DNA of 64,000 bases, from positions 496,001 through 560,000 of the forward strand of contig NZ_JACHGW010000004.1 in the NCBI RefSeq assembly GCF_014202505.1. Direction: 5' to 3'. Each line of letters opens with the position of its first letter. Positions within the stretch are counted from its first letter, which is position 1. The stretch is from Armatimonas rosea. Its GTDB lineage: Bacteria; Armatimonadota; Armatimonadia; Armatimonadales; Armatimonadaceae. Shown here piece by piece: positions 1-64,000 of the stretch. Under the pieces are notes generated by a model that saw only the letters and a list, made by a program, of their open reading frames with translations, did no database searches and had not been told where the DNA came from. The position numbers and the translations under genes are program-made.

Positions 1-208
1 CGGCGGTGCCCCGGAGTTTGTCCGCGACGGCATCGACGCCTTGATCGTCCCACCCTCCGAGCTGGGCCAGGCCGCCGCCGCCCTCCTTAAAGATACCGAG
101 CGCCTAAAAGCCTTCGCCTGCGCCGCCCGCCAGAGCCCGCTCCACCCCACCCCCACCGAGATGGCCCGCCGCATTGTCGCGGTCTACGAAGCCGCCCGCA
201 GCTGCTAG
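1..208 (+). CDS. Glycosyltransferase family 1/4-like protein, C-terminal fragment
   Basis: The reading frame is open from the window edge (codons start at base 2) to a TAG at 206-208, giving 68 residues. It begins GGAPEFVRDGIDALIVPP, the classic end of the nucleotide-sugar binding site of GT-B glycosyltransferases (G-G-x-P-E-x-V-x-D-G). It then has the usual Ala/Leu-rich helix and a terminal helix. Such enzymes move a sugar from a nucleotide donor to a lipid or glycan acceptor on the cytoplasmic side of the membrane. The acceptor cannot be told from this piece. The start and N-terminal acceptor domain lie outside the window. Confidence 0.8.
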   Translation, partial: GGAPEFVRDGIDALIVPPSELGQAAAALLKDTERLKAFACAARQSPLHPTPTEMARRIVAVYEAARSC

Positions 209-214
209 CCTCTT

Positions 215-356
215 CCGGGGATTGGCCGGGGTGTAGCCGGGGAATGAATGCCCCGGCAGGAGGGAAGGAGCGCCCCGTGGGCGCACAGAGCTTTCCTGCG
301 TCCTCGGGACGCTCCCTAAGGCTGCCGGGGATTTCAATCCCCGGCCAATCCCCGGC
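215..356. repeat. Dispersed palindromic repeat, family A, copy 1
   Basis: GC-rich element with short hairpins built on CCGGGGATT...AATCCCCGG and CCGGGGAATGAATGCCCCGG, with a central block GGAGCGCCCCGTGGGCGC...GCGTCCTCGGGACGCTCC. Two further copies lie at 2143-2290 and 13295-13413. It fills the gap between the glycosyltransferase stop and the ABC transporter. It may act as a terminator or mRNA 3' stabiliser; no T-run follows the stems. Confidence 0.75.
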
Positions 357-375
357 TTATGATAAAGTAAGAGCC

Positions 376-2142
376 ATGGGGCAGTTCGGGCGTTTTATCC
401 GGGAGCTAGGCAAGTACCGCGGGGCACAGCTCTGGATCGCGTTTTTGACCTTGATCTCGGCCCTCCTCTCTCTCCAGACACCGGGGCTGATCAAGCAGAT
501 CTTCAACTTCCTCGACCCGCGTAAGTCCGAGCCCTTCCACCTCCCCGGCCCGTTTTCATCGCTTACCGGAGCCTTTGTCCTGCTGATTCTCGTCTCGCTC
601 GCCTCGGGCCTGATGAGCTATGTCATGGGCGTCACCATCCAGGCGATGGGCCAGCGCTTCCTGCTCGACACCCGTGTCAAGCTCTACACCCACCTGCAGG
701 GGCTCTCGCAGGGCTTTTTTGAGAAGTCCCAGACCGGGAAGATCGTCGCCACCGTGGTCAACGATGTCGGCCAGGTCAATGGGCTGATCACCGGGGCGTT
801 TGTGACCATTATTCAGGACTCCGTGACCCTGATCGGAGTGCTCATTCTGATCTTTATGCAGAACGCGCACCTGGCGCTGCTGGCGCTCTCGGTCTACCCG
901 ATCTACATCCTCAACTACCTGCTCTCACGCAAGGGGCTCTCGGACAACGCCAGCAAGATCAGCGAGCTGCGCGGCGTGATCCTCTCGGACCTGCAGGAGA
1001 AGCTGGCGGGGATTCAGGTGGTCAAGTCCTACGCCCAGGAGCGCTCGGAGGTCCGAAGCTACACGCACCTCAACCGCGACAACCTCAACCTCAATATCCG
1101 TCAGAACGGCCTGGGCACCTGGCTCTGGGTGCGCGCAGAGCTCATCACGGCGGTCGGGACGGCGGTGGTTCTCTGTGTGGGCGGACAGGCGGTGATTAAG
1201 GGCGACCTCCGCCAGGGCGACCTCGTGGCGTTTCTGGTCTTGGTCACGGCCTATCTCTATGCCCCCACGATCCGTCTGATCCAGCTCAACGACCAGCTCG
1301 CACGCTCCCAGACCAGCCTGCGCCGCATCTTCGATCTGCTGGACACCGCGCCCGTGGTGGTCAACAATCTCAAGGCCCCCGCGCTCCCCAAGATCGCCGG
1401 GCGCGTGGTCTACGAGCACGTGAAGTTCGCCTACGAGCCGGAGCAGTATGTCCTCAAGGGGATCGACTTAACCGTGGAGCCGGGGCAGATGATCGCCTTT
1501 GTGGGGGGCAGCGGCTCGGGGAAGACCACGATGATTAGCCTGCTCTCACGCCACTACGATGTGGTGGAGGGGCGGATCACCATCGACGGTCACGACCTGC
1601 GGGAGATCGAGCTCTACTCGCTCCGTCAGCAGATCGGGGTGGTGCTCCAGGAGAGCATTCTGTTCCACGCAACCATCCGGGAGAACCTCAAGTACGGCAA
1701 GCTGGACGCCACAGACGAAGAGCTGGCCGCGGCGGTGGAGGCCGCGAACCTGACATCGGTGATCGAGGCGCTTCCACAGGGCTACGACACCAAGATCGGG
1801 GAGGAAGGGGTCAAGCTCTCGGTGGGCGAGAAGCAGCGCCTCGCGATCGCCCGAGCCCTCCTCGCCGACCCACGGATTCTGGTGCTCGACGAGGCCACCA
1901 GCTCACTGGACTCCGAGACCGAGACCCTGATCCAAGAGGCGCTCGACCGGCTGATGACAAACCGCACCAGCTTTGTGATCGCCCACCGCCTCAGCACGAT
2001 TGTCAAGGCCGATAAGATTGTCGTGATGGAGCTGGGTGAGATCAAGGAGATGGGCACCCACAGCGAGCTCCTGGAGCAAGGCGGCATCTACGCCCGCCTC
2101 TACGCCGAGCAGTTTAGAGCGGAGCTTGAGGCTGGTGCCTAG
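376..2142 (+). CDS. ABC transporter, fused permease and ATPase (MsbA/multidrug exporter type)
   Basis: 588-residue half-transporter: a six-helix membrane domain (residues ~20-320) followed by an ATPase domain. The Walker A is GGSGSGKTT, the signature segment is [16 protein letters not shown] (V in place of the usual second G of LSGGQ), and Walker B is [12 protein letters not shown], followed by the H-loop in FVIAHRLST. It should work as a homodimer exporting a lipid, glycolipid or drug across the inner membrane. The frame is open back to 244, but that extension is encoded by repeat family A, so I start at 376. There a TAAAGT box at 363-368 sits 7 nt upstream, as for other genes here. The preceding glycosyltransferase allows a role in lipid-linked glycan export, but that is only context. 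Confidence 0.9.
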
Positions 2143-2290
2143 CCGGGGATTGGCCGGGGATTGGCCGGGGAATGAATGCCCCGGCTCCGAGTTGGGAGCG
2201 TCCTGCGGACGCGCAGAAATGAGCGCTCTCCGCGCCCACGGGGCGCTCCTTCCCCCCTGCCGGGGCATTCATTCCCCGGCTACACCCCGG
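2143..2290. repeat. Dispersed palindromic repeat, family A, copy 2
   Basis: Begins straight after the ABC transporter TAG and runs through the pectinesterase stop codon (2280-2282, TAG on the minus strand). It shares the CCGGGGATTGGCCGGGGA, GGGAGCGTCC and CCGGGGCATTCATTCCCCGG blocks with the copies at 215-356 and 13295-13413. It lies between two converging genes, a usual place for a two-way terminator. Confidence 0.75.
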
Positions 2291-3179
2291 CTAGAGCCCG
2301 GCGAAACGCCTCGGCCTCTTTGACCGTGAGCTGCTTGCTCCACGGCGCACGCTCCTTGGTCTCCGCCCCCGGCCCCTTGTTGTTGCACTCCGCAAAAAAC
2401 GCCGTCTTCTCGCGCTCCGGCTTGTCCCAGTTATGCCACCCGACCGGGCGAATCTGTGCCCCAAGCGTGCACTCCCAGAAGAGAACACGGGCAAAGTCGC
2501 GCCACGGACGGCCTAGATAGACACTGCCCGGACGAACCTCCGGCGCGGCGGAGATATCGCAGCGCCAGAAGAGATAGCCGCCGGGGTCGCGCTCCGTATC
2601 GCGGGCCTGCGCCGTGACATAGCCCTCGCCCTTGCAGACAAGCTTGCATTTCTCGAAAACCGCGGCAGCGTGGCCGAAGATAAAGTCCACATCGCCCTCG
2701 ATGTAGCAGTTTGTAAAGCGCTGGTGGCCGTCGCCGTTGGCGTAGAGGGTGTCCTGCCAGCCCAGAAAGCGACAGTTTTCAAAGACCATCTGGTCGCCCT
2801 GGGTCTTGACCGCCACCGCCTGCCCGACATCGCGACCTCGCCCGGCACTATTGGCGAACGTCAGGTTCTCGGCGCGGAAGTTATCGGCTGAGAGAGTCGC
2901 GCTCGCCGAGCCGCTCGTGCCGTAGGGCTTTCCCGTCGGGTCGAGGGTCCGTGCACTCCGGTCAAAGGTCAGCACCGTCCGCTCCGCCGACTCACCGCGC
3001 AGGGTGACATTGCCCTTGCTCTTGTGCAGGGTCAGGAGCTCTTTGTACGTCCCTGGGCGAATTCGAATCAAGATCGGCTCTTTGTTGTTTTCCGGCACCG
3101 CATCCAGCGCCGCTTGGACGGTCTTAAAGTCCGCCTTGCCTCCGGTTCCCTCGGAAGCGACAGTCCATGTCTTTGGCAT
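2280..3179 (-). CDS. Pectinesterase (carbohydrate esterase family 8)
   Basis: 299-residue right-handed beta-helix enzyme that removes methyl esters from homogalacturonan. All family signatures are present in order: GTYKE near residue 46, QAVAVKTQGD, WQDTLY (catalytic Asp), VDFIFGHAAAVFE (second Asp) and YLGRPWRDFARVLF (Arg). The length fits the bare catalytic domain. No signal peptide is visible, which is unusual for a pectin-degrading enzyme and suggests a cytoplasmic place or a non-classical route. The frame is open far upstream, but MPKTWTVAS at 3179 is preceded by a perfect TATAAT (3186-3191) with a 6-nt gap, so a leaderless start there is most likely. The last four residues lie in repeat A2. 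Confidence 0.92.
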   Translation of the reverse strand: MPKTWTVASEGTGGKADFKTVQAALDAVPENNKEPILIRIRPGTYKELLTLHKSKGNVTLRGESAERTVLTFDRSARTLDPTGKPYGTSGSASATLSADNFRAENLTFANSAGRGRDVGQAVAVKTQGDQMVFENCRFLGWQDTLYANGDGHQRFTNCYIEGDVDFIFGHAAAVFEKCKLVCKGEGYVTAQARDTERDPGGYLFWRCDISAAPEVRPGSVYLGRPWRDFARVLFWECTLGAQIRPVGWHNWDKPEREKTAFFAECNNKGPGAETKERAPWSKQLTVKEAEAFRRALAGV

Positions 3180-3185
3180 GGGTCT

Positions 3186-3191
3186 ATTATA
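3186..3191 (-). promoter_or_regulatory. -10 box of the pectinesterase gene
   Basis: TATAAT on the minus strand, 6 nt before the ATG, predicting transcription from the start codon itself (leaderless). Confidence 0.6.
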
Positions 3192-3243
3192 GCCGGGTAC
3201 ACTGTTTAGCGAGCGAGCCCGCGGGGGCGATACGAGTTTTGTT

Positions 3244-5625
3244 ATGGATGACCATTCCCTACGAGTTTTAGAGTTTGACGCCGTGCGCGGGTTGCTGGCA
3301 GAGCGGGCGGCGTGTGCGCTGGGGGCGGAGCGGGCGCGGGAGCTGACGCCTAGCCCCCTATTTGCCTTTATCCAGGAGTGGCAGCAAGAGACCACCGAAG
3401 TCCGAAAGGTTACGGATGCGCACGGGCCGTTTCCGCTGGGGGGAATCCAGGATATCCGGCGCTCGCTCGCCCACGCCGATGTAGGACAAAACCTGACTCC
3501 CCATGAGTTCCTGACGCTCTCGTCGACTTTAGTGGGAGCAAGCCGCTTGAAGCAGTTCCTGGTCCGCCACGCCGAGAAAGCCCCTCTTCTGAGTGACCGA
3601 GCCCTCGGCATCCAAGAGTACCCGCGCCTGCTGGCCGAGATCGAGCTCTGTATCGGGCGGAGCGGCGATGTGCTGGACTCCGCGTCCCCGGCGCTGGCGG
3701 CGGCCCGCGCCAAGATTCGGGTCACCCAGCGCCGGGTAGATGAGAAGCTCAACGCCGTGCTGAACTCGTCGGTGACCCGCGGGATGCTCATGGACCCGAC
3801 TGTCGTGCTGCGCGATGGCCGCCGCTGCCTGCCCGTGAAGGCCGAGTTCAAGCGCCAGCTCCCCGGCATTGTCCACGACCAGTCCGGCACCGGCGCGACC
3901 GTCTTTATCGAGCCGCTGATCGTGGTTGAGCTGAACAATGAGCTGCGTCAGCTTGAGGCCGCCGAGCAGGCCGAGATCGAGAAGGTCCTCAAGAAGCTCA
4001 CCGAGAGTGTCAAGAAGGTCAATGAGTCGCTGTTTAGTACGATCGAGATTGTCGGGGGGCTGGACCTCGCTAGCGCCAAGGGCAAGCTCGCCGATGACTT
4101 CCACTGTGTCGCGCCCAAGCTCAACCAGAAGGGCTATGTCGCCCTGGAGGAGGCCCGCCACCCGCTGCTGGACCAGGAAAATGTCGTCCCCATCACCGTG
4201 CACCTCGGCGACGATGCCACAAAGGCGCTTCTGATCACTGGCCCCAACACCGGCGGAAAGACCGTCACCCTCAAGACGGTCGGGCTGTTCACGCTCATGG
4301 CGCAGTCCGGGCTTCATGTCCCCGCCCGCAGTGCCGAGCTGGCCCACTTTACCCAGGTCTTTGCCGATATCGGCGATGAGCAGTCGATCACGCATAGCCT
4401 CTCCACGTTTTCCGCGCATATTCGCAATATCGTCCGCATCTTGAAGACCCTCGGCACCCAAGCCCTTGTCTTGCTAGATGAGATCGGCTCCGGCACCGAC
4501 CCCGCGGAGGGCGCGGCGCTCGCCAAGGCGATCCTGGGGGACCTGCTCGCCCACAACGCCCGTGTGATCGCGACGACCCACTATGGGGAGCTCAAGGAGT
4601 TCGCCTACAGCCGCGATGGGATCGACAATGCCGCGGTGGAGTTCAACCCGGAGACCCTGCGCCCGACCTATCGCATTCTCCAGGGTGTCCCGGGCTCGTC
4701 GAACGCGTTCCATATCGCCCGCCGCCTCGGCATGCCGCCGCGCGTGGTGGATGCCGCGGTCGAGAACCAAAACCGCGCCGGCGCGGAGGCCGCGACCGTG
4801 ATGCAGCGCCTCGAAAAAGCCAAGCGCAGCGCCGAGAACGAGCGCGAGAACGCCCGCAAGCTCCGCCGTGAGCTCGACGTGATGAAGCTCAAGTACGAGG
4901 AGCGCCTGCGCGATCTGGAGAGCCTGCGCAAAGAGGCAAAAGAGCGCGCCACGGAAGAGGCCCGCGCGGTGATTCGCCAGAAGACCGAGAAGATGGACAA
5001 CCTGATCGGGGAGCTGCGGCGGATGGGCAAGGAGGGCCGCAAGACCCAGTCCACGCGCAAGAAGATGAAGGACACCACCGACGAGCTGATCGGGGAGATT
5101 GGCTGGGAAAAAGAGCCGCTCCCGCTCGACGAGGCCCCGATCCCTACCGTCCTCAAAAAAGGCGAGCGCGTCCGGGTAACGTCGCTAGGCAACGCTGTCG
5201 GCAATGTGCTAGCTGATTCTGTGGGCAAAGAGGTCCAGGTCCAGGTCGGTGCGATGCGTGTCACGGTTCCCCTCTCCGCCCTGCGCACCCTCAACGGAGT
5301 GGAGATCGCCGCCCTCCCCGCTCCCAAGGTGGAGAGCGCCACCAACGCCGGGGCGCTCGCCATGACCAAGACGATGACCGTCTCCCACGAGCTCACCGTG
5401 ATCGGCCTGCGCGCCGATGCCGCCCTTCCACGCGTGGACAAGTGGCTCGACGATGCCTACACCGCCGGGCTGCTCAATGTCCGCATTGTCCATGGCAAGG
5501 GCACAGGCGCACTCCGCAAAGCCATCTGGGAGACTCTCAAGACCGACAACCGCGTGCTAAGCTTCGCCATGGCCCACCCCGACTTCGGCGGCGCGGGTGC
5601 AACGGAACTGGTTCTGCGGCAGTAG
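3244..5625 (+). CDS. mutS2: Endonuclease MutS2
   Basis: 793 residues, the usual MutS2 length. Order: N-terminal helical/lever region, MutS-like ATPase with Walker A GPNTGGKTVTLKT (residues ~330) and Walker B ALVLLDEIGSGTDPAEG, a long charged coiled coil (~510-620, rich in E/R/K), a KOW-like beta segment, and a C-terminal Smr nuclease domain (HGKGTGALRKAIW). In the Smr domain the usual LDLRG is changed to VIGLRAD. MutS2 acts against homologous recombination and, in some bacteria, rescues stalled ribosomes through the Smr domain. The start lies 64 bp from the divergent pectinesterase start, with a GATACG box nearby and no clear ribosome binding site. Confidence 0.95.
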   Translation: MDDHSLRVLEFDAVRGLLAERAACALGAERARELTPSPLFAFIQEWQQETTEVRKVTDAHGPFPLGGIQDIRRSLAHADVGQNLTPHEFLTLSSTLVGASRLKQFLVRHAEKAPLLSDRALGIQEYPRLLAEIELCIGRSGDVLDSASPALAAARAKIRVTQRRVDEKLNAVLNSSVTRGMLMDPTVVLRDGRRCLPVKAEFKRQLPGIVHDQSGTGATVFIEPLIVVELNNELRQLEAAEQAEIEKVLKKLTESVKKVNESLFSTIEIVGGLDLASAKGKLADDFHCVAPKLNQKGYVALEEARHPLLDQENVVPITVHLGDDATKALLITGPNTGGKTVTLKTVGLFTLMAQSGLHVPARSAELAHFTQVFADIGDEQSITHSLSTFSAHIRNIVRILKTLGTQALVLLDEIGSGTDPAEGAALAKAILGDLLAHNARVIATTHYGELKEFAYSRDGIDNAAVEFNPETLRPTYRILQGVPGSSNAFHIARRLGMPPRVVDAAVENQNRAGAEAATVMQRLEKAKRSAENERENARKLRRELDVMKLKYEERLRDLESLRKEAKERATEEARAVIRQKTEKMDNLIGELRRMGKEGRKTQSTRKKMKDTTDELIGEIGWEKEPLPLDEAPIPTVLKKGERVRVTSLGNAVGNVLADSVGKEVQVQVGAMRVTVPLSALRTLNGVEIAALPAPKVESATNAGALAMTKTMTVSHELTVIGLRADAALPRVDKWLDDAYTAGLLNVRIVHGKGTGALRKAIWETLKTDNRVLSFAMAHPDFGGAGATELVLRQ

Positions 5626-5631
5626 TCGGGG

Positions 5632-5762
5632 CCTGAAAGTCCCCGTCTAAGGCCGCGCAAGCGCGAAGCGGGCCGAGCCCGCGAACAGGAAAGATTGTCC
5701 GGTGCGGCCACGGGCCGCTTCGCCGAAGGCGGCTTAGATGGGGACTTTCAGGCCCCGACCAA
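5632..5762. repeat. Dispersed inverted repeat, family B, copy 1
   Basis: A ~130-bp imperfect palindrome. The outer arms are GGGGCCTGAAAGTCCCC and GGGGACTTTCAGGCCCC; the inner part has several GC-rich stems. It starts 7 nt after the mutS2 stop. Bases 5647-5682 recur exactly, in opposite orientation, at 6855-6890 in copy 2. Confidence 0.85.
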
Positions 5763-5774
5763 TCCCGAACCAAA

Positions 5775-6227
5775 ATGAAGCCCGACGACATTGACCTTCA
5801 GCTCCAGCATGGCACCCATGGCTGGGATTATGCACGGCTCTCCGTCAACCGCACGGTTCATGAGTTCACCCTGACGGGTATCTTCAACGATCCCCTTGAG
5901 GGGCTTGCGGAGTCGGCTGTCCGGCTTGACGCGGGCGACGCGACGGCGACGTTCACGTGGTACGAAGAGCCAGGACGTTTCGACTTTACCTTCACCCGTA
6001 TCCCGACGGCGCAGCACCTTGATCGCGTGACGATTGTCGATTCGGATCGCGTGAACGTCGCCCCTATCGAGTTCACTGTCAAGCGTGCGTTCTGGCTAAA
6101 GCTCGTCCGTGCGGAGCTCTCCAAGATCATGCTTCTGGCGACCGACGAGCACTACGCCAAGAACCGAACGGTAAAAGAGCTTCCCTGGGACGCGATACAA
6201 GCTCTGTGCGGTAAAATCTCCCCATGA
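5775..6227 (+). CDS. Unknown protein, 150 aa
   Basis: I do not recognise this family. The protein has no signal peptide or membrane segment, and an alternating beta-strand pattern (RLDAGDATATFTWYEE, GRFDFTFTRIP) suggests a mostly beta or mixed fold. Its stop overlaps the start of the TMEM175-type gene by 4 nt (ATGA), so the two are co-transcribed and translationally coupled. The pair is boxed in by two inverted copies of repeat family B. No ribosome binding site is clear before ATG 5775, just after repeat B1. Coding potential looks normal for the neighbourhood. Confidence 0.65.
   Translation: MKPDDIDLQLQHGTHGWDYARLSVNRTVHEFTLTGIFNDPLEGLAESAVRLDAGDATATFTWYEEPGRFDFTFTRIPTAQHLDRVTIVDSDRVNVAPIEFTVKRAFWLKLVRAELSKIMLLATDEHYAKNRTVKELPWDAIQALCGKISP
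6212..6217 (+). promoter_or_regulatory. -10 box before the TMEM175-type gene
   Basis: TAAAAT 6 nt upstream of ATG 6224, inside the end of the preceding gene. The channel gene could thus have its own leaderless transcript as well as read-through from 5775. Confidence 0.5.
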
Positions 6228-6805
6228 CCAAGGGCCGACTGGAAGCGTTTAGCGATGGGGTGATCGCGATTCTCATCACGATCATGGTGCTGGAGCTGAA
6301 AGTGCCCCATGGGGCGGACTGGCCGACCCTCTGGGAGCTGAAGGATAAGTTTCTCAGCTACGCGCTGAGCTTTGTCTTTCTGGGGATCTACTGGAACAAC
6401 CACCACCACTTGCTCCAGGCGGTGCGCCATGTGGACGGGCGCGTGCTCTGGGCCAATCTCCATCTCTTGTTCTGGCTCTCGCTGGTCTCGTTTGCGACCG
6501 GCTGGATGGGCGAGAACCACTTTGCGACGCGGCCTGTCATGCTCTACGGCGTGATCTTGCTGCTCTGCGGCGTGGCGTACTACATCCTGGCGCAGGTGCT
6601 GGTCGCGGTAAACGGTGAGGACTCGCACCTGGCACGGGCAATCGGTAAAGACATCAAAGGAATTATCTCCGTCGTTCTCTACCTGATTGCCGTCGTGCTG
6701 GCGTTCTGGCTTCCTGTGGGGTCGGCGGTGCTCTACGGGGCCGTGGCGGTGATGTGGCTCATCCCCGACCGGCGCATTGAGCGGGGCCTGAAGTCCCCGC
6801 CTTAG
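6224..6805 (+). CDS. TMEM175-family (DUF1211) potassium-channel-like membrane protein
   Basis: 193 residues with about six membrane helices. Helix 1 carries the family signature RLEAFSDGVIAILITIMVLE (R-x-x-x-F-S-D-G-V-x-A-I), which lines the pore in characterised prokaryotic TMEM175 channels; these work as tetramers and conduct K+. A His cluster (YWNNHHHLL) follows helix 2, as is common in the family. The start overlaps the preceding gene by 4 nt. The C-terminal GLKSPP and the TAG are encoded by the first arm of repeat B2, so the protein end may have been altered when the repeat arrived. Confidence 0.88.
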   Translation: MTKGRLEAFSDGVIAILITIMVLELKVPHGADWPTLWELKDKFLSYALSFVFLGIYWNNHHHLLQAVRHVDGRVLWANLHLLFWLSLVSFATGWMGENHFATRPVMLYGVILLLCGVAYYILAQVLVAVNGEDSHLARAIGKDIKGIISVVLYLIAVVLAFWLPVGSAVLYGAVAVMWLIPDRRIERGLKSPP

Positions 6806-6912
6806 CGACGCTGCACGTCAAGCGGCCCGAGGCCGCGTAAACACGCGGTTCTCTGCGGGCTCGGCCCGCTTCGCGCTTGCGCGGCCTTAGGCGGGGACTT
6901 TTAGGCCCCGCT
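6784..6912. repeat. Dispersed inverted repeat, family B, copy 2
   Basis: Outer arms GGGGCCTGAAGTCCCCGCC and GGCGGGGACTTTTAGGCCCC. It holds the stop codons of both converging genes: TAG of the TMEM175-type gene (6803-6805) in one arm and TAA of the putA-like gene (6901-6903) in the other. It is inverted relative to copy 1, sharing 36 identical bases. Confidence 0.85.
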
Positions 6913-9870
6913 CTCTTCCGTGGGGGCGAACCCGCGGCGCATGACCGACTCGGTGATCGTGCGGGGGACGAGGAACTGCTGGAGGTAGTCCGGCCCGCCC
7001 GCCTTACTCCCGACTCCCGACATGCGCGCACCGCCAAAGGGCTGGCGGTCCACCACCGCGCCGGTGATCTTGCGGTTGATGTAGAGGTTGCCCACGCGGA
7101 ACTCCCGTCGCACCCGCTCGATATTCTTCGGGGAGCGCGAGTAGAGCCCGCCCGTCAGCGCATACATCGTCCCATCGGCGATCGCGAGGGCTTCGTCGAG
7201 CGTGGCCGCCTTGAGGATCGCGACCACCGGGCCAAAGATCTCCTCCTGGCAGAGCTTGCCATCGGCGGGGCAGTCGATAAAGGCGCTCGGCGCGACATAG
7301 TAGCCTTTCCCGACGAGCTCCGCGGGCACGGCCTTCTGCCCGACCAGCTTGCCCTCTTGCTTGCCGATCTCGATATAGCGCTCGATCCGCGCTTGGGAGT
7401 CCGCATCCACGACCGGCGGAACATTGGTCGCCGGGTCGGCGGCGTTTCCGACGATCAGGCTGGCCATCGCCTCGCCCAGCCGGTGACAGAACGGCTCGTA
7501 GGCATCCCCGACCACGATGATTCTTGAGCACGCCGAGCACTTCTGGCCGGCAAAACCGGCAACGGAGGCGAGCGCACCGGCCACGGCCTCGTCAAGGTCC
7601 GCGTCTTCGTCCACGATAATCGCGTTCTTGCCGCCGAGCTCGGCGATGACGCGCTTAATCTCACGCTGGCCGGGGCGCACCTCGGAGGCGGAGCGGATAA
7701 TGCTGAGCCCCACGGCCTTGCTCCCCGTGAAGGCGATCACGGCGACGCGTGGATCGTTGACAAGGGTCGGCCCGATCTGCTCGCCATCGCCGGGGAGGAA
7801 GTTGGAGACGCCCGCCGGGCAACCCGCGGCCTCCAGCGCCTCTTGCAGGAAGTAGCCGACACGGCATGCCTGCTCGCTAGGCTTGAGGATCACCGGGTTT
7901 CCGGCGACAATCGCGGCCACGGCCATGCCACAGAGGATCGCCAGCGGGAAGTTCCAGGGGGCGATAATCACCGCGGGACCACGGGCGTCGTAAAAATACT
8001 CGTTCCACTCGCCCGGCAGGTTGCGCTTGCGGGGCTCCGAGAGGCGCTCCATCTCAGTGGCGTAGAAGTTACAGAAATCAATCGCCTCCGCGACATCGGC
8101 ATCGGCCTCGCGCCAGGGCTTGCCGACCTCGCGTACCATCCACGCCGAGATCTCGAAGCGGCGTTTCTCAAACTGCTCGGCGGTGCGACGCAGCAGATCC
8201 GCGCGCTCCTTCACCGAGACATCGCGCCAGCTCGGGAACGCCGCGCTCGCCGCCGCCAGCGCCTGCTCGGCCTGGGCAACGCTGGCAAAATGGGCCTTGG
8301 ACGCCACCACGGCGGTCTCCGACGGGTCCGGGCGCTCGACGACGGTGCCTGTCTCGCGCTTGCCATTGATGACGATGGGAACGGTAAAGCCGAGGTCGGC
8401 CTTGATCTTATCTAGAGCTTCTTGCATCTTTTTCTGGTTCTCGGGGATCGCAAAATCCACCTCGGGGTTATTCATAAACTCTCCCCCCTTGCCTTTAGGT
8501 GAGGGGGGCTGGGGGGGAGAGGTGGGCTCGGCCAGCAGCGCATCGTCGGCATTGGCATCGCCGGACTTGCGGATAAAGCTATCGTTGGACGAGTTCTCGA
8601 GCAGGCGGCGGACAAGATAGGCCATGCCGGGGAGGAGCTCCCCAAAGGGGACATAGGTGCGGACCCGCTCGCCCTGCGCGGCGAGGGCGCGGCCAATGGG
8701 CTCGCCCATCCCAAAGAGCACCTGGTACTCGACGGTCCGCGGCGGGACTCCCTTTGCCTCCGCCAGCGCTTGGGCCTTCGACGACGAGCGCACATTGTGG
8801 CTGGCGATTGCCGGGCGCAGGTACTGCCAGTTGTCCAGCAAGAACTCCGTGCAGCGCTCGAAGCAGGCATCGGTGAGGGGCTTCTTCTCCCAGACCGGAA
8901 CCGGATGGTGGCGCTGGGCGGCGATAATGGTCTCAAAGTCCCAGTAGGCCCCCTTCACAAGGCGGACATGGACGGGGACCCCGCGGGCGATCACCCAGTC
9001 GCGCAGCTCCACCAAGTCGTTCTCGGCGCGCTTGAGGTAGGCCTGCACGACGATACCCACATCGGCCCAGTCGGCAAACTCGGGCTCGGTGAAGATCTCG
9101 CGGAAGATGCGGTTGGTGACCGTGCAGAAGTCGTGCTGCTCCATGTCGAAGTTGACAAAGAGCCCGTGCTTCTTGGCGGCGGAGAGGATCGGGTAGAGGC
9201 GCTCCTTGACGGCCTTGACCGTGGCATCGGCGGCCATCGGGTCAAAACGCGCGTAGAGCGAGCTCAGCTTGACCGAGACATTGACCTTGGGGAGCTGGCC
9301 ATAGCTGGCCTTTTCGAGCTGGTCGATGGTCGGCCAGTCCTTGGAGAGCCGCGCGAGGTCTTCAATAAGATCGAGGTACTTCTTCTGGTAGGCAAGCGCC
9401 TCGACCTCGCTGATCACGGCCTCACCCAGCAGGTCCATCGTGAAGGTCATGGGGACGCGGCGAAGGCGCTCGATCTCCTTGACGGCCTCGATCCCGTTGC
9501 GCCCAGCGATAAAGCGCCCCGCCATCATCTTCGCCCCGGTGTGCGACACGAAGTGCAACAGCGAGCGCGATGGCCCGGTGGCCGCAAGGGTGCTCAGCAG
9601 CTGAGCGCCGCCCGGTGGGAGGGAGACATCAGGACGCACCAGATACTCCATCAAGTGCCGTGCCACGGACTCGGGCGACTTGAGCGCAGGAAGCGCATCA
9701 ACAAACCGAAAGAGCTCGATCTTGAGCTTCTCATCGCGCGTCGAGAGCGCCATGAGCTTGCTATAGAAAATCTCGGTCGCGCTGCCCTTCTTCTCCTGGC
9801 GGCGGACCTCGGAGAGCAAGCGCTTGCCACGTGTCTGTGTTGCTTGCTCAACCCCCATGGTAGTACTCAT
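6901..9870 (-). CDS. putA: Bifunctional proline dehydrogenase / L-glutamate gamma-semialdehyde dehydrogenase
   Basis: 989 residues converting proline to P5C with FAD, then to glutamate with NAD+. Residues ~90-450 are the FAD barrel (VHVRLVKGAYWDFE, EYQVLFGMGEPIGRAL, RTYVPFGELLPGMAYLVRRLLENS). Residues ~480-989 are the aldehyde dehydrogenase (AELGGKNAIIVDED, catalytic Cys in GFAGQKCSACSR, end motif QPFGGARMSG). There is no N-terminal DNA-binding ribbon-helix-helix, so it is not an autoregulator like the E. coli protein. The linker (residues ~460-475, PTSPPQPPSPKGKGG) is encoded by a dispersed repeat at 8478-8522. ATG 9870 lies 6 nt after TAGAAT, a leaderless arrangement. The last residues and stop are in repeat B2. 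Confidence 0.95.
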   Translation of the reverse strand: MSTTMGVEQATQTRGKRLLSEVRRQEKKGSATEIFYSKLMALSTRDEKLKIELFRFVDALPALKSPESVARHLMEYLVRPDVSLPPGGAQLLSTLAATGPSRSLLHFVSHTGAKMMAGRFIAGRNGIEAVKEIERLRRVPMTFTMDLLGEAVISEVEALAYQKKYLDLIEDLARLSKDWPTIDQLEKASYGQLPKVNVSVKLSSLYARFDPMAADATVKAVKERLYPILSAAKKHGLFVNFDMEQHDFCTVTNRIFREIFTEPEFADWADVGIVVQAYLKRAENDLVELRDWVIARGVPVHVRLVKGAYWDFETIIAAQRHHPVPVWEKKPLTDACFERCTEFLLDNWQYLRPAIASHNVRSSSKAQALAEAKGVPPRTVEYQVLFGMGEPIGRALAAQGERVRTYVPFGELLPGMAYLVRRLLENSSNDSFIRKSGDANADDALLAEPTSPPQPPSPKGKGGEFMNNPEVDFAIPENQKKMQEALDKIKADLGFTVPIVINGKRETGTVVERPDPSETAVVASKAHFASVAQAEQALAAASAAFPSWRDVSVKERADLLRRTAEQFEKRRFEISAWMVREVGKPWREADADVAEAIDFCNFYATEMERLSEPRKRNLPGEWNEYFYDARGPAVIIAPWNFPLAILCGMAVAAIVAGNPVILKPSEQACRVGYFLQEALEAAGCPAGVSNFLPGDGEQIGPTLVNDPRVAVIAFTGSKAVGLSIIRSASEVRPGQREIKRVIAELGGKNAIIVDEDADLDEAVAGALASVAGFAGQKCSACSRIIVVGDAYEPFCHRLGEAMASLIVGNAADPATNVPPVVDADSQARIERYIEIGKQEGKLVGQKAVPAELVGKGYYVAPSAFIDCPADGKLCQEEIFGPVVAILKAATLDEALAIADGTMYALTGGLYSRSPKNIERVRREFRVGNLYINRKITGAVVDRQPFGGARMSGVGSKAGGPDYLQQFLVPRTITESVMRRGFAPTEESGA
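8478..8522. repeat. Intergenic-type repeat embedded in the putA linker
   Basis: CTCTCCCCCCTTGCCTTTAG followed by a G-rich arm that ends GGGGGGGAGAGG. It looks like a short palindromic intergenic element, but here it is in frame and translated as the Pro-rich linker between the two enzyme domains. Confidence 0.65.
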
Positions 9871-9876
9871 GGGGGC

Positions 9877-9882
9877 ATTCTA
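9877..9882 (-). promoter_or_regulatory. -10 box of putA
   Basis: TAGAAT on the minus strand, separated from ATG 9870 by 6 nt (GCCCCC). This supports ATG 9870 as the start and a leaderless mRNA. Confidence 0.55.
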
Positions 9883-9902
9883 CCACATTTGTTCAGACTG
9901 TC

Positions 9903-10529
9903 CTAATTTTGTGGCCCGGGAGCGACACTCTGGATGATCTTCTCGTAGACCGGCTTGAGGGTCGCCCAGTCGCTCTCGGCGCAGCTGGCCCGCACGGTGT
10001 AGCGCTTGTCGCCCCCGAGAATCGTTACACGGTAGCCATGAATCGCCAGGCTGCCATCCTTGGCCGTGAACTCCGAGAAGCGCCCCTCACCCGTCGGGGA
10101 CTGCAGCGGCTTCATCGTCCCGTCTTGGTAGTCCTGGAACTTCTTGCTCAGCCCCTCGCCCTGGGCATCGTGGAGACGCTCGACCGCGGGCTTGGTGCTG
10201 GCCTTGACCGCCGCCCCCAGCCCACCCGGGAGCCCCTCTGCGAGGCTTCCCATCTGGGCATTGCTCGCGTTCATCATGTCGCCCATCAGCGAGCCCACGA
10301 GGTCGCCCCCGATTCGGACATAGGCAGTGCCGCTGGTGAGCTCGATCGAGCCCGCATTGCCTCCCGCCTCGATCTTGCCCTCGCCGCGCCAGCCCTGTGG
10401 CCGCAGGTACTGAAAGGCATTGCTTGGCCCCACCGCAGGCTTGAGCTCCGGCGCCGGAATGGGCTTGCTACAGCCCGCCACGAGGCCCCCTACCACAACA
10501 ACGATCCCAAGTGTCTTCAACATCGACAT
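9903..10529 (-). CDS. Predicted lipoprotein, unknown function
   Basis: 208 residues with a lipoprotein signal: a short N-region, hydrophobic LGIVVVVGGLVAG and lipobox VAGC, so the mature protein would be lipid-anchored at Cys20. The rest is a soluble domain with a Gly/Met-rich middle (GDLVGSLMGDMMNAS) and a beta-rich end (HGYRVTILGGDKRYTVRASC). I do not recognise the family; the layout recalls stress-type lipoproteins that carry a PsbP/APC-like domain, but that is weak. A strong ribosome binding site AGAGGAG lies 4 nt before ATG 10529, so unlike many neighbours it has a leader. Confidence 0.75.
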   Translation of the reverse strand: MSMLKTLGIVVVVGGLVAGCSKPIPAPELKPAVGPSNAFQYLRPQGWRGEGKIEAGGNAGSIELTSGTAYVRIGGDLVGSLMGDMMNASNAQMGSLAEGLPGGLGAAVKASTKPAVERLHDAQGEGLSKKFQDYQDGTMKPLQSPTGEGRFSEFTAKDGSLAIHGYRVTILGGDKRYTVRASCAESDWATLKPVYEKIIQSVAPGPQN

Positions 10530-10570
10530 TAAACTCCTCTGTTTTGTGGGACACAGCCCCCCCAGAGAAG

Positions 10571-10807
10571 TTACGCAGGATGCTCCGTTTTTTCCTTCCC
10601 CTCCTCGGCGGACTCTGGCGCAAAATCGGGGATATCCTCGGGCTCGACCTCGACCACCTTACCGTCGCGCCAGACCACGACCGACTGCTGCCGGCGCTTG
10701 TGGTCCGTCAGCGCGGCCTGGACACCGGCCTGAAAGGCCTTCAGGACAATCGGAAGGTGGCTCAGCTCAAAGGACTTCTTCGGTTGGTTTGACTCGTCGC
10801 TCGACAT
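10571..10807 (-). CDS. Small protein coupled to the zeta-like kinase
   Basis: 78 residues; a helical N-terminal half (SHLPIVLKAFQAGVQAAL), then VVVWRDGKVVEVEPEDIP and an acidic tail. Short proteins with the W-R-D-G-K-V-V element are commonly encoded beside zeta-toxin-like ATPases, which fits here. Its start lies inside the end of the upstream kinase gene (41-bp overlap in another frame), so the two are made together. It could be an antitoxin or partner. The usual zeta antitoxin (epsilon) is a three-helix bundle, and this does not look like one. Confidence 0.7.
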   Translation of the reverse strand: MSSDESNQPKKSFELSHLPIVLKAFQAGVQAALTDHKRRQQSVVVWRDGKVVEVEPEDIPDFAPESAEEGKEKTEHPA

Positions 10808-11348
10808 AGTTTGCTCTCATCTGACGCCAGGCAGCGGGCTGTGGCGTCGTTCCGTAGGCGATCACCCCGGGGTCGTCCAGGGTCGTGTTGTCTACCACCA
10901 GCCACTCATCGGCCAGGGGCTGGTAGAGATCGTAGAAGCAGCGCAGGCCGCTCTCCCAGCGGCGGCGGATGGTCTTCTCGGGGATCGAGTGCCCGCCGGT
11001 TCGCACCCGCTGGCGCACACGAGCCACCGCAAGCTCCGGGCTGGGGAGATAGAGAAAGTAGAGGTGCACCTGGTAGCCTTGCTCCCGCAGCTTCACCACC
11101 CGCACCGCCAGCGCCCGCCCGGAGAGGGTGGTCTCCAGCGCAAAGTCCCGCCCCTCGCCCGCCAGCAGATCGAGCCGCTCTAGGAGCAGCCGCCCCGCCC
11201 GCACCTCGACTCCGTCCGGGTCGGTCAGGCGCAGCTCCTTGGCGATCTCATCGGCGTTGAGGTACGGCATCCCCTCCGGCAAGAAGGTCCGCGCAATCGT
11301 GGACTTCCCCGAACCGTTCGGCCCCGCTAGAATGATCAATCGCGGCAT
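10767..11348 (-). CDS. Zeta-toxin-like P-loop kinase
   Basis: 193 residues starting MPRLIILAGPNGSGKSTIAR: Walker A GPNGSGKST close to the N-terminus, then YLNADEIAKELR (the N-A-D-E substrate motif) and ALETTLSGRAL, followed by a lid helix with RVRQRVRTGGHSIPEKTIRRR. This matches the zeta-toxin/AAA_33 kinase group. True zeta toxins phosphorylate UDP-GlcNAc and block wall synthesis, but many stand-alone relatives have unknown substrates. Upstream ATGs at 11357 and 11420 are in frame, but TACAAT at 11356-11361 lies 7 nt before ATG 11348 and overlaps the 11357 ATG, so 11348 is the best start. The end overlaps the 78-aa gene. Confidence 0.82.
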   Translation of the reverse strand: MPRLIILAGPNGSGKSTIARTFLPEGMPYLNADEIAKELRLTDPDGVEVRAGRLLLERLDLLAGEGRDFALETTLSGRALAVRVVKLREQGYQVHLYFLYLPSPELAVARVRQRVRTGGHSIPEKTIRRRWESGLRCFYDLYQPLADEWLVVDNTTLDDPGVIAYGTTPQPAAWRQMRANYVERRVKPTEEVL

Positions 11349-11355
11349 GGACTGC

Positions 11356-11361
11356 ATTGTA
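11356..11361 (-). promoter_or_regulatory. -10 box of the zeta-like kinase gene
   Basis: TACAAT, 7 nt before ATG 11348. It overlaps an alternative in-frame ATG and so argues against that start. Confidence 0.55.
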
Positions 11362-11371
11362 CCGCCCCCAT

Positions 11372-11436
11372 AGAGATCGCCCCCGTTAGAGGGGGGCGTC
11401 TTGCTGTCGCTGCGCGACACGAAGGCCTCTGGCCAT
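11372..11436. repeat. Dispersed repeat, family F, copy 1
   Basis: GATCGCCCCCGTTAGAGGGG hairpin followed by GGCGTCTTGCT and CGACACGAAGGCCTCTGGCC. The same order of blocks is found at 37398-37463. It lies between the divergent zeta-like kinase and aspS. Confidence 0.75.
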
Positions 11437-11460
11437 AACTGCGTTATCTGGGGTTCGCGA

Positions 11461-11466
11461 TATAAT
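11461..11466 (+). promoter_or_regulatory. -10 box of aspS
   Basis: Perfect TATAAT 39 nt before the GTG start. No good -35 is seen at 16-18 nt upstream. A leader of about 30 nt with a ribosome binding site follows, so aspS is leadered. Confidence 0.55.
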
Positions 11467-11505
11467 GACCCTTACGCGCCTCTGAGGAGGCACAAGGAGG
11501 TTTTT

Positions 11506-13305
11506 GTGGCATTTGCAAGCTGGCAGAGGACGATAGACTGCGGCGCTTTGCGCGTCGAGCATGTGGGACAAGAAGTGGTAGTCAATGGCTGGGCCAATAG
11601 TGTCCGCGACCACGGTGGGGTTGTCTTCATGGACTTGCGGGACCGCACCGGTCTCGTGCAGATTGTCGCCGATCCGACCCGCAATGTCACCGGCCCCGAG
11701 GCCCACGCCATCGCCGAGAAGGTCAAGAGCGAGTGGTGTATCTCGGTGCGTGGCCGTGTCGCGGCCCGCCCCGATGGCCTGGCCAACCCGAACTTGGAGA
11801 CGGGCAGGGTGGAGATCGAGGCGATTGAGATCACGGTCTTCAACGCCGCACGGACCCTGCCCTTCCAGCTCGACGACAAGAACATCAACGAGGAAGCGCG
11901 CCTCAAGTACCGCTATCTGGACCTGCGCCGCCCTGAGATGTACCGCAAGATGCACCTGCGCCATGAGATTGTCCGCGCGGTCCGTGAGTACTTCTACAAG
12001 AACAACTTCCTCGAGATCGAGACCCCCGTTCTCACAAAATCGTCGCCTGAGGGTGCCCGCGACTACCTGGTTCCCTACCGCCTCCAGGCCGGGAAGTTCT
12101 ACGCCCTGCCCCAAGCCCCGCAGCAGTTCAAGCAGCTCCTGATGGTGGCGGGGATGGAGCGCTACTTCCAGATCGCCAAGTGCTTCCGCGACGAATCACA
12201 AAGGGCAGATAGGCAGCCGGAGTTCACGCAGATCGACCTTGAGATGGCCTTCGCCACGCAAGACGATGTGCTCGGGATGGTCGAGGGCCTGATGATCGAG
12301 GTGGTGGAGAAGTTCACCGAGAAGACGGGCAAGACCATTCTCTCCAAGCCCTTCCCGCGCTTCTCCTACGACGAGGCCATGCGCCGCTTTGGCACCGACA
12401 AGCCCGATATTCGCTTTGGGCTGGAGCTGATCGACTGCGCGCCCTACCTCACGGAGACGCAGTTCGCGGTCTTCCAGCAGACACTCGCCAATGGCGGCCA
12501 GGTCAAGGCCGTGCGCTATCCTGGTGGTGCGAGCATCCCCCGCCGCGAGATGGACGAGCTGGGCAACCTCAGCCGCGACTGGGGCGCCAAGGGCATGGCC
12601 TACTTCCTGGTCGACGACGAAGGCAAGGCCACCAAAGGCCCGGTCGCCAAGTTCCTCTCCGACACCGAGAAAGAAGCCCTCGTCACCGCCGCCGAGGCAC
12701 AACCCGGCGATCTCGTGGGCTTTATCGCCGACCAGCCGGAGACGGTCGCCAAGGTGCTGGACCGCCTGCGCCGCTTTATCGGGGACAAGCTGGGCCTGAT
12801 CGACAAGAACAAGCTCGCCTACTGCTGGATTATCGACTTCCCGGTCTTCGAGAAAGACGAAGAGACCGGCAAGCTCACGTTTGCGCACAACCCCTTCGCC
12901 ATGCCCCAAGCCGACGACCTCGACAAGTTCGAGACCGACCCGCTGGCGATGCGTGCCCAGTGCTACGACATGGTCTGCAACGGCACCGAGTGCGCCTCGG
13001 GCGCAGTCCGTATCCATGTCCCCGAGATTCAGGTGAAGGTCTTTGAGAAGATGGGCCTGACCCCCGAGCAGATCCAGAGCCGCTTCGGGCACATGCTCGA
13101 CGCCTTCGCGCTAGGCGCCCCACCCCACGCCGGGATGGCCCCCGGCCTGGACCGCCTCGTCATGCTCCTCTGCGACGAAGAGAACATCCGCGAGGTGATT
13201 GCCTTCCCCAAGATGGGCGGCGGCTACGACCCGATGATGGATGCCCCGTCGGAAGTGGAGCCCGAGCAGCTCAAGGAGCTAGGGATTTCAGTTTCCGGGG
13301 ATTAG
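11506..13305 (+). CDS. aspS: Aspartate--tRNA ligase
   Basis: 599 residues, the bacterial AspRS length. It has an N-terminal OB-fold anticodon domain (VVVNGWANSVRDHGGVVFMDLRD), motif 2 (MERYFQIAKCFRDE with RQPEFTQIDLEM), the bacterial GAD insertion (~300-420) and motif 3 (GMAPGLDRLVMLL). It charges tRNA-Asp and may be non-discriminating toward tRNA-Asn; that cannot be told here. The frame is open back to 11401, but GTG 11506 has a perfect AAGGAGG 5 nt upstream. The TAG stop sits in the loop of the first hairpin of repeat A3. Confidence 0.97.
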   Translation: MAFASWQRTIDCGALRVEHVGQEVVVNGWANSVRDHGGVVFMDLRDRTGLVQIVADPTRNVTGPEAHAIAEKVKSEWCISVRGRVAARPDGLANPNLETGRVEIEAIEITVFNAARTLPFQLDDKNINEEARLKYRYLDLRRPEMYRKMHLRHEIVRAVREYFYKNNFLEIETPVLTKSSPEGARDYLVPYRLQAGKFYALPQAPQQFKQLLMVAGMERYFQIAKCFRDESQRADRQPEFTQIDLEMAFATQDDVLGMVEGLMIEVVEKFTEKTGKTILSKPFPRFSYDEAMRRFGTDKPDIRFGLELIDCAPYLTETQFAVFQQTLANGGQVKAVRYPGGASIPRREMDELGNLSRDWGAKGMAYFLVDDEGKATKGPVAKFLSDTEKEALVTAAEAQPGDLVGFIADQPETVAKVLDRLRRFIGDKLGLIDKNKLAYCWIIDFPVFEKDEETGKLTFAHNPFAMPQADDLDKFETDPLAMRAQCYDMVCNGTECASGAVRIHVPEIQVKVFEKMGLTPEQIQSRFGHMLDAFALGAPPHAGMAPGLDRLVMLLCDEENIREVIAFPKMGGGYDPMMDAPSEVEPEQLKELGISVSGD

Positions 13306-13413
13306 AAATCCCCGGCATGAGCTTTTGGGAGCGTCCCGTGGACGCAGAAGCGAACAAGCTCTGCGCGTCCTCGGGCCGCTCTTTTTCGGGAGACGGGTAT
13401 TTCAATGCCCGTC
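13295..13413. repeat. Dispersed palindromic repeat, family A, copy 3
   Basis: Starts with the hairpin CCGGGGATTAGAAATCCCC, whose loop contains the aspS stop codon, then the GGGAGCGTCCCGTGGACGC...GCGCGTCCTCGGGCCGCTC block and a last hairpin GACGGGTATTTCAATGCCCGTC. It lies between converging aspS and the reverse transcriptase gene. Confidence 0.75.
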
Positions 13414-16857
<3,444 letters not shown>

Positions 16858-16861
16858 GTGT

Positions 16862-19800
16862 TCACACTGACAGCCCCTCGACAGTCTCTCCCGCCAGTGC
16901 CCGCTTGGTGAGCTGCACCAGCGCCCACTCCGCATCCCGTGTGCTCCCTGCTCCTCGGGCAAGGGCGAGCAGAGTCGCCACATCGACCTGGCCGTCTGGC
17001 GCCGCACTCTCCTGACGCGCTTTCACCCGCTCCTTCGCCCGCCGCGACTTGTGGCGCGCCCGTAGCACCGTGCGGTCGAAGCTTGGTGCAGAGGCATCCC
17101 CGGCGACCTCCGCGGCAAAGGCCTGCATGTCTGGCTCGTCGTGCTCAAAGAGGGCGAGTGCCAGCCTTTCGCCCGTGAGCGCTTTTGCCGTCGCGAACTG
17201 CCGCCCGTAGGCTCGCACGGAGAACACAGGGCTGTCACAGAGCGCCAGCGCACGGACCTCCAGCTCCTCTGGGCTACTCGCCTCGAACCAGCGCTTGCCC
17301 ACGGCGACACTGCCGGGAATCTCGCACTCCAGCAAGCGCAGAGCAAACGGCAAGCGTATCGTCCGCCGCCCCACCATCTCCAGCGCGGGCGCTCGTACCT
17401 CGGCGAGGGCGTGGGTTGCTGCCGTGAGCAGAAGTCCTTCGTCGCTCTCCAGCTTGGGCCAGTGCCGCACGAGCCAGCGCCCTAGGAGCGGCCCGAGCGC
17501 CGACTCGTGAATCTCGAGCAAGCGTGCAGCCTCCTCACAGGTCAGCAGGCACTCCGTGATAGTCGCGTCGTTGAGGACACGCATCTCGAGGTTTCCCACC
17601 AAGTCGTTTTTCAGCGCCTCGGGCAGGGCACTCCAGAGCTCGGTGATTCCGATGCCCTCGCGCAGGTTTCGCACCCAGCCATCGCGGATTCTGCCCCAGA
17701 CCCCCTCCTCGGCTGCAGCGATCAGGCGAAGGGTCGCGCTCACCGGCAGTGTCTGGGTGAGTGCCGTAAAGGCCTGCGTGTCGAGAATCCCCACCAGGAA
17801 CGGGCGCTCTATCAGTGCCGTGGCCAGCTCCCCCGCCGTGTAGCCCGCCCGCCCGAGAGTCGCCAGAGCGTAGGCCGAGTTCATCGCAGTCTGGAGCGCA
17901 TCGTTTACGGACGAGGCGAGTAAAAGCTCGTCCCAGAGCTCGCGGAGGCTCCCTTCTGGTGTCGCGGAGGCAGCCAGAACGCGCCAGAGACTGCCCCGTA
18001 CGAGGGTGCTCTCGTGCTCCATGAGCTCAAACGGCTCGCCCAGATCCTTCCCCGCCGCTCCCGTTTCCAGCGCGACCAGCAGGGGCTCACGGTCTATCTC
18101 ACGAAGGTGTGGCAGAACCTCCAGCCACTCCTCCAGTGTTCCTTCATCCACCGACATCGCGGCACGAAGCGCCAGCTCCCGTAAGTTCGCCTTACCCGAG
18201 GCCAGCAGGCCTGGCACGAGACGGATCACGGCGGTTCCGCCGACCGCCTCCGGGAAGTGCTGAGCGACAAGTCCGGCAATCGCACCAAAGCGCCTGAGTT
18301 TCGCCGGATCGCTTGCCCGAAGAACACACTCGACGAACGCGGCTTTCCACTTGGCATCGCCCTCGGCTTGGCGCAGGATTGTCGGCAAGAGCGCGGTGCG
18401 CTGGCGGGCAATCGCTCTGGCAAATCCCAGTGCAGCCCTCTCGGGCGTGAGCTCTTTCGCCGCAACAAGCTCCCGCACCCCATAGGCCGTGAGCAACAAC
18501 GAGGGTGTCACGACTCCCGCACCCTTGGCATCCGGCACGGTCGCCTTTGCGGCGCACAGGGCTTTCAAGGCAAGCTCCCGCGCCTGCCAGACCGCCTGCT
18601 CACTCAAGTAGAGCTGCGCCGCCTGCTCCGGGTGGGCATCCCACGCCGACCGGCCACGCTCCTCCCGCCGGCGGATCGAGAGCTGGAGAGGTGCTTTCTC
18701 CACAAGTGCCCCGCGCCCATGGCTCCGCTGCTCAAAGCGCTCCCCTCCGCCAAAGAGCAGGTCCCAGGCGACCCAGTTGCGTGTTGCGTCCAGTGGCTCG
18801 GTAAGGCCCATGAGGGTCTGGAGCGCAAGCTCCACAAAGCGAGTAGGGTCGGTCTGGGCCAGCCCACGAAGGTAGCGCCGCGCCCGTCGCTTCATGTAGC
18901 CCAGGGTCTTGGGCGATGGCGGGGTGCCGTAGGGTGCCGGGCGCTCGGGGTTTGCCATGCTCAGCAGGGACACCCCCTGCCAGGAGTGGGTGTAGAGCCA
19001 GCCCTCCGCAGCCGCGAGGGCGTAGGGATGATCTCGCAGAGGACGGGAAGGCTTGAGGTCGTCACCGCGCGCATCGACCTGGGAGACCATGGCGCTCCCT
19101 CCCACAAAGACCATGCCTTCGCGAGCCAGCAGGGAGACATCTTGGTACGAGTAGCCCAGCGAGACCTGACCTGTCACCCGCGGGGTACGGAGCTCCGTCA
19201 GATCGATCCGGTGCAGCGTGGTATCGTGGCCACTGCGTGACTTGGTGGTCACAAAGAGGGTCCGGTTCTCCAGTGCCATCGTCCGGCTTTGAGGAAGCGC
19301 AAGCTCGCCCATGGGAAGGGGGCGTGCAGGGTCGGTGCTGTCCAAGACCTTGATCCCCGCGGTCATGGGGAGGCGGTTCCAGGCAAACCCCGCGCCCTCA
19401 CCCAAGACCACCAGAAATCCCTCGCCCAGCACGACCTGCCTTGCCCCCCGGTGCTCAATGGCCGTGCCCGCACCGTGGATATCGCGCAGATCCACAACCC
19501 GTAGCTCTTTGTTGGAGAGGACGTAGAGATAGGGAAACTGAGCCGCGACACTGACATTGGGGAGGCTCAGCTGCGCGAGGGGCTTGAGGGTCTCACGCTC
19601 CGGCTCAAAGACCTGGATGGTGCTGGCAGATGCCACGACGATCAAGGGGCCACACCAGAGCACCTGGCTGACCTCCCGAACACCTCCCTCCAGTCGTGCC
19701 ATCCCGATTTTTTTGGGTTGCAGGCGGTTGGCGACATTAAAGTCCAACAACGAGAGATACGGGTTGTTCCAGGAGCGGTTCAGGGCGACCGCGAGGCGAT

Positions 19801-20038
19801 CTCCCTGAGCCGCCATTGCAAAGAGACGCTGAACCCGCCCAATGTTCACCCGCGGCCGCTCGACGGTCTGGCTCAAGGGAGCACTATCGAGCCGCGCGAT
19901 CAGTGCGCCCAGGAGCTCGGGGCTGGCCTGCGGATCGGCTTCAAGTTTTTTATAGAGGGACTTGAGCTCACGCCACGCACCAAAGGTAAGGGGAGACTCT
20001 CGGACAAAACGACGTAGATCGGTATCTGGCTCGGGCAT
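16862..20038 (-). CDS. LVIVD-type beta-propeller plus HEAT/ARM-repeat protein (retron accessory)
   Basis: 1058 residues, cytoplasmic, no signal peptide. Residues ~70-380 form a beta-propeller of LVIVD/WD-like blades (PLIVVASASTIQVFEPE, RTLFVTTKSRSGHDTTLHRI, MVFVGGSAMVSQVDARG). An Arg-rich element YMKRRARRYLRGL follows near 390, then ~600 residues of helical HEAT/ARM repeats to the end. Large ARM-repeat proteins are the other named partner of SWIM proteins in type XIII retrons, as I recall. It is the first gene of the operon and starts 37 nt after the structured RNA. The frame opens at a GTG (20053), with ATGs at 20044 and 20038; only 20038 has a well-spaced CGGAG (6 nt), so I use it. It probably senses phage or acts as a scaffold. 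Confidence 0.85.
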   Translation of the reverse strand: MPEPDTDLRRFVRESPLTFGAWRELKSLYKKLEADPQASPELLGALIARLDSAPLSQTVERPRVNIGRVQRLFAMAAQGDRLAVALNRSWNNPYLSLLDFNVANRLQPKKIGMARLEGGVREVSQVLWCGPLIVVASASTIQVFEPERETLKPLAQLSLPNVSVAAQFPYLYVLSNKELRVVDLRDIHGAGTAIEHRGARQVVLGEGFLVVLGEGAGFAWNRLPMTAGIKVLDSTDPARPLPMGELALPQSRTMALENRTLFVTTKSRSGHDTTLHRIDLTELRTPRVTGQVSLGYSYQDVSLLAREGMVFVGGSAMVSQVDARGDDLKPSRPLRDHPYALAAAEGWLYTHSWQGVSLLSMANPERPAPYGTPPSPKTLGYMKRRARRYLRGLAQTDPTRFVELALQTLMGLTEPLDATRNWVAWDLLFGGGERFEQRSHGRGALVEKAPLQLSIRRREERGRSAWDAHPEQAAQLYLSEQAVWQARELALKALCAAKATVPDAKGAGVVTPSLLLTAYGVRELVAAKELTPERAALGFARAIARQRTALLPTILRQAEGDAKWKAAFVECVLRASDPAKLRRFGAIAGLVAQHFPEAVGGTAVIRLVPGLLASGKANLRELALRAAMSVDEGTLEEWLEVLPHLREIDREPLLVALETGAAGKDLGEPFELMEHESTLVRGSLWRVLAASATPEGSLRELWDELLLASSVNDALQTAMNSAYALATLGRAGYTAGELATALIERPFLVGILDTQAFTALTQTLPVSATLRLIAAAEEGVWGRIRDGWVRNLREGIGITELWSALPEALKNDLVGNLEMRVLNDATITECLLTCEEAARLLEIHESALGPLLGRWLVRHWPKLESDEGLLLTAATHALAEVRAPALEMVGRRTIRLPFALRLLECEIPGSVAVGKRWFEASSPEELEVRALALCDSPVFSVRAYGRQFATAKALTGERLALALFEHDEPDMQAFAAEVAGDASAPSFDRTVLRARHKSRRAKERVKARQESAAPDGQVDVATLLALARGAGSTRDAEWALVQLTKRALAGETVEGLSV

Positions 20039-20074
20039 GGTCATCTCCGACACAAATAGGAAAGCTGTGTCTGG

Positions 20075-20325
20075 GTGGAGGGCGGAATCGCTACTATCCT
20101 GCAGGGACCGGCGACGATCACTGTAGGCGCAGGCCGCACTAGTGGCGGTCTACGGGGCGTGGCCGCAGGCTCCTCAGCGCGAACGGTAGACCGCCACTAG
20201 TGCGGCCTGCGCTGAGTCGCATCGGCGACCGGTGATGTAAAGCGAGCTTTACGGCCACCACGACGAAGCATCGTGGCTCAAACCCGAAGGCTTGAAAGGC
20301 TAACGATTTTAGCTCCGCCCTCCAC
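20075..20325 (-). ncRNA. Candidate retron msr-msd RNA
   Basis: Read on the minus strand (5' at 20325), this 251-nt stretch has every retron RNA element in order. Arm a1 GTGGAGGGCGGA (20325-20314) pairs perfectly with a2 (20086-20075). Right after a1 comes GC, giving the A-G-C context of the branching G (20313). Then follow four short msr-like hairpins: CUAA/UUAG (~20300-20312), UCAAGCC-UUCG-GGUUUGA (20278-20295, C(UUCG)G tetraloop), CCACGA/UCGUGG (20258-20276) and GUAAAG/CUUUAC (20237-20252). Last is a long msd hairpin with a perfect 27-bp stem (20186-20212 with 20127-20153) and a 32-nt loop. It has its own TTGACA promoter and lies directly upstream of the RT operon. No reading frame of note is inside it. 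RNA activity is inferred, not shown. Confidence 0.8.
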
Positions 20326-20341
20326 GCCAAACACTACTCCG

Positions 20342-20371
20342 AGTATGCCCAAGCCGGAAGCGTTCTGTCAA
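20342..20371 (-). promoter_or_regulatory. Promoter of the retron RNA and operon
   Basis: Minus-strand -35 TTGACA (20371-20366, perfect), 18-nt spacer, -10 CATACT (20347-20342, 4/6). The predicted start is about 10-15 nt before arm a1, so one transcript would carry the msr-msd RNA and then the three genes. Confidence 0.65.
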
Positions 20372-20384
20372 TTCTTTTTTGTGG

Positions 20385-20390
20385 CATACT
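20385..20390 (+). promoter_or_regulatory. -10 box of ogt
   Basis: CATACT with 7 nt to GTG 20398, a leaderless arrangement. The 8-nt GGCATACT here is the exact inverse of 20342-20349, the -10 region of the divergent retron promoter. Confidence 0.5.
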
Positions 20391-20397
20391 AAGCGCT

Positions 20398-20886
20398 GTG
20401 ATCTACTTCACCGAGCTTGCGACCACGCTCTGCCCACTCCGGCTGACGTCCCATGGCGAGGCGCTCACGGGCCTCTACCTGCTCCCCGACCACCGACACG
20501 CCCCCAGAGTCACCCCCGACTGGCAAGAAGCGCCAGCACTTCCGGTCTTCCAGCAAGCCGCCGCGCAGCTGACCGAGTACCTGGAGGGCAAGCGCACGGG
20601 CTTTACTCTGCCCCTTGCCCCCGCCGGCACAGCGTTCCAGCGCCAGGTCTGGGCGGAGCTGGAGCAGATTCCCTACGGCCAGACCATCTCCTACGGCGAG
20701 CTGGCACGGCGGATCGGCAACCCCAGCGCCTCACGCGCGGTCGGGCTGGCCAATGGGAAGAACCCGCTCTCGATTATCGTCCCCTGCCACCGCGTGGTCG
20801 GGGCAACAGGGAAGCTCACCGGCTACGGCGGTGGGCTGGAGCGAAAAGCTACGTTGCTCGCTCTGGAAGGGATCACGGCACTCTAG
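20398..20886 (+). CDS. ogt: Methylated-DNA--[protein]-cysteine S-methyltransferase
   Basis: 162 residues. It has the DNA-binding helix-turn-helix with Arg finger (YGELARRIGNPSASRAVG) and the active-site SIIVPCHRVVG, whose Cys takes the alkyl group from O6-alkylguanine in a one-use repair reaction. The N-terminal domain is of the short Ogt type without an Ada domain. It starts at a GTG with a -10 box 7 nt upstream, so it is probably leaderless. It runs divergently from the retron operon. Being next to the retron is probably chance, though both act on DNA. Confidence 0.95.
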   Translation: MIYFTELATTLCPLRLTSHGEALTGLYLLPDHRHAPRVTPDWQEAPALPVFQQAAAQLTEYLEGKRTGFTLPLAPAGTAFQRQVWAELEQIPYGQTISYGELARRIGNPSASRAVGLANGKNPLSIIVPCHRVVGATGKLTGYGGGLERKATLLALEGITAL

Positions 20887-20905
20887 GGAGCCGCGATCCC
20901 CAAAT

Positions 20906-21619
20906 CTACGGTGCGAGAATCTCGCCGAGGGCCTCACGCTGCTTGCGGAAGAGGGTCTCCAGCCCCACATTGGCGGTGTCGAGCAGGCGGTCCATCTGCT
21001 TGCGGTCGTAGGGGCGCCCCTCCGCCGTGCCACGCACCTCGACATACTTACCCGCCCCCGTGGCGACAATGTCCATGTCCACCATCGCGCGGGAGTCTTC
21101 CTCGTAGCAGAGATCGAGCAGCTCCACGCCGCCCAAGATCCCCACCGAGACTGCGGCAACCGAGTCGGTCAGTGCGGGCTTTTTCAGTCGGAGTGTCTGG
21201 AGCGCCTCGGCAAGAGCGACATAGCAGCCCGTGATGCTCGCGCACCGGGTTCCCCCGTCCGCCTGGAGCACGTCGCAGTCGAGGGTGATCATCCGCTCTC
21301 CCAGGGCCTTGAGGTCCACCACGGCACGCAGGCTCCGTCCCACCAGCCGCTGGATCTCCACCGAGCGCCCATCGGGCTTGCCGGTATCGCGCGGCTTGCG
21401 GTCCTTGCCAGAACGAGGGAGCATTGCGTACTCCGCTGTCACCCAGCCCTCACCTCGTCCTTTTAGCCACATAGGAACCCGCTCTTCTACCGTCGCCGAG
21501 CAAATGACCTTCGTATTTCCCATCGAGATCAGACACGATCCCTCCGCATTGGGCATGAAGCCACGCTCGATCTTTACCACCCGTAGGTCAAGGTTACCTC
21601 GACCGTCCACTCTAGGCAT
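20906..21619 (-). CDS. rph: Ribonuclease PH
   Basis: 237 residues, the normal length. It begins [20 protein letters not shown] and has [23 protein letters not shown], the phosphate/RNA-binding Arg-rich loop with intact Arg residues, and [17 protein letters not shown], the standard core of the PDX/PNPase fold. It trims the 3' ends of tRNA precursors with phosphate. The start overlaps the murI stop by 8 nt. It is the last gene of the amidase-gerMN-murI-rph operon, an order also known from Firmicutes. An rdgB gene, often next, is absent. Confidence 0.96.
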
Positions 21620-22403
21620 TCTCTAACCTTCCATTCTTCCAGACCAGCGGCAGCACACTCGGCCGCTGCTCCGCACTCAGTATAGCCTGTGCACTACGAG
21701 AAAACACCGTCGGATTGCCAGAAGTATATAGCAAAAGCCCCGGCATTTGTGTCGGTTTCACAAGTTCGACCACACGACGTGCCACAGCAGAGCCCGTGTC
21801 GATGAGCGCGACCTCAGGGCCAACCAGCTTCTGTAGCGGCTCACGGAGGGCGGGAAAGTGGGTACAGCCCAGCACCAAGGTATCGGCACCAGCTGCCAGC
21901 AGGGGCTCGACATCGCGCCGTAGGAGGGCGCGTGTCTCGGGGGTATCGAACGCTCCCGCCTCCACCGCCTCGACCCAGCCCGGACAGGCACGCGTGAGGA
22001 CCGTGATATCCGACGCAAAGCGATCAAGGAGCGCGGCAAAGCGCGCACTCTGGAGGGTTCCGACCGTGGCGAGCACTCCGACAGTCTTGGTCTTTGTGGC
22101 GGCGGCGGCGGGCTTGACTGCGGGCTCCATGCCGATAATGGGAGTGGTGGGAAAGCGCTCGCGCAGATACCCGGCAGCGGCGGCCGTGGCGGTGTTGCAG
22201 GCGATTACCAGCGCCGTGCAGCCCTCCGCGAGCAGAAACTCGGCTTGGCCCAGGGAGAGGCGACGGAGCTCCTCCTCGGGGCGGCTACCGTAGGGGGCGT
22301 GGCAAGAGTCACCGACATAGGCAATTGCCATCGTCGGCAAGAGCGCCTGGATCTCCCGGACGACCGTCAGGCCCCCCAGCCCCGAGTCAAAAACCCCGAG
22401 CAT
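21612..22403 (-). CDS. murI: Glutamate racemase
   Basis: 263 residues. The two catalytic cysteines lie in [13 protein letters not shown] and [12 protein letters not shown], and the N-terminal [11 protein letters not shown] is the substrate loop. It makes D-glutamate for the peptidoglycan stem peptide. ATG 22403 directly follows the TAG of the GerMN gene, and its end overlaps rph by 8 nt, so it is fully embedded in the operon. Confidence 0.96.
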
Positions 22404-23018
22404 CTATTTTTTCGGAACGGGAAAGGGCTCGAGCAGGGACTGCATCCCGCCCAGGCTCTCGATCGCCTGGCCATCGACAAAGATCTGCACCTGCTTGATC
22501 CCAGGAAGCTGTGCCCCCACGGCAACCAAGGCATTGACCACCAGGAGCTCGGCGCGATCCCCGCCGGAGAAGTTCTCCTTGAGCTCGGGGCTCAGGTCGA
22601 GGAGCGCGGTGTCACCGGTTACTTTCAGGCGCAGGAGCCGGGTGTCCTTCGGCAGAGGCGGGTTCTCTCCCTGGGCCATGGAGGCAATCGCCGCGGCCAG
22701 CCGGGTGAAGTCGTCCCCCACCGCCTCCTTGGTCTCAGGGCGCAGGACGGGACCATCGGGGCCATCCACGATCCGGTAGACCGTCACTGTGTTTTTCTTC
22801 TCGGCTCCGGCCTGGCCCGGCTCTGTTGGGGAGGGGGTGGGGAGAGAGACAATGGGCTCGGGCGTGGGCCCCGGTGCATCCGGCGGCGGGGTCGATCCGG
22901 GCTGGTAGGGGCTGACATAGACCGGCTTAGAGCGACCGGAGAGCAGCGCGAGAGCGCCCAGCCCCATGCCCGCGAGCAGAGAGAAGAGAACAAGGAAAAT
23001 ACGCTTCTGGTTCGACAC
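22404..23018 (-). CDS. GerMN-domain protein, membrane-anchored
   Basis: 204 residues: an N-terminal membrane anchor (IFLVLFSLLAGMGLGALALL), a Pro/Thr-rich linker (~35-70) and a C-terminal GerMN domain (LRLKVTGDTALLDLSPEL...RAELLVVNALVAV...VQIFVDGQ). GerM of Bacillus is a sporulation and germination protein working at the cell wall; in non-sporulating bacteria GerMN proteins sit beside amidases, as here. It starts at GTG 23018, 3 nt after the amidase stop. A wall-remodelling partner of the amidase is the likely role. Confidence 0.88.
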   Translation of the reverse strand: MSNQKRIFLVLFSLLAGMGLGALALLSGRSKPVYVSPYQPGSTPPPDAPGPTPEPIVSLPTPSPTEPGQAGAEKKNTVTVYRIVDGPDGPVLRPETKEAVGDDFTRLAAAIASMAQGENPPLPKDTRLLRLKVTGDTALLDLSPELKENFSGGDRAELLVVNALVAVGAQLPGIKQVQIFVDGQAIESLGGMQSLLEPFPVPKK

Positions 23019-23021
23019 GCT

Positions 23022-24872
23022 CTATTTTACCGAATTCTCCGGCACCTGATTCTCGGGTGCGACGGTCAAGGAGGGCAGCCCGTACTCGCGGCGTGGCTGC
23101 GGTTTGACGTACTTGGTGAAACGGGCGGGGTTGGCGGCAAAGTAGTCCGCAATCCCCTCCGCGATCCCTTCGGCTGCCTGCTGCTGCACGGTGGGATTCT
23201 TGAGGGCGGCGTAGTCGCTACCGTTGCTCATGTACCCCAGCTCGACAAGAACCCCGGTCATCTGGGAGTTGCGCAGGATCGCATAGCCTTTCTCCGGTGC
23301 ATTCACGGAGTCCGAGCGGGCACCTCGCAAGGGAAGCGCCTCCCCGACCTTCTCCTTGACCTTGGCCCCGATAAAGCGGGCAAGGTCACGGCTAGTCTCT
23401 TCCTGGCGGTGGAAGTAGACCTCGATCCCCCGCACCGTGCGGTTAGGCCGACCGTCGTTGAGGTGCACGGAGACAAAGATATCGGCATTGACCCGGTTGG
23501 CGATAATGGCACGCTCTTCCAGGCCGGGATCAAAGTCGGAGTCACGGGTGACCACCACATTGGCCCCCATCGCCTCTAGGTTCTGCGCCACCATCAGCCC
23601 GATTGGGAGGGTCAGGCTCCGCTCAAAGACCCCGTCGTCGCCTCGGTTCCCCGGAGAGCTACTGCCCCCATGCCCGGGGTCCACGACAATGGTCTTCCCC
23701 GCCAAGGGGCCATCGGTCTTGCGCGGCGTCAGCAGGTCTAGGAGGAGCCCACCGCCCTTGCTGTGCTTGATCGTGAAGCCGACCTGGCTCGCCAGCTCCA
23801 CCACCAGCCGCGCCGCGCTTGCCCCAACCGGCACGAGGTGCGCAGACTTGATCAAGGGATGCTTGACCTCGGCCAGCGCCGCCGCGGCGCTCTTGGCAGA
23901 CTCCGAGAGGTAGATATTACCCATGTCCAGGGTGAGGGTCTCGTTCTGGAGGGTTGGGCGCACCGCGGGGAGGCGATTCACCTCCAAGGCAAAGCGCAGG
24001 CGATCGTCGCCCACCGCCGTCGCAGCCACCCCCCGCAGCACCATCGGGGCCGGCAGCGACGGCTTCCCGACGGTCGGTGTGGGCTTGGGCGCGACCGCCA
24101 CCGGAGGCAGGCTTCCCTCGCTGAGGGTCGGGGTGCCCGGCGCGGCGATCACGGCATTGAGGGTTGGCTTACCCTCGCTCCAGGTCAGCGCCAGCGGCTC
24201 GGCCAGATCGACGATCAGCCGCGCGGTGTTCTCATCGAGCTGCTGGGTGCGCACCCCCAAAATCTTTGGCGAGGTCTGGGCCAGCTGGCGAGGCAGCTCC
24301 CCGAGAGTCGCCCCTGAAATATCCACGATAGCGCGAAGCCCCTCGCGCTCTAGGGTCACCTTGGGAGAGATCGGCAGGCCAGCACTCACCCGCAGCGAGT
24401 CGCCTTGTAGCCCCACCGCCAGCAAGATCGAGCGGACGGTCAGGGTCGTGGACTCGGCATCGTAGGAGAGCGAGGCGATCCCCATGGACTTCAGCACCTC
24501 GACCACATCGACAAAGACTCCCCCCGAGCGCTCAAACGGCCCCTGCCGCGCCCCCACCATCACGAGGTTTCGGTCCGCGCAGGAGAGCTTCACCGAGCTG
24601 CCCTCGACCGTGGCGACAATCCCCAAGGGAGCAAGCGACTCTGGTGCCACACAGATGGCATTGTCCCGGGAGTCCCGATACGGCATACGGCTCGGGTTGG
24701 CGACCGGAAGCGGCATCGCTCCATAGAGAACCCGGATGGTCCCTCCAAATCGGCTCGCCCAGAGTGTCCCCGGCGTGGGCTTGGGTTTCGATTTCTGCGC
24801 CTGTGCGGGGAGCCCGAGAGACAGCCCCGCAAGTCCGGCAGCAACAACAGCGCCTATTTTCCTCTGCGGCAT
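23022..24872 (-). CDS. N-acetylmuramoyl-L-alanine amidase with AMIN domain
   Basis: 616 residues from MPQRKIGAV, with a signal peptide ending near AQAQ. The N-terminal half holds a copper-amine-oxidase-like/AMIN peptidoglycan-targeting region (REGLRAIVDISGATLG, ARLIVDLAEPLAL and a repeat VNRLPAVRPTLQNETLTLDMG). The catalytic Amidase_3 domain is at ~390-590: TIVVDPGHGGSSSPGNRG (zinc His), E in FERSLTLPI, DIFVSVHLNDG (zinc His) and the catalytic Glu in VLVELGYMSNGSD. It cuts between MurNAc and L-Ala during cell separation. An upstream ATG at 24911 would spoil the signal peptide. AAGGGGG lies 12 nt before 24872, a long spacing. It is the first gene of the operon. Confidence 0.93.
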   Translation of the reverse strand: MPQRKIGAVVAAGLAGLSLGLPAQAQKSKPKPTPGTLWASRFGGTIRVLYGAMPLPVANPSRMPYRDSRDNAICVAPESLAPLGIVATVEGSSVKLSCADRNLVMVGARQGPFERSGGVFVDVVEVLKSMGIASLSYDAESTTLTVRSILLAVGLQGDSLRVSAGLPISPKVTLEREGLRAIVDISGATLGELPRQLAQTSPKILGVRTQQLDENTARLIVDLAEPLALTWSEGKPTLNAVIAAPGTPTLSEGSLPPVAVAPKPTPTVGKPSLPAPMVLRGVAATAVGDDRLRFALEVNRLPAVRPTLQNETLTLDMGNIYLSESAKSAAAALAEVKHPLIKSAHLVPVGASAARLVVELASQVGFTIKHSKGGGLLLDLLTPRKTDGPLAGKTIVVDPGHGGSSSPGNRGDDGVFERSLTLPIGLMVAQNLEAMGANVVVTRDSDFDPGLEERAIIANRVNADIFVSVHLNDGRPNRTVRGIEVYFHRQEETSRDLARFIGAKVKEKVGEALPLRGARSDSVNAPEKGYAILRNSQMTGVLVELGYMSNGSDYAALKNPTVQQQAAEGIAEGIADYFAANPARFTKYVKPQPRREYGLPSLTVAPENQVPENSVK

Positions 24873-24926
24873 CCGATGGAGTTCCCCCTTAAGCCAGTCA
24901 GTTAATAACACGTATTGATAGTAAAT

Positions 24927-25303
24927 CGGAGGCGTGGGGACTCGAACCCCAGTCCAAAGTGGTCAAAGATCAAGCCTCTACGAGCATAGTCCGCAGTTTA
25001 ATTCTCAGACGGCCCCGCCTACGGACGGGCTGGGCTGGGTCCTAGTACGATTTGTTTCCCCCGGCGATGCGCACGTTACGCCGATAGGTAGTGAGGTTCA
25101 TCTTCACCGGGGCACTCACTCCTCACTGGTAAGTGACGCGATGGCTTAAACTAGTTAAGCAAGCGCTAAGGAACGCACAGCGTTCTTAGCAACCGCGAAG
25201 TTGTTCTTCTTGGCGTTTGTTTTTTTTGCGGGTTTTTACGAGGCCTCCCGCGCCTCGGCTCGCCACCTGTCTCATCGGCACCCTGTCTACTCCAATCGCC
25301 CCC
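24927..25303 (-). ncRNA. ssrA: Transfer-messenger RNA (tmRNA)
   Basis: Read on the minus strand, the 5' GGGGGCG pairs with the 3' CGCCTCC, including G3-U70, the alanine identity pair. The T-arm is TGGGG-TTCGAGT-CCCCA. The tag frame runs from GCA at 25229 to TAA at 25155: 24 residues beginning AKKTNAKKNN and ending AVRSLALA, a typical degradation tag end. GC-rich pseudoknot stems follow (CCCCGGTGAAGATG...CATCGCCGGGG). CCA is not encoded. The discriminator base reads as G rather than the usual A. tmRNA with SmpB rescues stalled ribosomes and marks the broken protein for proteolysis. The rest of the 508-bp gap (24873-25380) holds only promoter regions. Confidence 0.95.
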
Positions 25304-25345
25304 AGGATGGTTTTGAGAACCGTATCAAGTGTATCACACTGCCGG

Positions 25346-25374
25346 TTAAGTATCGGAGAAATTTCTGATAAAAT
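25346..25374 (+). promoter_or_regulatory. Promoter of dapL
   Basis: Weak -35 TTAAGT (25346-25351), 17-nt spacer, -10 TAAAAT (25369-25374), then 6 nt to ATG 25381. A leaderless transcript is predicted. GGAG at 25355 is too far away to be a ribosome binding site. Confidence 0.55.
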
Positions 25375-25380
25375 TCACCC

Positions 25381-26553
25381 ATGCCACAACGTGCTTCCCG
25401 ACTGGATTTAATCCCCCCGTATCTCTTTGGCGAGATCGCTCGCCTCAAGGCCAAGGCCCGCGCTGAGGGTAAGGACCTGATCGACTTCGGTATCGGTGAC
25501 CCCGATCAGCCCACGCCCCAGCCCATTATCGACAAGCTCTACGAGTTCGCACAGGACCCGGAGACGCACCGCTACGATGAGTCCGACCAGGGCGATCCGG
25601 GCCTGACGGTCGCGGCGTGCCAGTGGTTTGGCAACCGCTACGGCGTGACGCTGGACCCGAAATCGGAGATCGTACTGCTGATTGGCTCCAAAGAGGGCCT
25701 CGCGCACCTGTGCTGGGCCTACATCAACCCCGGCGATGTCGCGCTGATCCCGGACCCGAACTACACGGTGCCCAAGGTGCAGACACTCCTCGCGGGTGGT
25801 GTCCCCTACCTGATGCCCCTCACCGCAGAGAACAACTTTGTCCCCGACCTGACCGCGATCCCCAGCGAGACCGCCAAGAAGGCCAAGCTGCTCTTCCTGA
25901 ACTACCCGCACAACCCGACCGGCGCGACCGCTCCCCTCTCGTTCTTCGAGGAGGCCGTGCGCTTTGCCAAGGAGTACGATCTTCTGATCTGCAACGACTG
26001 CGCCTACGCCGAGGTCGGCTACAACGGCTACCGGCCACCGTCGATCCTGCAGGCCGAGGGCGCAAAGGATGTCGCCATCGAGACGCACTCGCTCTCCAAG
26101 ACCTTCAACATGACGGGCTGGCGCATCGGGTTTGCGGTGGGCAACGCCGACGCTATCGCGAGCCTGAACAAGATGAAGAGCAATATCGACTCCAAGCAGT
26201 TCTCCGCGATCTCCCGCGCTGCGGGCTGGGCGCTGCTCAACGCCGATAACTCCGAGACCCTGGCCCTCTACGACACGCGCCGCAAGCTCCTCATCGACGG
26301 CCTCAACTCCCTGGGCTGGAACCTTCCCTACCCCAAGGCGGGCTTCTTTGTCTGGATTCCCGTCCCCGAGGGCCACGACTCGATGAGCTTCTCCAAGCTA
26401 CTTCTGGAAAAAGCGGGCGTCTTGGTGATCCCCGGAGTGGGCTACGGCGAGAACGGCGATAAGTACGTCCGTATGAGCCTCACGATTGCCGGCGACAAGG
26501 CCGGCGAGCGCGTCACCGAGGCCATCGGCCGCATTCGCGAGGCGTTGAAGTAG
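25381..26553 (+). CDS. dapL: LL-diaminopimelate aminotransferase (class I/II PLP enzyme)
   Basis: 390 residues, fold type I. It shows YLFGEIARLKAKARAEGKDL, DFGIGDPDQPTP, FLNYPHNPTGA (PLP Asn), Asp-Tyr in CNDCAYAEVGYNG and the Schiff-base Lys in HSLSKTFNMTGWRIGF. Sequence features match DapL (DapL2 branch), which turns tetrahydrodipicolinate directly into LL-DAP and bypasses the acyl intermediates. A different class I aminotransferase (aspartate/alanine type) cannot be fully excluded. dapF at 36.5 kb supplies the next step. It starts with a leaderless-type promoter. Confidence 0.87.
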   Translation: MPQRASRLDLIPPYLFGEIARLKAKARAEGKDLIDFGIGDPDQPTPQPIIDKLYEFAQDPETHRYDESDQGDPGLTVAACQWFGNRYGVTLDPKSEIVLLIGSKEGLAHLCWAYINPGDVALIPDPNYTVPKVQTLLAGGVPYLMPLTAENNFVPDLTAIPSETAKKAKLLFLNYPHNPTGATAPLSFFEEAVRFAKEYDLLICNDCAYAEVGYNGYRPPSILQAEGAKDVAIETHSLSKTFNMTGWRIGFAVGNADAIASLNKMKSNIDSKQFSAISRAAGWALLNADNSETLALYDTRRKLLIDGLNSLGWNLPYPKAGFFVWIPVPEGHDSMSFSKLLLEKAGVLVIPGVGYGENGDKYVRMSLTIAGDKAGERVTEAIGRIREALK

Positions 26554-26555
26554 GT

Positions 26556-26634
26556 TCCCCCCCATCCCCCGCCCGGCGGGGGGGATAAGAGGAATTTCCT
26601 TATTTTCCCCCCGTTGGACGGGGGTTAGGGGGCA
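26556..26634. repeat. Dispersed repeat, family D, copy 2
   Basis: CCCCATCCCCCGCCCGGCGG, GGAATTTCCTTATTTTCCCCC and GGGGGTTAGGGGG, as in copies at 16749, 30961 and 35222. It lies between converging dapL and the isoaspartyl peptidase, whose TAA stop (26625-26627) is in its last block. Confidence 0.75.
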
Positions 26635-27593
26635 GTTTTCCCATAGATCGCCGTCGCGATAGTCCCGTCGGCGGCGATCACCCCCCGGTACATTCCCGCC
26701 GTGTTGAAGGGAAGCGCCGCCTCGCCGTTGGCCGCCAGCGCGATCACGCCGCCGAGTCCGCCAATCGAGAGAAGCTCCTGATGGATCACGGTGTTGGCGG
26801 CCACTCCCACGCTCTCTTTGGCGTGCCGCATCCGGGCGGCGATCTCATGGGCGACTGCGGTGCGGATAAAAAACTCCCCGTGGCCGGTCGCTGAGATCGC
26901 GCAGGTTGCATCGTCGGCCCAGGTGCCTGCCCCAATCACCGGGCTATCCCCGATCCGCCCGTGGCGCTTGTTGGTCATTCCCCCCGTGCTGGTCGCGGCG
27001 GCCAAGTGGTTCTCCCGGCACCGCGCCACCGCACCGACCGTCCCAAACTTATTGTCCTCCGAGAGCGAGACCGAGTTGCTCGCCTTGAGCGCCTGGAGCT
27101 GCCGCCAGCGCTCGTCGGTGAAGAAGTAGTCCTGCCCGACAACCTCGATCTCGTCCAGGGTCGCGGCTAGCTCCTCAGCGCCGTGCCCGTTGAGAAAGAC
27201 AAACGGGGTCTTCTCAAGCACCGCCCGTGCCAGCGAGATCGGATTCTTGATGGTTGTCACGCCCGTGATCGCGCCCGCCATCCGGTCAACGCCACGCATG
27301 ATCGACGCGTCCAGCTCCGCGATTCCTTGGCTATTGAGTACCGCCCCGCGGCCTGCATTGAAGATGGGATCGTCCTCCAGGACCCGCACGGTCTGCTCGA
27401 CAATCGTGAGCGCATCGGCACCGTCGCGCCAGAGCCCGTAGCCACGCTCCAGCGCCGCCCGCAGTCCCGCCCAGCACGCCGCCTCGCGCTCCGGGGTCAG
27501 GTTCTCCTCCAGGATCGTCCCCGCGCCCCCGTGAATCACCAGGACCGCATCCTGCACCACCGAATCGTTTCGCGAAATCTCTAAGCTTCCCAT
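26625..27593 (-). CDS. Isoaspartyl peptidase / L-asparaginase, Ntn hydrolase family
   Basis: 322 residues of the plant-type/glycosylasparaginase family. It begins with VLVIHGGAGTI, has DPIFNAGRGAVLNSQG and the self-cleavage site DNKFGTVGAVA, whose Thr becomes the N-terminal nucleophile of the beta subunit; TSTGGMTNKRHGRIGDSPVIG follows. It splits isoaspartyl dipeptides and asparagine. The frame is open upstream to 27968, but ATG 27593 is 7 nt after TACAAT (27606-27601), so the extension is not expected to be translated. Its end (TAP, stop) lies in repeat D2. Confidence 0.93.
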   Translation of the reverse strand: MGSLEISRNDSVVQDAVLVIHGGAGTILEENLTPEREAACWAGLRAALERGYGLWRDGADALTIVEQTVRVLEDDPIFNAGRGAVLNSQGIAELDASIMRGVDRMAGAITGVTTIKNPISLARAVLEKTPFVFLNGHGAEELAATLDEIEVVGQDYFFTDERWRQLQALKASNSVSLSEDNKFGTVGAVARCRENHLAAATSTGGMTNKRHGRIGDSPVIGAGTWADDATCAISATGHGEFFIRTAVAHEIAARMRHAKESVGVAANTVIHQELLSIGGLGGVIALAANGEAALPFNTAGMYRGVIAADGTIATAIYGKTAP

Positions 27594-27600
27594 GCCGCCG

Positions 27601-27606
27601 ATTGTA
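27601..27606 (-). promoter_or_regulatory. -10 box of the isoaspartyl peptidase gene
   Basis: TACAAT 7 nt before ATG 27593; leaderless type. No -35 is evident. Confidence 0.5.
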
Positions 27607-27676
27607 CCCGCCGAATCGAATTCGGCGTCTGCAGTGGCGCTTCGCGCCGCGAAGCCTGTTCCGGGCTGGGGAAGTG
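27607..27676. repeat. Dispersed repeat, family C, copy 1
   Basis: CCGAATCGAATTCGG hairpin, then CGTCTGCAGTGGCGCTTCGC, GCGAAGCCTGTTCCGGGCTGGGGAA. Related copies: 28075-28137, 38220-38450, 45905-46045. Confidence 0.7.
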
Positions 27677-27687
27677 TCGGAGTGGGC

Positions 27688-28056
27688 TTAGTTTTTGGAG
27701 TACGTTTCGATCCAGATATTGGGATCATCGCCGAGGTTTTTGCCGGTCTCTTTCCGTAAATGGGCCAGGACCTCGCGAACGGCGGATGCTCGCTGCTGCT
27801 CGACCAGCTGATCCAATAGCGAGCCCTTGCTCTGCTTCGTTCCCGACGGATACTCTTGAACGATCTTCTGGAGATCAGCAACTCCCTCGGCGTTTTTGCT
27901 TGCCAGCGCATGGCTCCGGGACTGTTCAAAACGCCAGGTCTGATCGTTGGCGAGCACAACCTGGACACGAAGGTAGAGATAGCTCACGAGAGCCCAGCCA
28001 CACAAGATAACATTTGCTGCGGCAATAATCGCCACCCAAGGCACCTTCTTTCTCAT
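27688..28056 (-). CDS. Small membrane-anchored protein, unknown
   Basis: 122 residues from MRKKVPWVAIIAAANV, with one N-terminal membrane helix (IIAAANVILCGWALVSYLYL) followed by a helical soluble part with likely coiled-coil character (AEGVADLQKIVQEY...LVEQQRASAVREVLAHLRKE). I do not recognise a family. The frame is open up to 28128, but ATG 28056 is preceded by GGGGAGGG at 4-5 nt, and the upstream part is repeat C2. It would sit in the inner membrane with its C-terminal part on one side. Confidence 0.65.
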   Translation of the reverse strand: MRKKVPWVAIIAAANVILCGWALVSYLYLRVQVVLANDQTWRFEQSRSHALASKNAEGVADLQKIVQEYPSGTKQSKGSLLDQLVEQQRASAVREVLAHLRKETGKNLGDDPNIWIETYSKN

Positions 28057-28074
28057 CCCACCCTCCCCAATCTC

Positions 28075-28137
28075 CCCAGCCCGGCACGGGCTTTGCGGCC
28101 GCAGGCCACTGCAGACGCCGACTTTCAATCGGCGGCG
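28075..28137. repeat. Dispersed repeat, family C, copy 2
   Basis: On the minus strand: CGCCGATTGAAAGTCGGCG hairpin, CTGCAGTGGCCTGCGGCC, GCAAAGCCCGTGCCGGGCTG. The loop of the first hairpin contains the TGA stop of the GHMP kinase gene. Confidence 0.75.
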
Positions 28138-28991
28138 ACCCGGAGCCCATCGAACTCGAAGGCGAAGGGGATGTGGCGCGCCCCAGCGGTAACCAGCGCA
28201 TCTACGACGGCGGCTTGCTGGCCTTCTTCGGTGACAAAGTAGAGGCAGCCCCCGCCGCCCGCGCCACAGGCCTTTCCGCCCAAGGCTCCCGCGGACTGTG
28301 CCGTGGCGAAGAGCTGCTCGATCTGGGGGTTGGAGACACTCGGGTCGAGGTTCTTTTGACAGGTCCAGTTCCTACCGAGGAGCGCGGCGAACTCGGTGAC
28401 GTTACCGTTTTTAAGCGCCTCGGGCAGGGCGAGACCGACCTCGCGCAGGCCATGAAACGCGGCAACTGTCTCCGTGCGACCGGCGCGATAGCCGCCCCAG
28501 ACACTCTCGTGAATATTGCCCGAGAGGCGCGGCGTCCCGGTGTAGACCAAGACGCTCCGCGCTTCGAGGGCGGTGATCGTCTCTGGCGGAAGGGCAACGG
28601 GCTCGACCTCGACCTGAGAGCCGCCCGCAAAGCGCATGAGGTTGAAGCCACCAAACGCCGCGGCGTACTGGTCCTGCCGCCCCCCCAGAATTCCCAGGAG
28701 CTCCTCGAGGCCGTAGGCTTGCTCCGCCACTTTGCGCCGGTCGCTCCCGCCCCCGATCAGACCGAACCAGCAGACATTCAGCGCCGCCGACGTCCCTAGC
28801 CCAGAGCCGGTGGGAAGCGAAAAGCCATAGCGCACCTGCATGCCTTCGTCGGTAACGATCTGCTCGCCGGTGACGTACTGATTAATCGTGGCATTGAAGA
28901 CCACGCCGCCGAAATCACGGGCGTAGAGATCGACATCGGTCCAAGCGCCGCCGAAGTCGATACGGGCCGGAGCGTGGGAGCGGAGATGCAT
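28125..28991 (-). CDS. GHMP-family sugar kinase
   Basis: 288 residues. It starts with RSHAPARIDFGGAWTDVDLY (GHMP substrate loop), has the ATP loop LPTGSGLGTSAALNV and the C-terminal GGKACGAGGGGCLYF. Closest in style to the heptose-7-phosphate, fucose and galacturonate kinases (HddA/LmbP/Fkp type), which phosphorylate a sugar at the anomeric or C1 position for nucleotide-sugar making. The exact sugar is uncertain. A ribosome binding site AAGGAAT lies before ATG 28991. Its last codons and stop are part of repeat C2. Confidence 0.85.
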   Translation of the reverse strand: MHLRSHAPARIDFGGAWTDVDLYARDFGGVVFNATINQYVTGEQIVTDEGMQVRYGFSLPTGSGLGTSAALNVCWFGLIGGGSDRRKVAEQAYGLEELLGILGGRQDQYAAAFGGFNLMRFAGGSQVEVEPVALPPETITALEARSVLVYTGTPRLSGNIHESVWGGYRAGRTETVAAFHGLREVGLALPEALKNGNVTEFAALLGRNWTCQKNLDPSVSNPQIEQLFATAQSAGALGGKACGAGGGGCLYFVTEEGQQAAVVDALVTAGARHIPFAFEFDGLRVAAD

Positions 28992-29032
28992 AGCAAAATT
29001 CCTTATGATAAACTGGTGAGATTGAGGCGATA

Positions 29033-29263
29033 ATGAAACAGATTCGCTGGTGGAACTCGTTTAACCTGCTTGGCATTATCCTGCTAGGCATTGGGCTTGC
29101 AGGACTCGTCTTGCAGGGCAAGATGGTCTTCGACCCAGGCCGCGCGCACCGGGGCTATGAGTGGGCACTATACTTGGTGGCTGGGGTGCTGATGCTAGTC
29201 AATGGCCTCCTGCCGCCCGCAACCGTGCCGCAGACCAAACCGCGAAAACCTACCGATCTTTAG
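29033..29263 (+). CDS. Small two-helix membrane protein
   Basis: 76 residues with two membrane helices (FNLLGIILLGIGLAGLVL and WALYLVAGVLMLVNGLL) and a positive C-terminal tail. I do not recognise the family. GGTGAGATTGAGG precedes the ATG. It starts 41 bp from the divergent GHMP kinase gene, with TATGAT/TATCAT-like boxes between them. Confidence 0.7.
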   Translation: MKQIRWWNSFNLLGIILLGIGLAGLVLQGKMVFDPGRAHRGYEWALYLVAGVLMLVNGLLPPATVPQTKPRKPTDL

Positions 29264-29273
29264 TGAAAAAACG

Positions 29274-29606
29274 ATGAGTAATCAAGCTACGATAGACGTT
29301 CTAGATATTGATGAGCAGGAAGTTAAGGAAGTCCGCTGCTCGACCACGGGTATCCCAATCCCGACCATTCCCAACTGGTACGCCCAGGTGAATGTGAAGT
29401 TTGTCTCGGACCACGCCCGCTCGAAGTCCAGCGCCGCCGCCGCACAGGCCAACTACCTGCGCCTCGCGGAGCTCAACGATAAGGACGAAGAAGAAGAGAC
29501 CGAGGACGCCGATGAGATCTCTATCGGGGACCTCGATGAAGATATCACCGTGGACGATATCGAGGATATCGACCTAGGCGATGATACCGAGGATGTCGAA
29601 GAGTAG
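29274..29606 (+). CDS. Acidic small protein, unknown
   Basis: 110 residues from MSNQATIDVLDIDEQ. The first half is ordered-looking (EVRCSTTGIPIPTIPNWYA, then VNVKFVSDHARSK); the last ~50 residues are nearly all Asp/Glu with Ile/Leu every few places (ISIGDLDEDITVDDIEDID). Acidic tails like this occur on small proteins that bind basic partners such as ribosomes or DNA-mimic proteins. No family is recognised. It begins 10 nt after the preceding stop and ends before a clear terminator, so it is probably co-transcribed with 29033-29263. Confidence 0.7.
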   Translation: MSNQATIDVLDIDEQEVKEVRCSTTGIPIPTIPNWYAQVNVKFVSDHARSKSSAAAAQANYLRLAELNDKDEEEETEDADEISIGDLDEDITVDDIEDIDLGDDTEDVEE

Positions 29607-29632
29607 GCTCTAGAACTCTCTCCCCTCTCTCG

Positions 29633-29666
29633 AAGATCCGCGCCGTGCGCGGGTCTTTGTTTTTTT
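29633..29666 (+). terminator. Rho-independent terminator
   Basis: Stem AAGATCCGCGC / GCGCGGGTCTT (one mismatch-like wobble) with a 3-nt loop, followed by TTTGTTTTTTT. It ends the 29033-29606 transcript. Confidence 0.85.
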
Positions 29667-29686
29667 AGCCCCGTTCCGCGTTCGGG

Positions 29687-29692
29687 TATCAT
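29687..29692 (+). promoter_or_regulatory. -10 box of the class III aminotransferase gene
   Basis: TATCAT 7 nt before ATG 29700, directly after the terminator; leaderless type. Confidence 0.5.
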
Positions 29693-29699
29693 AACAGGC

Positions 29700-30959
29700 A
29701 TGGATGCAGATGCCCTCACCGCCGATGTTGCGGAAAAGTACCAAAAGTTCGTCAACCCAACCGCCCTCGCGCTCCTCAAGATCGCGGGCTTTGACAAAGT
29801 GGAGTGGGAAGGCAGTGGAGCCACCCTCCGCGATGCCCATGGCACCGAGTACATCGACTGCCTCGGGGGCTACGGAACCTTCTCGCTCGGACATGCCAAC
29901 CCCCGCGTGGTCGCTGCGGTTACCGAGCAGATGCAGCGCCTCCCGCTCTCGTCCAAGACCTTTCTCAACAAGCCCCTCGCCGATCTGGCGGCCCTCCTAG
30001 CCGCGATTACCCCCGGCAACCTGCAGTACAGCTTTATCTGCAACTCCGGGGCAGAGGCACTGGAGGGGGCGATTAAGTTTGCGCGCATGACCACGGGGCG
30101 CACCAAGATTATCTCCGCCGAGGGCTCCTACCACGGCAAGACCCTGGGTGCTCTCTCCGCCTCGGGCCGCGATACCTACAAGACCCCGTTTGCGCCCCTG
30201 CTCCCCGGCTTTGTCCATGTTCCCTTCGGCGATAGCGAGGCCCTCGCGGTAGCGGTCGATGGTGAGACTGCGGCGATCCTGCTAGAGCCGATCCAGGGAG
30301 AGAACGGGATCCGCATCCCCCCGGATGGCTACCTAAAAGCCGCGCGCGAGCTCGCCGACAAGCACGGTGCGCTGCTGATTTTGGATGAAGTGCAGACAGG
30401 CCTCTGTCGTACGGGCAAGCTCTTTGCCTGCGACTGGGAGGGGGTAGCCCCGGACATCATGACCCTAGCCAAGTCGCTGGGCGGCGGCGTGATGCCGATC
30501 GGGGCGATCGTGGGAACGCAAAGGGTCTGGGACGCGGTGTTTCGCGAGAACCCGTATCTCCACACCAGCACCTTCGGCGGCAACGAGGCAGCCTGTGTGG
30601 CGGGGCTCACGGCCCTGACCATCATGCAAGAGGACAACCTTGCGGAGCAGTCCCGGGTCAAGGGCGAGAAGCTGCTGGCCGGGCTGAAGGGCATCCAGGA
30701 GAAGCACCCCGCCCTGATCATGGAGGTCCGCGGGCGCGGCCTGATGATTGGGGTGGAGTTCTCGGACTCGGATATCCAGAAGCTAGCGATTGGCTCGCTG
30801 GTGGAGAACGGCGTTGTCGTTGCCTACACGCTCAACAACACCAAGATCATGCGGGTCCAGCCGCCGCTCGTCATCACCGACGAGCAGATCGAGAAGGTAA
30901 TCGCCGCCTTCGACCAAGCCCTCACCGACACGGCAGATGTGCTGAGCCTGCTGGATTAA
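29700..30959 (+). CDS. Class III aminotransferase, putrescine aminotransferase-like
   Basis: 419 residues. It has YIDCLGGYGTFSLGHANPRV, SFICNSGAEALEGAIKFAR (phosphate site), GSYHGKTLGALSASGR, LILDEVQTGLCRTG (PLP Asp) and TLAKSLGGGVMPIGA (Schiff-base Lys), then HTSTFGGNEAAC. This pattern fits putrescine/ornithine-type omega-aminotransferases (YgjG group), using 2-oxoglutarate as acceptor. Acetylornithine or GABA aminotransferase is a less likely alternative. It is followed by repeat D3. Confidence 0.87.
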   Translation: MDADALTADVAEKYQKFVNPTALALLKIAGFDKVEWEGSGATLRDAHGTEYIDCLGGYGTFSLGHANPRVVAAVTEQMQRLPLSSKTFLNKPLADLAALLAAITPGNLQYSFICNSGAEALEGAIKFARMTTGRTKIISAEGSYHGKTLGALSASGRDTYKTPFAPLLPGFVHVPFGDSEALAVAVDGETAAILLEPIQGENGIRIPPDGYLKAARELADKHGALLILDEVQTGLCRTGKLFACDWEGVAPDIMTLAKSLGGGVMPIGAIVGTQRVWDAVFRENPYLHTSTFGGNEAACVAGLTALTIMQEDNLAEQSRVKGEKLLAGLKGIQEKHPALIMEVRGRGLMIGVEFSDSDIQKLAIGSLVENGVVVAYTLNNTKIMRVQPPLVITDEQIEKVIAAFDQALTDTADVLSLLD

Positions 30960-30960
30960 G

Positions 30961-31010
30961 CCCCATCTCCGCCCCCCTGCCCCCGCTCGGCGGGGGGCAG
31001 GAGGGCGGTG
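30961..31010. repeat. Dispersed repeat, family D, copy 3 (short)
   Basis: CCCCATCTCCGCCCCCCTGC and CCCCCGCTCGGCGGGGGGC; lacks the A/T-rich centre of the other copies. It lies between converging genes. Confidence 0.6.
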
Positions 31011-31014
31011 CGCG

Positions 31015-32067
31015 TTAGCACCAGTGGGCGCCCTGTGCGTTGACGTAGACCGCGTAGAGCGACTGGCCCGCCGTGATGAAGAGCCGGTTGCGCTTGGAGC
31101 CGCCGAAGCAGAGGTTCGAGCCGATCTCGGGTAGGAGAATCTGACCGATACGCGTGCCGTCGGGGGCGAAGGTATGGACACCGTCGAAGCCCGCTCCTAC
31201 CCAGCCGGCCGATGCCCAGAGATTGCCCTCCGTGTCGCAGCGGATGCCATCGGCGTTCCCTGTGACCTTCTTGCCATTCACCTCCATGGTCATCTTGGCG
31301 AACTCTTTTGCCTTGCCCAGCTTGGTTCCATTCTGCACGTCGAAGACCCAGATGCAGTGGGGATCGCCTGTGTCAGCGATGTAGAGCTTCTTGTAGTCCG
31401 GCGAGAAGCAGAGTCCATTGGGCTTGGTAGGTGCATCGGTGACTTTCTCCACCTTGAGGGTGTTGGGATCGATCCGGTAGACCGCCTCTTTGAGCTCCAG
31501 AGGCCCCTTCATCCCCTCGTAGTAGCCCATGGAGCCGTAGCCGGGATCGGTGAACCAGATGCCGCCATCGGGGTGCACGGCACCGTCGTTGGGGGCGTTG
31601 AAGGGCTTTCCGTTGAACTTGTCCGCCAGGACCGTGATGCTCCCGTTGTGCTCGTAGCGGGCCACGCGGCGGGTGAGGTGCTCAAAGGAGATGAGCCGTC
31701 CCTCGCGGTCCAACGTGTTGCCGTTGGAGTTGTTGGAGTCGCGGATCACCGATGTGTGGCCGTCGTCCCAGAGCCAGCGGCGGTGGAGCGAGTTGGGAAT
31801 GTCCGACCAGAGGACGTAGCGCCCGACACTGTTCCACACGACACCCTCCGCCCACATCGAGCCCGTGTGCAGGCGCTGAATCGGGGTGTTGCCGATCATG
31901 AGGGGCTCGTAGCGCTTGTCCAGCGCGATGATATCGGGATCGGGGTAGCGGATGGGTGCCGCGCCGGGGCTGTAGCGGTCGAAGGCGCTCCCCTTCTCCT
32001 GTTGCTGCGCCAAGGCAGCCGAGGCGGTGAGCGCCACCGCGCCCGTGAGTAGACTTCGTCGGTTCAT
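31015..32067 (-). CDS. SMP-30/gluconolactonase-type exported protein
   Basis: 350 residues with a Tat-like signal peptide (MNRRSLLTGAVALTASAALAQ; Arg-Arg before the hydrophobic stretch). The mature part is a six-bladed propeller of the SMP-30/Gluconolactonase/LRE family: WAEGVVWNSVGRYVLWSDI, then NGNTLDREGRLISFEH, NAPNDGAVHPDGGIWFTDP, TKPNGLCFSPDYKKLYIAD and GNADGIRCDTEGNLWASAG, with the expected metal-binding Glu, Asn and Asp. It probably opens a sugar lactone in the periplasm. GGAGGATAA precedes the ATG and overlaps the end of the ABM-domain gene, so the two form an operon. Confidence 0.88.
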   Translation of the reverse strand: MNRRSLLTGAVALTASAALAQQQEKGSAFDRYSPGAAPIRYPDPDIIALDKRYEPLMIGNTPIQRLHTGSMWAEGVVWNSVGRYVLWSDIPNSLHRRWLWDDGHTSVIRDSNNSNGNTLDREGRLISFEHLTRRVARYEHNGSITVLADKFNGKPFNAPNDGAVHPDGGIWFTDPGYGSMGYYEGMKGPLELKEAVYRIDPNTLKVEKVTDAPTKPNGLCFSPDYKKLYIADTGDPHCIWVFDVQNGTKLGKAKEFAKMTMEVNGKKVTGNADGIRCDTEGNLWASAGWVGAGFDGVHTFAPDGTRIGQILLPEIGSNLCFGGSKRNRLFITAGQSLYAVYVNAQGAHWC

Positions 32068-32070
32068 AAC

Positions 32071-32361
32071 TTACTTATCCTCCAGATCATAGCGTGCAAA
32101 GATGGGCTGGCCGACCACGGCCTGCGGCACCACTTGGCGAAACGCGTCCATGTGCGGGGTCTTCATGTGGGCATCCAGCGCCGCGCCATCGGTCCAGCGC
32201 TCGTAGACAAAGAACGTATTGGGGTCGTCGATGTCCTGATAAAACCGGTAGTGCAGGCAGCCCGGCTCTTTGCGGGTCTCGACTCCCATCACGTGCATGG
32301 CTTCCAGAGCCGCATCGCGCTTGTCGGGGTGCACGGTCGAGGTTACTTCAATGATCACCAT
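32071..32361 (-). CDS. Antibiotic biosynthesis monooxygenase (ABM)-domain protein
   Basis: 96 residues from MVIIEVTSTVHPDKRD, one dimeric ferredoxin-like ABM domain: EPGCLHYRFYQDIDDPNTFF, YERWTDGAALDAHMKTPHM. Members include LsrG-type isomerases and quinol monooxygenases; the substrate is unknown. ATG 32370 is also in frame, but TAAAAT at 32374-32369 overlaps it and lies 7 nt before ATG 32361, so the shorter form is chosen. The downstream SMP-30 gene starts 3 nt after the stop, which suggests a shared sugar or lactone pathway. Confidence 0.87.
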   Translation of the reverse strand: MVIIEVTSTVHPDKRDAALEAMHVMGVETRKEPGCLHYRFYQDIDDPNTFFVYERWTDGAALDAHMKTPHMDAFRQVVPQAVVGQPIFARYDLEDK

Positions 32362-32368
32362 GCCGCCC

Positions 32369-32374
32369 ATTTTA
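32369..32374 (-). promoter_or_regulatory. -10 box of the ABM/SMP-30 operon
   Basis: TAAAAT, 7 nt before ATG 32361; leaderless type. It overlaps the alternative start. Confidence 0.5.
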
Positions 32375-32429
32375 CCTGGGATTTTCGTGTTTGGGGACGG
32401 GTGGCATCACGATTTCGGGGGGATCGAGA

Positions 32430-32463
32430 CGGGCGCATAAATGGGCCGGCTGTTGCGGCAAGC
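32430..32463. repeat. Left inverted repeat of the AT-rich island
   Basis: 34 bases that match the reverse complement of 34333-34366 at 32 of 34 positions. The core CGGGCGCATAAATG and CTGTTGCGGCAAGC are identical. It lies 14 bp beyond the end of the ankyrin gene. Confidence 0.85.
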
Positions 32464-32476
32464 CCCATGAATGGGC

Positions 32477-33346
32477 CTACTTTTTCAGTAAAGATTCGAT
32501 ACAACGTGGGCAGTTTGCCATATGGGCATAGTCCAGTGCGCTCAGCTTTCGCCAGTCTCTAAGGCGCGTGCTAGCTTTATTTTGGAGGAGGAAAGAGACA
32601 ACCTCACAATTATTGTCAGCCGCTGCGATTATCAGAGCAGTCTGCCCCACATCGTTCCGTGCATTGAGGCGAACATGCGGCAGGATCGCTTGAACAAATG
32701 AGAGCGGGCAGGCACCGGCAGCCAAGTGCAGCAAAGTGTTTTTCGTCTGCGGATGGATAAAGTCCAGAGCAGCTCCAGATTCAACAAGATACTCAAAGAG
32801 TCTCTCTAAACGCAGCTCGCAACAATAGAGTAGCAGCGTTCCGCCATGCTGCTCTAGGTAGCCCGATGCTGCTTCGGACTGGAGAAATTCAATCGCTTGT
32901 TCTTGCTCGCCAACGTAGGCAAATGCAAGGGCATCCAAAAGCTCAGGGGAGTTCTCCACCAGAAACAAGAGAGCCTCACGGTTTCCATTAGAAGCACAGA
33001 TGGACCACGCCGTTCGCCCCTGTTCGTCCGTGATGTCTAGCCGTGCCCCATGCTTAAGAAGCTTTTTGGCACTTTCGAATTTGCTACGTGAGAGAGCAGT
33101 CATGAGCGGCGTGTAGTCATTTAAAGGATTAAGCTCAACCCCGCGCTCTAAAAGAAAATCAACTACCGCATCCCGCTCAAAGTTAATAGCCACATTCAGC
33201 GGACAGACTCCAAGTTCCGTCCGGCCATAAACCGCTTCAGGATGCTCCGCAACAATAGCAAAAAAAGCGCCAATATCTCCGCTACGGAGGTGATCGATCA
33301 AACTCTTGACTGCTATTGAGATATGATTGTGGTCTTTTTCTATCAT
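32477..33346 (-). CDS. Ankyrin-repeat protein
   Basis: 289 residues from MIEKDHNHISIAVKSL, made of about seven ankyrin repeats (DYTPLMTALSRSKFESAKKL, EQGRTAWSICASNGNREALL, QTKNTLLHLAAGACPLSFVQ, VGQTALIIAAADNNCEVVSF). No signal peptide. Bacterial ankyrin proteins of this kind often act as immunity or binding proteins. The start at 33346 has GGTGAG upstream; a GTG at 33358 is also possible. GC content is lower than in the surroundings. It lies in the inverted-repeat-bracketed island with the next two genes. Confidence 0.83.
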   Translation of the reverse strand: MIEKDHNHISIAVKSLIDHLRSGDIGAFFAIVAEHPEAVYGRTELGVCPLNVAINFERDAVVDFLLERGVELNPLNDYTPLMTALSRSKFESAKKLLKHGARLDITDEQGRTAWSICASNGNREALLFLVENSPELLDALAFAYVGEQEQAIEFLQSEAASGYLEQHGGTLLLYCCELRLERLFEYLVESGAALDFIHPQTKNTLLHLAAGACPLSFVQAILPHVRLNARNDVGQTALIIAAADNNCEVVSFLLQNKASTRLRDWRKLSALDYAHMANCPRCIESLLKK

Positions 33347-33447
33347 AATATATCTCACCTGCCCTGTTCGGAGGGAAGGGTCTAGTTATGGGTTATGATC
33401 AACAAATTACTACATAAGAAGAATCCTATGATCAAATCTCCAAAAAA

Positions 33448-33960
33448 CTATCCATTGTATAATTCATATATACGGTCTCTTTCCTTACACATAACGGATA
33501 TATTATGAGGAATATTATCCATCACATCAATCTGACGACACAATGAATTAAATCTATCTAAATATAATTTTATCTTCTCTTCATTCCTTATATCAGAGGA
33601 ATATCGACATGCAATTTCAATGCAACTACGCATCTCTAAGAACAACACTTCGTTTGTCTTCTTCTGCACCTTATCTAAAAATCGGATTGACTGCATATGC
33701 ATCATCACACATAAATTCCCGTCTCCTTGTATAAAGCCAATCATCCCTTCATAACAGTGGGCTGCTCCCATCACCATAAAAATCTCATCATAAATACCAT
33801 CCTCAGGGATTTTCTGGTCTACAAAACCACAAGAGATTTCAAACACTATTTTTCGTATTTCCGATATATATTCTCTGGCTTTTTTATAATCATTTTTCCG
33901 GAAATGGGATTGTACTTTATTAAAGTGATCAAGCAATAATTGATTATTAGTATTCTTCAT
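33448..33960 (-). CDS. Unknown AT-rich protein, 170 aa
   Basis: 170 residues, mostly helical by eye (NQLLLDHFNKVQSHFRKNDY, YKKAREYISEIRKIVF, KIKLYLDRFNSLCRQI), with no recognised motif. The layout resembles TPR-like helical hairpins. Codon use is AT-rich (many AAA, ATA, TTA), clearly unlike the GC-rich neighbours, a sign of recent transfer. Its ATG overlaps the TGA of the upstream gene (ATGA), so the two are coupled. A polymorphic-toxin immunity gene is possible but unproven. Confidence 0.65.
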   Translation of the reverse strand: MKNTNNQLLLDHFNKVQSHFRKNDYKKAREYISEIRKIVFEISCGFVDQKIPEDGIYDEIFMVMGAAHCYEGMIGFIQGDGNLCVMMHMQSIRFLDKVQKKTNEVLFLEMRSCIEIACRYSSDIRNEEKIKLYLDRFNSLCRQIDVMDNIPHNISVMCKERDRIYELYNG

Positions 33961-34304
33961 AACTTAAAAATACTCTCAGTAACTATAAAGTCCGGATCAA
34001 TCCTAGTGCTTCTCACAGGCGCTCTACCGTTCTCTTGGAAATCTACAATATCGACTTCTTCTTTGGAATAACCATCATTGATTACCATTCGGGTTTTCTT
34101 TTGATCTATGGCACAGAATATATAGTGGGCCGAGGAAACTCCGCCAGCGATTTCAGGTGGACGGATAGTCACGAAATATCCTGACAATCCCCCTAACCAA
34201 TCCAGCGCACTCTCGAAACGACATTCGACCTTCCGTGTCTCCGGCACCTTACCATCGTACAAATAATCGAGGGCGATTTTCAAGTACTCATCCCGAGATT
34301 CCAT
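33957..34304 (-). CDS. Unknown AT-rich protein, 115 aa
   Basis: 115 residues with an alpha-beta pattern: SALDWLGGLSGYFVTIRPPE, SSAHYIFCAIDQKKTRMVIN, EVDIVDFQENGR. The family is not recognised; size and shape resemble small immunity or single-domain adaptor proteins. GGAGAG lies 8 nt before the ATG. It is coupled to the next gene by a 4-nt overlap and shares its foreign base composition. Confidence 0.62.
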   Translation of the reverse strand: MESRDEYLKIALDYLYDGKVPETRKVECRFESALDWLGGLSGYFVTIRPPEIAGGVSSAHYIFCAIDQKKTRMVINDGYSKEEVDIVDFQENGRAPVRSTRIDPDFIVTESIFKL

Positions 34305-34332
34305 TCGATAGCTCTCCAGCGGGCTTCAGCCT

Positions 34333-34366
34333 GCTTGCCGCAACAGCGGGCTCATTTATGCGCCCG
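34333..34366. repeat. Right inverted repeat of the AT-rich island
   Basis: Inverse of 32430-32463 (32 of 34 bases). It contains the TAA stop (34356-34358) of the PhyH-type gene, within GCGCATAAATGAGC on the minus strand. Confidence 0.85.
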
Positions 34367-35207
34367 CTTCCCCCGGCCGTGCCGCGTTCTTCCAGTTCCC
34401 TGCCCGGTCCTCGCCGGCCACGACAATTCCCTTGTCATCCCAGCCGAGATGGGCTTTTACCTCGGCGGCGCAGTAGCGCAGGGTGAGGCCGCAGCGGCGG
34501 CGGTCGGAGTTGTTGGGTTCGGAGCCGTGGAGGAGCAGGTCGGAGTGGAGGGAGGCTTCGCCGGCTTTGAGAGTGTCGTCTACGGGGGCGTCGCCGAATT
34601 GCTCGGCGTTTTCGATTTTTAGGTTCAGGACATTGTCCTCGGCGGCGCTGGAGGGCAGGTGCATCACGGGGCCGTGGACGTGCGAGCCGGGGATAAAGCG
34701 CATGTTGGCGTTCTCCGGGTCGGCGTCGTCGATGGCGAGCCAGACGGTGACGGTTTTACTCGGGGTCAGCGGCCAGAACACGGCGTCTTGGTGCCAGTCC
34801 ACTCTCTTGCCATCGTGGGGCATTTTGCAGAAAAAGTGTGCGCCCCAGCCGATCACATCGGGGCCGAGGATATCGCAGACCGCCGCGACGATCTTGGGGT
34901 GCTTGAGGATATCGTAGACAAAGCCGTACTTGCGGTGCGCAGTGGCGATGGAGTAGCTGCTCCCCCCCGAGGCCAGGGTCTGGGCTAAGACATCGTCGAA
35001 GCGGGCACGGAGCGCGGAGATCTCGTCGTCGGTGAAGATCGGCACGGGCCGGAGGTAGCCGTGCTGGTTGTAGTGCGCCAGCTGCGCGAGGGAGAGTGCC
35101 TTGGGCTCTTGGGTGATGGCGGGGTGGAAGCGCAGGTCGCGCTCGATCTGGGTGAGGTCGTCGGGGTCGGGGACGTAGGCAAGGGCCTGCGGCTTTGCGG
35201 ATTCCAT
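34356..35207 (-). CDS. Phytanoyl-CoA dioxygenase (PhyH) family protein
   Basis: 283 residues, an Fe(II)/2-oxoglutarate oxygenase. The metal triad is HQD in RVDWHQDAVFWPL and the distal His in SLHSDLLLHGSEPN; RRRCGLTLRY supplies the 2-oxoglutarate Arg. Also typical are MRFIPGSHVHGPV and the N-terminal LAHYNQHGYLRPVPIF. The substrate is unknown (this broad family hydroxylates lipids, amino acids and small molecules). The frame is open to 35501, but TACAAT at 35219-35214 is 6 nt before ATG 35207. The last residues lie in the island repeat. Confidence 0.9.
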   Translation of the reverse strand: MESAKPQALAYVPDPDDLTQIERDLRFHPAITQEPKALSLAQLAHYNQHGYLRPVPIFTDDEISALRARFDDVLAQTLASGGSSYSIATAHRKYGFVYDILKHPKIVAAVCDILGPDVIGWGAHFFCKMPHDGKRVDWHQDAVFWPLTPSKTVTVWLAIDDADPENANMRFIPGSHVHGPVMHLPSSAAEDNVLNLKIENAEQFGDAPVDDTLKAGEASLHSDLLLHGSEPNNSDRRRCGLTLRYCAAEVKAHLGWDDKGIVVAGEDRAGNWKNAARPGEAGA

Positions 35208-35213
35208 GGCGCT

Positions 35214-35219
35214 ATTGTA
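35214..35219 (-). promoter_or_regulatory. -10 box of the PhyH-type gene
   Basis: TACAAT, 6 nt before ATG 35207; leaderless type. Confidence 0.5.
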
Positions 35220-35221
35220 CA

Positions 35222-35311
35222 TCCCCTCGCCCCCCCTGCCCCCGTCCAACGGGGGGGATATGCGGAATCGGATTCCATTTTGTCCCCCTGCCGGGCGGGG
35301 GTTAGGGGGTA
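35222..35311. repeat. Dispersed repeat, family D, copy 4
   Basis: CCCCCTGCCCCCGTCCAACGGGGGGG, GGAATCGGATTCCATTTTGT, CCCCCTGCCGGGCGGGGGTTAGGGGG. It lies between divergent genes, and its last bases touch the -10 box of miaA. Confidence 0.75.
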
Positions 35312-35315
35312 AACT
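35310..35315 (+). promoter_or_regulatory. -10 box of the miaA-hfq-dapF operon
   Basis: TAAACT, 6 nt before GTG 35322; leaderless type, starting at the edge of repeat D4. Confidence 0.5.
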
Positions 35316-35321
35316 GCCTGG

Positions 35322-36251
35322 GTGGAAAAATTGATTGCACTGGTTGGCCCCACGGGAGTGGGAAAGACAGCGGTGGGGATCGCGCTGGCGGAGCGTCTCA
35401 ATGGGGAGCTGATTAGCGCGGATGCGGTCGCGGTCTACAAGCGGCTGGATATCGGCTCGGCCAAGCCCACCAAAGAGGAGCAGGCGCGGGTACGTTTTCA
35501 CTTAATTGATGTAGTGGAGCCCGACCAAGACTTCACGGTGGCGGACTTCGAGCGCCTCGCGGAGGAGGCAATCGCCGACATTCGCTCCCGTGGCAAGCTC
35601 CCGATCCTGCTCGGGGGCACCGGGCTCTATGTCCGTGCAGTCACCGCCGAGCTCTCCATTCCCGCCGTCCCACCGCAGCCCGCGTTTCGCGAGGCGCGCT
35701 GGGCCGAGGTGGAGGCGCACGGTGCGCCCTGGCTCCATGCCCAGCTCGCGACAGTCGATCCGCCCTCGGCCGCCAAGATCCAGCCCGGCGATGGCAAGCG
35801 CATCATTCGCGCCCTGGAGGTATTTGAGGTCACCGGCCAGCCCATGAGCAGCTTCCACACGCCAGAAGGGATTCGGGGGGTGCTCCGGCCCGGTGTCCAG
35901 CTCATTGGGCTGGACCGGGCGCGCGAGGAGCTCTACCAGCGGATCGACCAGCGGGTGGACCAGATGATGGCAGCTGGCTTTCTCCAAGAGGTACAAAACC
36001 TGCTAGGATCGGGAATTACACACGATGTCAAGAGCCTGGGAAGCCTCGGTTACCGACATCTGGTACAATTCCAGTGCGAAGGGGTTCCCCTAGAGGACGC
36101 AATCGCACTGATCAAGCGCGATACCAGGCGTTATGCCAAGCGGCAGCTCTCCTGGTTCCGCAACGATCCCGCCGTACATTGGTTAATAATACATGAAGGC
36201 GAATCGGCACAGGACATAGCCGAACGCTTGGAAATAGGGATATCCGTATGA
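35322..36251 (+). CDS. miaA: tRNA dimethylallyltransferase
   Basis: 309 residues. It has the P-loop LVGPTGVGKTAVGIAL, SADAVAVYKRLDIGSAKPT (normally D-S-x-Q-x-Y; here the Ser and Gln are replaced, as A-D-A-V-A-V-Y), ILLGGTGLYVRAV, GDGKRIIRALEVFEVTGQPM and YAKRQLSWFRND. It puts a dimethylallyl group on A37 of tRNAs reading UNN codons. The GTG start is fixed by the P-loop and the -10 box. It overlaps hfq by 4 nt, the classic miaA-hfq pair. Confidence 0.95.
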   Translation: MEKLIALVGPTGVGKTAVGIALAERLNGELISADAVAVYKRLDIGSAKPTKEEQARVRFHLIDVVEPDQDFTVADFERLAEEAIADIRSRGKLPILLGGTGLYVRAVTAELSIPAVPPQPAFREARWAEVEAHGAPWLHAQLATVDPPSAAKIQPGDGKRIIRALEVFEVTGQPMSSFHTPEGIRGVLRPGVQLIGLDRAREELYQRIDQRVDQMMAAGFLQEVQNLLGSGITHDVKSLGSLGYRHLVQFQCEGVPLEDAIALIKRDTRRYAKRQLSWFRNDPAVHWLIIHEGESAQDIAERLEIGISV

Positions 36252-36526
36252 ATAAAACACAGGCACTTCAGGATCTCTTCCTGAACCAGGTCCGTAAGGA
36301 GAATATTGCCGTCACGATCTATCTGATGAACTCTGTGCAGCTCCGTGGCCATGTTCGTGGCTTCGATGCCTTTACCATCCTGCTAGAGTCCCCCGGTCGA
36401 CCGACACAGCTGGTCTACAAGAGCTCCGTGACGAGCATCGTTCCTATGCGCCCTGTCCGCCTGCACCCAGAAGGCACTCCTAACACCGAGGGAGAGCCCA
36501 GCTCTGTTGAGGAGACCGCCGAGTGA
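36248..36526 (+). CDS. hfq: RNA chaperone Hfq
   Basis: 92 residues. The Sm1 motif is in QDLFLNQVRKENIAVTIYLMNSVQLRGHV split over the first strands, with GFDAFTILLES, and Sm2 is QLVYKSSVTSIVPMRPV (the usual YKHAIST is YKSSVTS here, so the His of the proximal RNA site is replaced by Ser). The acidic tail is short. It should form a hexamer that binds sRNA and mRNA. It overlaps miaA and dapF by 4 nt on each side. Confidence 0.95.
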   Translation: MNKTQALQDLFLNQVRKENIAVTIYLMNSVQLRGHVRGFDAFTILLESPGRPTQLVYKSSVTSIVPMRPVRLHPEGTPNTEGEPSSVEETAE

Positions 36527-37368
36527 CGGTTGCTTTTGTCAAGATGCACGGGATTGGCAATGACTTTCCCGTGTTTGATCACACACAGCCGGGCGCACCG
36601 ACCATTGAGCAGATTCAAGCCGCTGCCGTGACTCTGTGCGACCGACGCTTTGGAATCGGGGGGGACGGGACGATCTCGATCCTCCCCTCCGAGACAGCCG
36701 ATTTCGCCATGCGGATGTTCAACCCCGATGGCTCCGAGGCGGAGATGTGCGGCAACGGCATCCGCTGCTTCGCCAAGTATGTCTACGACTTTGGCCTCAC
36801 CACCAAGACCGAGCTCTCGGTCGAGACCCTGGCGGGGATCATGGTGCTGGTGCTGACGGTAGAAGACGGCAAGGTGACCCAGGTCCGCGTGGACATGGGC
36901 GAGCCGCGCCTAGAGCGTGCCCAGCTCCCCATGGAAGGGCCGTCGGGAACCGTGCTCCACGAGCCCCTCAAGATCGGCGGCGAGCTGCTTTATATCACGG
37001 GTGTCTCGATGGGCAACCCGCATATTGTCTTCTTCCCCGAGCAGGCCACCGACGAGCTGATCCACCGGATCGGGCCGCAGCTGGAGAACCACCCGTCGTT
37101 CCCCAAGCGCACCAATGTCCACGCCGCCCAAGTGGTGGGCCGCGATGAGCTGGTGATGAAGATCTGGGAGCGCGGCGCAGGCCCAACCCTCGCCTGTGGC
37201 ACCGGCGCGTGCGCGGTCGGGGTGGCAGCGCACCTCAACGGTCTCACGGGCCGCGATATTCTCATCCACCTCCCCGGCGGCGACCTGAGGATTCAGTGGG
37301 GCATCGACAACCATGTCTACATGACCGGCTCCGCGACCCTGGTCTACCATGGGACCATCGAGCTTTAA
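36523..37368 (+). CDS. dapF: Diaminopimelate epimerase
   Basis: 281 residues. It has KMHGIGNDFPVFD, MCGNGIRCFAKYVYDF (first catalytic Cys in EMCGNG) and TLACGTGACAVGVAAHL (second Cys). It interconverts LL- and meso-DAP for lysine and the cell wall. GTG 36523 overlaps the hfq stop by 4 nt. With dapL at 25.4 kb it supports the short DAP aminotransferase pathway. Confidence 0.96.
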   Translation: MTVAFVKMHGIGNDFPVFDHTQPGAPTIEQIQAAAVTLCDRRFGIGGDGTISILPSETADFAMRMFNPDGSEAEMCGNGIRCFAKYVYDFGLTTKTELSVETLAGIMVLVLTVEDGKVTQVRVDMGEPRLERAQLPMEGPSGTVLHEPLKIGGELLYITGVSMGNPHIVFFPEQATDELIHRIGPQLENHPSFPKRTNVHAAQVVGRDELVMKIWERGAGPTLACGTGACAVGVAAHLNGLTGRDILIHLPGGDLRIQWGIDNHVYMTGSATLVYHGTIEL

Positions 37369-37397
37369 TCGCCCGCGTTTGGATCGCTCCGTTGAGA

Positions 37398-37463
37398 TCG
37401 CCCCCATGAACGGGGGCGTCTTGCTATCGTCGCAAGCTCCGACACGAAGGCCTCCGGCCATAT
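37398..37463. repeat. Dispersed repeat, family F, copy 2
   Basis: GATCGCCCCCATGAACGGGG hairpin, GCGTCTTGCT, then CCGACACGAAGGCCTCCGGCC; same order as 11372-11436. Further hairpin sequence (GCCCCGGTTTATCGGGGC and TAACCGGGGCGATC) continues to ~37556, filling the gap between dapF and the GNAT gene. Confidence 0.75.
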
Positions 37464-37555
37464 TCGGCATGGGCGAAGCCCTTTGTGTCCGAGGCACGAG
37501 GACAGTAAGACGCCCCGGTTTATCGGGGCGAGACGCCTCGCTCTAACCGGGGCGA

Positions 37556-38212
37556 TCACAGCGTAGCGTTCAGCGCGCTCAGCGAGATACTCTCCCCCGA
37601 GTAGAGCACGCGCTCGAAGTGGGACTTTTTCTCAGGCCACTCCCCATCCAGCATCGCAAACCAGAGCGTGTCGCGGCTGGCTCCTTTGCTGATCATGTGC
37701 TGACGAAAGCACCCCTCGTAGGTAAAGCCAAGGCGGCGGGCTGCGGCGGCGCTGGGCTCGTTGCGGGAGTCGCACTTCCACTCCACGCGGCGGTACTCAC
37801 AGGCCTCGAAGAGATGCCGGAGCAGCAGATAGATCGCCTCGGTGTTGGTGGCAGTGCGCTGCGCCTTGGGGGTGTACCAGATGCTCCCCAGCTCCGCGAC
37901 CCCATCGCGTGGCTCGATCCGCATCACCGAGAGCATCCCCAGCGCCGCGCTATCGTCGATGCGCCGCACCGTGTAGGGCTGCCAGTCATCGCGGCCTTGC
38001 AGCCCCTCCAAGTAGCCCCGAAACTCCGCCTCGCTGGCAAAAGGCCCACGGGTCATGTAGCGCCAGAGCGCCTCCGGGCTGTCGGTGTGCCCGGCGACAA
38101 AGAGCTCCAGGCTATCGCGGGTGGGATCGGTCGGCACGAGGCGGATAGACTTGCCCACGTGCTCGACATACGGCGGGAGGCTCCACGAAGTGTCAAAGGG
38201 TGCAGTTCGCAT
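37556..38212 (-). CDS. GNAT-family N-acetyltransferase (RimJ/RimL-like)
   Basis: 218 residues. GNAT core: IRLVPTDPTRDSLELF, YTVRRIDDSAALGMLSVMRI, AELGSIWYTPKAQRTATNTE (acetyl-CoA loop, R/Q-x-x-G/A variant) and VEWKCDSRNEPSAAAARRLGFTYEG. Fits the RimJ/RimL-like branch that acetylates protein N-termini or small molecules; the substrate is unknown. GATAAT lies 5 nt before ATG 38212. It converges with dapF. Confidence 0.88.
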   Translation of the reverse strand: MRTAPFDTSWSLPPYVEHVGKSIRLVPTDPTRDSLELFVAGHTDSPEALWRYMTRGPFASEAEFRGYLEGLQGRDDWQPYTVRRIDDSAALGMLSVMRIEPRDGVAELGSIWYTPKAQRTATNTEAIYLLLRHLFEACEYRRVEWKCDSRNEPSAAAARRLGFTYEGCFRQHMISKGASRDTLWFAMLDGEWPEKKSHFERVLYSGESISLSALNATL

Positions 38213-38219
38213 GGGCTAT

Positions 38220-38450
38220 TATCCCGCCGATTGGAAATCGGCGTCAACAGTAGCCTGCGGCTGCAAAGCCCGTGCCGGGCTACCGAAGCTGTCCCCCTTC
38301 GCTTGCCGGAGGGGGTCGGCGGTAGTGCCGCCGGGGGGAGGCTAGCCCGCACCCAGAGGGTACCCGGGCTTCGCGGCGGCCCCGTAGGGGCATTTGAAGG
38401 CGCTTCGCGCCCGCCACTGCAGCCGCCAAATTCTATTCGGCGGCCTGGCG
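38220..38450. repeat. Composite repeat region, family C copy 3 plus other hairpins
   Basis: CCCGCCGATTGGAAATCGGCG, GTAGCCTGCGGCTGCAAAGC, CCGTGCCGGGCT at 38222-38285; then a hairpin region CCTTCGCTTGCCGGAGGGGG, GGCGGTAGTGCCGCC, the block CACCCAGAGGGTACCCG (also at 63023-63039), and an inverted family C end CTGCAGCCGCCAAATTCTATTCGGCGG that contains the trpF stop. It fills the 220-bp gap. Confidence 0.7.
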
Positions 38451-39029
38451 TGCGGCGGCGATAAAGTCGCGGAGCTTGTGGGGGTCTTTCTTTCCGGGGC
38501 TCGCCTCCACCCCCGACGAAACATCGAGGGCGTAGGGCCGCACGCGGCGCACGGCCTCGGCGACATTGTCGGGAGTCAGGCCGCCAGCCAGAATCAACCG
38601 ACGATGGGGCTGGAGGCCTTTTGCGGCCACTGCCAGGGACCAATCAAAGGTCGCACCGACACCGCCCAAGGCTTGCTCGTGGTACGTGTCTAGGAGAATC
38701 GCGGTATTTGGCTCCCGGTACTCGGCCAGCGCGGGCAGGCTCAGCGCATCCTTGATACGGAATACCCGAATCCCCTTCCCCGATGTCGGGGCAGGACCTT
38801 CGTAGAACTGGATGGCATCACACTCGGCACTGCCCACCTCTTCCACCCGGCGCACGACCGCAACGACCGTCACAAACGGGCCAGCCTCCCGGTAGATCTC
38901 ATGGGCATCCGCCTCGGGGATATAGCGTGGTGAGGACTCCACTCGGATAAACCCTAGGGCATCCGCACCCGCCTCAACCGCCAGCCGGGCGTCTTCGGGG
39001 TTGGTTATTCCACAAATTTTGATGCGCAT
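38433..39029 (-). CDS. trpF: Phosphoribosylanthranilate isomerase
   Basis: 198 residues. It has RIKICGITNPEDARLAVEAGADALGF split by the catalytic Cys in KICGIT, VVRRVEE, IQFYEG, ILLDTY, LAGGLTPDNV and the catalytic Asp in ALDVSSGVE. It is the third step of tryptophan synthesis. It stands apart from other trp genes here. TAAAAT is 6 nt before ATG 39029. The final RQAAE and TAG lie in a family C repeat arm. Confidence 0.95.
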   Translation of the reverse strand: MRIKICGITNPEDARLAVEAGADALGFIRVESSPRYIPEADAHEIYREAGPFVTVVAVVRRVEEVGSAECDAIQFYEGPAPTSGKGIRVFRIKDALSLPALAEYREPNTAILLDTYHEQALGGVGATFDWSLAVAAKGLQPHRRLILAGGLTPDNVAEAVRRVRPYALDVSSGVEASPGKKDPHKLRDFIAAARQAAE

Positions 39030-39035
39030 GTTAAG

Positions 39036-39041
39036 ATTTTA
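39036..39041 (-). promoter_or_regulatory. -10 box of trpF
   Basis: TAAAAT, 6 nt before ATG 39029; leaderless type. It faces the identical box of the divergent gene at 39066. Confidence 0.55.
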
Positions 39042-39065
39042 CCCCCGTTCTCGGGCAGTTACAGG

Positions 39066-39071
39066 TAAAAT
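39066..39071 (+). promoter_or_regulatory. -10 box of the BNR-repeat gene
   Basis: TAAAAT, 6 nt before ATG 39078; leaderless type. Both divergent promoters fit into a 48-bp gap. Confidence 0.55.
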
Positions 39072-39077
39072 CGCCGC

Positions 39078-42000
39078 ATGAAACGCCATTTTCTCCCTTT
39101 AACAATTCTTAGCTTGAGCCTGCTGACCACCCCCCTCCTCGCCCAGGAGACCAAGGTCGATCCTGTCCTCCAGGAGCTCGGCTGGCGCAATATCGGCCCG
39201 GCGATCATGGGCGGGCGTATCGATGACCTGGCGGTGGTGGAGTCCGATCCCAAGACCTACTATGTCGCCACGGCAGCGGGCGGGATCTTCAAGACCACCA
39301 ACCATGGCACGACCTTTGAGAGTATCTTCGATGGCTACGAGACCAGCAGTATCGGAGATATCGCCATCGCCCCCAGCGACCCGAATGTTGTCTATGTCGG
39401 GACCGGCGAGGCAAACAACCGCCAGAGCTCGTCGTGGGGCTACGGCATGTACAAGTCCGACGATGCCGGCAAGACCTGGAAGCACCTGGGGCTGGAGAAG
39501 ACACAGCACATCGGACGAGTCGTGGTGCATCCCAAAGACCCCAAGGTGCTCTATGTCGCCGCGCTGGGCAAGCTCTGGGGCCCCAACCCGGAGCGCGGGC
39601 TCTACAAGTCGGTCGATGGTGGGGAGACCTGGACCAAGTCGCTCTACATCAACGATGATACGGGGATAACCGATGTGGCGATGGACCCGAGCGATCCCAA
39701 CACGCTCTACGCGGCGGCCTACACCCGGCGGCGCACGGCCTTTGGGTTTGCGGGCGGTAGCGCCGATGGCGGGCTCTACAAGACCGCCGATGCCGGCAAG
39801 ACCTGGAAGAAGCTCTCGGGCGGTCTGCCCAGCGGCGAGGTCGGGCGCATCGGGATCGCGATCTATCCTAAGAACCCCAAGATTGTCTACGTGACCTGGG
39901 AGAACGACAACAAGGGGGGGACACAGTCGGCGCAGGGCAATGGCTATATCTGGCGCACCGACGACGGCGGGGAGAGCTGGGAGCGCCGTGCCCAGACCAA
40001 CCCACGCCCCATGTACTTCTCGCAGATTCGGGTCGATCCCAACGACGACGAAACAGTCTACGTGACAGGGGTCAGCACCTATGTCTCGGTCGATGGGGCC
40101 AAGACGTTCTCGTCGCCGTTCTCCCGTGTCCACGCTGATGGGCACGCGCTCTGGATCGACCCCAAGGACTCGGACCACCTGCTCCTGGGCTGCGACGGTG
40201 GCATCCAGGTGAGCTGGGACCAGGGTAAGACCTGGGACTACCTCAACCACATCGTCATCAGCCAGTTCTACGAGGTCCACTACGACATGCGCTTCCCCTA
40301 CCATGTCTACGGCGGCCTCCAGGACAACGGCACCTGGGAGGCCCCGAGCCGCACGCTCGATGCCCGCGGGGTGACCAACGACGAGTGGCTCAATGTCGGG
40401 GGCGGCGATGGCTTCTACGCCCAGGCCGATCCGCTCGACTGGCGCGTGATCTACACCGAGAGCCAAGGCGGTGCTGTTGCGCGCTTCAACCAGGCCACCG
40501 GCGAGCGTAAGAGCATCCGTCCCCGCGCCGAGACTCCCGGCGAGAGCCTCCAGTTCGACTGGAACAGCCCGATCTTGATCTCGTCGCACAACCCCAAGAA
40601 GCTCTTCTTTGGGGGCAACAAGCTCTTTATCTCCCTCGACCGCGGCGACACCTGGCGCCGCACCGACGACCTCACGGGGAAGCCGGACCGCACGAAGCTC
40701 CCGATCCTGGGCAAGCCGGTCGATCCTGCCAAGACCCTCTCGGCAAACGATGGGCAGGACACCTACGGCTCGATCGAGACCATCAGTGAGTCCCCTGTGA
40801 AGGAGGGCGTGATCTGGGTGGGCACCGACGATGGCGTGCTGCAGGTCTCCCAGGACGATGGCAAGACCTGGACAAAGTGCACGGTTCCGGGAGTCCCGGC
40901 GGGCACCTATGTCAGCCGCGTGCATGCCAGCCCCCACGCCGCGGGACGCTGCTACGTGAGCTTCGACGGCCACCGCAGCGATGACTTCAAGCCCTATATC
41001 TTTGTCACCGAGGACTTTGGCGCGACCTGGAAGAAGCTCTCCGGCTCCCTCCCCGACGGCTCCACGGTCAGCGTGACCCGCGACCACCCACGCACGCCGA
41101 ACCTGCTCTTCACCGGCACCGAGCGCGGCGCCTATGTCTCGTTCAACCGCGGCGCGACCTGGGAGCGCTTCGACAAGCCCTTCCCGGCGTCGATTCCGGT
41201 CGATGACATCCAGGTCCACCCCCGTGAGAACGACCTGATCTTCGCCACCCACGCCCGCGGGATCTGGATTCTCGACGATATTGGGGCGCTGGAGGCAAAG
41301 GCAGCGGGGCTGGCTCCGGTAACGCTCGCGCCGGTCAAGCCCGCCGTGCCCTACCGCATCGCAAGCCGCAAGGCGATCACGGGGCACAAGATCTATGTCG
41401 CCCCCAACCCGACAACCGGCAATCCGTTCCGGTTCTACCTCGATGAGAAGGTCAAGGGCGCGGCGACCCTGACGATCAAGGACACTAAGGGAAAAGTAGT
41501 CCGCACGCTCACCCAAGCGGAGCCGTCGGCAGGCTGGAACCTCATCCGGTGGGACATCCGAGAGAACCCTGCGGTCGCCCCGACGGCCACGGCCAACCAA
41601 GGCGGCGGTGGGTTTGGCGGTGGCTTCGGGGGCGGGGTGCAGGCCCCGCGCCTGCTCCCTGGGAGCTACACCGCAACCCTGACCGTCGCCGGCCAGTCCT
41701 CGACCCAGCCACTGGCGGTCTACGACGATCCCCGGTCGCACCTGACCGACAAGGAGCGCAAGGAGGTCCATGACATCCTCGCGGCGCTCCGGGACACCTA
41801 CGGCGAGCTCGATGCCGCACGCACGCTCCTCACGGAGAAGCGCACGGCGCTTGAGAAAGAGCCTGCCAGCCCGAAGCGCGATGCCAAGCTCAAGGAACTC
41901 ACCGAGCTCCTCGCCCAGATCGCCCCTACGGCAGGCGGAGGACGCCCCGGTGGCGGGGGGCAAGGCGGCGGTGGCGGACGTGGAGGTCAGGGCGGCGGCA

Positions 42001-42311
42001 ATCCCAACGCACCGGCCAACCGCCGAACCCCAGGCGCACTCCGTGGCAACGATCCCCAAGGGGGCAACCGCCCGACAACGGCAACGCCTCCCCCGGCAAC
42101 CGGCGGTGCGACCGGGAGCGGCGAGTCTGGAGCAGAGGGGCAGCCCACACCGCGGCCCGCTCCCAGCAACTCCCTGACAACACGGCTTGGCAGGGCATCA
42201 CAGAATATCGATGCCCTGATCGAGCCGCTCAGCCCCGGCAACAAGAAAGAAGCTGAGGCCGCGATCCAGGCCGCCAAGAAGGCGATCAGCGCCGCCAAGA
42301 AGCTAAAGTAG
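39078..42311 (+). CDS. Secreted VPS10/BNR-repeat beta-propeller protein
   Basis: 1077 residues with a signal peptide (LPLTILSLSLLTTPLLAQ). Residues ~25-720 contain many sortilin-type BNR/Asp-box blades (GLYKSVDGGETWTKSLYI, GLYKTADAGKTWKKLSGG, YIWRTDDGGESWERRAQ, VFVTEDFGATWKKLSG-like). A FlgD-like beta domain follows (~760-880, TLTIKDTKGKVVRTL), then a helix and a Gly-rich low-complexity part (GGGGQGGGGGRGGQGGG), ending in a Lys/Ala helix. Such proteins are abundant in soil bacteria and are annotated as glycosyl hydrolases, but the ligand is not known. A terminator follows. The signal peptide and leaderless start agree. Confidence 0.88.
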   Translation: MKRHFLPLTILSLSLLTTPLLAQETKVDPVLQELGWRNIGPAIMGGRIDDLAVVESDPKTYYVATAAGGIFKTTNHGTTFESIFDGYETSSIGDIAIAPSDPNVVYVGTGEANNRQSSSWGYGMYKSDDAGKTWKHLGLEKTQHIGRVVVHPKDPKVLYVAALGKLWGPNPERGLYKSVDGGETWTKSLYINDDTGITDVAMDPSDPNTLYAAAYTRRRTAFGFAGGSADGGLYKTADAGKTWKKLSGGLPSGEVGRIGIAIYPKNPKIVYVTWENDNKGGTQSAQGNGYIWRTDDGGESWERRAQTNPRPMYFSQIRVDPNDDETVYVTGVSTYVSVDGAKTFSSPFSRVHADGHALWIDPKDSDHLLLGCDGGIQVSWDQGKTWDYLNHIVISQFYEVHYDMRFPYHVYGGLQDNGTWEAPSRTLDARGVTNDEWLNVGGGDGFYAQADPLDWRVIYTESQGGAVARFNQATGERKSIRPRAETPGESLQFDWNSPILISSHNPKKLFFGGNKLFISLDRGDTWRRTDDLTGKPDRTKLPILGKPVDPAKTLSANDGQDTYGSIETISESPVKEGVIWVGTDDGVLQVSQDDGKTWTKCTVPGVPAGTYVSRVHASPHAAGRCYVSFDGHRSDDFKPYIFVTEDFGATWKKLSGSLPDGSTVSVTRDHPRTPNLLFTGTERGAYVSFNRGATWERFDKPFPASIPVDDIQVHPRENDLIFATHARGIWILDDIGALEAKAAGLAPVTLAPVKPAVPYRIASRKAITGHKIYVAPNPTTGNPFRFYLDEKVKGAATLTIKDTKGKVVRTLTQAEPSAGWNLIRWDIRENPAVAPTATANQGGGGFGGGFGGGVQAPRLLPGSYTATLTVAGQSSTQPLAVYDDPRSHLTDKERKEVHDILAALRDTYGELDAARTLLTEKRTALEKEPASPKRDAKLKELTELLAQIAPTAGGGRPGGGGQGGGGGRGGQGGGNPNAPANRRTPGALRGNDPQGGNRPTTATPPPATGGATGSGESGAEGQPTPRPAPSNSLTTRLGRASQNIDALIEPLSPGNKKEAEAAIQAAKKAISAAKKLK

Positions 42312-42316
42312 CCACA

Positions 42317-42357
42317 AAAAAAGCCCCGGACGCGCGGTGCGTGTCCGGGGCTTTTTC
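42317..42357 (+). terminator. Rho-independent terminator
   Basis: AAAAAAAGCCCCGGACGCGC / GCGTGTCCGGGGCTTTTT: a long GC stem with A and T runs on either side, so it can serve both converging genes. Confidence 0.88.
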
Positions 42358-42365
42358 GGTTTGAC

Positions 42366-43328
42366 CTACCAGGCGTAGCCTTCCGGCGACGGCTTGTGGC
42401 CGGGGAAGATCTCATCAAGCTTGGTCAGGGTCTCTGCGGAGAGGGAGATCTCCAGCGCACGCAGGCTGCCATCGAGCTGGGCTTGGGTGCGTGGCCCGAT
42501 AATCGGGGCGGTGACCACTTTCTGGTGCAGGAGCCAGGCAATCGCAACATCGGCGGGGAACTCTCCCAGCTCCGCACAGAGCGCCTCCCACTTCTCCATC
42601 TTCGCACGCCCAGCATCGTCGAGCTTGATCCCCGCACGGCGCGAGCCTTCGTCGATGTCCCCCAAGACACCCCCCAGCAGGCCACCCGCCAGTGGCGACC
42701 AAGGAATGACTCCAAGGCCGTAGTCCTCACAGGCGGGCAGGAGATCGCGCTCCACGGTGCGGGCGTTGAGGTTGTAGAGGCTCTGCTCGCTCACCAGCCC
42801 GAGAAAATTGCGGCGCTTGGCGGCCTCGTTGGCCTTGGCGATGTGCCAGCCGGCAAAGTTCGACGAGCCGATATAGAGCACCTTTCCCTGCTGTACCAGG
42901 AGCTCCATCGCCTGCCAGATCTCCTCCCAGGGAGCATCGCGCCAGACATGGTGCATCTGGTAGACATCGATGTAGTCGGTCTGGAGGCGGCGCAGGCTGT
43001 CCTCACAGGCCTTGCGGATGTGGAGCGCCGAGAGGCGGCTGGTGTTGGGCCACTCGCCCATGTCGCCGTAGACCTTGGTCGCCAGCACGACCTTCTCGCG
43101 CCGTCCCCCGCCCTGCGCGAAGTACCGCCCGATGATCTGCTCGGTGATGCCCTCGCCTTTTTTGCCGCCGTAGACATTGGCGGTGTCCCAGAAGTTCACG
43201 CCCAGCTCCAGCGCGCGGTCCATGATCGCGTAGGAGTCCGGCTCGGTGGTGCGCGGGCCAAAGTTCATGGTTCCCAGACAGAGCCGGGAGACCTTTAGGC
43301 CAGTGCGGCCCAGATTCGTGTAGTGCAT
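42366..43328 (-). CDS. Aldo/keto reductase
   Basis: 320 residues, TIM barrel. It has YTNLGRTGLKVSRLCLGTMNFG, the catalytic Tyr in NFWDTANVYGG, Lys in VLATKVYG, His in DVYQMHHVW and the NADP end IGPRTQAQLDGSLRAL. Resembles the YakC/Tas group of NADPH-dependent reductases. Ribosome binding site GGTGAGGAATC precedes ATG 43328 with a longer leader and a TATGAT box upstream, so it is leadered. Another reductase of the same superfamily is at 51.4 kb. Confidence 0.92.
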   Translation of the reverse strand: MHYTNLGRTGLKVSRLCLGTMNFGPRTTEPDSYAIMDRALELGVNFWDTANVYGGKKGEGITEQIIGRYFAQGGGRREKVVLATKVYGDMGEWPNTSRLSALHIRKACEDSLRRLQTDYIDVYQMHHVWRDAPWEEIWQAMELLVQQGKVLYIGSSNFAGWHIAKANEAAKRRNFLGLVSEQSLYNLNARTVERDLLPACEDYGLGVIPWSPLAGGLLGGVLGDIDEGSRRAGIKLDDAGRAKMEKWEALCAELGEFPADVAIAWLLHQKVVTAPIIGPRTQAQLDGSLRALEISLSAETLTKLDEIFPGHKPSPEGYAW

Positions 43329-43470
43329 CGTGATTGATTCCTCACCAAGATCATACCCAATACGCCACTCAGGGGACGATTTACTTTAGCGCACCCTTCA
43401 AACTATGGCTGTGGGGCTGCAGCGACGTAGTCACCTTAGACACGCAAACCCAGTGCCACGGGAGCAAGTG

Positions 43471-45084
43471 ATGAAACGTTTGACCTTTCTGAAGCTGGCG
43501 ATACTGCCCCTGGTTGTCTATGGCTGTGGGGGCGGGGGCGACGGAGCCCTGAACCTCCCGGCGACAAACCGCTCGGACTACACGCTACAGCCCGATGCGC
43601 GGTTGATTCCCAACGACGGTAGTGTGGTACTGGTGTCCCAGACCGACAGCACGCTGGTTCTCCGGGGAGGTGTCCCGACGCTTGCCGTGGGGCAGGTGGT
43701 GGTCAGTCTGCTGGGTGTGGGAGCCCTTCGGCGCATCACCGCCCTCAGCCAGGCCGGGGATACCTGGACCCTCACCACGACACCGGCCCGCCTGACCGAT
43801 GCCTTTTCCCTGCTCCAGTTTGAGCAAAACCGCCCCTGGGGCCGAGAGGTCTTTGGGGACCTGGCGACCTCGGAGAAGGGTGTCGGCTTCCGCTGGGTCG
43901 AGACGATCCCCGGCGCGGAGAACGAGCAGAGTGAGCTCAATGGGGCCACACAGTCCACCCTCGCCATCGACTTTGGGCAGAGCGGCCGCGACGTGGACGG
44001 GGAGAGTGGGTTTTCTCTGGGCGGGGGAATCACGCTGACGGGTACGGCGTTCCTCCGCATCACCCCGATGCTGATTATCGACATTTCTGGCGCGACTCTC
44101 AATGCCTTTGCGGTCGGTATCTTCCCCCGTGCGGGCGGCTCGGTGACCATCACGGCCGCCGGCTCCGCGTCCTACAACGGCGAGCGTGTCCTTGTCAGCC
44201 GCACGTTCCCCCCGATTGAAGCCGGGCCGGTCGTCTTCGTCCCCAGCCTGGAGATCAAGGTTGTCGCCGCCGCAAGCGCCGATGCGGAGGTCAGTGTCAC
44301 GGGAAGCGTGAGTGCAGGCGGCGCGGCCACGGCGACCTGGCGACCGGGCCAAGGCTGGCGAACCCACGCACGGGTCTCGTCATCGAAGTCGGGCGGAATC
44401 CAAACCGCCAAAGGGGCCATGGCTGCGGAGCTTAAAATTATTGCCGAGGTTAAGTTTATGGTCTATGGGCTGGTTGGCCCCTACGCAAGCCTCAGCCCCC
44501 GGATCAACGCGGATGCAACGGTCAACCTCGCAGAGGATAGCTGTGGTGTCGATGCCCGTGTCCGTGGTGCGCTCGACGGCGAGGTGGGAATTCGGGTCAG
44601 TGGGCTCCTTCGGGACCTGGCGAGCCTTGTGGACGTGGACCTCTCCGATATCTCTTACCCGTTCACGATCGCCGAGGCCGTGCTTGCGGAGAGATCCTTC
44701 CCCTTCCCCTCGGTCGCAATCGTCGTCTCGGACAACGGCCCAGACCAAGATGATGTCTTCACCGTCTCGTTGGATGGGGTGAACTTAGGGAGCACTCCCA
44801 AGGGGGGAAGCCGTAGCTTCAAGCGCTGCCCCATCACGGTGGGGGCACACACGCTCCAGATCACGGCCACGGATGCCGGCGATGCGGGCGACTACGCCAC
44901 CCTGGCAGTCGGGGTCTCGAACGGGGCCACCTTGGACGATGGGAACAACAACCGCTCGATTCGACTGGACCGGGGAGGCTCCATCACCCTGCCCTTCACC
45001 GTACCGGAGCCGGTGCCAGGACGGAGCTATCCTGCGCCTCTGCCCCTCCCAAGAGACATGACCCCGGAGAGGCAGAGGTCGTGA
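43471..45084 (+). CDS. Predicted lipoprotein, unknown function
   Basis: 537 residues from MKRLTFLKLAILPLVVYGCG, a lipoprotein signal with lipobox VVYGC. The mature part is beta-rich throughout (alternating polar/apolar strands, e.g. SVTITAAGSASYNGERVLVS, VKFMVYGLVGPYASLSPRIN) and ends with a Pro-rich tail. No family is recognised; the middle region resembles DUF-type outer-surface beta proteins. GGGAG lies 7 nt before ATG 43471, which fits the signal peptide better than the upstream start at 43405. Confidence 0.75.
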   Translation: MKRLTFLKLAILPLVVYGCGGGGDGALNLPATNRSDYTLQPDARLIPNDGSVVLVSQTDSTLVLRGGVPTLAVGQVVVSLLGVGALRRITALSQAGDTWTLTTTPARLTDAFSLLQFEQNRPWGREVFGDLATSEKGVGFRWVETIPGAENEQSELNGATQSTLAIDFGQSGRDVDGESGFSLGGGITLTGTAFLRITPMLIIDISGATLNAFAVGIFPRAGGSVTITAAGSASYNGERVLVSRTFPPIEAGPVVFVPSLEIKVVAAASADAEVSVTGSVSAGGAATATWRPGQGWRTHARVSSSKSGGIQTAKGAMAAELKIIAEVKFMVYGLVGPYASLSPRINADATVNLAEDSCGVDARVRGALDGEVGIRVSGLLRDLASLVDVDLSDISYPFTIAEAVLAERSFPFPSVAIVVSDNGPDQDDVFTVSLDGVNLGSTPKGGSRSFKRCPITVGAHTLQITATDAGDAGDYATLAVGVSNGATLDDGNNNRSIRLDRGGSITLPFTVPEPVPGRSYPAPLPLPRDMTPERQRS

Positions 45085-45090
45085 GGTGGC

Positions 45091-45903
45091 CTACTTCTGA
45101 GCCTTCCAGCCGTAGGGAATGTAGCGCCACTTGAGCTCCTCGCCCTTGGCCTCCGCCTCGATAAACCCCTCGGGGTGGCGGCCAAGGCGCGGGCCCTTCC
45201 ACCAGTCGCCGCAGACCGCGCCGCCGGTGATGTAGTGGACATCGTTGTAGACGACCTCCTCGACCACGTGCGTGTGGCCCTGGAAGACCGCTTTGACATT
45301 GTGGCGCTCGGTCAGCTCAAAGAATGTCTTGGCGTTCTTCACGATCTGGGTGTCTTTTACCGCGACTGTCGTGCCGCTGGTGAACTGGTTGATGGCAGTA
45401 AAGAGCGGGACATGGGTGAGAAACACTAAAGGCTGGCGCTTGTCGGTCTTGCGCAGGAGATCGTCGAGCCACTTGAGCTGCTCGGTGTCCAGCTCCGCCC
45501 ACCAGCGGTCTCTCTCGGTCTGCACCACGTCCAGCACGACAAAGCGCCAGTTCTCCTGGTCGAAGGTCTTGAAGCGCTCGCTCTGGAAGACCCGGCGCTG
45601 CCAGTACTGCTTGTCGGTATCGCGCTTGCCTTGCTCCGGGCCGGTGAGGGCGAAGACATCGTGGTTGCCGCAGGCGTAGTGGACGGGCACGCCCAGGTTG
45701 CTCGATGCCTCGCCCCAGAGATCGTAGACCTGCTCGGCGCGAGCACGATCGACGGCGGCGGCGTCCATCACCACATCGCCGCCGTGCAGGCAGAAGGCGG
45801 GCCGGCTCTTACGGATCGCCTCGATGGCTTTCTTGACGCCCTCCGAGGCCTTGAGCTCCGGCTGAATGTGCGTGTCGGTCAGATGAACAAACTTGAATCC
45901 CAT
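45091..45903 (-). CDS. Calcineurin-like metallophosphoesterase
   Basis: 270 residues. Motifs in order: FVHLTDTHIQPELK (D-x-H), CLHGGDVVMD (G-D), HYACGNHDVF (G-N-H-D), LVFLTHVPLF (H) and VFQGHTHVVEEV (G-H-x-H), giving the full two-metal site. Similar to 3',5'-cAMP phosphodiesterase CpdA-like and exported phosphoesterases, but without a signal peptide. The substrate is unknown. GGGAGAAG precedes the ATG next to repeat C4. Confidence 0.9.
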   Translation of the reverse strand: MGFKFVHLTDTHIQPELKASEGVKKAIEAIRKSRPAFCLHGGDVVMDAAAVDRARAEQVYDLWGEASSNLGVPVHYACGNHDVFALTGPEQGKRDTDKQYWQRRVFQSERFKTFDQENWRFVVLDVVQTERDRWWAELDTEQLKWLDDLLRKTDKRQPLVFLTHVPLFTAINQFTSGTTVAVKDTQIVKNAKTFFELTERHNVKAVFQGHTHVVEEVVYNDVHYITGGAVCGDWWKGPRLGRHPEGFIEAEAKGEELKWRYIPYGWKAQK

Positions 45904-45904
45904 A

Positions 45905-46045
45905 TTCTTCTCCCGCCGGTTGGAAACCGGCGTCTGCAGTAGCCTGCGGCTGCAAAGCCCGTGCCGGGCTAGGGAACTTACTTCCCCAGCCTGGAACAGG
46001 CTTCGCGGCGGAGGAACGACGCCACTGCAGACGCCTCATTCCATG
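45905..46045. repeat. Dispersed repeat, family C, copy 4
   Basis: CCCGCCGGTTGGAAACCGGCG, TCTGCAGTAGCCTGCGGCTG, CAAAGCCCGTGCCGGGCT, then a partly inverted second half (AGCCTGGAACAGGCTTCGCGGCGG, CCACTGCAGACGCC). It fills the gap between two genes on the same strand. Confidence 0.75.
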
Positions 46046-46051
46046 GGGCGC

Positions 46052-46915
46052 TTACGCGGCGTAGTCACAGCCGAGGGCGCGGATCTCGTCGATAGATTTC
46101 TTGCGCTCGATCCACTCTAGCTCATCCAGAAAGCTGCGAAAGTGCCGGCGGGGCATCCAGCCCAGCGGGGACTCTTCGGCGTTGCTGCGGTGCGGGCGGC
46201 GGGTGATATCCAGGCCGTACTTCTCGACCAGTGCCCGCGAGCCGGGGAAGATCGCCTCACAGGTGGCTAATGGATCGGCTTCCCAGCCTGCCGTCTGATC
46301 GTCGGTGAAGGCATTGGCTTTGACCGCGTTCACGTAGAAGCTCTCACTGCCGGTGTAGGCGACACTCGCCTCGATACAGTCGAGAACATCCTGACGGTCC
46401 ACGCCGCCGTAGAGCAGGCGTGTCCCAAAGTGCAGAAAGTCCCGGTACGGGGTGAAGTCGGCGGGGCGAATGGCGACATACTGAATCCCATGCCGCTGCT
46501 TGTTGTACTCACACAGCTCCTCCCCGATCCGCTTGGTGAAGCCGTACTTGTCGTAGTGCCCGTGCCATGCCTGTGAACTCAAAAAGACCACTTTCTTGAT
46601 CCCCGCGCTCTGCGCCGCCTGGAACATCCAGAAAGTCCCATCGACATTGAGCCGCCAGAAGTCCGCCTCGGTCTTGGCGTTCCAGTGGATCCCGTGCCAG
46701 GCCGGCAGGTGGAGGATGGCATCGCAGCCCGCAGCGGCCCGCTCCAGCCCGACTCCGATCTGGACATCGGCCTGGACAAACTCCAGCCCGACAAAGGGCT
46801 CTTTCTCGGGGAGCTTGTTGATATCGGAGAGGACGAGCGTGTGGCCTGCGGCGAGAAGGCGAGGGATCATGCCCCGCCCGACATTGCTATTGGCACCGGT
46901 AAGAAGAATTTTCAT
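46052..46915 (-). CDS. NAD-dependent epimerase/dehydratase (extended SDR)
   Basis: 287 residues from MKILLTGANSNVGRGMIPRL, a Rossmann fold with G-A-N-S-N-V-G. Later AILHLPAWHGIHW, catalytic Tyr/Lys in HYDKYGFTKRIGE and IAIRPADF-like RPADFTPYRDF. Resembles sugar or uronate dehydrogenases. TATAAT (46930-46925) lies 9 nt before ATG 46915, so I prefer it over an upstream ATG at 46963 that would read through the operator region. Divergent from the VIT gene, with palindromic sites between. Confidence 0.87.
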   Translation of the reverse strand: MKILLTGANSNVGRGMIPRLLAAGHTLVLSDINKLPEKEPFVGLEFVQADVQIGVGLERAAAGCDAILHLPAWHGIHWNAKTEADFWRLNVDGTFWMFQAAQSAGIKKVVFLSSQAWHGHYDKYGFTKRIGEELCEYNKQRHGIQYVAIRPADFTPYRDFLHFGTRLLYGGVDRQDVLDCIEASVAYTGSESFYVNAVKANAFTDDQTAGWEADPLATCEAIFPGSRALVEKYGLDITRRPHRSNAEESPLGWMPRRHFRSFLDELEWIERKKSIDEIRALGCDYAA

Positions 46916-46924
46916 GGCGGGGAA

Positions 46925-46930
46925 ATTATA
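46925..46930 (-). promoter_or_regulatory. -10 box of the epimerase gene
   Basis: TATAAT, 9 nt before ATG 46915, leaving almost no leader. Its -35 region would fall on the operator at 46945-46962. Confidence 0.5.
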
Positions 46931-46943
46931 CCCGCCGGCGGTA

Positions 46944-46973
46944 TTGACTATAACTATAGTCATGAGATAAAAT
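46944..46973 (+). promoter_or_regulatory. Promoter of the VIT-domain gene
   Basis: -35 TTGACT (46944-46949), 18-nt spacer, -10 TAAAAT (46968-46973). It lies across the first palindrome, and the start site would be in the second. Confidence 0.6.
46945..46962. promoter_or_regulatory. Palindromic operator-like site 1
   Basis: TGACTATA-AC-TATAGTCA, perfect 8-bp arms. It overlaps the -35 and spacer of the VIT gene promoter and the -35 region of the epimerase promoter. Confidence 0.65.
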
Positions 46974-46975
46974 CA

Positions 46976-46991
46976 GACTACAAAAGTAGTC
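46976..46991. promoter_or_regulatory. Palindromic operator-like site 2
   Basis: GACTAC-AAAA-GTAGTC, 6-bp arms, same outer half-sites as site 1 (GACTA...TAGTC). The centres are 30 bp apart, about three helical turns. It covers the expected start site of the VIT gene. Confidence 0.65.
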
Positions 46992-47008
46992 AAAGGTACC
47001 AAAAATAA

Positions 47009-49807
47009 ATGCGCTGGCTCTTCGCTCCCCTCACCCTGGCCCCTCTTGTCGCTCTCGCCCCCGCCGCCGTGGCGCAGGCGCTCCTCAAGCCGCACGGAGA
47101 GAGCGCTACTCCCCTGATTCTCAAGACACTCCACGCCGATGTCAAGATCACGGGACCAGTGGCGACCACCACGCGGACGCTGTGCTATGCCAATCCCCAC
47201 TACCAGCGGATCGAGGCGGACTTCCTCTACCAGCTCCCTGAGGGCGCGGTCGCCACCGCCTTTGCCTACTGGTACGGCGACGAAAAAGTCCCGGCTCGGA
47301 TCGCGGAGCGCGAGCGGGCGGCGGCGATCTACAAGGCGATCACCACCCGCCAGCGCGACCCGGCCCTCGTGGAGCTGGTGGGAAAGAACAAGCTCCGCGC
47401 CCGCATCTTCCCGGTCGAGCCCAACGCGGACCTGCGGATCGAGCTGGTCTATGTCAGCGCTCTCCCCCGAGACCGCGATGGCTCCGCTGTCTTTACCCTG
47501 CCCCTCGCCCTCGACAAAGAGGCTCCCTACCTCGACGACTGCACCGCCGATGTCTCCGTGGTGGGCTGGCCGACGCTTCAGAACAACCTTGGGCTGGGGG
47601 CTGGGGGCAGCACGCTGCACTACTCGGTCCAAAACACGCGCCCCGATAAAAACCTCCGGGTACGGGTTAGTGGGAGCGGCGACTCCCTGCTCGCGGCACC
47701 ATCGGGCGGGCGCGATGGCTTCTTTGCCCTGACGAGCCTCCAGAAAGACGCCCCTTCCCCCGCCCACAGCTACGCGGTGCACCGGAAAGCCTTCGGAGCA
47801 GGCTGGCTTGTCACGGGGCGCTACCGACAGGCAACCCAAAAGCCCGAGCCCAACGGCCCCGCGGCCAAGCTCTGGGCGGCGCAGGAGCTCACGGCGCTCG
47901 GAAAGAGTTCACGACAGCAGGCAGTCGCGCTTAGCCTGCGCCATGGGATTGTCTGTGCCCACACCAGCTGGATCGCGATCCCTGTCGCGGAGCGAGAGCG
48001 CTACGAGACCGAGAAGCGCGAAGCCGAGATCCAAGTCGCCACCGACGCACTCGCTGAGGCGATCCGCCGCCATCGGCCCACGGCCGTGCTCCGCGCTCGC
48101 CTGGCAAGCCGCTGCAAGGGAACCAAGCACACCCCTCAAGAGCTGCTCCGCTCCGCCTTCAGCGACGATCTCTATCCCCTCGCAGAACGAGTCGTCCAAG
48201 GCGACCGTACGGCACGACAGAGGCTCTTTGCTCAGGCGGAGCGCATCGGCATCGATCCCTTGCCGCTCCTTTGGGAGGCACGTGCCCCGTATGCCCAGCA
48301 AGAGCTTCTGGGAGCCCTCCGGAAACTCACCGTGCTCTTTCAGACAAACCAAGACTCCAGCGACAGCGCCCGCCAGCTCGTCAGCCACATCCGCAAGCTG
48401 GGTAAGGAGGTCTCCGCGCAGGATGCCCTCCAGAACTTCTGCCCGCAGGCGGTCGCACAGGCGAGCCAGCACCTCGCCCATGCCCAGCTCGACTCCTTGA
48501 CACCGTCGCCCGTGGACCAGGCGCTCGTTCAGCGCCTCGCACGCCTCACGGGGCTCTCGGAGGAGCACTATATCGAGACGGCGATGCAGCCCCTTGTCTT
48601 CGAGCGTATCCGCCACCTGCAGGAAGAGGTGGGGCACCACCTTCAGTCCTTCGAGCCCGACCGCCTCCCCGACCTCAACACGAAGCTGGCTGTCGCGAAG
48701 AAAGCGCTAGCCCCGCTGCTCAATCGTCTTCGGACAGAGCCCGGTGAGGTCCGCACGACTCCCGAGAAGGTGGTGCAGGAACAGGCGAGATACCAGCTCC
48801 GAGAGGTCACCGAGGCCTATGTCAAGGAGCTCGCGGGCAACCACCCTGAGAACGCGCCCACCGTCCAGCCCCGCGTGCGGCACCTTGTGCAGCTTGCAGA
48901 GCTGCCTGCCCCCATCACCGAGACCTATGCGTACCAGACCCTCCTGAGAGATCTCTCTTTCGAGAAGCGCCGTCCCCGGCTCGACCGGCACCGTATCGCC
49001 ACCCTCGAAAAGCAGCTTCGGCAGGTTGAGGAGCCCACAGGAACCTCCCGTCCGCCCCTCCCCCCCTTTGCCTACGATAACGACGAGCCCCTGAGAAGCC
49101 AGCTCCTCGCCGAGCGCCGTAAGCTCCCCCCCAACCGCGAGCGGCTCCGCGCACTGGCCCAGCAGCTGGAGCAGCTGACGGCACGCGAAAAAGGCCGCGA
49201 CTATGCCAAGCTCCGTATCGAGCTCCTGCTCACCGACACCGAGCTCGACACGCTCGAAAACCAGCCCGCTCCGGATGCTCGCGCACTTGCCGCGCTCCGT
49301 GCTCGCAGCAAGGCCCTCCACGCCCGCTTTGGCGACCCCTTGCTGGCAATCGACGCGCCAAAAGACGCGCAGCAGGTGGTCGCGCAGCTCGCCGATGGCA
49401 GTGTCAAGCCGCTTGCCTGGAGCCCCGAGCACCAGCGCTGGGAGCTGCGCTTCGATGTGCCCCCCCATGCCCGCCCCGGTGCCTGGGACATCCATGTCAC
49501 GATTGTCCACGCCGACGGCCACCGCGAGGCGCGTGTCTTCCCCGTGACCGTGGACATGGACGCCCCCAAGGCTCAGGGCTCTCTCACCCGCCTCCCAGAT
49601 GGACGAGTGCGCCTGGAGGTCCGCGCCACAGCGGACGCCCGACGTGCCACAGCGTTCTTCGCGGGTGCCGAGCCCGTGGCGCTCACCCCGACCGGGCAGC
49701 CCGGCGGATTCTTCACCCTCCTCGACGCACTCCCGACAAACCTCACGGTAGTGGTCACCGACCGCGCCCACAACCGAACGGAGCTGACGGAGCTTGAGAC
49801 GCGATGA
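47009..49807 (+). CDS. Exported VIT-domain protein without vWA domain
   Basis: 932 residues with a signal peptide (LFAPLTLAPLVALAPAAVAQ). Residues ~35-170 are a VIT domain (ILKTLHADVKITGPVATTTR, RIEADFLYQLPEGAVATAF, RERAAAIYKAITTRQRDPAL, FPVEPNADLRIELVY). The vWA domain that normally follows is missing; instead there are ~500 residues of charged helices, then a beta-sandwich C-terminal part (HQRWELRFDVPPHARPGAWD and HREARVFPVTVDMDAP). Function unknown; VIT domains support protein contacts at the surface. AAAGG lies 12 nt before the ATG. It is coupled by 4 nt to the following propeller gene and appears operator-controlled. Confidence 0.82.
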   Translation: MRWLFAPLTLAPLVALAPAAVAQALLKPHGESATPLILKTLHADVKITGPVATTTRTLCYANPHYQRIEADFLYQLPEGAVATAFAYWYGDEKVPARIAERERAAAIYKAITTRQRDPALVELVGKNKLRARIFPVEPNADLRIELVYVSALPRDRDGSAVFTLPLALDKEAPYLDDCTADVSVVGWPTLQNNLGLGAGGSTLHYSVQNTRPDKNLRVRVSGSGDSLLAAPSGGRDGFFALTSLQKDAPSPAHSYAVHRKAFGAGWLVTGRYRQATQKPEPNGPAAKLWAAQELTALGKSSRQQAVALSLRHGIVCAHTSWIAIPVAERERYETEKREAEIQVATDALAEAIRRHRPTAVLRARLASRCKGTKHTPQELLRSAFSDDLYPLAERVVQGDRTARQRLFAQAERIGIDPLPLLWEARAPYAQQELLGALRKLTVLFQTNQDSSDSARQLVSHIRKLGKEVSAQDALQNFCPQAVAQASQHLAHAQLDSLTPSPVDQALVQRLARLTGLSEEHYIETAMQPLVFERIRHLQEEVGHHLQSFEPDRLPDLNTKLAVAKKALAPLLNRLRTEPGEVRTTPEKVVQEQARYQLREVTEAYVKELAGNHPENAPTVQPRVRHLVQLAELPAPITETYAYQTLLRDLSFEKRRPRLDRHRIATLEKQLRQVEEPTGTSRPPLPPFAYDNDEPLRSQLLAERRKLPPNRERLRALAQQLEQLTAREKGRDYAKLRIELLLTDTELDTLENQPAPDARALAALRARSKALHARFGDPLLAIDAPKDAQQVVAQLADGSVKPLAWSPEHQRWELRFDVPPHARPGAWDIHVTIVHADGHREARVFPVTVDMDAPKAQGSLTRLPDGRVRLEVRATADARRATAFFAGAEPVALTPTGQPGGFFTLLDALPTNLTVVVTDRAHNRTELTELETR

Positions 49808-51003
49808 GAGCCTTTACCAGCACCCGTGACATCACCGCGCTCCATGCCCTCCCCAATGGGAGCCTGCGGATCGAGACGAGCGGCGGTGTCCTCCAAGCGT
49901 TTGCAAACGGCAAGACCCAGGTGCTCTCCCGCCAGGAGTGCCTCCCCACCCGCTGCAACGCTCCCTTGCCGCCCCGCGCCCACGGCGCGGTGGTCACCGC
50001 GTGCCTCCCCGACGGTCTCACGGCGGTCTTTGGCGATAGCTGTCTCTGGCAGGCACAACGCCCTGGCCCATCCCTCCCCACCCACCTCCGCGCGGTCACG
50101 GCGCTGGCCCGCTGGAACGGGAGACTGGTGATCGGCGTGCGGCGACAAGGGGCATGGGTGCAAGACGGCCCCACCTGGAGGCCCCTCACCCAGCATGAGA
50201 GCGAGCCCACCGACCACAACATCCAGGCCCTCACAGAGTACCAGAAAACGCTCTACGCCAGCACACTCGACCAGGGCCTGGTCACCTTCGACGGCCAGCA
50301 CTGGAGCCAGCTCCGCGCCCCACTGCTCTCCTCCGACGCCCCCCGCCAGCTCTTGATCCATGGCGAGCAGCTACTCGTGCGCCACGGAGACGGCCAGGTG
50401 GACCGCTTGACACAGGGGCGCTGGGAGCGTGCGGTGTTCAAGCCGCTCCTCCCCCGCCCTGAGGTAAGTGCGCTTGCCTCGGACGGCCGCACGCTGATCG
50501 TGCTCCAGTGGGGCGGGTTCTCACGCCTGAGCAACGGCACCTGGACCCACCACTTCGACCTCCCGGCCCTCCGCGCCACGCCGCTCACCTGCGCCCTACT
50601 CGACGGTGAGAGGCTCTGGCTGGGGACGCAAGGCAAGGGCCTCTATGAGCTCTCTGGAAACACGATCACCCGCCACGACGAGCGCCACGGCCTCCCCGAC
50701 GACTGGCTCACGGCGCTCCAAAAAACACCCGACGGCACGCTCTGGGCAGGGACATTTGTGGGCGGTCTGGCGCGACTCCGCCCTGGTGCGACGCGCTGGG
50801 AAAGGCTCCCACAGACCGACGGTCAGCAAGTGACCGCGCTGGAGCCCCGCAGAAATAGCCTGCTGGTCGCAACCCGCCAGAAAGTCCTCACCGTCAACGC
50901 CCCCGGCACGTCGCTCCCCGCGATCCACGAGGCACAAGCGCTCTGTCAGGGAGCCACGTTAGGGTTGTGGATCGGGGCACGCACGGCCCTCTACCAGGCT
51001 TAA
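49804..51003 (+). CDS. Two-component-regulator-type beta-propeller protein
   Basis: 399 residues, nearly all propeller blades of the Reg_prop kind (GERLWLGTQGKGLYELSGNT, ITRHDERHGLPDDWLTALQK, GTLWAGTFVGGLARLRPGAT). There is no signal peptide or kinase domain. Reg_prop propellers usually form the periplasmic sensor of hybrid kinases; a stand-alone cytoplasmic form is unusual. ATGA overlap with the VIT gene shows they are made together, so it may be a partner of that protein. It resembles the propeller half of the protein at 53.9 kb. Confidence 0.83.
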   Translation: MRAFTSTRDITALHALPNGSLRIETSGGVLQAFANGKTQVLSRQECLPTRCNAPLPPRAHGAVVTACLPDGLTAVFGDSCLWQAQRPGPSLPTHLRAVTALARWNGRLVIGVRRQGAWVQDGPTWRPLTQHESEPTDHNIQALTEYQKTLYASTLDQGLVTFDGQHWSQLRAPLLSSDAPRQLLIHGEQLLVRHGDGQVDRLTQGRWERAVFKPLLPRPEVSALASDGRTLIVLQWGGFSRLSNGTWTHHFDLPALRATPLTCALLDGERLWLGTQGKGLYELSGNTITRHDERHGLPDDWLTALQKTPDGTLWAGTFVGGLARLRPGATRWERLPQTDGQQVTALEPRRNSLLVATRQKVLTVNAPGTSLPAIHEAQALCQGATLGLWIGARTALYQA

Positions 51004-51041
51004 AAATTGCACAACGCTGGCAGACCACGTATCCTCAATCC

Positions 51042-51455
51042 GTGACCCTCTTTGCGGTGGCAGACTTTCTCTCGACAGCGATCAACCCGCTCTTTTGCCT
51101 CCTGCTTCTCGGGGAGCGAAAGGGGCTGCGCGCCGCGTGGCCGTTCTGGCTCCGGGCGATCCTCACCCTGTCGGTCGCGGTTGGGCTGGCGGAGCTGGGC
51201 AAGGCGATTCCGGTCTGGCCGGGGCACAAGGGCTTCCCAAGCGGCCACACCACTTTTGCCGCCACCAGTACAGCACTTCTCTTCCTACGACGCGGCCCAC
51301 GCTGGCTCGTGGTCGGAGTGGCACTCACTCTGATCATGATGGTGAGCCTGATCTACGGGCGCTGGCACTCACTAGGAGACACGCTGGGGGCCGTGGTGCT
51401 GGCCACCAGCGTGTCGGTTGCGCTCTGGAGACTTACGCGAGGCTCGCCCGAATAA
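51042..51455 (+). CDS. PAP2-family membrane phosphatase
   Basis: 137 residues from GTG 51042, with about four membrane helices. It holds GFPSGHTTFAA (P-S-G-H motif 2) and IYGRWHSLGDTLGA (motif 3 with His and Asp); the first motif is only loosely present (GKAIPVWPGHKG). Likely removes phosphate from lipid phosphates such as undecaprenyl-PP or phosphatidate. TATCCT lies 6 nt before the GTG. The 3' end overlaps the convergent aldo/keto reductase by 23 bp. Confidence 0.8.
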   Translation: MTLFAVADFLSTAINPLFCLLLLGERKGLRAAWPFWLRAILTLSVAVGLAELGKAIPVWPGHKGFPSGHTTFAATSTALLFLRRGPRWLVVGVALTLIMMVSLIYGRWHSLGDTLGAVVLATSVSVALWRLTRGSPE

Positions 51456-52401
51456 AGTCCATGTCCTCCGCGCTCAGCTCCCGCTCGACCGCCGCGAGGT
51501 TGCACTTGACCTGGCGCTCGTTGCGGAAGCCCGGGATGACACAGGCGACGTTATCGAGATTCAGAATGTAGCGCTGGGCGACCGCCGAGAGGTCCTCGGT
51601 GGTCGCGCCGAAGCGGGCCTTGAGCTTCTCCAGCTTGGGCTTGAGTGCCAGGATCGCCTCCGCCTCAAACCCACGGTTGCCCAGCCGATGATCGCCAGGC
51701 TCAAAAGTGGGGGGCTTGGTGGGGTCGAACTTATCCAGCAGGCGCCCCTGGGCAAGCGGTGAGAACGCCACAAACGTACAGCCGTACTCGTCCATGAGCT
51801 CCTGAAGCCGCGCCCCCGGCCGCACAAACTGGTCATCGAGCGCGTGTGCCCAGCTCTGGAGCGCATCGGGCTTGACCACCGGAATCGCCTTGGCAAAATC
51901 GTCGGTGGAGTAGGCACTCTGGCCCTTCACACGCACCTTCCCCTCTGCCACCAGCGCGTCCATGGTCGCCGCCGCCTCTTCCAGGTGCTCGCCAAACCAG
52001 CCGTGGTGGAAGTAGTAGATATCGATGTACTCGCGCTTGAGGTTGATCAGGCTCTGCTCACACTGGTGGCGGATGTGCGCGGGCTCGTAGGCATGGGCCG
52101 CTGTGCCGGGAAAGTGCCCGATCTTGGTGGCGATCACGACGCTCTCGCTCTTGACCCCCAGCTTGTCCAGCGCCCGCGCCAGCATCCGCTCGGCCTTGCC
52201 ATTGCCATAGACATCGGCGTTGTCGAAGTGGTTCACCCCGGCATCGAGCGCTGTCTTAATCCCCGCGACAATCTCGTCCTCGTCCACATTCGCCCAGCCA
52301 TTGGGGTTTCCATTGACCCAGTTCAGGCCCCCCATTGTCCAACAACCCAAGCTGACCTCAGAGACTTCGAGGTCCGTTTTTCCAATTTTTCGGTACTTCA
52401 T
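51433..52401 (-). CDS. Aldo/keto reductase
   Basis: 322 residues from MKYRKIGKTDLEVSEVSLG. Catalytic Tyr in HFDNADVYGNG, Lys in VIATKIGHF, His in DIYYFHHGWFGEH; the C-terminal cofactor segment is CVIPGFRNERQVKCNLAAVE. NADPH-dependent reductase/dehydrogenase of the same superfamily as 42366-43328 but a different subgroup. TAGAAT lies 8 nt before ATG 52401. Confidence 0.92.
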   Translation of the reverse strand: MKYRKIGKTDLEVSEVSLGCWTMGGLNWVNGNPNGWANVDEDEIVAGIKTALDAGVNHFDNADVYGNGKAERMLARALDKLGVKSESVVIATKIGHFPGTAAHAYEPAHIRHQCEQSLINLKREYIDIYYFHHGWFGEHLEEAAATMDALVAEGKVRVKGQSAYSTDDFAKAIPVVKPDALQSWAHALDDQFVRPGARLQELMDEYGCTFVAFSPLAQGRLLDKFDPTKPPTFEPGDHRLGNRGFEAEAILALKPKLEKLKARFGATTEDLSAVAQRYILNLDNVACVIPGFRNERQVKCNLAAVERELSAEDMDFIRASLA

Positions 52402-52490
52402 AGGCTGGAATTCTACACGACCCCAACGGCGCGGAGACACTACCCATTCGGGCAGGATTGCCCCCGCTGTTTCCCGAATCTAGCCCCTGT

Positions 52491-53231
52491 ATGGCCGACA
52501 CGCTACCCGGTATCCTCTGGCACCTTGAGGGCTCGCCTCGTGCCTTCCTGCCCTGCGAGTTCTTCACCGAGCAAGGTGCAGCACTCCTGGAGCTGTTGAT
52601 CGGCCTGGCCGGAGTGCGCGAGCAGTTCGATGCCGCGTTTGAGAAGACCACCCCACGCTGGTGGGGGCTCTGGGTGCACTCCCCTCTCACACCCGAGCAG
52701 TGCCTCCTTCTCTACAAAGTATTCGAGCAGCTAGAGTACGCGGACTACCACCGCCGTGTCCAGCACTGGACTTTTTTGCGTGCACTGCGCCTCGGAACCA
52801 AACGGCCTCTCCATGCGGAGCTATCCCGGCCAGGGCACTGCGATTTTGGCATTCGCGATGTCTTTTGCCACTGCCCCTACTGTCGTAACTGCTGGCGTCT
52901 ACAGGGAGGCGAGGCGATCGAGTGCTCCGCGTGTGGCTGCGTCTTCTTCCCCGAACAGACCCGCTGGAGTGAGCCGGATACCGAACCAACGGAGCGTTAC
53001 TCCCACGAGTTTCTTGCCTTCTGGGAGCGTGCCCGTGGCTACTTTCTCCCCCACACAACACCGCGTGGACACCTTGGCTACCAGCAGGAGTATTTTTGGT
53101 TTGACGTCTGGCGAGTGCTCCGCTGGCGACTCTGGTGGTACGACCCAGGCTGGACCTACCGCCTGCGCCGCTCAAAACTTCCCCGTGGGATAGAATACCT
53201 AAGGAGCAACGACCATGTCCCTGACCTTTGA
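52491..53231 (+). CDS. Unknown protein with a zinc-ribbon-like cysteine cluster
   Basis: 246 residues. The N-terminal half is helical and Trp-rich (TTPRWWGLWVHSPLTPEQ). A cysteine cluster FCHCPYCRNCWRL...IECSACGCVFFP (residues ~125-155) looks like a zinc ribbon. The C-terminal part is rich in Trp, Tyr and Arg. No family is recognised. Its end overlaps the Uma2 gene by 17 bp in another frame, and the Uma2 gene overlaps the next one, so it may be the head of an operon. Confidence 0.68.
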   Translation: MADTLPGILWHLEGSPRAFLPCEFFTEQGAALLELLIGLAGVREQFDAAFEKTTPRWWGLWVHSPLTPEQCLLLYKVFEQLEYADYHRRVQHWTFLRALRLGTKRPLHAELSRPGHCDFGIRDVFCHCPYCRNCWRLQGGEAIECSACGCVFFPEQTRWSEPDTEPTERYSHEFLAFWERARGYFLPHTTPRGHLGYQQEYFWFDVWRVLRWRLWWYDPGWTYRLRRSKLPRGIEYLRSNDHVPDL

Positions 53232-53877
53232 TCCCCACCTCGCTTCGCGGCGAGCCGTGCACTACCCTGACTCGGATGGAAAACCCATGGCTGAAACCGA
53301 TGCCCACCGCTTCCTGATTTCCAACAGTGTCAGTGCCTTGCTCTGGCACTTTTCCTCGCGCTCCCATGAGGTCTATGTCTCGGGGAATAACTTCTTTTAC
53401 TACAAAGAAGGCGATCCCAAAGCGCGGCTCTCACCGGATACCTACGTGGTCTTTGGGCCAGAGCAGCGCGACCGGAACTCCTACAAGAGCTGGGAGGAGG
53501 GTGATGCGCTCCCTGCGGTGGTCTTTGAGTTCACGAGCAAGAAAACCCAAAAAGAAGATGTCTCCGACAAGATGCAGACCTACGAGCAGCTCCGCATCCC
53601 CGAGTACTTTCTCTTCGATCCCACCGGCGACTACCTCAAGCCCTCGCTTCGTGGCTACCGAATGACGCCGCTTGGGATGTACTCGCCCATCGCGCCCCAG
53701 GAAAACGGTCGGCTTGCCTCCGAGCAGCTAGGCCTAGAGCTGGCTGCCGATGGCGTGCGCCTGCGGTTCTTTAACCCGGCAACAGGCGAGTTCTTGCCCA
53801 CACTCGCAGAGGCGCAGAGCGAGATCGCACGCCTGAGAGCGGAGCTGGAGCAGCTTCGCAGAACGAAAAATGACTAA
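53215..53877 (+). CDS. Uma2-family PD-(D/E)XK nuclease (DUF820)
   Basis: 220 residues. Uma2 core: HRFLISNSVSALLWHF, the Asp of LSPDTYVVFGP, E-x-K-like VVFEFTSKKTQKEDVSDK and YEQLRIPEYFLFDPTG, ending in a short coiled coil (EIARLRAELEQLRR), the common Uma2 arrangement. Uma2 proteins are multicopy in cyanobacteria, Chloroflexi and related phyla, and their biological role is unknown. AAGGAG lies 9 nt before the ATG and TAGAAT is further upstream. Confidence 0.87.
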   Translation: MSLTFDPHLASRRAVHYPDSDGKPMAETDAHRFLISNSVSALLWHFSSRSHEVYVSGNNFFYYKEGDPKARLSPDTYVVFGPEQRDRNSYKSWEEGDALPAVVFEFTSKKTQKEDVSDKMQTYEQLRIPEYFLFDPTGDYLKPSLRGYRMTPLGMYSPIAPQENGRLASEQLGLELAADGVRLRFFNPATGEFLPTLAEAQSEIARLRAELEQLRRTKND

Positions 53878-56047
53878 GATGCTCCCCATCGCCGATACCC
53901 CCTTCTGGCAGGACTGGCACCAAGCCGCGCCTCTCGCCACTCCCGAGCAAAACGATGTCCGTGCCCTCGCCTTCGACTCCCAAGGACGCTTGTGGTGCGC
54001 GACAGCGGCAGGCGTCTTCTATCGCGACGGTGCCGCGTGGCGCGGCGCGGTAGGCGGCGAGGCGCTGGGCCCCTGCCACTGCCTGCAACGCGATGCCACA
54101 GGCACGCTCTGGATCGGGAGCTGGCAGGGGCTTTTTAGGCTCGACAGTGACCGTGTCGTGCCGGGCGGTGTCTCGGGCTCGCTGATCTGTGCGCTGGCTT
54201 TGGGCAAAGAGGGTACGCTCTACGCCGCGGGGCCAAAGGGCATCTGGCGACGTCGCGCGGGAGGGAGCTGGCAGGCGATTCAAGGGCGCTGGCACCAGGC
54301 GATTCGGGCAATCGCCCCGCTCGATACCAACCACCTCTGGATCGCCACCGCCAGTGGGCTGTACCTACAGCACACGTCCGATGGCACGCCCGCACGGCGC
54401 TTTGGGACACCCGACCAGCTCCTGAGCAGCAATGTTTACTGTCTCACGCCCCTCCCCGATGGCACTGTCGCGATGGGCTCGACCGGCGGCGTGGATCTCT
54501 ACCGAGGCACGACCCGAGTGAAATCGCTTGGGGTGGCGCAGGGGCTCCCCAACCGCCACGCCCGCGCAATCGCCGCGGATAAAGACGGGCGGCTCTGGAT
54601 CGCGACCAAGCTCGGGGTGGCACGCTACGACACGAAGACACAGAAATTCAGCCTGCGCCACAGCCGCCGCTGGCTCACCAGCGACGATGCCCGCGCCGTG
54701 GCCCTCGCCGACGACGGGACGGCTTGGATCGGAACCGCCGGAGGTGTCGATGCGATCCACCGCAAGAAGCTCACGCTCGCGCAGAAGGCCGACTACTTCT
54801 TGGACATGGTACGCAAGCGCCACATCCGCCCGCTGGGGCTGGTCGGGCCGGCCGTGCTCAAGCGACGCGGTGATCTCACCGAGAGCTTTATCGAGGACGA
54901 CGACAACGACGGTGAGCATACAGGGATGTACATGGCCGTGGAGTCGCTGCGCTACGCCGTGACCAAGAACCCCGAGGCGCGCGCCAATGCCCGCGCGGCC
55001 TTCAACGCCATGGTGCTCCTGCAAGAGGTGACCGGAACGCCGCACTTTATCGCTCGCTCGGTCCTGCCCGCCGGCACTGCCCCGCTCCACGAGACCGACC
55101 GCACCTTCACTCCCGAAGAATTAGCCAAAATGCAGCGCGACAACCCACGCGAGAAACCGATCGAGAAGCGCTGGGTACTCAGCCACGACGGCAAGTGGCT
55201 CTGGAAGCGCGATGCCAGCTCCGACGAGATCGACGGCCACCTCTACGGCTACGCGCTCTACTACGACCTCGCCGCCGACGAGGGCGAGAAAAAACGGGTC
55301 GCCGCGCTGGTAGACCGCATTGTCGGGGGGATCGTGGACCATGGCTTTGTCCTGCAAGATATCGACGGCAAGGCGACCCAGTGGGGCAACTGGTCCCCGG
55401 AGAGCCTCAACGGCGACCCGAACTGGAACGAGGAGAGGTACGGGAACTCGACCGAGATCTTGGCGCACCTGGGGGTTGCCTACCATCTCACCAAGAAGCA
55501 AAAATACAAAGACGCGGCCCGGCTCCTGATCGCAAAGCATGGCTACGACAAGAACATGCAGCGCCTTGCCTATAGGACTCCGTCAGAGCGGACGCATATC
55601 AACGATGAGCTTCTGGGCATGGTCTTCCAGAACCTCTTCAACCACCTGATCTTCCCCGAGCTCCGCCCCGCTGCCCTCGCCGCGATCCGCCAGTGGCACG
55701 CCACCTGCGCCCGGGACCACATCCCCTTCTACGACTTTGTCTACAACCAGTTCTCCGGCCAGCGCGTCCCACTAGAGCCCGCCATCGAGACCCTCCGTGA
55801 CTGGCCGCTGGACATGATCGAGTGGACAGTCGACAACCGCAGCCGCGAGGATATTCAGCTAGAGCGCACGCCCGGCACCGACGATGGCATGCTCAAGACG
55901 CTCGTCCCCCGCAGCGAGATGGGCCTGACCATGTGGGACCAAGAGCCGTATAAAACCGTCATCGGCCGCAACGGCGAGCGCGAAGACAAGCCCACCGACT
56001 GGCTCCTCGCCTACTGGATGGGCCGCTACTGGGACCAGCTCAGGTAG
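53870..56047 (+). CDS. Beta-propeller fused to an alpha/alpha-barrel-like domain
   Basis: 725 residues, no signal peptide. Residues ~25-295 are Reg_prop-type blades (GTLWIGSWQGLFRLDSDR, NHLWIATASGLYLQHTS, GRLWIATKLGVARYDT, GTAWIGTAGGVDAIHRK). Residues ~310-725 are helical with motifs of six-hairpin sugar enzymes (ESFIEDDDNDGEHTGMYMAV, HLYGYALYYDLAA, TDWLLAYWMGRYW), suggestive of a glycan-processing or binding domain. No enzyme is assigned. It overlaps the Uma2 gene by 8 nt. A fusion of a sensing propeller to a barrel is uncommon. Confidence 0.78.
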   Translation: MTKMLPIADTPFWQDWHQAAPLATPEQNDVRALAFDSQGRLWCATAAGVFYRDGAAWRGAVGGEALGPCHCLQRDATGTLWIGSWQGLFRLDSDRVVPGGVSGSLICALALGKEGTLYAAGPKGIWRRRAGGSWQAIQGRWHQAIRAIAPLDTNHLWIATASGLYLQHTSDGTPARRFGTPDQLLSSNVYCLTPLPDGTVAMGSTGGVDLYRGTTRVKSLGVAQGLPNRHARAIAADKDGRLWIATKLGVARYDTKTQKFSLRHSRRWLTSDDARAVALADDGTAWIGTAGGVDAIHRKKLTLAQKADYFLDMVRKRHIRPLGLVGPAVLKRRGDLTESFIEDDDNDGEHTGMYMAVESLRYAVTKNPEARANARAAFNAMVLLQEVTGTPHFIARSVLPAGTAPLHETDRTFTPEELAKMQRDNPREKPIEKRWVLSHDGKWLWKRDASSDEIDGHLYGYALYYDLAADEGEKKRVAALVDRIVGGIVDHGFVLQDIDGKATQWGNWSPESLNGDPNWNEERYGNSTEILAHLGVAYHLTKKQKYKDAARLLIAKHGYDKNMQRLAYRTPSERTHINDELLGMVFQNLFNHLIFPELRPAALAAIRQWHATCARDHIPFYDFVYNQFSGQRVPLEPAIETLRDWPLDMIEWTVDNRSREDIQLERTPGTDDGMLKTLVPRSEMGLTMWDQEPYKTVIGRNGEREDKPTDWLLAYWMGRYWDQLR

Positions 56048-56111
56048 GTTTCTCCGCCCCGAGAACCGGGGCAGAGAAGGAATTCCTCCGCCCGTTCCCG
56101 AAAACGATGCC

Positions 56112-57371
56112 ATGTCACTGAGGATTACCGATATCGAGCGCATCACGCTCACTGTCCCGTTTACGCCCCGCTGTGAGAAGTGGAACGCCCGCGAGGTCTG
56201 GCAGTGGAAAGTCGTGGAGGTCTGCCGGGTGGAGACCGATGCGGGCTTTGTGGGCTGGGGGGAGACACTTCCGCACTACACCTGGGGGCGGGTCAGCGAC
56301 GATGCCGTGGCGCGGGTGAAGGGCAAGAACCCGGCGGACTTCTTGGGCGACGACTCCCTCGGGGCGGGCCTGCAGATGGCGCTCTACGATGTGGTGGGAA
56401 AAGCCCTGGGCGTCCCAGTCTACAAGCTGCTCAACCAGCCCCTCGTGCGCGCCTGGTGCCCCATCTCCTGGTGGACCATCGACTTTCCCCCCGAGGCCCT
56501 CGCGGAAGAGGCCAAAGACGCGCTCGCGGCAGGCTATGTGGCCTATAAGACAAAAGCGCGGCCCTGGTGGGATGTCTGGGCACAGGTCGAGGCGCTCTCC
56601 GCCGCGTCGCCGGAGTACTTCAAGATCGACCTGGACTGGAACGAGTTTCTCCTCAACGCCAGCAACGCCGCGCCGGTCTTGCAGTCTTTAGACACCTACG
56701 AGCGAGTCGCCCTCTACGAGTCCCCCATCCCGCATCGGGATTTGGAAGGCAACCGCTGGCTCCGGCAGAAGACCAACCGCCCGCTCGCGCATCACTTCGG
56801 GGCTGTTCCCTTTGCCAGCGCCGCCCGCGAGGAGATCTGCGATGGCTTTGTGGTCGCGGGGGGGCTGGCGAGCATCCTCAAGCAAGGGACACTCGCCGCC
56901 GCCTTTGAGAAGCCGTTTTTCCTGCAGATGGTCGGCACCGGCCTGACCACCGCGCTCTCCGCGCACCTCGGGGCCGTGCTACCCTTTGCGCAGTGGCCCG
57001 CCGTCAACTGCCTCAATAACTTCGCCGACGATCTGCTAATCAACCCGCTCGAAATCTCCGGCGGCTATGTCCGGGTCCCCGAGGCGCCCGGCCTCGGGAT
57101 TGAGTTCGATGCGTCCACGCTCACCAAGTACAAGATGGAGCCGCCCTACGAAATCCCCAAGGAGCGGCATATCCTCTCGGTGGTCTGGCCCGGCGGCCGG
57201 GTCGTGCACTACAACAACCTGCGCCAAGCGGCCTGGAACGACGGCTGGGCGGGCAATATCCCCGTCCAAGAGCGCGGTGTCACCATGGAAACCCGCCTCG
57301 ACGACGGCTCGAAAGACTTCGCTGACCTCTTCGCCCAAACGGAGCTCGGCCCGGTGCGCGACCGACGCTAA
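56112..57371 (+). CDS. Enolase-superfamily enzyme (mandelate racemase/muconate lactonizing type)
   Basis: 419 residues. N-terminal capping domain with VCRVETDAGFVGWGETLPHY, then a barrel with YKTKARPWWDVW (Lys of the K-x-K site) and metal ligands Asp (KIDLDWNEFLLN), Glu (VALYESPIPHRD) and later residues near ICDGFVVAGGLASILKQGT. Probably a sugar-acid dehydratase; the substrate is unknown. It overlaps the convergent GH2 gene by 4 nt. Its role may fit plant polysaccharide catabolism with the nearby GH2 and pectinesterase genes. Confidence 0.86.
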   Translation: MSLRITDIERITLTVPFTPRCEKWNAREVWQWKVVEVCRVETDAGFVGWGETLPHYTWGRVSDDAVARVKGKNPADFLGDDSLGAGLQMALYDVVGKALGVPVYKLLNQPLVRAWCPISWWTIDFPPEALAEEAKDALAAGYVAYKTKARPWWDVWAQVEALSAASPEYFKIDLDWNEFLLNASNAAPVLQSLDTYERVALYESPIPHRDLEGNRWLRQKTNRPLAHHFGAVPFASAAREEICDGFVVAGGLASILKQGTLAAAFEKPFFLQMVGTGLTTALSAHLGAVLPFAQWPAVNCLNNFADDLLINPLEISGGYVRVPEAPGLGIEFDASTLTKYKMEPPYEIPKERHILSVVWPGGRVVHYNNLRQAAWNDGWAGNIPVQERGVTMETRLDDGSKDFADLFAQTELGPVRDRR

Positions 57372-59668
57372 AACAGCCCGGCGCTCTGGCCCCAGCTCCG
57401 ATACGTCTCCAGGTCAAATGGGGGATTGCCGCAGAGGTAGTGATTGCTGCCACCCTCCCAGGTGATCTTGTACAGCCGTTTCCACGACGCGGAGTAGGGA
57501 ATCCGCCCCAGCACGGTGACCGAGTCGGGCTGGGCGATGCCTTCGCCGCGGAGCAGGACCTCGCCCGTCTCGGCATCCGTGACCGTGAAGGTGAGCGGCG
57601 TGCTCTCCCGCAGCTCCGAGCAGGCGACCAGCTCCTGGTGCCAGTCGCGCGGCTCGCGGAGGGCGAGCAGGAGCGGCTGCTGGCTGGTCTTGAGGTAGCC
57701 GTAGGCGAGCTTCTTCTCAAAGTAGTAGTCCACGATCGCATCCGACAGCTGCGGCCAGCCGTCCATCAGGTTCCACCAGAGGATCCCCGTGCGCCGCCAC
57801 ATGCTGGTGCGAAAGAGCTCCACAAAGAACTTCTTCGCCTCCGCCTGGCTCACCTGGCTCGCGAACGCAAAGTCATCGAGGTTGTCCGGCACCGTGCCAA
57901 AGAGCTCCCGAATCTGTTTGGCCATCAGCTCGACACGGTAGTCGTAGAGATCGTAGCCAGGGATCGGCGAGGTTGAGTGCAGGATCCACTCGTCGTTGTT
58001 CTGGTACGGCCAGAGCTTCTCGGGGGAGAGGAACTTCTCCAGGCTCTTGCGCGACGGGCACCCGTGGTAGCCGATCTCACTGGCAAAATGACAAAGTGAC
58101 TCCGTGTAGTAGCGGCTCTTGAAGTAATCCCGCGGCCCCCAGAGGTGGTCCTCGGGCAGGTACTTTTCCCCCTTGGCAAACGCCTCCGGGTCGATGTAGG
58201 GCGAGCTGGGCAGATAAGGCCGACCGGGGTCCTCTTCGAGAAGCACATCGGGGATCACCTTGCGGGTGAGCACATTGCGGTTCGGGTCCTGTCGCCTGCC
58301 GCCCCAGCTCCAGGCCTGGTCGCACTCGTTGTCCCCCGCCCAGAGCGCCACACACGCGTGCTGCCGTAGCCGCCGGACAACAGAGCGCACTTCATCGGCG
58401 AGGGTGCGCTGGAACGCCTCGTCCTGCGGGTAGACCGCGCAGGCCATCGAGAAGTCCTGCCAGATCAGAATGCCCTCACGGTCGCAGATTTCGTAGAAGA
58501 GATCGTCCTCGTAGACATTCCCGCCCCAGCAGCGCAGCATGTTGCAGTTCAGGTCCACGGCCAGCTCCAGAATCGCCGGGATGCGCTCTCGGTCGCGCGA
58601 GTGGAACGCATCCACTGGCACCCAGTTCGAGCCATGGATAAAGACCCGCTCGCCATTGACCTTAAACAAGAACTCCCCAGAGCCCTGCTCGTCGGTGACA
58701 CTGGTGCGAATCAGCTCGACCGTGCGAATCCCGTGGGTGAAGTGCACGTGGTCAATTTCTTCGCCGTTCTTGAAGACCCGCACGGTCACGTCGTAGAGGC
58801 TGGCGTCGCCCTTACCCTTGGGCCACCAGAGCATCGGGTTGGCAACCTGCACATTCATCCGCCCCGCGCCAAAGAGCAGCCGCTCCCGCTTGGTAAACAC
58901 CGAGTCGCCGCACCGGCCCTCCACCTCAATCTCGTAGCGCTCGGCATAGCACGACGCATCGAGCTTGCAGTCAAAGTGCAGCACCAGCCGCGCCGAAGCG
59001 TGGGAGGAACCAATGCTCAGGGTCTCCAAATACACGTTCTCGATGCGCTCCTTGGGCAGATAAAGGAGCTTGATCGGACGCCAAATTCCCGCCGAGACCG
59101 CCCGCGGCATGATGTCCCACCCATATTCATGTGGTGCCCGCCGCACGCGAAGCGACTCGTACCGATTGGGCTGAGCGAAGTCAAGCGGTGCATTACCGGT
59201 TTCCATAACTTGAGGGCGAATAGCAACCACAATCTCGTTCGCCTCCCCCAGCCGAAGAAGCTTTGTTAGGATTGGGGAACCACTTGCCCAAGAAGATAAA
59301 GTAGCGCTACCAGTGGCAAAAGCCTGCCCATTCATTTGAACGGAGAAGCTATTTCCACTAATGCCGTCAAAAACTAACAGTGGTTCTTGGTTCGGGAGAA
59401 TCGGAGGGACAACAAAAATCGAACGATACCCAATGAACGTTTCTTCCCACTTTGGTAATTTCGCGATGTTCATCCCAATAAACGGTTCTGGAATCAGCCC
59501 GTTTCGATAAAGATCAAGCTCGAAGTTCCCCGGCACCTGAGCGGAGTAAATCGGCAAACCCGCAACTGCCCAATCCTTAAAAAAGCGAAACTCTTGGGGG
59601 TTATTGGTGTAGGCCATTTGCCACTCGCCGGAGAGGTCTAGTGCGACAGCATCTTTGCGGAAATCCAT
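57368..59668 (-). CDS. Glycoside hydrolase family 2, beta-mannosidase-like
   Basis: 766 residues from MDFRKDAVALDLSGEWQMA. Order: sugar-binding domain (~1-170), Ig-like domain, TIM barrel (~290-600). Acid/base Glu in ALWAGDNECDQAW, nucleophile Glu in HFASEIGYHG, plus LNCNMLRCWGGNVYE. This matches exo-beta-mannosidases, which release mannose from mannan or N-glycan ends. No signal peptide, so it acts inside on imported oligosaccharides. The frame is open to 59719; I prefer 59668 because the fold begins there. Confidence 0.9.
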   Translation of the reverse strand: MDFRKDAVALDLSGEWQMAYTNNPQEFRFFKDWAVAGLPIYSAQVPGNFELDLYRNGLIPEPFIGMNIAKLPKWEETFIGYRSIFVVPPILPNQEPLLVFDGISGNSFSVQMNGQAFATGSATLSSWASGSPILTKLLRLGEANEIVVAIRPQVMETGNAPLDFAQPNRYESLRVRRAPHEYGWDIMPRAVSAGIWRPIKLLYLPKERIENVYLETLSIGSSHASARLVLHFDCKLDASCYAERYEIEVEGRCGDSVFTKRERLLFGAGRMNVQVANPMLWWPKGKGDASLYDVTVRVFKNGEEIDHVHFTHGIRTVELIRTSVTDEQGSGEFLFKVNGERVFIHGSNWVPVDAFHSRDRERIPAILELAVDLNCNMLRCWGGNVYEDDLFYEICDREGILIWQDFSMACAVYPQDEAFQRTLADEVRSVVRRLRQHACVALWAGDNECDQAWSWGGRRQDPNRNVLTRKVIPDVLLEEDPGRPYLPSSPYIDPEAFAKGEKYLPEDHLWGPRDYFKSRYYTESLCHFASEIGYHGCPSRKSLEKFLSPEKLWPYQNNDEWILHSTSPIPGYDLYDYRVELMAKQIRELFGTVPDNLDDFAFASQVSQAEAKKFFVELFRTSMWRRTGILWWNLMDGWPQLSDAIVDYYFEKKLAYGYLKTSQQPLLLALREPRDWHQELVACSELRESTPLTFTVTDAETGEVLLRGEGIAQPDSVTVLGRIPYSASWKRLYKITWEGGSNHYLCGNPPFDLETYRSWGQSAGLF

Positions 59669-59734
59669 GGGGTCATGGTTCGACACGTGGCGGCGGCTCC
59701 CCTGCATCGGTTTTCCCAAGGAACAGGTTGACCC

Positions 59735-59880
59735 GAGTCACCCGAGGAACGAGTCCTCGGGCTTGAAAGGGCGACGCTCGCCTCCGCGAGCAGTAGATTT
59801 GGTTTGGCTGCGAAGGCAGCCGTAGCCCTCTCAAGCCCGGACACTCGTTGTCCGGGCACAAATCGTTGTCCGGGCTGTTA
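59735..59880. repeat. Hairpin-rich intergenic repeat, family E
   Basis: CCCGAGGAACGAGTCCTCGGG hairpin, then a long imperfect palindrome around GCTCGCCTCCGCGAGC and GGCTGCGAAGGCAGCC, and GCCCGGACACTCGTTGTCCGGGC. Same design as families A-C (several nested GC stems) but a different sequence. It fills the gap between the GH2 and Nudix genes. Confidence 0.65.
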
Positions 59881-59881
59881 A

Positions 59882-60382
59882 CTAACCTCGGCGCATGAGC
59901 CGGTTTCGGAGACTACGCAGGGCATAGAGCAGGCGCACCAGCCAGGCCTTCCAGAGCGGCAGGCGCTGGATGCGACGCACCGGCGCGCCCCCTACCACGG
60001 CATCGGTGAGGACCGTGCGGGTCCAGCCAGGAACGGAGCGTGGGAGCTTGTCGAGGGGAAACCAGTCCACTGCGACCGACTCCCAGCCTGACTCCCCCAC
60101 TTTTCCCACGACCCGCCCGAGGTAGACCTGGATCAAGGCACCGCCGCCCGGCAGGTCCGGGCGCCAGTAGAACCCCACACAGCGCTCCACCGTGATGGCC
60201 AGGCCAGTCTCCTCACGCACCTCGCGGACGGCGGCGTCTTCGGGGGTCTCCCCCGACTCGATCCCGCCACCGGGTAGGCTCCAGAGGCGAAAGTCCTCGC
60301 GCTTTTGCAGGAGCACCCGCCCGTCGCCGTCCCAGAGCACGACCTGGACACTGTTGGGCGGACGCGTGGGAAAGGTTGGCAT
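59882..60382 (-). CDS. Nudix hydrolase
   Basis: 166 residues from MPTFPTRPPNSVQVVLWDG. The Nudix box is complete: GGGIESGETPEDAAVREVREETGL read as G-x5-E-x7-R-E-x2-E-E-x-G. Cleaves a nucleoside diphosphate-linked substrate, not identified. A basic C-terminal tail (LVRLLYALRSLRNRLMRRG) may bind membrane or RNA. The frame is open to 60796, but TATACT 6 nt before ATG 60382 settles the start. Divergent from the BTAD regulator. Confidence 0.92.
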   Translation of the reverse strand: MPTFPTRPPNSVQVVLWDGDGRVLLQKREDFRLWSLPGGGIESGETPEDAAVREVREETGLAITVERCVGFYWRPDLPGGGALIQVYLGRVVGKVGESGWESVAVDWFPLDKLPRSVPGWTRTVLTDAVVGGAPVRRIQRLPLWKAWLVRLLYALRSLRNRLMRRG

Positions 60383-60388
60383 GCTCTT

Positions 60389-60394
60389 AGTATA
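60389..60394 (-). promoter_or_regulatory. -10 box of the Nudix gene
   Basis: TATACT, 6 nt before ATG 60382; leaderless type. Confidence 0.55.
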
Positions 60395-60414
60395 CACAGT
60401 GCCACAACCGACGA

Positions 60415-60420
60415 TACAAT
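60415..60420 (+). promoter_or_regulatory. -10 box of the BTAD regulator gene
   Basis: TACAAT, 11 nt before ATG 60432, leaving a leader of about five bases. Confidence 0.45.
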
Positions 60421-60431
60421 CCAGAACAACC

Positions 60432-62987
60432 ATGCACTGGCGGGTAGAGTTACTGGGAGATTTGCGCGTTCTCTGTGGAGAGCGGGTGGTGACGCGCTTG
60501 GAGAGCCGAAAGATTGTCGCGCTCCTGGCACGGCTCGCGCTCGCCCCGCAGCGTCTGCACTCCCGCGAGGAGCTCGCCGATCTCCTCTGGCCCGAGAGCG
60601 ACCGTGAGACCGGCCTCGCCCGGCTCCGCCACGCGCTCTCGTCGCTGCGGCGCACCCTGATTCCCGCTGACCTTGAAGGGGAGGGCTTCTTCACCGCCGA
60701 CCGCCAGAGTGTCCGGGTCCGCCCCGAGGCCCTGAGCTGCGATGTGCGCGAGTTCGAGCGTGCGGTCGGGCAGCGCCACTGGGCCGAGGCGCGCACCCTC
60801 TACCGCGGCGAGCTCCTGCCGGGCCACTACGACGACTGGCTCGACGACGAGCGCACGCGGCTTCAGGCGCTCTTTGAGAGCCTTCCCCAGAGCGCTCCCA
60901 GCGTGGGAGAGGCTAGCCCGACGCCCGTGCTGGGGACGCAGCAGTGCCTCCTGCCGGGCTACCTCACCCGCTTCCATGGGCGTGAGCACGAGCACGCCCA
61001 GCTCAGCGCGCTCCTCCCGACCCGGCGGCTGGTGACACTCCTCGGCCCCGGCGGGATCGGCAAGACCCGCCTCGCGACCGAGCTGGCCCAGAGTGTCGCG
61101 GCCCACTACGCCGTGGTCGCGTTTGTACCGCTGGCGGAGTGCGTCGAGAGCGGCCAGCTCCTCGACCGGGTGCGCGCCGCCCTCCAGCTCGCCGGCGGGG
61201 AGCGCTCCGCGCTGGAGCAGCTGGTCCCCTTTCTCTACGAGCGCCCAGCGCTCCTCGTGCTCGACAACCTGGAGCAGCTCGTGGACGGCGAGGCGGCGGA
61301 GGTGATCGAGCAGCTCCTCCTGGCGGTGCCCAGCCTCACGTGCCTGGCAACGTCGCGGCAGGTGCTCGGTGTCCCCGGCGAGCAGGTCTTTCCCCTCAGT
61401 CCTCTCTCGCCCGAGCCGAGCCTGGCGCTCTTTCTCGACCGTGCCCAGGCCGCTCGCCCAGACTTCGCCCTCTCCGAGCGCAACCGGGACGCCCTCACGG
61501 GGCTCTGTGCCCGGCTGGAGGGAGTCCCGCTGGCGCTGGAGCTGGCGGCATCGCGCATCCGTAGCCTGAGCCCCGCCGAGATGCAAGCCCAGCTCGACCA
61601 GAGCCTGCGCCTGCTCGCACGCCCCGCACCCGGGAGCCAGAAAAACACCCGGCATGCCTCGCTCCACGCCGCTATCGAGTGGAGCTGGCGCTTGCTCCCG
61701 CTCCCCCAGCAGCGCTTTCTGGCCCAGCTCTCGGTCTTTCGCGGGGGCTGGACCGCGGCGGCGGCAGAGGCGGTCTGCGGGGTGGCCGATGCCGCCGAGC
61801 GCCTCGCCGCCCTCACGGATGCATCGCTGGTGCGCCGCGACGACTCCCAAGCCGAGGAGAGCCGCTTCACCTTGCTGGAGCTGATCCGCACCTTCGCCGC
61901 CGAGCAGCTCTCCGCAGACGAAGCGAGCGCGACCCAAGCGCGGCACCGGCGCTACTTCGCCCAGCACGCCACCGACGAAGACGCGGGTAATGTGCTGGCG
62001 GCGCTGGAGTCGGCGTGCGGCGCGGGGGATGCCGCCCGTGCCTACACGCTCTTTCTGGCCCAAGCGACCCGAACCCTGGCCGTGCTAGGAGCGCCCCTGG
62101 CCCTTGCGCTTGGAAAGTCCGTACTCGCACTCCCCGCCCCGACCCCTCGTGAGCGGCTCTTAACCCTCAGCCACACGGTCGCCTTTGCCGATACCTGCGG
62201 CGACACCGAGGCGGCGCACGCGCTGGCCCAAGATGCCCTTACCGCAGCCGGCTCCGAACCGTCCCTCCGTGGGGTCGCGCTCGCGATCCAGGGCCAGCTC
62301 GCGGTCTCCAACTACGCCGCCCCCGCCGCCGCTCTCCCTCTGCTCCGCGAGGCACTGGTACTCTCGGAGGTGGCGCAGGACCTCCCGACCCAAGCGACGG
62401 TCCTGCGCCGCCTAGGCATCCTGCTCCTGCGTAGCAAGCAGCTCCCCGAGGCCGCCGGGTGCTTCGAGCGCTCCGAGCGGCTCTTTCTCTCGGTCGGGGA
62501 CGCGTCGGGGGCCCGCTACGCGCTGGCCAACCGCGCCCATGTCCTCGGGGCACAGGGCGACTCGCTCGGCTCGCTCGCGCTCTACCAGACCTGCCTGGCC
62601 CGCGCCCGCGCCCTCGGGGACCGGGTGCACCAGAGCAAGCTGCTCCTCAATATCGGCTCGCTCCAAGCGGAGCTGGGGCAGTGGCCCGAGGCGCTGGAGT
62701 CGGGGCAGGCCTGCGTCCGGGTCTGTCAGGCGATTGGCAACCTCCGCACCCTCGCGTTTGCCTTCTGGAACCTCCCCGAGCCCCTGCTCCACCTGGGCCA
62801 CCCAGACCGTGCGGTGCAGCTCATGGCCTTCGCCGAGACCTTCTGGCTCGCCCGCTTCGACGCGCTCACCCCCGACGACCACACCTACCGTGATGGCATC
62901 TACAACCAAGCGAGTGCCACAGCCGCACAGAAAGCGATGGGTAGCACGCTCTCCCTGAGCGAGGCACTGGCGCTGGCGCTGGGGTAG
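60432..62987 (+). CDS. BTAD/SARP-type transcriptional regulator with NB-ARC ATPase and TPR repeats
   Basis: 851 residues. An OmpR-like winged helix (~1-95; LLGDLRVLCGERVVTRLE, SREELADLLWPESDRE) and a BTAD helical domain (~95-155) are followed by an NB-ARC/STAND ATPase (Walker A LLGPGGIGKTRLATEL, Walker B ALLVLDNLEQL, GVPLALELAASR). A C-terminal half of TPR-like repeats completes the AfsR layout. STAND proteins are ATP-driven switches; this one presumably turns on transcription when the TPR part senses a ligand. It is divergent from the Nudix gene; its targets are unknown. Confidence 0.92.
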   Translation: MHWRVELLGDLRVLCGERVVTRLESRKIVALLARLALAPQRLHSREELADLLWPESDRETGLARLRHALSSLRRTLIPADLEGEGFFTADRQSVRVRPEALSCDVREFERAVGQRHWAEARTLYRGELLPGHYDDWLDDERTRLQALFESLPQSAPSVGEASPTPVLGTQQCLLPGYLTRFHGREHEHAQLSALLPTRRLVTLLGPGGIGKTRLATELAQSVAAHYAVVAFVPLAECVESGQLLDRVRAALQLAGGERSALEQLVPFLYERPALLVLDNLEQLVDGEAAEVIEQLLLAVPSLTCLATSRQVLGVPGEQVFPLSPLSPEPSLALFLDRAQAARPDFALSERNRDALTGLCARLEGVPLALELAASRIRSLSPAEMQAQLDQSLRLLARPAPGSQKNTRHASLHAAIEWSWRLLPLPQQRFLAQLSVFRGGWTAAAAEAVCGVADAAERLAALTDASLVRRDDSQAEESRFTLLELIRTFAAEQLSADEASATQARHRRYFAQHATDEDAGNVLAALESACGAGDAARAYTLFLAQATRTLAVLGAPLALALGKSVLALPAPTPRERLLTLSHTVAFADTCGDTEAAHALAQDALTAAGSEPSLRGVALAIQGQLAVSNYAAPAAALPLLREALVLSEVAQDLPTQATVLRRLGILLLRSKQLPEAAGCFERSERLFLSVGDASGARYALANRAHVLGAQGDSLGSLALYQTCLARARALGDRVHQSKLLLNIGSLQAELGQWPEALESGQACVRVCQAIGNLRTLAFAFWNLPEPLLHLGHPDRAVQLMAFAETFWLARFDALTPDDHTYRDGIYNQASATAAQKAMGSTLSLSEALALALG

Positions 62988-63239
62988 GGGGCATCCCTCC
63001 CCCCCGGCCCCCTCCCTTCCCCACACCCAGAGGGTACCCGCCGACTTCGTCGGGGGGAAGGGAGGGGGTGACTTACTCATCCCACCCCTCGGGCTCCCCT
63101 CCCTTCGTCCCTCGGAACGAGGGTTTCAAGCGAAGGGAGGGGCCGGGGGAGGGATGCCAAAGAGCCGGGGGAGGGATACCAAACTCCCTCCCTCCCCCCT
63201 CTACACGTTTGCCACACGGTCCCCCGCTACCCTGTGCAC
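62988..63239. repeat. GC-rich hairpin region between the regulator and the 63.2-kb gene
   Basis: Contains CCCCTCCCTTCCCC paired with GGGGAAGGGAGGGG, the block CACCCAGAGGGTACCCG (also at 38347-38363), a second stem CCCCTCCCTTCG / CGAAGGGAGGGG and near-repeats of GGGGGAGGGATACC. Probably terminator-like intergenic DNA; no gene is seen. Confidence 0.6.
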
Positions 63240-63851
63240 ATGAAACAAAAGAAACTCAAGACCCAGACCTTCGGCGATGGAACGGGCAGTATCGGGGTGG
63301 CGGCGGGCTTTACGCTCGTGGACCAGAAGCGCGATTCGATTCTCCTCACCGGCCCCGACGGCACCCAAGTGGCACTGGGGCAGTACGGCTCGACCATTGT
63401 CCCCCAGGCGGTGCAGTTTGGTGCCGAGGGCTACTTCACGGTCACCCCCGACCTCTCCGACCCGGTGCGCGCGACCGCGGACTTTGTCGAGCAACAGGGG
63501 CGCAAGACCGGCAAGCCGATGCGCCTGAAGATCCTGGAGCAGAAAGCGGTTCCCAGCCAAGGGATGCGGGCGGTCCTGCTGCGCTATCGCATTGAAGGCG
63601 CCGCGCCGTTCGAGGGATTTGGGCTCTTTGCCGCCGGCCCCGTCGGTAATGGCATGGGCCAGACCTACGCCTCGTTTATCGGTGCCACCAGCGCCGCCGC
63701 CTTCAAAAAATATGCTCCCGCGATGCTGGCGATGTGGCAGTCCCGCAAGACCAACTTCGGGAGCAAGGCCTTTACCGAGGTCCCGGTCGAGCTGGCGGAG
63801 AAAATGGAGACCATGCGGCTCCAGGCGATCGAAGTGCGCAAGCTCCTGTGA
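63240..63851 (+). CDS. Unknown protein, 203 aa
   Basis: 203 residues from MKQKKLKTQTFGDGTGSIGV. Mixed alpha/beta with a repeated beta pattern (SILLTGPDGTQVALGQYGS, GYFTVTPDLSDP) and a long C-terminal helix (ELAEKMETMRLQAIEVRKLL). No signal peptide or membrane segment. Family not recognised. ATG 63240 is 6 nt after TACCCT; a GTG at 63234 is less likely. The next gene begins 2 nt after its stop. Confidence 0.68.
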   Translation: MKQKKLKTQTFGDGTGSIGVAAGFTLVDQKRDSILLTGPDGTQVALGQYGSTIVPQAVQFGAEGYFTVTPDLSDPVRATADFVEQQGRKTGKPMRLKILEQKAVPSQGMRAVLLRYRIEGAAPFEGFGLFAAGPVGNGMGQTYASFIGATSAAAFKKYAPAMLAMWQSRKTNFGSKAFTEVPVELAEKMETMRLQAIEVRKLL

Positions 63852-63852
63852 G

Positions 63853-64000
63853 ATGCAACCCCTAACAGTCACCCCAGCGCGGGAGCGGGCGAGCACGAAG
63901 TCCGGCACGACCACCGAGGCCCACTTCTGGGAGTTTCCCACGGTTCCGGGGGCACGGCACTACACGATCACGGTCTGCAACAAGGCCGGGGGCATCCAGC
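63853..64000 (+). CDS. Unknown protein, N-terminal fragment
   Basis: Open from ATG 63853 to the window edge (49 codons), beginning MQPLTVTPARERASTKSGTT. The later part (FPTVPGARHYTITVCNKAGG) resembles the first strands of an immunoglobulin or fibronectin-like domain. It lies 2 nt after the previous stop, so an operon is likely. Too short to name. Confidence 0.5.
   Translation, partial: MQPLTVTPARERASTKSGTTTEAHFWEFPTVPGARHYTITVCNKAGGIQ

Follow-up and report, generated by a model that had tools for sequence, protein, structure and literature searches.

The element on the minus strand at positions 20075 to 20325 of the 64,000-nucleotide stretch of Armatimonas rosea DNA analyzed here (the window) can almost certainly be identified as a type XIII retron template RNA gene. 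We give a probability of about 0.92 to the joint reading in which this msr-msd RNA is the first transcribed element of its operon, is primed at G20300, and takes part in restraining the ARM and SWIM proteins encoded downstream. A first-pass annotation had already called an msr-msd RNA here and attached it to this retron. That call is now supported by the fold of the element, its covariation, its homology to RNAs recovered by a covariance model (R1), and its linkage to the retron genes.

The retron operon and its protein genes

The operon comprises three protein-coding genes, all on the same strand as the element:

16862 to 20053, minus strand: HEAT/ARM-repeat protein of 1063 aa, the first coding gene of the operon (HEAT-ARM_XIII, 1e-18; WGR_XIII, 2e-14)
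14766 to 16745, minus strand: SWIM zinc-finger protein of 659 aa with a C-terminal BRCT domain (SWIM_XIII, 1e-158; BRCT, 4e-14)
13414 to 14769, minus strand: retron reverse transcriptase (RT) of 451 aa with NAxxH and YADD motifs (RT_XIII, 6e-132)

The PADLOC profiles HEAT-ARM_XIII, SWIM_XIII and RT_XIII fall on these three genes and therefore identify the system as a type XIII retron, in which the RT_XIII, SWIM_XIII and HEAT-ARM/WGR_XIII families occur together with an RNA homologous to those of other type XIII retrons. The general features of a retron are present as well: an RT carrying YADD and NAxxH motifs, both invariant in our RT alignment (A2), and an msr-msd with complementary a1 and a2 arms and a long msd hairpin. 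Type XIII retrons are presumed to be anti-phage systems.

Because the SWIM gene overlaps the RT gene by 4 nt, an RNA could not be accommodated next to the RT; the a2 arm lies 5.3 kb from the RT start at 14769. Judging from order, strand and spacing, the promoter, RNA, ARM, SWIM and RT genes would form one transcription unit. The BRCT domain of the window SWIM protein resembles that of LigA, and the SWIM profile match ends before the BRCT region in two other genomes of the phylum (G001 and G211), in Methylobacterium and in Myxococcota. A search for viral matches to the SWIM protein found none, and viral RT matches, just 28–37% identical, were used only as a tree outgroup. An O6-methylguanine-DNA methyltransferase gene (20398 to 20886, plus strand) is divergent from the retron operon.

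Architecture of the msr-msd RNA

The element and its promoter are organized as follows, in the direction of transcription:

20342 to 20371, minus strand: sigma-70-like promoter TTGACA-N18-CATACT (10/12 matches; 0.1 expected in shuffles)
20314 to 20325, minus strand: a1 arm, the 5′ end of the msr, GTGGAGGGCGGA, pairing with a2
20298 to 20304, minus strand: GTTAGCC with the predicted priming guanosine G20300 in TAGC, conserved in most loci
20279 to 20294, minus strand: hairpin with a C(UUCG)G loop, present only in the window locus and in L014
20258 to 20276, minus strand: P2 hairpin, CCACGATG CTT CGTCGTGG, conserved and covarying
20237 to 20252, minus strand: P3 hairpin, GTAAAG CTCG CTTTAC
20229 to 20233, minus strand: 5′ arm of P4, ACCGG, with its partner CCGGT at 20107 to 20111 (covarying as C-G, G-C, T-A)
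20127 to 20212, minus strand: msd hairpin, a perfect 27-bp stem with a 32-nt loop that contains a conserved CGCTGA
20090 to 20126, minus strand: 3′ flank of the msd with CCTACAGTG, CCGGTCC and TAGTAGC; reverse transcription would be expected to begin near its 3′ end
20075 to 20086, minus strand: a2 arm, a perfect complement of a1 over 12 nt

The 3′ end of the promoter is located 16 nt ahead of a1, and a promoter of the same kind precedes a1 in 5 other loci (L014 and L016 to L019). Most of the structure described in the first-pass annotation held: the 12-nt arms are perfectly complementary (a1 at 20325–20314 against a2 at 20086–20075), and the 27-bp perfect stem with its 32-nt loop was recovered with arms at 20212–20186 and 20153–20127. 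Among the four small hairpins it had listed, the C(UUCG)G hairpin (20294–20279) and those at 20276–20258 and 20252–20237 stand; the fourth, GUCGC/GCGAC, folds in the window sequence, but homologues conserve instead the ACCGG/CCGGU pairing of P4, a helix that encloses the msd and changes from C-G to G-C to T-A across phyla.

The element is far more stable than expected for its composition, with a minimum free energy of −146.8 kcal/mol against −96.6 ± 4.7 in shuffled sequences (z = −10.6; 0 of 200 shuffles as stable), and a 12-bp run between 40-nt flanks appeared in 0 of 1000 shuffles. Many copies elsewhere in the genome without RT genes, an observation that had been named as one that would speak against the call, did not appear: both model R1 and sequence searches recover the element just once in the 6.3 Mb genome, and no second copy of the msd stem within 3 mismatches was found there. 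One relative (G009) does carry additional RNA copies without an adjacent RT. An Rfam search matched only the tmRNA gene of the window (24927 to 25303, minus strand; RF00023, E = 1e-50) and nothing at 20075–20325. In most loci the msd loop contains GCTGAG, the complement of the CTCAGC that immediately precedes the stem on its 20212 side, and the two could pair alternatively in the RNA or in its DNA copy.

Covariation among homologous RNAs

Minimum-free-energy folds alone place the 5′ part differently between loci, and for this reason the helices were chosen by covariation. Covariation among homologues, suggested at the outset as a check on the structure, is present. The a1 and a2 arms pair at 71 of 71 positions over six loci, compared with 49% when arms are exchanged between loci. 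Across seven ARM- or PARP-linked loci the msd stems pair at 214 of 214 positions, all of them Watson-Crick (49% with swapped arms), a figure that partly reflects how the stems were delimited, as they were found as perfect repeats. In the six-sequence alignment, 88.6% of cells pair against 72.4% after shuffling, and 28 two-sided pair changes are seen against 14.4, with per-pair counts approximate in the msd stem, whose columns are partly out of register. When partners are slid by 1–3 columns, pairing drops to 34–49%.

The priming guanosine

The branch guanosine had been placed at G20313, in the AGC that follows a1. This position is less likely than G20300, within the conserved TTAGC, because L014, the closest relative (RT 94% identical), has AGT at the corresponding site, while TTAGC is kept in 5 of the first 7 loci; most copies in G009 and G015 keep it as well. 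In most loci TTAGC thus supplies, just inside a1, a guanosine in one of the contexts expected of a retron (TAGC, CAGC or GAGC), the first of which is the commonest published priming context (PMC6868368). One locus (L019) has CGGC at this column, so the homologues are not uniform at the branch G.

Conserved position at the operon head in Armatimonadota

An RT search of 291 genomes of the phylum returned ten loci, 9 of which (the window genome and eight others) encode ARM, SWIM and RT in that order; the tenth (G253) has an RT domain match only, with no SWIM or ARM match. The RNA lies ahead of ARM in G000, G008, G020, G021, G023 and G003. In G001 a WGR-PARP gene (L020:10586-11929, minus strand; PARP 5e-25, WGR 7e-9) is located between the RNA and ARM, and the operon is a PARP-ARM-SWIM-RT retron. 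G009 and G015, added by the RNA model, have the RNA ahead of an ARM gene truncated by the contig end, and in G017 and G211 contig ends cut the locus, with only part of the RNA kept. Every locus of the phylum with a readable head has the RNA at the operon head, without exception. The placement first noted for the window, upstream of ARM at the head of the operon and about 5.3 kb from the RT, is thus both confirmed and shared. A scan of genome contigs gave a sole match, a locus of the same genus.

Two side observations concern these genomes. A 53-bp palindrome at the start of a G017 contig (L015, 1–229) mirrors the 3′ half of the RNA and looks like an assembly artefact at the hairpin. SWIM_XIII-like genes without a type XIII RT nearby occur in G020 (L123, 7207–8595; fragmentary) and in G001 (L122, 8380–9885).

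Homologous RNAs beside the RT in other type XIII retrons

R1 was built from six RNAs of the phylum and run on loci outside its training set. It finds an RNA in the gap between SWIM and RT in many loci that we assign to Myxococcota (E values of 1e-10 to 1e-6, weaker in others) and in Methylobacterium bullatum (6e-7), together with a weak match (2e-4) in a locus with Mx162-like features. The first-pass annotation had suggested that the window element, if real, would define the RNA of its retron type or subtype; since type XIII retrons elsewhere, among them a Mx162-like one, have a homologous RNA adjoining the RT, the RNA of the wider group is not newly defined by it. No description of an operon-head RNA for type XIII was found in the literature searched, a scope that excluded the main retron classification survey.

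In the RT tree, one change of position explains the head-of-operon set. The long outgroup branches of the viral RTs make the root unsure, and the tree therefore accommodates a move of the RNA in either direction. A myxobacterial relative (L178) has three 30-bp hairpins with 27-nt loops (10759–10845, 12626–12712 and 13012–13098 in oriented coordinates); one precedes the RT and two follow it, and they are possibly several msd copies.

Replacement of the msd stem and orphan RNA copies

Comparison of close relatives reveals that the msd stem is replaced while its surroundings are kept. Between the window and G008 the msd flanks are 98–100% identical and the loop 91%, against 42% for the stem beyond its base; between G020 and G021 the corresponding values are 97%, 89% and 48%. 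The stems of L014, L016, L017 and the G009 copies L194 to L197 are near-unrelated among close relatives, yet perfectly paired. The total length of the msd hairpin is 85–89 nt in 11 of 11 copies measured, the G001 hairpin being longer with its 44-bp stem, and CGCTGA is kept in the loop of the six aligned RNAs. A phage origin of the stem was considered and set aside: the two stems searched had no exact match in viral contigs.

G009 carries, in addition to its ARM-linked copy, six further matches on other contigs (L194, L196, L197, L198, L199 and L200), none with ARM, SWIM or RT nearby. Three of these orphans are whole-length, with stems that differ from each other; a fourth, at a contig start, is missing its 5′ end. 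The remaining two are 3′-truncated, and the same truncated 3′ tail is found in L198 and L200. A promoter of their own is present in several of the copies, with none seen at L197 and L199, and downstream of at least two (L196 and L199) lies a terminator-like GC-rich hairpin that ends in a T-rich tail. No RT was found in the G009 assembly, which is 80% complete with 4% contamination. These orphans suggest one RT acting on several templates. A fuller version, in which several msr-msd genes are served in trans by one retron RT in the lineage and the msd stem acts as an interchangeable cassette that is replaced quickly at constant length (85–89 nt hairpin), is a tentative proposal that we consider unlikely as a whole. 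If true, the cell or its relatives would carry a changing repertoire of msDNA hairpins, which might evade phage counter-defence or vary what is sensed.

Alternative explanations

A strongly structured element between a promoter and the first gene could have nothing to do with the RT and instead regulate ARM expression as a 5′ leader of the attenuator or riboswitch-like kind. We consider this very improbable: the homologous RNAs of Myxococcota and Methylobacterium lie upstream of RT and not of ARM, the G009 orphans have no ARM gene downstream, and the layout of a1/a2 arms, long hairpin and TAGC is a retron hallmark. The long perfect palindrome and the dispersed copies in G009 would also be compatible with mobile or repetitive DNA of the MITE or REP kind, upstream of the operon by chance. 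This explanation deserves even less credence, as the window genome has a single copy, the position is the same in every readable locus of the phylum, the compensatory changes fall at RNA-type pairs, G-U included, and copies vary in the stem with conserved flanks, the opposite of what a transposon would show.

A further alternative accepts the element as an msr-msd but holds it to be vestigial or orphan, with the native operon using a second, RT-adjacent RNA, as the other type XIII retrons examined would lead one to expect. The overlap of the SWIM and RT genes leaves no room for such an RNA, R1 finds one copy only in the genome, and perfect pairing is maintained in every locus, all of which make a vestigial element highly implausible. 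The reading of the element as the working template RNA of the type XIII retron is the one retained here.

Proposed mechanism and significance

By analogy with studies of other retron types, transcription from the sigma-70 promoter would yield the RNA first and then ARM, SWIM and RT on the same strand. The RNA would fold with a1 paired to a2 and be bound by the RT, which would use the 2′-OH of G20300 as its primer; copying of the msd would start at about 20090 and proceed toward about 20230. The predicted product is a branched RNA-DNA molecule with about 130–145 nt of DNA that includes the 27-bp hairpin. The ARM/SWIM pair is probably kept in check by the complex of RT and msDNA until that complex is perturbed by an infecting phage; priming, DNA synthesis, control of a toxin and phage defence are all extrapolated here from retron biology.

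The usual place to look for a retron RNA is immediately upstream of the RT, and a search limited to that position would miss the RNAs of Armatimonadota. The R1 covariance model offers a concrete template for finding type XIII RNAs at any position. The combination of constant flanks and hairpin length with a stem that is freely replaced yet perfectly paired raises the testable question of whether the sequence of the msDNA stem matters.

Comparison with known retrons

The type XIII retrons of Myxococcota and Methylobacterium share with the window the protein families RT_XIII, SWIM_XIII and HEAT-ARM/WGR_XIII and a homologous RNA. They differ in that their RNA occupies the gap between SWIM and RT and immediately precedes the RT, a position without an RNA in the window, where it precedes ARM; and in their SWIM proteins the profile match ends at the point corresponding to the start of the window BRCT domain. 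L173, a locus found widely within a single myxobacterial genus, combines an RT_XIII RT with the CAGC priming context of Mx162; it also has a 24-bp msd stem, gives the weak R1 match (2e-4) mentioned above, and may correspond to Retron-Mxa1 (Mx162). Mx162 itself is an experimentally known msDNA with a CAGC context, a 241-nt transcript, a 71-nt msr and a 162-nt msd (PMC6868368). Compared with the window, the Mx162-like locus has its RNA beside the RT, CAGC in place of TAGC, and different hairpins.

Copies of the G009 kind have a precedent in Retron-Nex1 (Ne160), where duplicated msr-msd sequences occur without a nearby RT (PMC6868368). Unlike Nex1, the window genome has one copy, and the G009 copies differ in their stems, several keeping a promoter. 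An ORF between the msr-msd and the RT is likewise a known variation among retrons (PMC6868368), but in the window the separation amounts to two large genes (5.3 kb), and G001 adds a PARP gene to them. Because both the RNA and the proteins are homologous to those of RT-adjacent systems, position is not treated as defining type XIII, and the comparison supports the operon-head RNA as a lineage-specific variant of a known retron type.
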